Virus record (IMG/VR): IMGVR_UViG_3300027607_000132
Span: 1-28,208 of that record
DNA: 28,208 nt
DNA from: a virus
Reading direction: 5' to 3' (one strand)
Shown: piece by piece, positions 1 to 28,208 of the stretch
Layout: the number at the start of each line of letters is the position of its first letter
How positions within the stretch are numbered: position 1 is the first letter of the stretch
Made by a program: the position numbers and the translations under genes
Notes under the pieces: model-generated
Databases searched by the model: none
Told to the model about the DNA's origin: nothing
What the model saw: the letters and a program-made list of their open reading frames with translations, nothing else

Positions 1-354
1 TTGATCTTCATGAGCGCAGGCCCTGAAGCCCCTAAGTACCAGATCGAAGACGAGCTGACGCCGTGCGTCCACTGCGGCCGCGAGCGGCCGTACCGCGAAT
101 TCAAGCTTGACGCCTACGGCTTCGCCCATTGCGAGGAGTGCTGGCCCGAGGACCTGGTCGACCAGAAGCCGCTCCTCTCGATGCGCTTCGAGGAGCCGGA
201 CGTCGTCGAGATCCTCGGCCGCCGCTACCACCTCGAGTTCTTCCGCCAGCTCGAGGACGTCACGCCGGAAGGGCGCGCCCTGCGCGTGATCAAGAACGCC
301 CGCGGTCAGACCTCGATCGAGCGCTTCGACCTGAGCGAGACGCGGCTCGACTGA
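1..354 (+). CDS. Small zinc-ribbon-like hypothetical protein
   Basis: Function unknown. The protein (117 residues from the TTG at base 1, or 114 from the ATG at base 10) carries two Cys-x-x-Cys pairs about 20 residues apart (CVHC and CEEC), the spacing of a small treble-clef or zinc-ribbon knuckle, so it probably binds zinc and perhaps nucleic acid or a protein partner. The rest is acidic and shows no further motif. The upstream side is cut off by the window, so neither the true start nor a ribosome binding site can be judged; the ATG at 10 is an equally good start. It heads a run of small same-strand genes leading to the terminase small subunit. The family assignment is inference from the Cys spacing only. 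Confidence 0.6.
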   Translation: MIFMSAGPEAPKYQIEDELTPCVHCGRERPYREFKLDAYGFAHCEECWPEDLVDQKPLLSMRFEEPDVVEILGRRYHLEFFRQLEDVTPEGRALRVIKNARGQTSIERFDLSETRLD

Positions 355-380
355 AGCCCAGGAAAGGAGATCCGGATCCC

Positions 381-629
381 ATGCCCCAATCCATCACGAT
401 CGACGACGGCGAGTATCGCCTGTGCACCGGCGTCGGGCCGTTCAGCCGCGTCGTCTTCGAGATCCGCACCAAGGACGCGATGGGCGAGGACGTCTACGTC
501 CCGCTCTCGAACGCGCCCGCCTCGGCGAGCGTCAAGGTTCCCCTCGAGCTGCTCAACATCCTGGCGACCTACGTCGTCGCCGCGGCCGACGCCCAGGAGC
601 AAGAAGCCGAGGAGCACGCCGACGAATGA
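381..629 (+). CDS. Small acidic hypothetical protein
   Basis: Unrecognised 82-residue protein. The start at ATG 381 is chosen because AAAGGAG lies 11 bases upstream (363-369); the open frame extends further upstream but that part is Arg/Pro-rich, as expected for a shadow of the preceding gene. The sequence begins with a beta-rich part (SITIDDGEYRLCTG) and ends in a Glu/Ala-rich acidic tail. No catalytic motif is seen. The next gene begins 10 bases after its stop with its own strong GGAGG, suggesting a polycistronic message of small accessory proteins. Confidence 0.7.
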   Translation: MPQSITIDDGEYRLCTGVGPFSRVVFEIRTKDAMGEDVYVPLSNAPASASVKVPLELLNILATYVVAAADAQEQEAEEHADE

Positions 630-639
630 AGGAGGAACC

Positions 640-912
640 ATGCACTTCCGACGGACCGCAGCGGCCCTCAGCCGACCGCTCCAGTTCGGGGATCGCGAGC
701 AGCTCGCGGCCGTCGCTTCCGCTCACCGTTTCGACGAAGCTCTCCAGCGATTCCGGCAAGGGAAAGACGACCTCTACACCGCCATCAAGGAGGACCGCGC
801 CGGCCAAGAGGAGCGCGACGCCTGGGAAGTCTACGCCGGCGAGATGCGGCGACGCATGGGAGTCGACGACGAGCCGCCCGTTCAACTGGGCCGACCTGAC
901 GAAGGGGGATGA
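640..912 (+). CDS. Hypothetical protein, probably frameshifted at its 3' end
   Basis: Unrecognised 90-residue protein as read. Start ATG 640 follows GGAGG at 631-635, and the N-terminal 80 residues look like a charged helical protein. The last ten residues (VQLGRPDEGG) do not look coding, whereas the +1 frame from about 881 continues as a 39-residue acidic, high-GC3 stretch ending at 1000 with no start codon of its own. The stretch CCGCCCG at 874-880 is where the frames join: one C too many, or a +1 slip on CCC-G, would give a 120-residue product. I think the real product is the fused one; whether by programmed shift, mutation or sequencing error cannot be told here. Confidence 0.6.
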   Translation: MHFRRTAAALSRPLQFGDREQLAAVASAHRFDEALQRFRQGKDDLYTAIKEDRAGQEERDAWEVYAGEMRRRMGVDDEPPVQLGRPDEGG

Positions 913-1000
913 CTGGGCCTATGACCTCACGCGCGAGAACCCGCACGCCGGCACGCATCCGGATGAGGACCTCGAGATCTTCGAGGGGCGCCGCTGGTGA
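881..1000 (+). other. Out-of-frame coding continuation of the gene at 640
   Basis: This 39-codon stretch (FNWADLTKGDDW...EIFEGRRW, then TGA 998-1000) is in the +1 frame relative to the gene at 640. About nine in ten of its third codon positions are G or C, like the genuine genes here, and the composition is normal for a protein rather than Arg/Pro-rich. It has no ATG, GTG or TTG, so it is unlikely to be initiated independently. Its stop overlaps the ATG of the next gene (TGATG at 998-1002), the usual signature of translational coupling, which supports it being truly translated. Confidence 0.6.
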
Positions 1001-1281
1001 TGGCGGCGCCGCGGCAGCTCGAGATCTGGTCGGCGAAGCCGCTCAGCTTCCGGCAACGCAAAGAGCTGATCCGGTCGCGGCTCCGCGGCCTGGAATACCG
1101 CCAGACCGCCCGCGCAGAGCGCCGACGTCGGATCTACTCGGAGCGCCGAGCGAGAGACCAAGGGCGCCGCGAAAGCCTCCGCGTGGGGCCTCGGCAGATC
1201 ACCATCTTCGGCCTGACGGATCCGCCGTCGCGGCCCCAGCAGCCGGAAGAAGTGTCGGAACGAAAGAACGGAGTTTCATGA
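1000..1281 (+). CDS. Small basic hypothetical protein
   Basis: Unrecognised 93-residue protein. The ATG at 1000 overlaps the preceding stop (TGATG); a GTG at 997 is also in frame. The N-terminal half is strongly basic (RQRKELIRSRLRGLEYRQ and an RRRRIYSERR cluster) and probably helical, suggesting nucleic acid binding; this is inference from charge only. Its stop (1279-1281) overlaps the run of ATGs that starts the next gene, so it looks translationally coupled on both sides. Confidence 0.5.
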   Translation: MAAPRQLEIWSAKPLSFRQRKELIRSRLRGLEYRQTARAERRRRIYSERRARDQGRRESLRVGPRQITIFGLTDPPSRPQQPEEVSERKNGVS

Positions 1282-1718
1282 TGATGAAAAGTTGGATTTC
1301 GATTCTCGCGGCGCTCGCTTCGGCGGTCGTCGCTCCCTCACAGACGACGTCGTTCTATCTGCTCAACGACGACGGCGCCGTAACCCTGCACGCCGGCCTC
1401 GATCAACTGCGCACGGCGGTTACGGCCGCCGCAGCCGCGGGCGACTTCTGCGGCCTGTCGGCCTGGCGCATGGACATAGCGATCGTCAACGGGGCGCCGA
1501 GCGCGACGCCGCTCGCGCTGACGATCACCGCCGCGGGCGCCGATGTCGAGGAACCCGTCGCTGGGGTTCCCGAGGACTGCGACGGAGATTGCCAGGAAGC
1601 TCGCGCGGCGTCTCCGGATCCGCCCGGCGTGCCGCTTGAGCGCGGCGACGCCTGCGACTGCTTTGCCGTTCTTGAGTGGCCGCCCGCGCGCCGGCGCTCC
1701 GGGGAGCCCACGCTGTGA
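1278..1718 (+). CDS. Secreted Cys-containing hypothetical protein
   Basis: Unrecognised exported protein, 146 residues. Three consecutive ATGs (1278, 1281, 1284) overlap the upstream stop; any may be used. The N-terminus is a clear signal peptide: a Lys, then a hydrophobic stretch (SWISILAALASAVVA) and a probable cleavage near residue 20-22. The mature part has an Ala/Thr-rich middle and then five cysteines, four of them in two close pairs (DCDGDC and ACDC), suggesting disulfides or metal binding outside the cytoplasm. The Arg-rich open frame that extends upstream to 909 is a shadow of other genes. It overlaps the next gene by four bases (GTGA), so the two are probably co-translated. A role in lysis or in modifying the host surface is possible but unsupported. 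Confidence 0.55.
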   Translation: MMMKSWISILAALASAVVAPSQTTSFYLLNDDGAVTLHAGLDQLRTAVTAAAAAGDFCGLSAWRMDIAIVNGAPSATPLALTITAAGADVEEPVAGVPEDCDGDCQEARAASPDPPGVPLERGDACDCFAVLEWPPARRRSGEPTL

Positions 1719-2599
1719 GCGGCCCCGGCCACGGCTCGGACTTCGGGTTCGGCCGCCACCAGGTGAGCGGGAACGGAACCGTGCGCGGTCCTCGGCGGTC
1801 GCGCGCCCTCATCAAGGCGGCGATCAAAGGCGCCATGGATCTCAGCATCAGCGGCCGTCTCCCGCTCCCGTCGCCCGGACTACGCGCCGCGGCCGCCGCG
1901 ATGCGTGCCGGCGCGATGCTCTTCCGGGCCCGACGCGAGCGAGCCAAGACCTACGTGCACGGTCTAGACGTCGCGCCGACCGTTGAATCGATCGAGCGCG
2001 CCGTCGAGGAAGACGTGCTGCTGCCGGGCGACGTCCTCGCGTTCTCAGGTCGATCGCGAGTCTCCCGCCTCATCCGGTCGTTCACGGTCAGTCGGATCTC
2101 TCACGTCGGCATCGTCTACGACTCGATGACGATCGTCGAATCGACGACGTTGCGCGACTTTCGGGGAGTGGTCAAACATCCGATCGCCAACCTTGGCGAG
2201 TACCACGGGAAGATCTGGCGGCTGCGGCTGATCGATCGTCTCGCCGAGGATCTGGATCCGGACCGCCTGGCCGCGTTCCTCGACGCTCAGGTCGGGAAGG
2301 AATACGACGTCCGCCAGGCCGCCCTCAGCGGGATCGATTGGTTCTGGCGGAAGACGTTTGAGACCGAACGCGATTTCGCGAAGTGGTTCTGTTCGGAGCT
2401 GGTCACGGCCGCCCTCGCCGACCAGGGCCTCATCGGATCCGGCTACAACCCGTCGGAGGCGACTCCGGCGGACGTTTGGCGCTGGAACATCTGGGAGACG
2501 AAGCGCCCGCTCGATCTCGAGCTGCTGAGCGAGATGCGAGAGCCGGCGGACGACCCGCTCGACGAGCCGGTCGAATACGACGTCAAGGGAGACGGATGA
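1715..2599 (+). CDS. Permuted papain-fold (YiiX/NlpC-P60 superfamily) hydrolase
   Basis: Probable cysteine peptidase, amidase or lipid-acting enzyme of the permuted NlpC/P60 (YiiX/YebB-like) type. In this family the catalytic His precedes the Cys: here His130 lies in RISHVGIVYDS, followed by an acidic residue in VEST (Glu142), and Cys226 lies in WFCSELVTAAL. The entry motif LLPGDVLAFSG (about 102-112) is typical. The first 90 residues are extra, basic and of unknown role. The GTG at 1715 is chosen as the start because it overlaps the upstream stop (GTGA) and has GGGGAG at 1701-1706; an ATG at 1676 is the alternative. In a phage it could cut peptidoglycan peptides as an endolysin or tail lysin, or act on lipids. 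No signal peptide or transmembrane segment is evident. Confidence 0.75.
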   Translation: MSGPGHGSDFGFGRHQVSGNGTVRGPRRSRALIKAAIKGAMDLSISGRLPLPSPGLRAAAAAMRAGAMLFRARRERAKTYVHGLDVAPTVESIERAVEEDVLLPGDVLAFSGRSRVSRLIRSFTVSRISHVGIVYDSMTIVESTTLRDFRGVVKHPIANLGEYHGKIWRLRLIDRLAEDLDPDRLAAFLDAQVGKEYDVRQAALSGIDWFWRKTFETERDFAKWFCSELVTAALADQGLIGSGYNPSEATPADVWRWNIWETKRPLDLELLSEMREPADDPLDEPVEYDVKGDG

Positions 2600-3087
2600 A
2601 GCCGCTGTTGCACGAAGAGCGGCCGTTTCGAGTTGTGGCCGACATCGACGTCGATCGCTACGGCGGCCGCGTCTACTCGATCGACCGCTTCGAATCCGAA
2701 GAGCACGCGCGGCAAATGATGCTCTTCAGCGACGAAGACGTCCTGGCGCTCTACCGCGACGGTCCCGGCGAGGTGGAAGTACTCGAAGGCGAGCCGCTCC
2801 CCACATACGAGGGCGAGGCATACGACCGCTTCGGGCGTCCGCTCTCGGCCGAACAGTGCCTGGAGGCCGCGCGTCGCGCTATGGAGGCCCGCGAGGCCCA
2901 CGATGCGGTCTCGACCAACAAGGGGGGCCGTCGCAGCAAGCTCACCGACGAGGACCGAGCCGCGATCGTCGAGGCCTTGGCGGAGGGCGAGGCGGCCGCC
3001 ACGCTGGCGCGGCGGTACGGCGTGAGCGCCAAAACCATCTACCGGACCGCGAAAGCGGCGAGAGAGGCCGGGAAGCGGCCACAATGA
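2596..3087 (+). CDS. HTH DNA-binding protein
   Basis: A 163-residue protein whose C-terminal 45 residues form a resolvase/homeodomain-like helix-turn-helix: LTDEDRAAIVEAL (helix 1), AAATLARRYGVSAKTIYR (helices 2 and 3). The preceding GGRRSK is the basic arm often seen before such domains. The N-terminal 100 residues (an RVVADIDVDRYGG segment, then an acidic helical part) are not recognised. ATG 2596 overlaps the previous stop (ATGA), with AGGGAGA just upstream. It sits shortly upstream of the terminase small subunit and could be a transcriptional regulator or help recognise DNA for packaging; the sequence does not decide between these. Confidence 0.7.
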   Translation: MKPLLHEERPFRVVADIDVDRYGGRVYSIDRFESEEHARQMMLFSDEDVLALYRDGPGEVEVLEGEPLPTYEGEAYDRFGRPLSAEQCLEAARRAMEAREAHDAVSTNKGGRRSKLTDEDRAAIVEALAEGEAAATLARRYGVSAKTIYRTAKAAREAGKRPQ

Positions 3088-3179
3088 ACGAAGGCGATCG
3101 GGCGACCCCGCGTCGCCGGCGACGGGCCTTCGAGCTGTATTTTCCGGGCGGAGTTTCGCCCCTCGAAGTCTTTCGATAG
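3084..3179 (+). CDS. Very small basic peptide (31 aa)
   Basis: Short open frame starting at an ATG that overlaps the previous stop (ATGA 3084-3087) and ending at 3179, where the stop TAG flows into the AGGAGG ribosome binding site (3178-3183) of the next gene. The product begins MNEGDRATPRRRRRAFELYF. The overlaps on both sides fit the layout of real genes here, but at this length coding potential cannot be established by eye. It may be a leader peptide or simply spacer. Confidence 0.35.
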   Translation: MNEGDRATPRRRRRAFELYFPGGVSPLEVFR

Positions 3180-3194
3180 GAGGTTCATTCAGCG

Positions 3195-3971
3195 ATGCAA
3201 TACAGACAGGACAAGGTCGGCGTGTTCGTCGACGTCGAATCAACAATCGCACGGACAGGCGGCTACGGCATGCGCTACGACGTCCTGAGGGACTTCGCCG
3301 CGCGAGACGTGGTCGGCGCGCCGATTCTGCTCAACGCATACGTTGCCGCTCCGGACCCGGACGAAGCGGCCCCGGCACGCCTGACGAACGCTCGCAACTT
3401 CCAGGCGGCGCTACGAGACTTCGGGTATCGGGTCGTCGAAGCCGCTGATCCGGACACGTGGCCGGCCGACGAACTCTATGCCGAGGTACGGCGGCGGTCG
3501 GAACGGTTGGACACCGTCTTGATCGCCACGAGCGATGTCGGAGCGCAAGACGTGGTTCAGGACCTGGTTCAACGGGGTCACCGCGTCGAACTGGTGGCCT
3601 TCAACGAAGTCGAGCCGGCGCTGTCGAACCGGGTCGATCTCTTCGTCTCCGGCCACTTGATCGCGGATCTGCTGCCGGCTCGCGGCGGAAAGGGCCAGTG
3701 GGGAGCCGAGGACTCGCGCGTCCGCGGCGTCTGCTACAGCTTCTCGCACGATCGCGGATTCGGTTTCATCCGCTACATGGCGGAACTGGGCGACCTGGCA
3801 AGAATCGACACGCGCGAGGAGGGCTCGCCATACAGGAGCGCGTTCTGCCACGAAAGCGAGCTGCCCGCCGGCATCTCGGCGGATGATCTACCTACGCGCG
3901 AGCACATCTTCGAGTTCACGCTGGCCGAATCGGATCGAGGCCTTCAGGCGCGCGATATCGTCGTTGTATGA
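3195..3971 (+). CDS. NYN (LabA/PIN-like) nuclease fused to a cold-shock domain
   Basis: Two-domain protein, 258 residues. Residues 5-160 resemble a NYN/LabA-type PIN-fold RNase: an N-terminal strand with acidic residues (VGVFVDVEST; Asp13, Glu15), then DTVLIATSDVGAQDVVQ with Asp114, then RGHRVELVAF. Residues 175-258 resemble a cold-shock/OB fold: RGFGFIRY at 187-194 matches RNP1, AFCHESEL at 216-223 stands in for RNP2, and ESDRGLQARDIVVV matches the usual final strand. NYN proteins are RNA-processing nucleases and cold-shock domains bind single-stranded RNA or DNA, so a guided RNA nuclease is the natural reading. AGGAGG at 3178-3183 sets the start. The canonical central NYN aspartate motif is weak, so activity needs testing. 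The terminase small subunit overlaps its stop by four bases. Confidence 0.75.
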   Translation: MQYRQDKVGVFVDVESTIARTGGYGMRYDVLRDFAARDVVGAPILLNAYVAAPDPDEAAPARLTNARNFQAALRDFGYRVVEAADPDTWPADELYAEVRRRSERLDTVLIATSDVGAQDVVQDLVQRGHRVELVAFNEVEPALSNRVDLFVSGHLIADLLPARGGKGQWGAEDSRVRGVCYSFSHDRGFGFIRYMAELGDLARIDTREEGSPYRSAFCHESELPAGISADDLPTREHIFEFTLAESDRGLQARDIVVV

Positions 3972-4396
3972 GCGAAGCGGGCGGGTCGAGTATTCCGCGG
4001 CCGCCCTCTTGGCTTCATCGCTACGCGAAGGCCGAATGGAAGCGCATCGTTCCGGAGCTGATCAATCGCGGCCGCTACAACGAGTTCAGCGTTCAGCTCG
4101 TGGCGGCCTACTGCCAGGCGTTTGCCCGCTGGCGGGAAAGCGAGGAAGCCCTTGCGAAGTGGCAGAAAGCGGATCCGACGAAAAAGGGGGAGCCCCCACG
4201 GGTCGATCGACACGCCCTCAACGACATGCGGCAATTGGCCAAGGAACTCGGCCTCGGCCATGCGTCGCTAGCCAGGATCCGCAAGACCGAGAAGACGACC
4301 GGCGCAGGCGGGGCCCCACAGGACGCTCCGAAGGACAAGCTCAGGGAAATGCGCGACCGGCTCGGCGTACACCCAGGAGGCAAAAAGCGTGACTGA
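3968..4396 (+). CDS. terS: Terminase small subunit (P27 family)
   Basis: Small subunit of the DNA packaging motor, which recognises viral DNA and hands it to the large subunit. The pattern is that of the P27-type family: a Pro-rich start (RPPSWLHRYAKAEWKRIVPEL), a helix with VAAYCQAFARW, a linker with a Pro/Arg motif (EPPRVDRHALNDMRQLAKELGL), and a basic C-terminal tail. Length (142 residues) is normal. The ATG overlaps the stop of the NYN gene (ATGA). Unusually, the large subunit starts almost 5 kb further on, after a block of accessory genes on both strands, rather than directly downstream. Confidence 0.85.
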   Translation: MSEAGGSSIPRPPSWLHRYAKAEWKRIVPELINRGRYNEFSVQLVAAYCQAFARWRESEEALAKWQKADPTKKGEPPRVDRHALNDMRQLAKELGLGHASLARIRKTEKTTGAGGAPQDAPKDKLREMRDRLGVHPGGKKRD

Positions 4397-4453
4397 GGGG
4401 CTCGCCGCCTGTCATCACGAGTCCGGCCGGCTAACTCGCCGCACCTCAGCAGA

Positions 4454-5155
4454 TCAACCGTTCTTCTTCCGTCGCCGCATCCGCGACACGAAAGCCGCTC
4501 CCAGCCCGAGACCAAACAGCCCCAACGTCGAGGGCTCCGGTACCGGCTCGGTCTCCGTCACGGAAAACCCGCCGATCGGCTTCCTGAACGGCGTCGTATC
4601 CGTCGCCTCGTCGTCGTAGGTAAAGCTGATGATGGTCGGGTTGAGCTCGCCGAAACGGGGCCCGAGCCGGACCTGCAACCAGCCCCAGATGAAGTCTCCG
4701 TCGTTCACCCCGTTGACGCGGAAATGGCCGGGCACCCAGTTGTCGTCGGAGTTGAGTACAGCTCCGTCGTTGGGTGCCGAGCGATCGAAGAAAGTCCAGA
4801 CGAAGCCCGTGATCACACCTGTAGTCGACACGTTCGATCGAACCGCCGGAAACAGCGTGCCGGTCGCGAGAACGAGGTCGCCTGAGGAGCTGAAGGTGTT
4901 GGTTCGATATCGAATCGAACTCAGCAACACATCGTCGATATTCGTACTGTCGAAATGATTCTCCAGCGTGACCGTTCCGACGCCGCCGTCGCCGCCGACG
5001 GTCACCAGCGCCGCATCGCTCGCCTGCGGAACCAGCGCCGCGGCAAGCACCCCGGTCAGCGTGGCGGCTGAAGGCCGCAAGGAAGGTCGCAATGAAGACG
5101 ACAACGAGTAGCTCCGCATGGAGCAGCTTGGATCGGTGTCTTGGTTTTGGTGCAT
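4454..5155 (-). CDS. PEP-CTERM surface-sorted protein 1
   Basis: Exported protein ending in a PEP-CTERM sorting signal: PVPEPSTLGLFG, a hydrophobic segment, then RMRRRKKNG at the very end. Such proteins are cut by exosortase/EpsH-type enzymes and sorted to the envelope or extracellular matrix of Gram-negative bacteria. The N-terminus has a signal peptide ending near PQASDAA. The start may be 5155 or, more naturally, the internal ATG at 5119 (MRSYSLSSS); neither has a visible Shine-Dalgarno sequence. The middle (about 150 residues) is beta-rich, with WVPGHFRVNG and FIWGWLQVRLG, and resembles generic secreted PEP-CTERM proteins without a domain I can name. It is convergent with the terminase small subunit. 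No exosortase gene is present, so the host must supply it. Confidence 0.85.
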   Translation of the reverse strand: MHQNQDTDPSCSMRSYSLSSSLRPSLRPSAATLTGVLAAALVPQASDAALVTVGGDGGVGTVTLENHFDSTNIDDVLLSSIRYRTNTFSSSGDLVLATGTLFPAVRSNVSTTGVITGFVWTFFDRSAPNDGAVLNSDDNWVPGHFRVNGVNDGDFIWGWLQVRLGPRFGELNPTIISFTYDDEATDTTPFRKPIGGFSVTETEPVPEPSTLGLFGLGLGAAFVSRMRRRKKNG

Positions 5156-5236
5156 GGGTTTTGTCGATTTCTTCTGTGCCGGCGAATGGTGGTTGAGAAT
5201 ACGACCACGGGCCCGAGCCTTGGGCGGACGCGGACG

Positions 5237-5962
5237 TCAGTCGGAGCGGCGGCGGACGCCGATCAGGGCGGCCACGCCGAGGACCATCAGCGACAAGGAC
5301 CCGGGCTCGGGGACCTCGGAAGAGACCGGGCCGGTGTCGAAGGCGACTTCGGATAGGCCATAGGTGAATAGCCGGTTCCGCCTATGGTCTATCACCCGGC
5401 CGCCGCCGGTCGCCGCAGTCAGGACCCGGATCCGCAGGTAGCGGGCGTCCGTGTCGAGCAGGTCAAAGACCTGCGCTCCGGTCGTGTACGGAAGTTCTTG
5501 GCCCCGCGGACCGCCATCGTGGACCGCAGTAAACGAACCTACGAGCATCGCGTCGAGGAAGTCGACGCTGTTCGCCGTATAGACCTCAAAATCGAGGATG
5601 GGTATATATCCGATCATCGGGGCGTTCCAGAAGGCCAATTGGCGAATTTGAAAGGGAGCCCCGAGGTCGAAGTCGATGGGAACGCTCCCGTTGAAGGACC
5701 AACCGTTGAAGTATTCGTTGGAAGGCGCGTAGGCCTCATGCGTCGGCGACTGAGCGATGTAGGCATCAAAGTCGGTTGCGCCATCGATGTAGCCGACGGA
5801 TAGGCCCGACTGATCGATCAATCCGCCTAATGATCCGGACGCCCTGTTCGGGGCCCTCACGACGTCGACGGCGGACCGGATGACGCCCGCCGAGGCGAGG
5901 TTGGGAAGGAAGCCGGCGACCAAGACGGCGAAGACGGCTAGAAGCCTGTGGCTGTGACTCAT
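5237..5962 (-). CDS. PEP-CTERM surface-sorted protein 2 with discoidin-like domain
   Basis: Second exosortase substrate, 241 residues. It has a signal peptide (HRLLAVFAVLVAGFLPNLASA), a central region resembling an F5/8 type C (discoidin-like) carbohydrate-binding fold (PIDFDLGAPFQIRQLAFWN, FEVYTANSVDF, ARYLRIRVLTA), and a C-terminal signal EVPEPGSLSLMVLGVAAL followed by RRRSD. It may bind polysaccharide at the cell surface. It lies upstream of the other PEP-CTERM gene on the same strand (81-bp gap to the longest start), so the two could share a transcript. The only Shine-Dalgarno-like element is a weak AAAAAG. A 42-bp inverted repeat at 5352-5393 lies inside the coding region near the C-terminal end of the domain. 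Domain call is moderate; the sorting signal is clear. Confidence 0.85.
   Translation of the reverse strand: MSHSHRLLAVFAVLVAGFLPNLASAGVIRSAVDVVRAPNRASGSLGGLIDQSGLSVGYIDGATDFDAYIAQSPTHEAYAPSNEYFNGWSFNGSVPIDFDLGAPFQIRQLAFWNAPMIGYIPILDFEVYTANSVDFLDAMLVGSFTAVHDGGPRGQELPYTTGAQVFDLLDTDARYLRIRVLTAATGGGRVIDHRRNRLFTYGLSEVAFDTGPVSSEVPEPGSLSLMVLGVAALIGVRRRSD
5352..5393. repeat. Inverted repeat inside PEP-CTERM gene 2
   Basis: Arms GATAGGCCATAGG (5352-5364) and CCTATGGTCTATC (5381-5393) pair over 13 bp with one mismatch, around a 16-nt loop. It encodes the minus-strand segment around VIDHRRNRLFTYGLSEV, which is more basic and less beta-like than its flanks. This could be a small palindromic element inserted in frame, or an mRNA hairpin. 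Confidence 0.55.
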
Positions 5963-6262
5963 GGTCTTTTTCTACGCCCGCAGTAAGGGACTTTCATAGG
6001 GGCATTTGACAGCGACATAGCAGTATTAGGCGGCATTAGGGGGCATGACGCCCATTCCGGCTCAAGAAAAGGGTCATTTTGCGGCCTCGGCCCCCGCTCG
6101 CGTACCAGTAGGCGGGCGGCCCAGCTCGGCCGAACCGATGGATGAGGCACGCGTTGCTGGGACAAGGTGCGCGGGCCAAGCTGGATAACGTTACTCTGCG
6201 TAAGGCGAAAACTGAGGACGGCGGACGTTCAGATACGCCGGGCCCAGGTTCGGTCCGGTAAG
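5963..6262. other. Upstream region of PEP-CTERM gene 2 with short direct repeats
   Basis: About 300 bases between the minus-strand PEP-CTERM gene and the HNH gene. It contains ATTAGGCGGC (6025-6034) directly followed by ATTAGGGGGC (6035-6044), and a related ATAGGGGCAT at 5996-6005, spaced like operator or activator sites 33-82 bp upstream of the PEP-CTERM start. A TTGACA at 6006-6011 on the plus strand has no good -10 partner. The segment 6167-6262 is open in the HNH frame but I treat it as upstream sequence. Confidence 0.4.
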
Positions 6263-6730
6263 GTGCCCAAGCGATTCTGCCCTGTCCCGCTCTGCCGAGT
6301 TCTTCTAGAGCCCGGCGCCGGCTGTCCGCCCGGCTGCGCTCGTTTACGCGGGGAACACCCGCGGCTGGAAATAGATAAGCGCTCGGCTTCCAAGCGAGGG
6401 TACGATCGCACGTGGCGTCGCTTTCGGCTGGGCTACCTCAACCAGAACCCCCTCTGTCTCACCTGTAGGGAGGGGGGGCGTATCGTTCCGGCCTACGAGA
6501 TTCATCATGTGGTGCCGCTTCATGACGGCGGCCCTCGCTTCGAGGATTGGAACCTCATGGGCCTCTGCTCGAGTTGCCACGCCCGCATCACGGCCGAACT
6601 CGAAGGGAAGGGAGCGTATCGACGCTTCCGTCGTCGCTTCCCCGATGATCAGCAAGCGCTGGCCCGTGAGCTTCGATCGTTCTGCTTCCGAATCATTCTT
6701 GGAACTCGCTCTCAAGCTGCCGTTGAGTAG
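6263..6730 (+). CDS. HNH endonuclease
   Basis: HNH homing/packaging-type endonuclease. The core is a zinc-stapled beta-beta-alpha fold: CLTC, then YEIHHVVPLHDGG (the first H of HNH), FEDWNLMGLC (N), CSSCHARIT (second zinc pair and last H). The preceding ASKRGYDRTWRRFRLGYLNQNPLC is the conserved lead-in of phage HNH proteins. The GTG at 6263 (VPKRFCPVPLC) is preferred because family members usually start with a short Cys-containing segment like this; a GTG at 6167 would add 32 residues. In many cos-type phages an HNH protein encoded beside the terminase genes works with the terminase in cutting cos sites, and its place between the small and large terminase genes fits that. A free-standing homing nuclease is the alternative. 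Confidence 0.85.
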   Translation: MPKRFCPVPLCRVLLEPGAGCPPGCARLRGEHPRLEIDKRSASKRGYDRTWRRFRLGYLNQNPLCLTCREGGRIVPAYEIHHVVPLHDGGPRFEDWNLMGLCSSCHARITAELEGKGAYRRFRRRFPDDQQALARELRSFCFRIILGTRSQAAVE

Positions 6731-6826
6731 GGTCGGGCTAGGTCGCACGGACCGGGTTGTGATGCGGCCAGAGGATGGGCACTGCCATCCAGCCAACGCC
6801 TGCGATTCGTGCTCTCTGATCACCCC

Positions 6827-6894
6827 AATTCGGCCCCGATTCGGCCTCGTTTTGCCTCGATTTGAGGCTGTTTCGGCCCGTTTTCGCGTCGTTT
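6827..6894. promoter_or_regulatory. Helically phased A/T-tracts (predicted curved DNA)
   Basis: Tracts AATT 6827-6830, ATT 6839-6841, TTTT 6850-6853, ATTT 6860-6863, TTT 6871-6873, TTTT 6881-6884 and TTT 6892-6894 have centres 10-11.5 bp apart (mean 10.75), separated by GC-rich spacers. Phasing at the helical repeat is the known requirement for intrinsic DNA curvature; only four tracts reach 4 bp, so the bend may be moderate. Confidence 0.6.
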
Positions 6895-6975
6895 CGGGGC
6901 CCCTGCGCGCCCGTTCTTTCGCCTGTTCTTCGAGCACGGCCGGGCCCGCCCGCCCCGCGGCCAGCCCTCGTCAAC

Positions 6976-6999
6976 TTGTGACAAAACTAGTTTTGTCCC
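6976..6999. repeat. 18-bp perfect palindrome, repeat copy 1
   Basis: GACAAAACTAGTTTTGTC at 6980-6997 equals its own reverse complement. With flanks TTGTG before and CC after, it resembles the sequence at 9103-9127 (shared CAAAAC, 2-3 bases, TTTTGTCCC). Such a site suits a dimeric regulator or a recombinase. Confidence 0.6.
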
Positions 7000-7182
7000 G
7001 GTGTACGGCGGCTGGCTAGGCCAGGCTATGTCCTTTCGATCGAGGACGATGGGTCGAGCCCCCGAGGCGAGTCCGGCCAGGGGTAGGGGGGATCGGATAG
7101 CTGGGGTCGCACCGACCGGAGACCGACCGGCTACTTTCTGTGAAAAACGCTCACTTTTTTTCTGGGGACCCGGCCCAGCCTC

Positions 7183-7225
7183 CGGCTCCGGCCTAAGGTC
7201 GTCGCCGGCGACCGCTCCGGAGCCG
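7183..7225. repeat. Nested inverted repeat upstream of the methyltransferase gene
   Basis: Outer arms CGGCTCCGG (7183-7191) and CCGGAGCCG (7217-7225) are perfect complements; inside lie GGTCG (7197-7201) and CGACC (7209-7213), so the whole can form a stacked hairpin or bind a symmetric protein. It has no T-run, so it is not a typical terminator on the plus strand. Confidence 0.45.
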
Positions 7226-7263
7226 CATTTTCGGCATCGGCGGAGCCGGTTTCCAGGCGGACA

Positions 7264-7944
7264 TTGGACAGCGCGGAGACGCGGGAGCTAGCCTCGAAAG
7301 CAAGGGCGGAATTGAACCATGCTCGGCCGATCCCGGTCTACGACGACGGCGCCGTCAAGATCTTCCGCGGCCGACACGAGGAGATTCTCCGCCACCTCGA
7401 CCTCCCCTCGATCGACCTGGTCCTGACCGACCCGCCGTACGGCATCAACCACCGAACCGACTACAGCTCGCGCGGCGGCCGCAAGTTCCCCAAAGTCTTT
7501 GGCGACAACCGGCCGTTCGAACCGGCCGTCTGGCTGATGTTCCCGAAGGTCGTCCTGTTCGGCGCCAACCACTACGCGAACCGGCTTCCGCCGGCGCCGT
7601 CTTGGTGGATCTGGGACAAGCGCTGCGGGACGACGACGAATTGCCAGTCCGACTGCGAGCTGGCCTGGACGAACATCGGCGGCACCGCTCGGGTCTTCCG
7701 CCACGTCTGGAACGGCTTCCACCGGGACAGCGAGCGCGGCGTCAAGCGCGTTCACCCGACTCAGAAGCCCGTCGCGCTGATGCGCTGGTGCCTCGAGCGG
7801 TCGAACCCGACGGGAGTCGTCCTCGATCCGTTCATGGGCTCCGGATCGACGCTGGTCGCCGCCAAGCAGCTCGGCGTGCCGGCGATCGGCATCGAGACGA
7901 ACGCGACGTACTGTACGGCGGCCGCGAAGCGGCTGCGAGGCTGA
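7264..7944 (+). CDS. DNA N4/N6 methyltransferase (beta-class layout)
   Basis: Site-specific DNA methyltransferase that transfers a methyl group from S-adenosylmethionine to the exocyclic amine of cytosine or adenine. The catalytic motif IV is LTDPPYGI (about 54-61), near the N-terminus, and the AdoMet-binding motif I is DPFMGSGST (188-196), near the C-terminus, preceded by HPTQKP (164-169); this order is that of beta-class enzymes. At 226 residues it is compact and has no obvious target recognition domain beyond the 60-150 region. The start may be TTG 7264 or TTG 7312; neither has a strong ribosome binding site. No cognate restriction nuclease is beside it, so it is most likely an orphan phage methylase for evading host restriction or marking DNA. 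Confidence 0.88.
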   Translation: MDSAETRELASKARAELNHARPIPVYDDGAVKIFRGRHEEILRHLDLPSIDLVLTDPPYGINHRTDYSSRGGRKFPKVFGDNRPFEPAVWLMFPKVVLFGANHYANRLPPAPSWWIWDKRCGTTTNCQSDCELAWTNIGGTARVFRHVWNGFHRDSERGVKRVHPTQKPVALMRWCLERSNPTGVVLDPFMGSGSTLVAAKQLGVPAIGIETNATYCTAAAKRLRG

Positions 7945-7986
7945 TCCCCTCTTTGGATCCAAGCGAATGACGAAGGGAGAAAACTA

Positions 7987-8490
7987 GTGCCTAACCAAGC
8001 GACCTTGCACCAGCGGCTGGAGCTCCAAGAGGACGTCTCGGACGCGAACGAGCTCACGCGCTCGCAGTTGATTCACCAGGCGAGCGACGCACTGCTGAAG
8101 CTGGGGTCCAGCTCGACGCCGGCGGTCTCGCAGGTCTACGCCCAGCAGCTGACGCTTCCGGCCGGACCTCTCACTGTCGACCTCGCAGCGCTCGTCGACG
8201 GCGCCGGTCAAGCGCTCGACCTCACCGGCCTGAAGGCTCAGGTGATCAAGATCGTCAACGCGCCGAAGAGCGGGGGCGCTAACACGGCGGGGCTGAACGT
8301 CGTTCCGGCCGCGGTGAACGGCTACCAATGGGCGGGCGATGCCGACAGCGAGGCTACGCTCGCCCCTGGAGGTGTCTTGACGATCTACAACCCGGAGGGC
8401 AATCCCGACGTCGGCGCCTCGGCGAAGGACATCACGTTCTCGAGCGCGGACACCGACGCGGTCTTCCAGCTGATGATCGCCGCGGGCTAG
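7987..8490 (+). CDS. Hypothetical protein, possibly a capsid or tail decoration protein
   Basis: A 167-residue protein starting with GTG after a clear AAGGGAG (7973-7979). Residues 1-40 are helical and acidic; residues 50-167 are rich in beta strands and turns (LPAGPLTVDLAAL, LTGLKAQVIKIVN, APGGVLTIYNP, ITFSSADTDAVFQLMIAAG). This style is common in small phage virion proteins (decoration or tail-associated), but I cannot assign a family. Its stop codon overlaps, in antiparallel, the stop of the minus-strand gene that follows, and both lie in one 7-bp hairpin. Confidence 0.6.
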   Translation: MPNQATLHQRLELQEDVSDANELTRSQLIHQASDALLKLGSSSTPAVSQVYAQQLTLPAGPLTVDLAALVDGAGQALDLTGLKAQVIKIVNAPKSGGANTAGLNVVPAAVNGYQWAGDADSEATLAPGGVLTIYNPEGNPDVGASAKDITFSSADTDAVFQLMIAAG

Positions 8491-8498
8491 TCCCGCGG
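8480..8498. terminator. Hairpin over two overlapping convergent stop codons
   Basis: CCGCGGG (8480-8486) pairs with CCCGCGG (8492-8498) around the 5-base loop that contains both stops (plus TAG 8488-8490; minus TAG read from 8489 to 8487). It could act on both strands, but there is no T-run on either side, so efficient intrinsic termination is uncertain. Confidence 0.4.
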
Positions 8499-9113
8499 TT
8501 CAACCTTGAGATCTTCCCGTGCAACTTCGATTAGCTTCTCAAAGGCTGACCTGAACTCGTCGTGCGCAGCATGGAGCTCGTCGTGCAAAGGGGGCGAATC
8601 TTCGAATTTCCGGGGCATCTCCCTCAGCTTGAGGTAACTGTCCCAGTCGTCGTACTTCGTAAAGAGCATCGCCCGAGCGCGAGCAGCGGATCCGTCCTCC
8701 AGGCTCTTCTTGTATCTGTCGGATCCGTCGAAGGTCGTTCTGGCTTGCTTGTGAAGGAAAACGTCGATCATCAGGTGCTGCCAGCTCAAGTACATGTCGA
8801 GCAGTCCACCGTAGGCGAGGACCTTTTGGTCCCAGACTCTACCGTGCTCGATTTTGACCCTCTCGGTCTCTTCAGCAATGCTGCGGACATCCTCGATCAG
8901 CGCTCTATTCTTGTCCTTTTCCGAATAGTAGGCAGGGCCGTCTTCCAGATCGGCCTCGTTGGCCGCCCTCTTGGAGATGTGCGCGGCCCACCAGGGCTTT
9001 ACGATGTGGTACAGGCCCGCCATGATCACTAGGGCCCAAACGCTCTCCAAAGGAAAATTAATTGTTATCACGCTGAAGAGGGTACGCTTGCCAAGTGCAT
9101 TTTTGTGTCCCAA
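8487..9113 (-). CDS. Membrane-anchored protein with long helical cytoplasmic region
   Basis: Unrecognised 208-residue protein. Residues about 12-38 form one hydrophobic segment (LFSVITINFPLESVWALVIMAGLYHIV), followed by Lys, two Trp and basic residues, so a single N-terminal membrane anchor with the remainder probably cytoplasmic. The rest is charged and mostly helical (EDVRSIAEETERVKIEHGRV; DELHAAHDEFRSAFEKLIEV). Bases 8880-9110 are visibly more AT-rich than the structural genes. The start is uncertain: TTG at 9113 keeps the anchor; there is no clear ribosome binding site. A palindromic repeat (9103-9127) overlaps the start. Its orientation, composition and anchor fit an accessory gene such as a superinfection exclusion or signalling protein, which is a guess. 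Confidence 0.65.
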   Translation of the reverse strand: MGHKNALGKRTLFSVITINFPLESVWALVIMAGLYHIVKPWWAAHISKRAANEADLEDGPAYYSEKDKNRALIEDVRSIAEETERVKIEHGRVWDQKVLAYGGLLDMYLSWQHLMIDVFLHKQARTTFDGSDRYKKSLEDGSAARARAMLFTKYDDWDSYLKLREMPRKFEDSPPLHDELHAAHDEFRSAFEKLIEVAREDLKVEPRD

Positions 9114-9127
9114 AACCGTTTTGTCCC
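9103..9127. repeat. Palindromic repeat, copy 2
   Basis: TTGTG, three bases, CAAAAC, CG, TTTTGTCCC: a near copy of the site at 6976-6999 about 2.1 kb upstream. It lies over the start of the minus-strand membrane protein gene, where an operator could sit. The dyad here is shorter (6-bp arms) than in copy 1. Confidence 0.5.
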
Positions 9128-9128
9128 A

Positions 9129-9158
9129 TTGACGTTCCAGGCCCGGACCCCGTATCCC
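9129..9158 (+). promoter_or_regulatory. Weak sigma-70-like promoter candidate
   Basis: TTGACG (9129-9134) and TATCCC (9153-9158) at 18-bp spacing. The -35 box is good and the -10 box poor. It would give a leader RNA of about 120 nt ending in the terminator at 9239-9281, or read through to the large terminase gene. Confidence 0.22.
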
Positions 9159-9238
9159 ATTAACTAGAAGCCGCGGGGCGCCGCGCTCGAGCTAGCTACT
9201 CGACGAGGCGAAGCGCACCGCGAGACGGTCTTACGTAA

Positions 9239-9281
9239 GGGGTCGTCGAGAGTACTTCGGTATTCTCGGCGGCCCCTTTTT
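9239..9281 (+). terminator. Strong intrinsic terminator with UUCG tetraloop
   Basis: Arms 9239-9255 and 9260-9276 pair over 17 bp with no mismatch (three G-U wobbles), closed by C(UUCG)G, the most stable RNA tetraloop, and followed by five Ts (9277-9281). The wobbles are G-U only in plus-strand RNA and would be C-A mismatches in the other strand, so the plus-strand transcript is the functional one. It ends 45 bases before the large terminase start, isolating the virion operon from, or attenuating, upstream transcription. Confidence 0.85.
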
Positions 9282-9326
9282 CCGTTTCGGGGCGCCCTGC
9301 CCCGCGGCCTCTGGCGACGACAACAG

Positions 9327-10916
9327 GTGCCGTACGACGCGCAGGCCGGCGAAGCGATCGTACAGGCCTTCGCGGAGTTGGCGGTCTACATCAAGGGCCC
9401 TCTGGCCGGCCAACCGGCCGAGTTGAGGGCGTTTCAAGCCGAGTGGTTCCGGCAGATCTACGGAACGCTCGACGAAGAGGGCAAGCGGCAGTTTCGGACG
9501 GCGTTCATCTTGCAGCCAAAGAAAGTCGGCAAGACCTACCTCGCGGCGTTCATCGCTTTGATGATGATCTCGCTGTACGGCCAGTACGGCGGCGAGGTCT
9601 ACTCGCTCGCAAACTCCCGCGACCAGGCGGCCGAGGTTTTCAAGGCGGCGCGGGACATGGTCGCCATGTCGCCCGGTCTCCAGGCGCTCGGCTTCTGGTT
9701 CGACGACGACGTCCGTCCGTCGACGAAGACGATCACCTACCGGCCGCTCAACGCCGTCTATCGCGCGCTGGCGGCCGAGCAGGCGGCGCTCCACGGCAAA
9801 GGCCCCTACGGCCTGATCGTCGACGAGCTCCACGCGATGCGCGACCGCGAGGCGATCGACGCGGTCCGCGAGGGCATGGGGATCTGGCCGGATCCGCTGA
9901 CGCTCTACATCACGAATCACGGCACGCTGGGCGAGTCGGAGCCCTTCTGGGAAGAGTACGACTACGCCAAACGCGTTCTCGAGGAGCCGGACTTCGATCG
10001 CGAGTACTACGCGGCGATCAACGAGGCGCCCGACCGCCTGACCGACGACGAGCTGCTTGAGGAAGGGCCGCACTGGTACGAGATCCACCCCGGTCTGGGC
10101 GATACCGTCTCGGTCGACTTCATGCGGCGGGCGTGCCGCGAGGCGAAGGAGAAGCCATCGCAGCGCGCCTTCGTGCTCCAGATGCACTTGGGGCGCCCGA
10201 CGCAACCGGTCGAGGCGGCGATCGACATGGCGCACTGGCGCGCGTGCGCTTCGGCCGAGGTGACCGAGAAGGCGTTTGAGGGCCGGCGCTGCGCGATCGG
10301 ACTCGATCTGTCGAGCCGCTGGGACCTGACCTCGGCGACGCTCGTGTTTCCTGAGGACGACGGCGGCCGCACGTGGCTGAGCTGGTCCTGGATCCCGAGA
10401 GCGAACGCGACGCGCATCGAGGAGCTGACGAAGCGGCCGATGCGCGCCTGGCTCGACGATCCGAAGGTCCCGCTGCTCTCGACTCAAGGCAACGAGATCC
10501 GCTTCGACGAGATCGAGTCGTTTCTAGTCGAGCTGTCCGCGCGATACGACGTCGCGGCGGTCGTCTACGACCCCAAGTTCGCGACGCAGCTCGCCCAGAA
10601 CCTCGATCAGGCCGGACTCGTGATGATCGAGTTCCTGCCGAGCTTCAAGACCTACACCGAGCCGGTCCAGAACGTCGAGAGCCAGATCAACGGCCATCGG
10701 TTGCGCCACTCGGGCGACAAGCTGCTCGACTACGCCGCTTCGAGCCTCGGCATCAAGAACGATCAGGACTGGGGCTCGAAGCCGATCAAGATCGACCGCC
10801 GACGCTCGTCGAAGCGGATCGACCCGATCGTCGCCGGGATCATGGCCGAAGCCTACTGGGTCAAGGCCGAGCCGCCGGTCGCGCCGCTGTCGGCGAGGGA
10901 CTTCGCGGTCGGATAG
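9327..10916 (+). CDS. terL: Terminase large subunit
   Basis: ATP-driven DNA packaging motor and nuclease, 529 residues, the normal length for HK97-like large terminases. The ATPase domain has a variant Walker A (QPKKVGKT, 63-70) and Walker B (LIVDELHAM, about 163-171), with a coupling-type segment TNHGTLGE. The RNase H-like nuclease domain shows acidic residues at Asp327 (IGLDLSSRWD), Asp415 (VVYDPKFA) and Asp468 (KLLDYAA). The GTG at 9327 is the most likely start; only a weak AGG-type site precedes it. It heads the virion operon: the portal gene begins 3 bases after its stop. Its separation from the small subunit by about 4.9 kb is unusual. Confidence 0.95.
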   Translation: MPYDAQAGEAIVQAFAELAVYIKGPLAGQPAELRAFQAEWFRQIYGTLDEEGKRQFRTAFILQPKKVGKTYLAAFIALMMISLYGQYGGEVYSLANSRDQAAEVFKAARDMVAMSPGLQALGFWFDDDVRPSTKTITYRPLNAVYRALAAEQAALHGKGPYGLIVDELHAMRDREAIDAVREGMGIWPDPLTLYITNHGTLGESEPFWEEYDYAKRVLEEPDFDREYYAAINEAPDRLTDDELLEEGPHWYEIHPGLGDTVSVDFMRRACREAKEKPSQRAFVLQMHLGRPTQPVEAAIDMAHWRACASAEVTEKAFEGRRCAIGLDLSSRWDLTSATLVFPEDDGGRTWLSWSWIPRANATRIEELTKRPMRAWLDDPKVPLLSTQGNEIRFDEIESFLVELSARYDVAAVVYDPKFATQLAQNLDQAGLVMIEFLPSFKTYTEPVQNVESQINGHRLRHSGDKLLDYAASSLGIKNDQDWGSKPIKIDRRRSSKRIDPIVAGIMAEAYWVKAEPPVAPLSARDFAVG

Positions 10917-10918
10917 CG

Positions 10919-12313
10919 ATGCTGGACGGCCTTCGCAAATCGGTTTCCCGCGCCCTGGTCGGTCTTGCAACCCGCTTCTCGATCTCCGCGCTCGACGATC
11001 TGCTCGACGGCGCCTTTGCGGGCTTCAAGACCTGGACGGGCATGCACGTCAGCGCGCGTACGGCGCTGAAGCAGCCGGAGATCCGTCAGGCGATCCTCAA
11101 CCTCGCCTACGACATGGCGCGGATGCCGCTGCCCGTGCTCGAGCGCGCCGAAGACGGCTCGCACATCCGTCGGCGCGAGCATCCGCTCTGGCGCCTGCTC
11201 AACAAGCAAGCGAACCCGGAGATGACCGCGCTCGAGCTTCGCCGGCAGCAGTGGACGCAGTTCCTGCTTGAGGGCGAGTGCTACACGCACATCGAGAAGG
11301 ACCTCGCCGGGCGTCCGGTCGCTCTGTGGCCGCTCGAGGCCGACCGGATGCAGATCGACGGCGACATCCGGCCGGGCGTCGTGCGGCGTTTCCTCTACAC
11401 CCACCGCGACGGTACGCGCCAGGCGTTCCTGCGCGACGAACTGTTCGTAATGAGCGACCTATCGCTGAGCGGTCAGCGCGGCGAGAGCCGTTTCGCCGAG
11501 GCCTCGGAGTCGGTCGGTCTATCGCTGGCCACGATGCGCTACGCGGCGCTGTTCTTCGCCCGCAACGGCCGTCCGACGATGTTCCTGACCCATCCGACCG
11601 GCTTCAAGACCGACGACGAGGAAGAGGAAGCGATCAAGCTCTGGAACCAACGCTACTCCGGACCGAACGCGCACGGCATCGGCTTCTTGAAGAAGGGTCT
11701 GGAGCCGGTCGACCTCAAGACGCAAGACAACAACGCCGCGCAGATGGTCGAGACGCGGCGTTTCAACAAAGAGCAGAACGCGATGCTGGCGCGGATGCCG
11801 CCGCACCTGCTCCAAGACCTCAGCCGCGGCACCTTCTCGAACATCTCGCGCCAGGGCGTCGAGTACGTGACCTACGCCCTGCTCTCGCTGCTGACGCTCT
11901 TCGAGCAGGCCTCGGCTTGTCAGCTCTTCGACCCGCTCGAACAGGAACGCGGTCTGGAAGTGAAACACAACGTCAAAGCGCTGATGCGCGGCGACGTCGA
12001 TAAACAGGCCAGCTTCTACACCAAGATGATCCAGTGGCGGCTGATGACCGTCAACGAGGTCCGCGAGCTCGAGGACCTCGACCGAGTCGAGGGCGGCGAC
12101 GTCTTCCTTCAGCCGGCCAACATGATCGCCGTCGACGTCGACGGCGAGATCCTCCCCGGCCAACCCGCCCTCGGCGCCCAAAGCTCTCCCAGCGAGACGG
12201 GCGAGCTCGGCGAACGCATCCTCGGCCGCCTCAACGAGGCCGAATACCTCAGCTCGTCGCAGAAGGACGAAGTCCTCGAGCTGCTCGAAGAGCACCTGGG
12301 ACTAGCCGCGTAG
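10919..12313 (+). CDS. Portal protein (HK97 type)
   Basis: Forms the dodecameric ring at one capsid vertex through which DNA is packaged and to which the tail connects. The 464-residue product has the usual features: an N-terminal segment ending in GMHVSARTALKQPEIRQAILNLAYDMARMPLPV (quoted here in part by position 41-75), HPLWRLLNKQANPEMTALE, then an acidic clip/stem region with DLKTQDNNAAQMVETRRFN and ARMPPHLLQDLS, typical of the family. ATG 10919 is the start, two bases past the large terminase stop; the long upstream open extension is a shadow. The Glu-rich C-terminus (NEAEYLSSSQKDEVLELLEEH) is also common. Confidence 0.9.
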   Translation: MLDGLRKSVSRALVGLATRFSISALDDLLDGAFAGFKTWTGMHVSARTALKQPEIRQAILNLAYDMARMPLPVLERAEDGSHIRRREHPLWRLLNKQANPEMTALELRRQQWTQFLLEGECYTHIEKDLAGRPVALWPLEADRMQIDGDIRPGVVRRFLYTHRDGTRQAFLRDELFVMSDLSLSGQRGESRFAEASESVGLSLATMRYAALFFARNGRPTMFLTHPTGFKTDDEEEEAIKLWNQRYSGPNAHGIGFLKKGLEPVDLKTQDNNAAQMVETRRFNKEQNAMLARMPPHLLQDLSRGTFSNISRQGVEYVTYALLSLLTLFEQASACQLFDPLEQERGLEVKHNVKALMRGDVDKQASFYTKMIQWRLMTVNEVRELEDLDRVEGGDVFLQPANMIAVDVDGEILPGQPALGAQSSPSETGELGERILGRLNEAEYLSSSQKDEVLELLEEHLGLAA

Positions 12314-12321
12314 GAGCCGTC

Positions 12322-13215
12322 ATGAAGAAAGACCCTCAATCGTTCGCCCAACGCCGCGCCGCAACCTACAACCGCGTCGAGTGCCGCAAGTTCTCGGGCG
12401 AGCAGTTCATCAGCCGTAGAGCAGAGGCCCCGGAAGCGCTCGAAGAGCGCGCTTCGGCCGGCGCGATCACTCAGGAGCGCTCCGGCCGCGTCTTGTTGAC
12501 GGGTTTCTCGGCCGTCTTCGACGTCTGGTACACGATCCGCGACTTTTGGGGGCCGTTCCAGGAGCGCGTCGACTCGGGAGCGTTCGAGGAGACGCTGCGC
12601 TCGGACCGCGACGTCATCGGCGCCTTCAACCACTCGCCGGACTTCGTGCTCGGTCGCCACGGCGGCGGAACCATGCGCAGCTTCACCGACGAGATCGGTC
12701 TGCGCTACGAGATCCTCGCCAACCCGGCCAGTCCGGCCGCGCAGACGGCGATCGCCGCCGTCGAGGACCGCAACGCCGGCGGAAGCTCGATCGCGTTCGA
12801 GATCGTCCGCCAGAGCTGGGAGTTCAACGACGACACCGGCGAGGAGTTCCGCACGATCCTCGAGACGCGGCTGTTCGAGCACGGACCGGTCGCCATGCCG
12901 GCGAGCCCGACGACGACGGCCGAGATCGGCGACGACCAGCGCCAAGAGTTCGAGTTCGAGGACGCCGACGTGCGCAGCGTGGCGATCGCGTTGCGCCGCG
13001 GCGCGCCTCTGACCGATGCGGACGTCCGCGCGATCAACGCTCGCCGCGACGACGTCCTCGAAGCCCTGTTCGAGCTGGGGCGAAGCGCCTCGGCCCGCGA
13101 CCGCGACGGCCGCTCGGCCGAGCGCACGGCCCCCAACGATGAACCCTCGACGCTGGAGGCTTTCCAGCTCTCGAGGATGCGCGCAAAGACGGCCGTGCTT
13201 CGGTCGGAGCTGTAG
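12322..13215 (+). CDS. Prohead maturation protease (HK97/U35 type)
   Basis: Serine protease that cleaves the capsid protein delta domain during maturation. The protease part spans about 55-190: LLTGFSAVFDVWYTI opens the fold, DVIGAFNHSPDFVLGR carries the probable catalytic His104, and AGGSSIAFE carries the probable Ser (155/156). The N-terminal 50 residues and the C-terminal 110 charged residues (rich in Arg, Asp and Ser) are extra to the core and may be a scaffold-like part. AGGAG at 12312-12316 overlaps the portal stop and fixes the ATG at 12322. It is followed directly by the capsid gene, as expected. Confidence 0.9.
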   Translation: MKKDPQSFAQRRAATYNRVECRKFSGEQFISRRAEAPEALEERASAGAITQERSGRVLLTGFSAVFDVWYTIRDFWGPFQERVDSGAFEETLRSDRDVIGAFNHSPDFVLGRHGGGTMRSFTDEIGLRYEILANPASPAAQTAIAAVEDRNAGGSSIAFEIVRQSWEFNDDTGEEFRTILETRLFEHGPVAMPASPTTTAEIGDDQRQEFEFEDADVRSVAIALRRGAPLTDADVRAINARRDDVLEALFELGRSASARDRDGRSAERTAPNDEPSTLEAFQLSRMRAKTAVLRSEL

Positions 13216-13228
13216 GAGAGGAGAGCAC

Positions 13229-14650
13229 ATGAAAGGACTTGCCAAACGCAAGGCGGAACTCCGCGAGAAGCTGGAAGCCCTCGAAAAGGAAGGCCTCCAG
13301 ATCACCGAGGACGTCCGCGACGGAAAGAAGAAGCTCGAGGGCCCCGTGAAGGCTCGAATGGAGCAGATCACCTTGGAGCAAGACCAGCTCCGGACGGAAC
13401 TCGAAGAGATCCGCCAGGAAGAAGACGCCGAGCGCCTGGTCACGCGCTTCGCCGACAACCGCCGCTTCTTCGCCGAGTCGCAAGAGCCTGCGCCGCCGTC
13501 GGAAACGCAGGACTCCGAGCGCGGCAACGACATCGACGCATTGGCCGTGCGCGCCGGTGACTGGCGCCCGAACCTGCGCGCTCTGCGCAACGCCCATCCG
13601 CTGTTCCGCGACTGGGTGACCAAGGGCGAGTTCTTCCGGTCGGTGTACGAGCACGCCACCGGCAAGGGCACGGACAAGCGCCTACAGGCGATGCTCGAGC
13701 ACCGCGCGCCGACCGGCTTCGGCGAAGCGGTCGACAACGACGGCGGCTTCCTGGTCCCGGTCCAGTTCGTCGCCGAGCTGCTGCAACGCGTCTACACGCT
13801 CGGTCAGGTGCTTTCGCGCTGCCGCCTGATCCCGATGTCGACGAACTCGATCGTCTTCCCGGCGGTCGACGAGACGAGTCGCGCCAACGGCTCGCGGCAC
13901 GGCGGGATTCAGGCCTTCTGGGAAGAAGAAGGCGGTACGATCACGCCGACCCGCGGCAAGTTCTCGAAGGTCGAACTGCGGGCCAACCTGCTGACGGCCG
14001 CCGCCCACGTCACCGACCAACTGCTCGAAGACGTCCCGGCGCTCGGCGCCTGGCTCTCGATGATCTTCACCGAGGAGATGACCTTCAAGCTCGAGGACGC
14101 GATCTGGGAAGGCACCGGCGCCGGCCAGCCTCTCGGCATCCAGAACAGCGACGCGATGATTACCGTCGCGAAAGAAGGCAGCCAGGCGGCCGACTCGATC
14201 GTCCCCGAGAACATCGTCAACATGCGCTCGCGGCTGTTCGCGCGGTCGCGCGCCAACTCGGTCTGGTTCCACAACCAGGACATCGAGCCCGAACTGCACA
14301 CCCTGGTCCTCGAAGGCGCGAGCAGCTCGATCCCGATGTATCTCCCGGCGAACGGTCTGTCGGGCGCCCAGTTCGACACCCTCTACGGCCGCCCGCTGGT
14401 CCCGATCGAGTACGCCTCGACGCTCGGCGACGCCGGCGACCTCACCCTCGCCGACATGGCCCAGTACTTCCTCGGGCAGCGCGGCGGCATCCAGACCGCG
14501 ACCTCGATCCACGTGAAGTTCCTTGAGAACGAACAGACCTTCCGGTTCCGCATGCGCGCCGACGGTCAACCGTGGTGGAAGTCGGTCCTGACGCCCTTTA
14601 AGGGCACCGCGACCCAGAGCCCGTTCGTGCGCCTGGCGGCGCGCGCCTAG
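13229..14650 (+). CDS. Major capsid protein (HK97 fold)
   Basis: Shell protein, 473 residues. Residues 1-70 form a heptad-rich charged coiled coil (LAKRKAELREKLEALEKEG...), the delta domain that acts as built-in scaffold and is removed by the protease. The rest is the HK97 fold: DNDGGFLVPVQFVAELLQR opens the mature protein region, then VTDQLLEDVPALGAWLSMIF (spine/P-domain area), WEGTGAGQPLGIQN, and the C-terminal FLENEQTFRFRMRADGQPWW strands, all typical. A purine-rich GGAGAGGAGAG site precedes ATG 13229. Codon use is strongly GC-ending, as expected for a highly expressed gene in this genome. Confidence 0.95.
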   Translation: MKGLAKRKAELREKLEALEKEGLQITEDVRDGKKKLEGPVKARMEQITLEQDQLRTELEEIRQEEDAERLVTRFADNRRFFAESQEPAPPSETQDSERGNDIDALAVRAGDWRPNLRALRNAHPLFRDWVTKGEFFRSVYEHATGKGTDKRLQAMLEHRAPTGFGEAVDNDGGFLVPVQFVAELLQRVYTLGQVLSRCRLIPMSTNSIVFPAVDETSRANGSRHGGIQAFWEEEGGTITPTRGKFSKVELRANLLTAAAHVTDQLLEDVPALGAWLSMIFTEEMTFKLEDAIWEGTGAGQPLGIQNSDAMITVAKEGSQAADSIVPENIVNMRSRLFARSRANSVWFHNQDIEPELHTLVLEGASSSIPMYLPANGLSGAQFDTLYGRPLVPIEYASTLGDAGDLTLADMAQYFLGQRGGIQTATSIHVKFLENEQTFRFRMRADGQPWWKSVLTPFKGTATQSPFVRLAARA

Positions 14651-14667
14651 CGGCGAGACGACAACCC

Positions 14668-14693
14668 GGAGGGGCTATTCAAATGGCCCCTCC
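14668..14693 (+). terminator. Hairpin after the capsid gene
   Basis: GGAGGGGC (14668-14675) pairs perfectly with GCCCCTCC (14686-14693) around a 10-base loop. No T-run follows, so it may protect or process the capsid mRNA rather than terminate transcription. Confidence 0.4.
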
Positions 14694-14722
14694 CACCTGA
14701 TTTCAAAAGGAGCTGAAAGGAA

Positions 14723-15193
14723 ATGAACACTCTCGTCGAAAACATCGCCGTCGTCTCGGGACTCGCTCCGGACGTCGACCGCTACAACACGAACCCGACC
14801 GGCGACTACGTCTCGCTGGCCGGCGGCCGAGAGCTCACGATCCTCGTCGTCGAAGGCACGGGCACCACCGGCCGCGCGACGTTGACCGTCAACGCCGCCT
14901 CGGACAACTCGGGCACGGGCGCGGAGGCGATTCCGTACGAGTACCGGACCCAGAACCTCGACGGCACGTCGATCTCCGACTGGATCGCCGCGACCGCGTC
15001 CGGTTTCCAGACGGCCGCCGGCGGCGATCAGGTGATCGCGATCCGGGTCCTCGCCGAGCGGCTGCCGGAAGGCAAACCGTACGTTTCTCTCACCGCGACC
15101 GAGTCGGTCGACGCTCCCGTCGACGCCGCGGTCGTGATGCTGCTGTCGAACCTGCGCTACCCGCAAGAGAAGCCCACGGCGCCGACGTCCTAA
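14723..15193 (+). CDS. Capsid-associated (decoration-like) protein
   Basis: A 156-residue protein directly after the capsid gene, with AAAGGAG-type sites (AAAAGGAGCTGAAAGGAA) before ATG 14723. The sequence is beta-rich: NIAVVSGLAPDVDRYN, DYVSLAGGRELTILVVEG, RATLTVNAASDN, QVIAIRVLAERL, AAVVMLLSNLRYPQE. Small virion proteins with this layout, including the final L..LRYPQ, recur at this locus in HK97-like prophages and are usually annotated as hypothetical or head decoration proteins. The position after the capsid gene and the strong ribosome binding site support a structural role; the precise function is inferred. Confidence 0.65.
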   Translation: MNTLVENIAVVSGLAPDVDRYNTNPTGDYVSLAGGRELTILVVEGTGTTGRATLTVNAASDNSGTGAEAIPYEYRTQNLDGTSISDWIAATASGFQTAAGGDQVIAIRVLAERLPEGKPYVSLTATESVDAPVDAAVVMLLSNLRYPQEKPTAPTS

Positions 15194-15239
15194 GCCATGG
15201 TCCTCCGGCCCGGAGGCTCGGACGGCGCAGCGTGACAGG

Positions 15240-15291
15240 CCAGGGGCGGGTTTCGGGACTCTCCCGCCCCTGGTTCTTTTTCCCGAAACCC
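15240..15291 (+). terminator. Terminator overlapping an alternative hairpin (attenuator-like)
   Basis: Hairpin A: CCAGGGGCGGG (15240-15250) with CCCGCCCCTGG (15263-15273), 11 perfect pairs, followed by TTCTTTTT: a strong intrinsic terminator after the capsid/decoration genes. Hairpin B: GGGTTTCGGGA (15248-15258) with TCCCGAAACCC (15281-15291), also 11 perfect pairs. The two share GGG 15248-15250, so they compete, or the loop of A pairs with the downstream arm as a pseudoknot. Right after B is AAGGAG (15293-15298). Confidence 0.75.
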
Positions 15292-15375
15292 GAAGGAGCG
15301 AAGTCGAATGCGACGCGAGATTGAACGCGGCGGTCGACGGCTCGAGACGACCAGCGAACGAAGCGACGAACAGCG

Positions 15376-15975
15376 ATGGCCAACCCAAGCATCGTTACCG
15401 AACCGGCCGAGGAACCCATCTCCCTCGCCGTCGCTAAGGAACACGTCCGTCTCGAGACCGACGAAACCGACCACGATGCGACGCTAAACCGTCTCATCAA
15501 GAGCGTCCGCCGCTGGGCCGAGAGCCAGATCCGCCGGCGGATCCTGACGACCGAGCAACGGCTCAGCGTCGATCGCTTCCCTCAGCGGCGTTGGATCCGA
15601 TTGCCGTACGGGCCCGTCCAGTCCGTTTCGTCGGTCGTCTACTACCCCGACGGCGGATCCGCGACGACGTTCGCAGCCTCCAACTACCAGCTCGACGCGA
15701 CCAAGCGCGTCGCCCGGCTGACCCTCAACCGAGACGCCCACTGGCCGACGGATCGACTCCGCGCGGCCGCGGGCGTCGAGATCACCTATACCGCCGGCTA
15801 CGCCGACACCGCGGCTGAACTCGACGAGCAGGACCTCGTCGCGGGCATGCTGCTCAAGCTCGAGTCGCTCTACAACAACCGGGGCGAAGAGGTGATCGGC
15901 ATCGGCGCCGTCCGGCTGCGGCTCGAAAACTCGGCGCAGTCGCTGCTTGCGATCTATTCGGAGGACGCGGTTTGA
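15376..15975 (+). CDS. Head-tail connector protein (gp6/phiE125 gp8-like)
   Basis: Adaptor that binds under the portal. The 199-residue protein shows the family pattern: TEPAEEPISLAVAKEHVRLE at the start, a helical segment with LIKSVRRWAESQIRRRILTTEQRL, then FPQRRWIRLPYGPVQSVSSVVYY and VEITYTAGYAD, with a C-terminal helix LVAGMLLKLESLYNNRGE. The ATG at 15376 matches where relatives begin but has no clear ribosome binding site; the nearest strong site (15293-15298) precedes an ATG at 15308 in another frame. The next gene overlaps its stop. Confidence 0.82.
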   Translation: MANPSIVTEPAEEPISLAVAKEHVRLETDETDHDATLNRLIKSVRRWAESQIRRRILTTEQRLSVDRFPQRRWIRLPYGPVQSVSSVVYYPDGGSATTFAASNYQLDATKRVARLTLNRDAHWPTDRLRAAAGVEITYTAGYADTAAELDEQDLVAGMLLKLESLYNNRGEEVIGIGAVRLRLENSAQSLLAIYSEDAV

Positions 15976-16310
15976 GCGCTTCTGTCCCGTGGTCGGGCCC
16001 GATGCGTCACCGCATCCGGATCGAAGAGAACACCGAGACCGGCGAAGGCGCGCCCGTCTGGGCGCTCGTCAAGACCGTCTGGGCGTCGTTCCGCGAGCGG
16101 CAGCCGCGCGAGCCGTTCGAGGCGGGCCGTGATGTTCCGATGGCGCTGGCCGTATTCGGGATCCGCTACCGGAGGGGTTTCGCGATCGACGAGGACATGC
16201 GGGTCGTCTTCCGCGACAAAGCCTGGTCGATCGAGCGCGTCGAGAACCCTTCGGGCGGAAACGCTGCGCTGCTGCTGCACTGCCGCCTGCGAGCGGAGGA
16301 CCAGACGTGA
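15972..16310 (+). CDS. Head closure protein (SPP1 gp16-like adaptor)
   Basis: Small beta-barrel stopper that closes the capsid after packaging. Typical features are MRHRIRIEENTET at the start of the conserved part, VWASFRERQPREPFEAGRD, and FAIDEDMRVVFRDKAWSIERVENP, followed by a final strand ALLLHCRLRAE. As drawn it begins at a TTG (15972) overlapping the previous stop by four bases; the internal ATG at 16002 would give a more standard length, so the start is uncertain. It lies between the connector and the gp10-like protein, the normal order. Confidence 0.82.
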   Translation: MSASVPWSGPMRHRIRIEENTETGEGAPVWALVKTVWASFRERQPREPFEAGRDVPMALAVFGIRYRRGFAIDEDMRVVFRDKAWSIERVENPSGGNAALLLHCRLRAEDQT

Positions 16311-16316
16311 CGCGCC

Positions 16317-16733
16317 ATGGCGAACGCCATCCAAGTCAAGGGTTTCCGGAGCACGGACGCCGCGCTCGCTCGTGTCCTGCGCAAACAGGACCCCAAGGAA
16401 GTCCGCAACGCACTCATGCCGGCGGCGCGCATCGGCCGGCGCTCGATCTTCCTCGAGGCGCCGGTCGGCGCCACCCGCAAACTGCGCCGCTCGGTCCGAA
16501 TCCGCAAGTCGAGGCGCCTGGCCTTGGTGATGGTCGCCGTCGACCGCAAGAAGGCCCTGCGAGAGAGCCGCAAGTTTCCGCGCGGCTTTCCCTACGTCAA
16601 CAGCGTGATCTCGGAACGCCGGCGCGGTTCGAGGGCGGACAAGTTCGTCGAGCGCGGCTTCGACAAGGTCGAGCAGGCCATTGCCGATCAGGCGATGCGG
16701 GACCTCGGCGACCTGATCACGGGGGCGTTCTGA
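16317..16733 (+). CDS. HK97 gp10-like neck/tail-joining protein
   Basis: Basic 138-residue protein resembling the HK97 gp10 family of tail-joining proteins: an N-terminal helix (STDAALARVLRKQ), AARIGRRSIFLEAPVGATRKLRRSVRI (quoted in part; about residues 37-63) where members carry the conserved P.(.T)G.LRRS-type motif, a beta hairpin (LALVMVAVDRKKA), and a C-terminal helix VERGFDKVEQAIADQAMRD. It probably helps attach the tail to the head. ATG 16317 follows the previous stop by six bases; GGAGGA at 16295-16300 lies somewhat far upstream. Confidence 0.75.
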   Translation: MANAIQVKGFRSTDAALARVLRKQDPKEVRNALMPAARIGRRSIFLEAPVGATRKLRRSVRIRKSRRLALVMVAVDRKKALRESRKFPRGFPYVNSVISERRRGSRADKFVERGFDKVEQAIADQAMRDLGDLITGAF

Positions 16734-16734
16734 C

Positions 16735-17145
16735 ATGGCGACGCTGAGCAAGATTCTGACGGCCGTCAAGGCCACGCTGACGGCGAACGCCGCGGTCGCC
16801 GGCGTCCTCGGCTCGCGGATCTTCACCGAGCGGCTGCCGCAGAACAGCCCGACGTTCCCGGCCGCGATCGTCGACGTCGATCTAGATCCGATGCACGCCC
16901 ACGACGGGCCGCGCACCGGCAACCACGCCCAAGCGACGGTCGGGCTGACGCTCTACGGCCGCACCGACGCCGACCAGGTCGCCGACCTGGCCGACAAAAT
17001 CGCCGCCGCGATCGTCGACCTCGACGGGTCGATCGACGGACAGGTTTACTCAGGCGCCAAGCTCGTCGAGATCGAGTCGCCCGCCTGGGACGACGAGACG
17101 CGCACCTGGCTGCTCGACATGGAGTTCGAGGTGATCGTCACGTGA
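16735..17145 (+). CDS. Tail terminator/completion protein (DUF3168-like)
   Basis: Caps the tail tube and joins it to the head. The 136-residue protein has the usual order: an N-terminal helix (LSKILTAVKATLTANAAVAGVLG), RIFTERLPQNSPTFPAAIVDVD, a beta-strand pair, ADQVADLADKIAAAIVDLDG (helix), and a final strand DETRTWLLDMEFEVIV. This is characteristic of the gpU/gp17-like DUF3168 family. ATG 16735 is one base past the previous stop. The next gene overlaps its stop by four bases (GTGA). Confidence 0.82.
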   Translation: MATLSKILTAVKATLTANAAVAGVLGSRIFTERLPQNSPTFPAAIVDVDLDPMHAHDGPRTGNHAQATVGLTLYGRTDADQVADLADKIAAAIVDLDGSIDGQVYSGAKLVEIESPAWDDETRTWLLDMEFEVIVT

Positions 17146-17639
17146 TCCGGCTCCACCAGCTCCGGGGCGTCGACGATATCGGCCTGTTCGAGCTGATCGA
17201 GCAGGTTCGCGCCGCGACGCCCGAGGCGCGGCTGGCGATGGCCGAGGGCGACGCTTGGAGCTCGTCGAAGAACCTCCAACGGTTTCCGGCCGTCAGCCGG
17301 CTCCTCGAGCAGGTCCGCGCGGCCCTCAGGCTTCCCCAGGCGCACTACGACGTCTGGGCGAACGTGCTGCCGGCGAAAGCCCGCATCAAGCTGCACGACC
17401 ACGGCGGCGCGACGACGACCGGACGGGCGGCCGTCGTCTCCGGCGTCTACTACCCGTCCGACTCGGCCGGCGCGATCGTCTTCCCGACGGTCGGCCTGAA
17501 ACTCCAACCGCGGCAAGGCATCGCGATCGTCTTTCCGCCCAATCTGCCGCACCGCGTCGAGGCCCATTCGGATCCGGCGCCGCGGTACTCGATCGCTTTC
17601 AACGGCGCGCTGTGCGCCGAGACCCAGAAGGAGAACTGA
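17142..17639 (+). CDS. 2-oxoglutarate/Fe(II)-dependent oxygenase-like protein
   Basis: A 165-residue protein resembling the phage/bacterial 'putative 2OG-Fe(II) oxygenase' family (TIGR02466 type). The double-stranded beta-helix core shows IKLHDHGG (His85/His87 with Asp86 as candidate iron ligands), the conserved SGVYYP strand, GIAIVFPPNLPHRVEAH with the distal His137, and PRYSIAFNG with Arg148 for 2-oxoglutarate binding. The N-terminal 70 residues are helical. It would hydroxylate an unknown substrate. The GTG start overlaps the tail terminator stop, and the tail tube gene follows 5 bases after its stop, so it is embedded in the tail operon. A non-catalytic structural use of the cupin fold remains possible. 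Confidence 0.7.
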   Translation: MIRLHQLRGVDDIGLFELIEQVRAATPEARLAMAEGDAWSSSKNLQRFPAVSRLLEQVRAALRLPQAHYDVWANVLPAKARIKLHDHGGATTTGRAAVVSGVYYPSDSAGAIVFPTVGLKLQPRQGIAIVFPPNLPHRVEAHSDPAPRYSIAFNGALCAETQKEN

Positions 17640-17644
17640 TTGAC

Positions 17645-18076
17645 ATGGCTGCTGTAGGCAAATCCAGTTTCGGGCTCGAACTCGCCGTCGGCGACGGACT
17701 CTCGCCCGAAGGCTTCACGGCGATCGCGGGCGTCCGCGACACGACGCTCGGCGACCTCGGCAACGACAGCGCCGAGGTGACCGCCCACGATTCGGCGACT
17801 CGCTTCCGCGAGTTCGTGCCGACGTTGCGCAAGGAAGTCACCGTCGGCTTCGAGCTGACGTTCGACTCGGCCGACGCGACCCAGGACGAATCGAGCGGCT
17901 TGCTCTCAGACCTGGTCGGAACGATCAAGAACTACCGGCTGACCTACACCGACACCGGCGCGCTGGTCGCCACCTTCCCCGCCTACATCGAGAGCTTCTC
18001 GATCAAGAACCCCGTCGACGGCGCGGTGATGGCCGACGTGACGCTCAAAGTCAGCGGCGCCGTGACGCTCGCCTAA
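17645..18076 (+). CDS. Major tail tube protein
   Basis: Subunit of the tail tube, 143 residues. It shows the compact beta-sandwich pattern: VGKSSFGLELAVGDG, FTAIAGVRDTTLGDLGNDSAEVTAHDSATR (about 24-53) which is the typical loop 'D..EVT.HDS', FREFVPTLRKEVTVGFELTFD, and a last strand pair FPAYIESFSIKNPVDGAVMADVTLKVSG. AAGGAGA before the previous stop serves as ribosome binding site for ATG 17645. Position between tail terminator region and tail chaperone agrees. Confidence 0.85.
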   Translation: MAAVGKSSFGLELAVGDGLSPEGFTAIAGVRDTTLGDLGNDSAEVTAHDSATRFREFVPTLRKEVTVGFELTFDSADATQDESSGLLSDLVGTIKNYRLTYTDTGALVATFPAYIESFSIKNPVDGAVMADVTLKVSGAVTLA

Positions 18077-18088
18077 GGAGATCGATCG

Positions 18089-18583
18089 ATGGTCAAGATT
18101 CAGATCTCGGGCCAGGAGTACTCGCTGGCCCTCAACGCCCGCGCCGGCCGTCTGCTCGAAGAGCGGACCAACAAGTCGATCGGCGAGATCCTCCAAGGCT
18201 TCGTCGACCTGATCGACAGCATCCCGGACGACGGCGGAGGCGTCTCCGAATCCGTCGGCAAGCTGCGCTTGAAGGGTCTCTCCGTCAGCGATCTCACGGC
18301 GGCCGTCTGGGCGTCGCTCAACGGCGTCCGCGGTCAGAAAGTCGAGTACGAGGAGCTTGAGTACGACCTCGACGTCGAGACGGCGATCGAGATCCTCGTC
18401 GCGGCGATCGATCCGCTGCTTGAGGCCGACGAGGGAAACCCGCTCGCCGGCGCGTTGAAGAAGCTCGAGGCGTTGGGCGCACGCAGTCGGGTCGCACCGA
18501 CTGGGAACGCTTCTGGGCCTTCGGACGGCGTCGGCTCGGACTCACCGGCGGTTACGACCTCGGGAGCGAGTTCTGGGACGTAA
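18089..18583 (+). CDS. Tail assembly chaperone, short form (gpG-like)
   Basis: Chaperone that binds the tape measure protein while the tube polymerises, 164 residues. It starts at ATG 18089 after AAGGAG. The N-terminal part (VKIQISGQEYSLALNARAG, then RTNKSIGEILQGFVDLID) and the helical centre (LTAAVWASLNG, DVETAIEILVAAIDPLLEADEG) are typical; the C-terminal 45 residues after the slippery site are Ser/Gly-rich and low in information. As in most long-tailed phages the gene precedes the tape measure gene and carries a -1 frameshift site. Confidence 0.85.
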   Translation: MVKIQISGQEYSLALNARAGRLLEERTNKSIGEILQGFVDLIDSIPDDGGGVSESVGKLRLKGLSVSDLTAAVWASLNGVRGQKVEYEELEYDLDVETAIEILVAAIDPLLEADEGNPLAGALKKLEALGARSRVAPTGNASGPSDGVGSDSPAVTTSGASSGT

Positions 18584-18840
18584 CGCTCCAGGAGTATCGG
18601 GCGCTGTCCGACGACTGGATGCTCGAGCAGTCGATCGAGGATCTGCGCGCGGCGTTGGCGCCTTACATGACGGCGGTCGTCAACGGCGCGAAGAAGATCA
18701 AGCTCGACGACTTGCTCGTCGTCAGCCGCGGACAGTCGGCCTCGAAGGAACCCAAGTCCGGAGACGCGATGGCCGCCGGGTTCCGGATCTGGGCCGCCAT
18801 GTGGAACGGCAACTTCCGCGACGAGGCCTCTGAAGCGTAG
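18089..18840 (+). CDS. Tail assembly chaperone, frameshifted long form (gpGT-like)
   Basis: Predicted product of -1 ribosomal frameshifting at GGGAAAC (18433-18439): 117 codons of the short form, then 133 residues in the -1 frame, 250 in all. The extension is clearly coding: TDWERFWAFGRRRLGLTGG, YDLGSEFWDVTLQEYRALSD, then a helical C-terminus ending in MWNGNFRDEASEA at 18840. The reading frame opens just before the slippery site (a TGA at 18421-18423 in the -1 frame bounds it). An independent start at ATG 18619 would drop the conserved FW segments. The tape measure gene starts 6 bases later. Confidence 0.85.
18433..18439 (+). promoter_or_regulatory. -1 ribosomal frameshift slippery heptamer
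   Basis: G GGA AAC in the zero frame (codons GAG GGA AAC), matching X XXY YYZ and close to the GGGAAAG of phage lambda G/GT. The -1 frame is open from 18424, 9 bases upstream, and remains open to 18840. Downstream GC-rich sequence could form a stimulatory structure, but I have not identified one. Confidence 0.85.
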
Positions 18841-18846
18841 TCAGCT

Positions 18847-21792
18847 ATGGCGAAGCGCAACCTACTCGTCGTCATCAGCGGCGACAACCGCGACCTGCTG
18901 AAGAAGCTTCGGCAGGTCCGCAACGTCGTGCGCGAAACCGGCGACACGCTCACCAGCCTCGGCCGAACCCTAACGCTCGGCGTCACGGCGGGGCTGCTGG
19001 CCGCCGGCGCGGCCGCGGTCAAGATCCAGGGCGACTTCGAGCAGGCCGGCATCGCCTTCGAGACGATGCTCGGTTCGGCCGACGCCGCCAAGGCGCTTCT
19101 CGCCGACCTGACCGACTTCGCGAAGAACACCCCGTTCGAGCTGCTCGGCATCAACAAGGCGGCCCAGCGGCTGCTCGCCATGGGCGTCGCCGCCAAGGAC
19201 GTGATTCCGTTCCTGACCGCCGTCGGAGACGCGGCCGCGGCGACGGGCACCGGCTCGGTCGGCTTCGATCGCATCACGCTTGCCCTCACGCAGATGCGCG
19301 CCAAGGCGAAGGTCTCGGCCGAAGAGATGACCCGCCAGCTCGGCGAGATCCTGCCGGCGTGGGAGATCTTGGCCGAGCGCATCGGCGTCTCCGTCCCGGA
19401 GGCGATGAAGCTCGCCGAGAAGGGCATGCTCGACGGCGTCGCCGCCGTCGACGCGCTGCTCTCCGGATTCACTGACCGCTTCGGCGGCGCGATGCGCAAG
19501 CAGACCGAGACGATCGTCGGCCAGCTCGAGAAGATCAAGGACCAGGCGCTCATCATCCTCCGAGATCTCGGGAAGCTGCTTGAGCCCGTCATCAAGCCCG
19601 CGCTCGCGATCATCGGCCAGGCCCTCGACAAGCTCGGCGAGCTGATCGTCGAGTTTCAGAACGCGGATCCGGCGATTCAGAAGCTCGTCGCAGGCATCGT
19701 CACGTTCGCCGCGGTGATCGGCCCGATCTTGCTCGCCCTCGGCGGCATTGCGGCCGCCCTCGCCGCGATGGCCGCCCTCGCTCCCGAAGTCGTCGCCGGC
19801 GTCGTCGCTCTGGCGGTCGCCTTGGCGGCCGGCACAGCCGGCGTTGTGGGGTTCTTCGACCAGGTCGTCGAGCTCGGGCGCTGGCTCGCCGATGTCTGGC
19901 CGGTCGTTTGGGCGGCGGCGGTCCTGGTCTTCGAGTTCTTCAAGCAGAAGCTCATCGACCTAACGAACTCCGACGCCTTCTCGGGACTGATCGACACGCT
20001 CGGCATCATCGCCAACGTCTTCGCGTCGATGTTCGGCGCGATGGCGGACACGGTCGCCGAGTTCGTCAACGGCGCGATCGCGATGTTCATTAAGTGGGCC
20101 ACCGCGCTCCAGAAGATGCCCGGGGCCGTCGGGGACGCGGCTCGCAAGTTCAAAGTGGCCCTCGCCGACTTCCGCTTCGATCAGTTCACCCAACGAACAC
20201 TCGAGCCGATCCGCAAGGCGCGCGAGGAGATGGAAAAGACGGGCAAGACGGCCGAAACCTCAGGGCCGAAGATCGGCAAGCTGAGCGACTTCCTGATCGG
20301 CGCCGGCGACGGCGCGAAGAAGGCGAAGGACGAAGGGTTCTCGCCGCTGTTGCTGACGCTCACCCAGATCGCCGACCAGAAGTTCGTCCCGCTGATGAAA
20401 GCCGCCGAAGCCGTCAAGGCGAACGGCGTCCAGGCTCTGGCCGCCTTCGCGGCGATGCCGCCGCCGATCACCGCGGCCGCCAATCAGTTCGGCAAGGTCC
20501 GTGACCTCCTGGCCGACGCCGCCACCCAACAGGCTCAGAAGCTGAAGGAAAACGTCGCCGGCACGTTCGAAGCGGCCAAGCTGCTCGGGATCGAGCTTCA
20601 GACGAGCGTCGTCTCGAACCTCGAAGCCGCCAAGGTCGCGTTCGGCGAGATCGAGGCGGCTGCGCGCCAGGGCCTCGCCACCGAGCGCGACGTCAACATC
20701 GCCCGGATCGCGCTGCTCGAGCAGTGGAAGGAAGCGGCGATCGCCGGTACCGCGGAATGGTCGACCGACCTCGAGACGGAACTCAACGACCGCCTCGCGC
20801 AGACCGAGGTCTTCGCGAATGAGTCAGCCTCGCTCTACGACGATCTCGCCCAGCGGATCAACGGCATCCTCGACAACCTCTCGGGCTCGCTCACCGACGT
20901 GATCCTCGGCGCCCAGACGCTCGGCCAGGCCTTCGCGCAGACCGGCAAGGCGATCGCGCAGACGATTCTCGACGTGATCATCCAGGGCGCACTCAACGCG
21001 CTGAAGGAAGCGATCCTCGAAAACGACGAAGCCGTCCAGGGACTGATCAAGGCGTTCAAGAAGTTCATCGGCCTGTTCACGGGCTCCGGCAGCAAGGCCG
21101 GCAAAGCCGCCGGCGGCGCGGGCGGAGGCGGCGGAGGCGGAGGCGGCACGCCCCCGCTGGGAACCTTCGGCGGCGTGCTTTCCGCCCTCGACAGCCTGGT
21201 TTCGATCGTCACGAGCCTCATGAACATGTTCGCGATCCGGCGAATCGAGAAGGACGTCGGCCGGATCGAGGTCACGACCCGCGGCATGCTCAACGAGGCC
21301 CTCAACTTCCGCGCTGATCAGTGGCAGCAGCACACCGAGGTCCTCGCCAAGTGGGACATGGCGATTCAGACGCTCTTCGACATCAAAGCCAAGCTCGAGG
21401 AGTTCGTGACGGGCCCGCCAGGCGCGCCGCCCGCCCAAGGCGGCGGCTCGATCAACCCGGCGCCGATCGTCGACGCCGTCAACCGCGTCGGGGACATCTT
21501 GAACGCCTACCGGCTCGAGTTCGCGGCCTTCATGAACGAGCTCGCGCGGCCTCAGCTCGATCACCTGGTCGAGCAGACCAGCCTTCAGGCCGCGATGCTC
21601 ATGCAGCTCAGCAAGCTCGTCAGCATCTTCGAGCTCATCACCCAGCAAAGCCCGACCGGCCAGGCCGCCGGCGGGACGTTTAGCGTCGTGGTCCAAGGAT
21701 CGACGGCCGACCCCGAGGAAACCGTCCGCGCGCTCGAGAAGTTCTTCGAGCGCCGCGGACTCCAGCGCTCCGCGGTCAGCGGGGTCATCTAA
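18847..21792 (+). CDS. Tape measure protein
   Basis: Sets tail length and is ejected with the DNA. At 981 residues, the usual rule of about 0.15 nm per residue predicts a tail near 147 nm. Residues 1-220 match the N-terminal tape measure domain (FEQAGIAFETMLGSADAAKA, LTDFAKNTPFELLG, LALTQMRAKAKVSAEEMTRQ, MKLAEKGML). Residues about 275-340 form hydrophobic, membrane-capable helices (FAAVIGPILLALGGIAAALA and VVALAVALAAGTAGVVGFF). Long Ala/Lys/Glu helices follow, then a Gly-rich linker at about 757-772 and a C-terminal part with LYDDLAQRINGILDNLSGSL and QTGKAIAQTILDVIIQGALN. No peptidase or lysozyme motif is seen. Start ATG 18847 has only a weak ribosome binding site, perhaps depending on coupling to the chaperone. 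Confidence 0.92.
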   Translation: MAKRNLLVVISGDNRDLLKKLRQVRNVVRETGDTLTSLGRTLTLGVTAGLLAAGAAAVKIQGDFEQAGIAFETMLGSADAAKALLADLTDFAKNTPFELLGINKAAQRLLAMGVAAKDVIPFLTAVGDAAAATGTGSVGFDRITLALTQMRAKAKVSAEEMTRQLGEILPAWEILAERIGVSVPEAMKLAEKGMLDGVAAVDALLSGFTDRFGGAMRKQTETIVGQLEKIKDQALIILRDLGKLLEPVIKPALAIIGQALDKLGELIVEFQNADPAIQKLVAGIVTFAAVIGPILLALGGIAAALAAMAALAPEVVAGVVALAVALAAGTAGVVGFFDQVVELGRWLADVWPVVWAAAVLVFEFFKQKLIDLTNSDAFSGLIDTLGIIANVFASMFGAMADTVAEFVNGAIAMFIKWATALQKMPGAVGDAARKFKVALADFRFDQFTQRTLEPIRKAREEMEKTGKTAETSGPKIGKLSDFLIGAGDGAKKAKDEGFSPLLLTLTQIADQKFVPLMKAAEAVKANGVQALAAFAAMPPPITAAANQFGKVRDLLADAATQQAQKLKENVAGTFEAAKLLGIELQTSVVSNLEAAKVAFGEIEAAARQGLATERDVNIARIALLEQWKEAAIAGTAEWSTDLETELNDRLAQTEVFANESASLYDDLAQRINGILDNLSGSLTDVILGAQTLGQAFAQTGKAIAQTILDVIIQGALNALKEAILENDEAVQGLIKAFKKFIGLFTGSGSKAGKAAGGAGGGGGGGGGTPPLGTFGGVLSALDSLVSIVTSLMNMFAIRRIEKDVGRIEVTTRGMLNEALNFRADQWQQHTEVLAKWDMAIQTLFDIKAKLEEFVTGPPGAPPAQGGGSINPAPIVDAVNRVGDILNAYRLEFAAFMNELARPQLDHLVEQTSLQAAMLMQLSKLVSIFELITQQSPTGQAAGGTFSVVVQGSTADPEETVRALEKFFERRGLQRSAVSGVI

Positions 21793-21812
21793 GTCAGCGA
21801 GAGGAGACAGAT

Positions 21813-22226
21813 ATGGCGAATGCAGCCTACAACCCGTTCAAACAGCAGCTTCTTTCGGGCGGCATCGATCTCACCGCCAACACCGTCAAGGCGCTACTGG
21901 TGACCTCGACGTATGTCTTCAGCGCATCCCACGAGTTCGTCTCCGACCTCGCCGGGATCCTGACCAACGGCCGCAGTCCCGCGCTCGCCTCGAAGACCGT
22001 GACCAACGGCGTCTTCGACGCCGACAACACGACGCTCCCTTCGGTCAACTCCGGACAGACGGCCGCCGCGATCGTCGTCTACGTCGATACCGGATCGGAC
22101 GCAACCAGCCGACTGCTCGCCTTCTTCGATACGAACGTGACCGGCTTGCCGTTCTCGACGACCGGCGGGGACATCACCATCACCTGGGACGACGGCGCGA
22201 ACAAGATCTTCGCGCTCAACGGCTAA
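21813..22226 (+). CDS. Small virion (tail-tip) protein
   Basis: A 137-residue protein with a strong AGAGGAGA site before ATG 21813. The beginning, YNPFKQQLLSGGIDLTANTVKALLV, then TYVFSASHEFVSDL, KTVTNGVFDADNTTLPSV, AAAIVVYVDTGSDATSRLLAFFDT and a final GGDITITWDDGANKIFALNG, match a recurrent phage family of small beta-rich tail-associated proteins. Function is not known to me; it sits between the tape measure and the tip proteins, and could be a distal tail, fibre-base or tail-surface component. Confidence 0.7.
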   Translation: MANAAYNPFKQQLLSGGIDLTANTVKALLVTSTYVFSASHEFVSDLAGILTNGRSPALASKTVTNGVFDADNTTLPSVNSGQTAAAIVVYVDTGSDATSRLLAFFDTNVTGLPFSTTGGDITITWDDGANKIFALNG

Positions 22227-22238
22227 GGAGAATCGTAC

Positions 22239-23150
22239 ATGTCCCTCCAGAAAGCAGGCGGCACGAACATCGACAACACGGTCCTACCCGCCAATGCGTC
22301 GGCGCTGATCGATCACATCGAAACACACTGGGTGGCCGCGGGCGCGTCGATCATCTCCGGCGCCGGGACCGACGCGATCAAGTTTCAGTCGGCGGCGACG
22401 CCGGACGGCATGCAGTTCCGGCTCCGGACCGACGTCTCCGGATCCGAGGTCGCCTTCACCTTCACCAACGTCGGCGAGACGGCCGTCGGCACGACGGGAC
22501 TCGCCCGCCTAGCCGTCGACGGCGTGAACACGTGGCGCTTCATCGCGAATCGCTACGGGTTCGTCTGCTACGAAGACACCGACCCGGGAGTTCTCGCCTC
22601 CGTCGGCGCAAAGAAGTGGTTGCTCGTCGGGACGCTCTTCCTCGAGCCTCACCTCACGCCGACGATCACCGAGATCGGCTTCATGATGGGCGACCACCGC
22701 GCGGACACGATCGATCAGCACGCCGAGAGCTTCCGCGTAAAGCCTCAGATCGAGGGGAATCCGCCCGTCTACGACTTCCTCTACAACGGAGGCATCCTCG
22801 AAAACAACAACATCAACGCCTTTACGGTGGAACGCGGCGACCCCTCGCTGCTGCTGCCTTGCTATCCGATCGCGGACTCGGAGACCTACGGCGGATCGCC
22901 GACGAAGCTGCTCCGCTGGGTGACCGGCGAACACTACGGTTCAGACGCGATCGTAGCCTGGGGATCGCCGAGCCGAACCCTCAACTTCAAGACCGGTCGT
23001 GGTCAGCTCTTCGACGTCGTCGCGCTGATGGACGACAACCTGAACCGCAACGACGTCGTCACGATTGGCGCCGACACCTTTCGCGTGTTCACGGACGGGC
23101 AAGCCTCGGCCAACAACTGGCCGTACGCGCTCGCCTGGCTCCAGCCCTAG
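22239..23150 (+). CDS. Tail-tip structural protein, unassigned
   Basis: A 303-residue protein with AAGGAGA before ATG 22239. It has a helical start (ASALIDHIETHWVAAGASII), then beta-rich sequence with RFIANRYGFVCYEDTD, KKWLLVGTLFLEPH and a C-terminal DVVTIGADTFRVFTDGQASA, NNWPYALAWLQP. The aromatic-rich end and its place between two tail proteins suggest a virion component exposed at the tip or a minor tail protein. No enzyme motif is visible and I cannot name the family. Confidence 0.6.
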   Translation: MSLQKAGGTNIDNTVLPANASALIDHIETHWVAAGASIISGAGTDAIKFQSAATPDGMQFRLRTDVSGSEVAFTFTNVGETAVGTTGLARLAVDGVNTWRFIANRYGFVCYEDTDPGVLASVGAKKWLLVGTLFLEPHLTPTITEIGFMMGDHRADTIDQHAESFRVKPQIEGNPPVYDFLYNGGILENNNINAFTVERGDPSLLLPCYPIADSETYGGSPTKLLRWVTGEHYGSDAIVAWGSPSRTLNFKTGRGQLFDVVALMDDNLNRNDVVTIGADTFRVFTDGQASANNWPYALAWLQP

Positions 23151-23156
23151 ACGCCC

Positions 23157-25772
23157 ATGGCCTCGACCGTCATCAAGACGTCGACGCCCGCGCTCACGCC
23201 GCTGTCGGGCTCGTACGACACCGGCGCGACCCAAGGCGTCGCAACCGGCGGACTGACGTTCTCGCGCGGCGTATCGCGGATCAACGACTTCCTCGAGGGC
23301 AAGGTCGATCTGAGGTTCGGAGCGGGCGGCCGCGCCGACGTCGGCACGTCGACGCCGACGTTCACGCCCCTGTCGGGCTCCTACGACACCGGCGCGAGCC
23401 AAGGCATCGCGATCGGCGGGCTGACGTTCTCCCGCCGCTCGCGCGTCTACGTCAAGCTGCTCACGCCGAGCGAGCTACCGCCGGCGGTCCGTGTGCTGGC
23501 GCCGCCGGGCCTGGGGATCTCGCTTGACCTCGGCCCGCCGCGGCTCATCCAGTTCGGGCCGCCCGGCCTGCCGATCTCGATCGGCTTCGGTTCTCACGGC
23601 ATCACCGTCGAAGTCAGGGCGCCCTCGCTCGAAATCCCCTTCGGTTTCGGCTCGCACGTCGTCCACGCGCCCGGCATCGTTCTGGTCGGTCTGGGGATCC
23701 AATTCGACTTCACCGATCGCGCCGCCCTGATCGGCACGCCAGGCTTGCTGGCGCCCAGCCTCGAGATCGCGTTCGGCTTCGGACGCCATCGCATCGGTCC
23801 GTCCGACCTGCGGCCGCCGGGCCTCGGGATCTCGATCGGCTTCGGCTCTCACGCGGTGGGCGGTCTGCTCGAGGCCTCCGGCCTCGGCCTCGACTTTGCG
23901 TTCGGCTCCCACGCTCTGGTCTCTCCCCTGCGCCAGATCGCCTCGCTGATTATCCGCGTTGGCCTCGGCTCGCATCGCATCGCCACCTCCGACCAAGCCT
24001 TCGGGCTCTACGTCGGCGGCGTGCTGCGCAACGACGTCTTCGATCACTCCGGCGGCTTTGACATTAGCCTCGGCCTGAACGGGCAGAACACGATGCGCTT
24101 CACCGTCGTCGACCCGGCTGGGACATATCGGCCGGACATCGGCGAGCAGGTCGCCTTCTACCTGGCCGACGAGCTGCTCTTCGCGGGCTTCGTCGAGTCG
24201 CTCGACGAGGGGGCGCCGACCGGAGCACAGGCCTTGATCCGGATCGGCGTCCATTGCAACGGCATGAGTTCCCTGCTGTTGCGGCGCGTCGTCTTCGGGT
24301 CGTGGGACGGCGACGCCCGTCGAGGCGGCGCCGGCTTCATCGCCTCCGACCTCACCATCCGCTTCCTCGAGGAAGACGGCGTCACCACCGATCAGGCCCC
24401 GCTCTCCCAGAACGCCGACGGCATCCTCGATCAGTTTGTCCTCAGCCCGACCTCCGCCTTCGACGCCTTCAACCAGATCGCCTCCGCCGCCGGGATCGAC
24501 TGGTTCATGGACGAACGGCGGAACATCCGCTGGGTGGATCCGGCCGACGGCACCGAGGACGCGCCCTTCTCGATCGACCAGTCGCTCAATGAAGAGAAGC
24601 TGTTCCGCGACTCGGTCCGCGTCGAAAAGCTGGCCGGCCAGTACCGCAACCGGACCTTCGTCCAGCTCGGCCGCGGCGTTCCGACTTTCTCGGAAGAAGC
24701 CGCCAGCCTTCTCCCGTTCTTCGAGGGGCCGGTCTACAACCTCACCTATCCGGTGACCGAGACGCCGGTCATCGTCGTCACCGGAACCCTCGGCGTCCAC
24801 ACGGCCGAGGTGATCGAGCACATCCCGCCGCTGCCGAGCGTCGGCTGGGACTTCTTCTGGCAGTTCGGAGAGGCGTTCATCACCATGAATCCGAACGCGC
24901 CGTTTCGCGATCCCGCCGACGCCGCCTACATCGGGCCGATCGAGACGGTCGAGATCACGTACTCGGTCCCCGACGGCGTCACCAGCTTCGTGGTCCGCGA
25001 GGACGCCGACGAGATCATCCTGCGCCAGATCGCCGAGGGCGGCGGCAGCGGCAAGTGGGAAGCCGTCGAGAACGCGACCGACGTCGACGACGCGGCCGAA
25101 GCCGGACTGCTCGCCGAAGCGCTCAACCGGCGCTACGCCTCGACCGGGATCCCGCAGCGCATCAGCTACCAGACGGATCGCCCGGGCCTGCGCCCCGGCC
25201 AGAAACAGTCGATCGCGCTGACGCGCCCGGCGGCGTCCGGCGACTTCATCATCGAATCGATCTCGCTGGCCGAAGTCAGCGCGAGCCTGCGCGCCGCGAC
25301 GCCCTTCCTACGGACGACCGTGACGGCCGTTTCGAGCCGCGCGCTCAGAGCGCAGCGCCAACGCGTCCGCATGCGTCGCCCGAAGGCCGACGACAACCTG
25401 ACCTTCGTGCTGGCCAAGACGATCCCCGGAATCACGAACCCGGGCCTCGCGGTCGGCGACGACGTGACCGACGCCCACCAGGTGGTGATGGCGGCGGGCC
25501 TGCTCGCCTACGCCGTCGTCGTCTTCGCGGATCCGCCGGTCGGCGCCGACGTCATCCTCGACGTCAAGCGCCTGGCCGTCGGCGAATCGACCTGGGTCTC
25601 GATCTTCCCGCTCGGCGGCAAGCTCGTCGTTCGCGACGGCTCGACGTCGAGCGCGATCACCACCATCAACCTGAAGGCCGCCCGCGGCGATCGACTGCGC
25701 GTCGACGTCGAGCAGGTTGGATCCGAAAACCCCGGCAAGGACGGGACGCTGCGGATCCGGGAGTTCCTCTAG
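23157..25772 (+). CDS. Tail hub/tip protein with two sets of internal repeats
   Basis: An 871-residue protein, probably the central tail hub or baseplate-like tip. Residues 8-37 and 64-93 are a 30-residue duplication (25 of 30 identical). Residues about 117-275 hold eight degenerate units of 19-22 residues with consensus P-x-L-x-I-x-x-G-F-G-S-H (for example PISIGFGSHGI, LEIPFGFGSHVV, GISIGFGSHAV). From about 282 the sequence becomes hub-like: AFGLYVGGVLRNDVFDHSGG, NTMRFTVVDPAGTYRPDIGEQVAFYL, SPTSAFDAFNQIASAAGIDWFMDE, QSLNEEKLFRDSVRVEKLAG and RPGLRPGQKQSIAL, as in siphophage minor tail proteins that carry beta-sandwich and gp27-like modules. The repeat segment does not belong to that fold and may be an exposed fibrous or receptor-binding addition. 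ATG 23157 lies 6 bases after the previous stop; no strong ribosome binding site is visible. Confidence 0.75.
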   Translation: MASTVIKTSTPALTPLSGSYDTGATQGVATGGLTFSRGVSRINDFLEGKVDLRFGAGGRADVGTSTPTFTPLSGSYDTGASQGIAIGGLTFSRRSRVYVKLLTPSELPPAVRVLAPPGLGISLDLGPPRLIQFGPPGLPISIGFGSHGITVEVRAPSLEIPFGFGSHVVHAPGIVLVGLGIQFDFTDRAALIGTPGLLAPSLEIAFGFGRHRIGPSDLRPPGLGISIGFGSHAVGGLLEASGLGLDFAFGSHALVSPLRQIASLIIRVGLGSHRIATSDQAFGLYVGGVLRNDVFDHSGGFDISLGLNGQNTMRFTVVDPAGTYRPDIGEQVAFYLADELLFAGFVESLDEGAPTGAQALIRIGVHCNGMSSLLLRRVVFGSWDGDARRGGAGFIASDLTIRFLEEDGVTTDQAPLSQNADGILDQFVLSPTSAFDAFNQIASAAGIDWFMDERRNIRWVDPADGTEDAPFSIDQSLNEEKLFRDSVRVEKLAGQYRNRTFVQLGRGVPTFSEEAASLLPFFEGPVYNLTYPVTETPVIVVTGTLGVHTAEVIEHIPPLPSVGWDFFWQFGEAFITMNPNAPFRDPADAAYIGPIETVEITYSVPDGVTSFVVREDADEIILRQIAEGGGSGKWEAVENATDVDDAAEAGLLAEALNRRYASTGIPQRISYQTDRPGLRPGQKQSIALTRPAASGDFIIESISLAEVSASLRAATPFLRTTVTAVSSRALRAQRQRVRMRRPKADDNLTFVLAKTIPGITNPGLAVGDDVTDAHQVVMAAGLLAYAVVVFADPPVGADVILDVKRLAVGESTWVSIFPLGGKLVVRDGSTSSAITTINLKAARGDRLRVDVEQVGSENPGKDGTLRIREFL
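23505..23981 (+). repeat. Degenerate GFGSH repeat array in the hub gene
   Basis: Encodes residues 117-275 of the hub protein. Units begin near residues 117, 136, 156, 178, 200, 221, 240 and 262. Six carry G-[SR]-H; the first and fourth are worn. Nucleotide similarity persists between some units (ATCTCGATCGGCTTCGG occurs at about 23575 and 23830), suggesting comparatively recent duplication. Confidence 0.75.
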
Positions 25773-27182
25773 ATGGCCGATCTTGGCGCTTTCGAGCCTC
25801 AGTCCCCGCGCCTGCTCGACGACCAGGCGACGCCGACCGTCCGGCTGCCGCGGTCGTTCACCCACTCCGGCCGCAACGTCGCCGTCTTCCGGCCAGGCCC
25901 CGAGCGCGCCTGGTTCGTCGTCGTTCTCGACCAGGACGACGCCGAACTCGAGATCTGGAAGATCGACCTCGCCGCGGGCACGGTCGCCGAGAGCACGACG
26001 GCTTCGACGCGACCGGCCGTTCGACCGAACGGCGTCGGCAACGAGGGTTTTGGCTTCTCGCAGTACGACGTCGCACGCACGCGCAGTCTCGACATCGACG
26101 ACACGCCGCGGCCGCGGCTCTTCGCCTGTTTCCTCGACCCCAACCTCAACGCCCGCATCCTCGCCTTCGACGCCTTCCGCGAGACCATCGATCGAGTCGA
26201 GAGCGCCGCGGGCCCGGTCATCGAACAGGTCGCGACTAGCCTCGACATCTTCCACTCGGGCAACCGCTTCCAGAACGCCTTCCGGATCGCCTACTTCTCC
26301 GACTTCGGCGTCAATGCCGACGGCATCGCCCTCTACTACTCGATCCACATCAACGAGTTCGTCAACACGCGCCTGGCGCGCTACCGCTACAACCTTGACG
26401 CGTGGGACGCGCTCCCGGATCCGGGCGGCAGCGGCGGCGTCCGGCAGACGGAGGCGAAGGCGCTGCTCCAGGCGGGCTCGGTCATCAACCTGGTGCTCAG
26501 CTTCGAGTACCAGCCCGGCGTTTTCGCCTCGATCGAGTCGGAAGGCCTGCGGCCGGCGACCGGGCAGATCGACAACGGCTTCGGGGAGAGCGAGATCCTG
26601 ATCGACGGACTGGGGATCTCCGTCCAACAGTACGTCGGCAACTCGATCGAGATCCGCACGCTCGACGAGTCGCAACCGATCGTCAAGGTCGTTGCGCAGA
26701 CGGTCGACTTCAATCGCTTCATCCGCGTCTTCCGGGCCTCGCCGGCGGGCCAGATCGGCACGATCGGTCCGCCTTGGACGCAAGAGGACGTCGAGCAACC
26801 GGAGTTCGACCAGCCCGATTTCCCGGCGCTCGTCTTCTGCGATCCCGAAGGCGAGGGCAAACTCGTCGATCCCGACGGCCCTGGTCAGTTCCTCTACGCG
26901 ATCGGCTTCACCGACGGGGGCGACGGCTTCTCGCTCTACCGCGCGAGCTACGACGGCTCGCGCTGGGGCGATTGGACCGAACGCGTCGTCTTTCCCTCGG
27001 AAGGCGTCGCTTCCGGAGCCCCCCGAGGCCTGTTCGTCCACGGCGCCGACGACCACGTTCTCGTCCTAGTCGACTTCGACTCGACGGCGACGCTGCCGAG
27101 CGGCGAGCCGCGACGCGAGGCGGTCTTCCTGCTCGACCCCTGCGAGGACGGCCAAGGCAGTCTTAGCTCGCCCGCCGCATGA
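25773..27182 (+). CDS. Putative tail fibre/tip protein with beta-propeller-like sequence
   Basis: A 469-residue protein starting right after the hub stop. It is beta-rich with recurring patterns such as NVAVFRPGPERAWFVVVLDQ, RPRLFACFLDPNLNARILAF, NAFRIAYFSDFGVNADGIAL, QFLYAIGFTDGGDGFSLYRA and GLFVHGADDHVLVLVDFDS, reminiscent of blades in a beta-propeller, although the repeat is too weak to be sure. It may bind host surface structures. No catalytic motif (for example sialidase Asp boxes) stands out. It follows the hub gene, where receptor-binding and tip proteins usually sit. Confidence 0.6.
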   Translation: MADLGAFEPQSPRLLDDQATPTVRLPRSFTHSGRNVAVFRPGPERAWFVVVLDQDDAELEIWKIDLAAGTVAESTTASTRPAVRPNGVGNEGFGFSQYDVARTRSLDIDDTPRPRLFACFLDPNLNARILAFDAFRETIDRVESAAGPVIEQVATSLDIFHSGNRFQNAFRIAYFSDFGVNADGIALYYSIHINEFVNTRLARYRYNLDAWDALPDPGGSGGVRQTEAKALLQAGSVINLVLSFEYQPGVFASIESEGLRPATGQIDNGFGESEILIDGLGISVQQYVGNSIEIRTLDESQPIVKVVAQTVDFNRFIRVFRASPAGQIGTIGPPWTQEDVEQPEFDQPDFPALVFCDPEGEGKLVDPDGPGQFLYAIGFTDGGDGFSLYRASYDGSRWGDWTERVVFPSEGVASGAPRGLFVHGADDHVLVLVDFDSTATLPSGEPRREAVFLLDPCEDGQGSLSSPAA

Positions 27183-27238
27183 GTTTCTACGCGCGGGACC
27201 TCGAGGCCCGCGCATCGGACAACCCTTCAACCCAATAG
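27179..27238 (+). CDS. Possible 19-residue peptide
   Basis: ATG 27179 overlaps the preceding stop (ATGA) and runs 19 codons to TAG 27236-27238, which flows into the AGGAG of the next gene. A hairpin, GCGCGGG (27191-27197) with CCCGCGC (27207-27213), lies inside it. The overlap is the only support; it may just be an intergenic hairpin. Confidence 0.2.
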   Translation: MSFYARDLEARASDNPSTQ

Positions 27239-27247
27239 GAGATCTCC

Positions 27248-27820
27248 ATGAACGACTTTCTAGGTCAGACCATCCCGCAAGGCTTCCGCGCCGTCTACGG
27301 CGAGCCGCCTCGCTCGGAGCAGTTCCACGACGACCGCCCGCGCAACTGGCAGGAGGCCAAGAACCTCTACCTCCAGTGGCTCAAGAACTGGCGGGGCGTC
27401 CTCGACATCTCCGGCGACGAGGTCCTTCAGAACCAGGTCGATCGACTCAGCAAGTACGGCGGCTTCGGCCCGGCGCTGTTGTTCGTCGTCGTCAACACCG
27501 TTCAGGGCGAATCGAAGGAGCGCGTCTTGATCGCCTTCCCGGACACTCAGATCGAGGACGGCCTCGACGAGGACAACCCGATGGAAGGCGTTCGACCGCT
27601 GGTCTACCACGCGGCCGCCGGCGCGCTGACGGCGCCCGGATCGCTGATCGCGGTCGTCCAGGAAGACTTCATCAACCGCGGCATCGCCGTCGACAACCCC
27701 TGGCCGTTCCTGACGCCGGAGCTGCGCAAGAAGAACGCAGAGCTGCTCGCCCAGCGCGAGAAGACGACCCAGGAGCGCCTCGAGAAGGCGATGAAGGCCC
27801 ACCTCGAAAAGGCGGCCTAG
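27248..27820 (+). CDS. Hypothetical protein of the late region
   Basis: Unrecognised 190-residue protein with a strong AGGAGATCTCC site before ATG 27248. The N-terminal half is mixed (FLGQTIPQGFRAVYGEPPRS, NWQEAKNLYLQWLKNWRGVL), the middle has a possible alpha/beta core (GPALLFVVVNTVQGESKERV) and the last 40 residues are a highly charged helix (LRKKNAELLAQREKTTQERL) that could form a coiled coil. No signal peptide. It may be a tail or virion accessory protein. A 9-bp hairpin follows its stop. Confidence 0.6.
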   Translation: MNDFLGQTIPQGFRAVYGEPPRSEQFHDDRPRNWQEAKNLYLQWLKNWRGVLDISGDEVLQNQVDRLSKYGGFGPALLFVVVNTVQGESKERVLIAFPDTQIEDGLDEDNPMEGVRPLVYHAAAGALTAPGSLIAVVQEDFINRGIAVDNPWPFLTPELRKKNAELLAQREKTTQERLEKAMKAHLEKAA

Positions 27821-27833
27821 ACGAACCCTCAAC

Positions 27834-27860
27834 CGGCCGTCGACGGGGACCCGACGGCCG
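27834..27860 (+). terminator. Hairpin after the gene at 27248
   Basis: CGGCCGTCG (27834-27842) pairs perfectly with CGACGGCCG (27852-27860) around a 9-base loop. It is not followed by a T-run, so it is at most a partial or factor-dependent terminator. Confidence 0.4.
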
Positions 27861-27905
27861 CCTCACTTCTCGGCGCAAAACAGGAACTTCGGGTAGCCAA
27901 AGTAA

Positions 27906-28208
27906 ATGAGTACAAACGCAATCACCTGGCGTGCGGTCGCGGCCGCGTTCGGAACGATCCTGCTCGCCGGCGGCGGCTTCTATGCGACGACCTCGGACGC
28001 GAAGCTGACGAAGCTCGACGACAAGATCGGGGCGCTGAATAAGCAGGTCGTGGCGCTCGAAACGCGAGCCGCCGAGAGCGAAAAGCGCCGCATCGAGCAA
28101 CAGGAGGTCCTCAAGGAGATCCGAGCCGGCATCGAGGGGCTGCGCGAACAGGTCGCGGATCTGAAGGTGTCGCTGGCGAGAAGCCGAGAAGGGCACGGCG
28201 TGCCCTGA
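27906..28208 (+). CDS. Membrane-anchored coiled-coil protein (spanin-like or holin-associated?)
   Basis: A 100-residue protein with one N-terminal hydrophobic segment (WRAVAAAFGTILLAGGGFYA, about 8-27) and then a continuous charged helix to the end with heptad-like spacing (LTKLDDKIGALNKQVVALET; IRAGIEGLREQVADLKVSL). This layout, a short anchor plus periplasmic or cytoplasmic coiled coil, is shared by inner-membrane spanin subunits (Rz) and by several small lysis-module proteins, and its place after the tail genes suits a lysis gene. No partner gene is visible because the window ends at its stop. A 6-bp hairpin, GGGCAC with GTGCCC (28191-28205), overlaps the 3' end. The lysis role is inference. 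Confidence 0.6.
   Translation: MSTNAITWRAVAAAFGTILLAGGGFYATTSDAKLTKLDDKIGALNKQVVALETRAAESEKRRIEQQEVLKEIRAGIEGLREQVADLKVSLARSREGHGVP

Follow-up and report, generated by a model that had tools for sequence, protein, structure and literature searches.

A linear viral record of 28,208 bp from IMG/VR (IMGVR_UViG_3300027607_000132; its whole length was analysed and is called the window below), whose plus-strand structural genes form a module of siphovirus-like type, encodes two adjacent PEP-CTERM proteins, PEP_A and PEP_B, on the minus strand of its packaging region. The best explanation, in which we have slightly better than even confidence, is that these genes form a two-gene moron cassette whose products would be exported by Sec, handled by the exosortase of the host and put to use in altering the host envelope or matrix. 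The overall interpretation of an earlier note on this DNA, that a phage supplies surface proteins to the sorting machinery of its host, is partly supported by our analysis. The features on which the argument rests are the following:

3968-4396, plus strand: P27-family terminase small subunit, TerS (PF05119, 56.8 bits; TIGR01558, 47 bits over cut-off)
4454-5155, minus strand: PEP_A, PEP-CTERM protein of 233 aa (PF07589, TIGR02595)
5237-5962, minus strand: PEP_B, PEP-CTERM protein of 241 aa (PF07589, TIGR02595)
6167-6730, plus strand: HNH endonuclease (PF01844, 34.7 bits; phrog_144, 1.9e-22)
7264-7944, plus strand: DNA N6/N4 methylase, in the TerS-TerL interval (PF01555, 82.9 bits)
8487-9113, minus strand: third minus-strand gene of the TerS-TerL interval (no family match)
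9327-10916, plus strand: terminase large subunit, TerL (PF20441, 99.6 bits; PF03354, 72.5 bits)
10913-12313, plus strand: portal protein (PF04860, 247 bits)
13016-14650, plus strand: HK97-type major capsid protein (PF05065, 129.7 bits)
18847-21792, plus strand: tape measure, in the structural module, where a head-tail connector is also present

The earlier note had placed two minus-strand PEP-CTERM genes at 4454-5962, inside a packaging region; both were confirmed, with TerS on the left and TerL on the right, each of phage type. Its description of the pair as lying between the terminase genes was correct and incomplete, as the 4.9 kb interval also holds the HNH and methylase genes, an unassigned plus-strand ORF and the third minus-strand gene. 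TerS and PEP_A are convergent and separated by 57 bp, while PEP_B and its right neighbour, the HNH gene, are divergent, so that the cassette occupies intergenic space between intact phage genes and does not represent host DNA from the edge of a provirus. PEP_B and PEP_A, both on the minus strand, are probably read as one transcript, since only 81 bp lie between them. Their orientation amid the plus-strand TerS and HNH/TerL genes is a placement often seen for moron-type accessory genes. In seven structurally related viral loci having both terminase genes, the matched parts are about 40 bp to 1.3 kb apart, which indicates that the interval of 4.9 kb is expanded here. No integrase or repressor was recognised among the searched ORFs of the 28 kb fragment.

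Other genes of the window were noted in passing. The product of the third minus-strand gene is unrelated to the PEP-CTERM pair; it has a low GC content (0.55), one N-terminal hydrophobic segment and no match in Pfam, PHROG or NCBIfam, and the gene is possibly another moron. Positions 1676-2599 of the window encode a permuted papain-like protein (YaeF/YiiX, C92-type) whose PHROG match falls in the moron category (phrog_1128, 7e-19), and positions 3195-3971 encode a NYN-domain protein which overlaps the start of TerS and shows a weak cold-shock-like match near its C-terminal part.

Codon use of PEP_A and PEP_B was atypical (0.09 and 0.14, versus 0.37-0.53 for the structural genes), and other accessory genes likewise deviate. 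The atypical stretch spans 2.6-6.7 kb, takes in everything from TerS to HNH and includes TerS itself and, to a lesser extent, the NYN gene; the cassette is therefore not singled out by its codon use. Such a pattern fits a mosaic module and leaves room for a chimera, in which either the minus-strand segment at 4.45-5.96 kb or the whole left part of the record would be host or other-phage DNA joined during assembly. The difference in codon use from the structural genes, the opposite strand of the two genes and the metagenomic nature of the record all agree with such an event, which we nevertheless consider improbable: the genes bordering the segment, TerS 57 bp before its start and HNH beyond its end, are intact and phage-type, so that a chimera would need two clean joins between genes, and independent contigs, described below, show PEP-CTERM genes embedded in packaging modules. 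No convincing repeats were found flanking the cassette as a mark of insertion. No sigma-70-type promoter was recognised upstream of PEP_B. For sigma-54, by a criterion typical of Proteobacteria only, matches were found only with 3 mismatches and less often than in shuffles, and none lay on the coding strand just before PEP_B.

Assignment of both genes to the PEP-CTERM class relies on several concordant results. A scan with PEP-CTERM HMMs, which the earlier note had proposed, placed both proteins above the curated cut-offs of Pfam (PF07589: PEP_A 30.5 bits, PEP_B 24.5 bits, cut-off 20.7) and of NCBIfam (TIGR02595: PEP_A 28.7 bits, PEP_B 20.9 bits, cut-off 16). TIGR02595 matched exactly these two places in the whole record and nothing in 14 control genomes. 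Each protein ends in a PEP motif followed by a hydrophobic helix and a basic cluster, the tail being VPEPSTLGLFGLGLGAAF..RRRKK in PEP_A and EVPEPGSLSLMVLGVAALIGVRRR in PEP_B. When a tail rule (PEP, a hydrophobic stretch and basic residues at the ORF end) was applied to 80 viral loci of related structure with 6,432 ORFs, a single false tail was recovered, and two adjacent matches are thus not due to chance. Hydropathy windows revealed one N-terminal and one C-terminal hydrophobic segment in each protein, with none between. The N-terminus of PEP_B combines a strong hydrophobic segment with an ASA-G site, the alanine of which is invariant in its relatives. That of PEP_A is signal peptide-like, with a weaker hydrophobic core behind a long N-region and an uncertain start codon.

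The body of PEP_B is supported, on a predicted model, as a discoidin/CBM32-like fold. The AlphaFold2 model, built from ten sequences, is of medium confidence (pLDDT 70) and forms a beta-sandwich that matched CBM32/discoidin domains (Foldseek E 3.8e-7, VIA Z 13.3), among them a bacterial sialidase carrying a galactose-binding module, of which 133 residues superpose at an rmsd of 2.6. The discoidin-like fold that the earlier note had attributed to one of the proteins is consequently borne out at the level of this model. Besides PF07589, PEP_B has no Pfam match at E 0.1, and it is accordingly discoidin-like in predicted fold without being filed as a Pfam member. Known CBM32 and F5/8 type C domains, such as those of the Micromonospora sialidase (1w8o) and the C. 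perfringens CBM32, resemble the predicted fold at a Z of about 13, but their identity to PEP_B is only about 9-18% and a likeness of fold does not show sugar binding.

Bacterial relatives of PEP_B share 26-36% identity with it, and most have a PEP-CTERM-like tail. They are scattered among Planctomycetota (Aeoliella, Rhodopirellula, Schlesneria), Alphaproteobacteria (Kordiimonas, Phenylobacterium, Roseovarius), Cyanobacteria and further groups; in Rhodopirellula, the related stretch forms one domain of a long protein, and a plasmid search gave two bacterial matches. Aeoliella, Gloeothece, Kordiimonas and other bacteria have discoidin-like PEP-CTERM proteins that belong to the same sequence family as PEP_B, with this identity extending over the protein, and that have the same type of tail. 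Their genes are chromosomal or plasmid-borne, whereas that of PEP_B is carried by a phage. For PEP_A, weak similarity (29-44%, E down to 2e-5) was found in 7 of the 199 genomes covered from the phylum to which Aeoliella belongs. The matching proteins are PEP-CTERM proteins, several of them matching mainly in the tail, and no match was found in plasmids. A fold of PEP_A from a single-sequence model was unusable (pLDDT 33).

In the proposal made for PEP-CTERM proteins (PMC1569441), the signal peptide directs export by Sec and the C-terminal helix then anchors the protein, after which a membrane exosortase recognises the PEP motif; the fate of the protein lies beyond the inner membrane, in the envelope or the exopolysaccharide. 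Passages of the literature on Zoogloea and Aquincola link PEP-CTERM proteins to floc formation. From this tag model and these floc links, we infer export, processing by a host exosortase and a location at the surface or in the matrix for PEP_A and PEP_B. PEP_B and then PEP_A would be read against the structural genes as one cargo, both products would leave the cytoplasm by Sec through their predicted signal peptides, and an exosortase of the host would handle the PEP tails and deliver the proteins to the cell surface or the surrounding matrix, where the discoidin/CBM32-like domain of PEP_B may bind a glycan. As for what the phage would gain, our guess is that the infected or lysogenic cell would present an altered surface, leading to aggregation or biofilm, or to a glycan receptor masked from other phages; the modelled fold of PEP_B fits either purpose.

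Alternatively, PEP_A and PEP_B could serve the virion or lysis, with the C-terminal helix as a mere inner-membrane anchor devoid of any exosortase role. No exosortase (PF09721) was matched in the 28 kb record, and discoidin-like domains occur in many viral proteins, including some virion proteins. However, the tails score as PEP-CTERM and not as any membrane helix, the putative signal peptide would send PEP_B out of the cytoplasm, where virions assemble, and such a tail occurs together with an exosortase on another phage contig (L211, see below); a virion or lysis role therefore appears very improbable to us.

The pair of PEP_A and PEP_B was not found in a second virus, either in INPHARED, where neither protein has a relative among 50,697 phage records, or in pattern scans of IMG/VR. 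In the latter, no close relative of PEP_A, PEP_B or TerL was confirmed by exact peptide patterns and none of PEP_B by two alignments, these scans relying on exact short stretches and being liable to miss distant relatives. Among 80 IMG/VR loci with related capsids, no convincing PEP-CTERM gene was detected, which argues that this capsid lineage did not inherit the trait from its ancestor. The best capsid relatives, at 36-39%, are in Schlesneria and in a Streptomyces phage and are not decisive for the host. Given this lack of viral relatives and these capsid relatives without PEP-CTERM genes, this lineage appears to have gained the cassette recently or as a rare event.

In a rival reading, host genes were captured by chance, in a transduction-like manner, and have not yet been lost; they would bring the phage no advantage and be expressed little or not at all. 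Their capture would agree with the empty viral scans, the atypical codon use, the scatter of PEP_B relatives over several bacterial groups and the failure to recognise a promoter. Still, both reading frames are intact, with no internal stops or frameshifts, and the PEP-CTERM class recurs in many unrelated viruses, one family of which is under purifying selection; we thus rate chance capture as unlikely, and a cassette acting on the host surface is the reading that we retain.

This recurrence emerged from a scan of IMG/VR for DNA encoding VPEPST-x-x-L, with both types of serine codon, followed by the tail-rule filter on the ORF end. At least about 50 other contigs with PEP-CTERM ORFs were recovered (57 listed, a few of them clearly spurious), and the TIGR02595 cut-off was exceeded in 19 of the 20 records tested. 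Some of these contigs are short or carry no hallmark gene and may be host DNA, and the argument uses those with phage hallmarks close by. A TerL match in PHROGs was obtained for 8 of the 19 records, strong in six (G268, G270, G271, G276, G278 and G280), at E 1e-7 in G272 and weak (0.004) in G273. In L226 (record G278, 10498-14860), one strand carries genes for TerL (phrog_2, 2e-24), a PEP-CTERM protein and an SU10-like portal (2e-100), the PEP-CTERM gene being exactly between TerL and portal. At L197, the PEP-CTERM gene adjoins genes for a portal (phrog_156, 5e-7) and a major head protein (phrog_9953, 1.5e-40) on the same strand, and at L259 it adjoins a portal gene (portal-like PF23899, 4e-4) in a contig with a weak TerL match. 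The earlier note had staked its reading on other viral genomes carrying such genes at this locus; this expectation failed for the exact pair and held for the PEP-CTERM class, with the TerL-PEP-portal order of L226 and the portal-PEP order of L259.

One phage-carried PEP-CTERM family was present in eight viral contigs (L150, L156, L157, L162, L172, L199, L257 and L259). It is nearest to the FxDxF family, below the cut-off of the latter, and has no counterpart in PHROGs. Its diverged pairs gave dN/dS values of 0.11-0.25, which indicates purifying selection and retention for function in this family, PEP_A and PEP_B themselves being outside the comparison. None of seven PEP-CTERM candidates tried had a match in PHROGs, and INPHARED held no relatives of the PEP-CTERM proteins of L226 and L259 or of the L211 exosortase. 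Adjoining pairs of PEP-CTERM genes, as in the window, were also seen at L120 (4378-6018) and L190 (2509-4832), in IMG/VR contigs of 65 kb and 228 kb, and PEP-CTERM genes occurred in jumbo-phage-sized contigs with TerL at L131 (369 kb, record G270) and L117 (245 kb, record G271).

At L211 (4738-7216), together with L265 (IMGVR_UViG_3300020061_000007, 61.7 kb), a PEP-CTERM gene lies beside an exosortase gene (PF09721, 4e-36). An integrase gene (phrog_1, 9e-33) also adjoins these two, and the locus is flanked by virion structural genes and a Sak4-like gene. The exosortase is compact, with about 170 aa from its likely start, and matches positions 106-253 of the 254-position model. It retains all three motifs of the family, C-x-G, N-x-x-R and H-x-x-x-G (a Cys-Arg-His set), as named by Haft et al. 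(PMC1569441). With enzyme and substrate on one phage-like contig, this locus stands out, in certain respects, more than the window does. We tentatively suggest, at somewhat less than an even chance, that phages have repeatedly recruited the exosortase pathway for conversion of the host surface, many carrying only substrates, in the packaging module or near it, and depending on the enzyme of the host, as in the window, and some, as at L211, a substrate with a compact exosortase and hence the means of dressing the host surface by themselves.

The open literature, a scope without preprints and most subscription journals, yielded no description of PEP-CTERM or exosortase genes in phages. The statement of the earlier note that no well-described phage system of this type is known to it thus agrees with the INPHARED records and open literature searched. 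Those phage-borne surface proteins that are known take a lipoprotein route, a membrane route or that of the Gram-positive sortase. The morons of phages that alter the cell surface, and superinfection exclusion proteins, are accessory genes with an effect on the host envelope, as is proposed for the cassette; those morons that have been described use lipoproteins, inner-membrane proteins or glycosyltransferases, and we know of no description of exosortase sorting among them. A phage-borne surface protein using a host sorting enzyme already exists for the Gram-positive sortase, in the form of SasX of staphylococci, an LPXTG surface protein and sortase substrate borne by a known prophage in a known host. 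PEP_A and PEP_B would resemble SasX as phage-carried surface proteins relying on a sorting enzyme of the host, but SasX belongs to the LPXTG/sortase system of Gram-positive bacteria and the present pair to PEP-CTERM/exosortase. Changing the host surface by means of PEP-CTERM cargo may be a recurring but undescribed strategy of viruses. In environmental bacteria, the exosortase pathway has a part in the making of biofilms and flocs, and if phages feed cargo into it, they could switch the aggregation of the host or its sensitivity to phages. Because a phage keeps only what pays, phage PEP-CTERM genes also give a handle on what PEP-CTERM proteins do. Among the closest known systems is the PEP-CTERM/EpsH exosortase system of bacteria (Haft 2006, PMC1569441), with which PEP_A and PEP_B share the C-terminal PEP motif with its helix and basic cluster, the scarcity of relatives beyond the tail and, putatively, the signal peptide. 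That system was described in bacterial genomes, mostly as single-gene operons and with the exosortase gene near exopolysaccharide loci, whereas the cassette of the window comprises two genes and lies within the packaging module of a phage.
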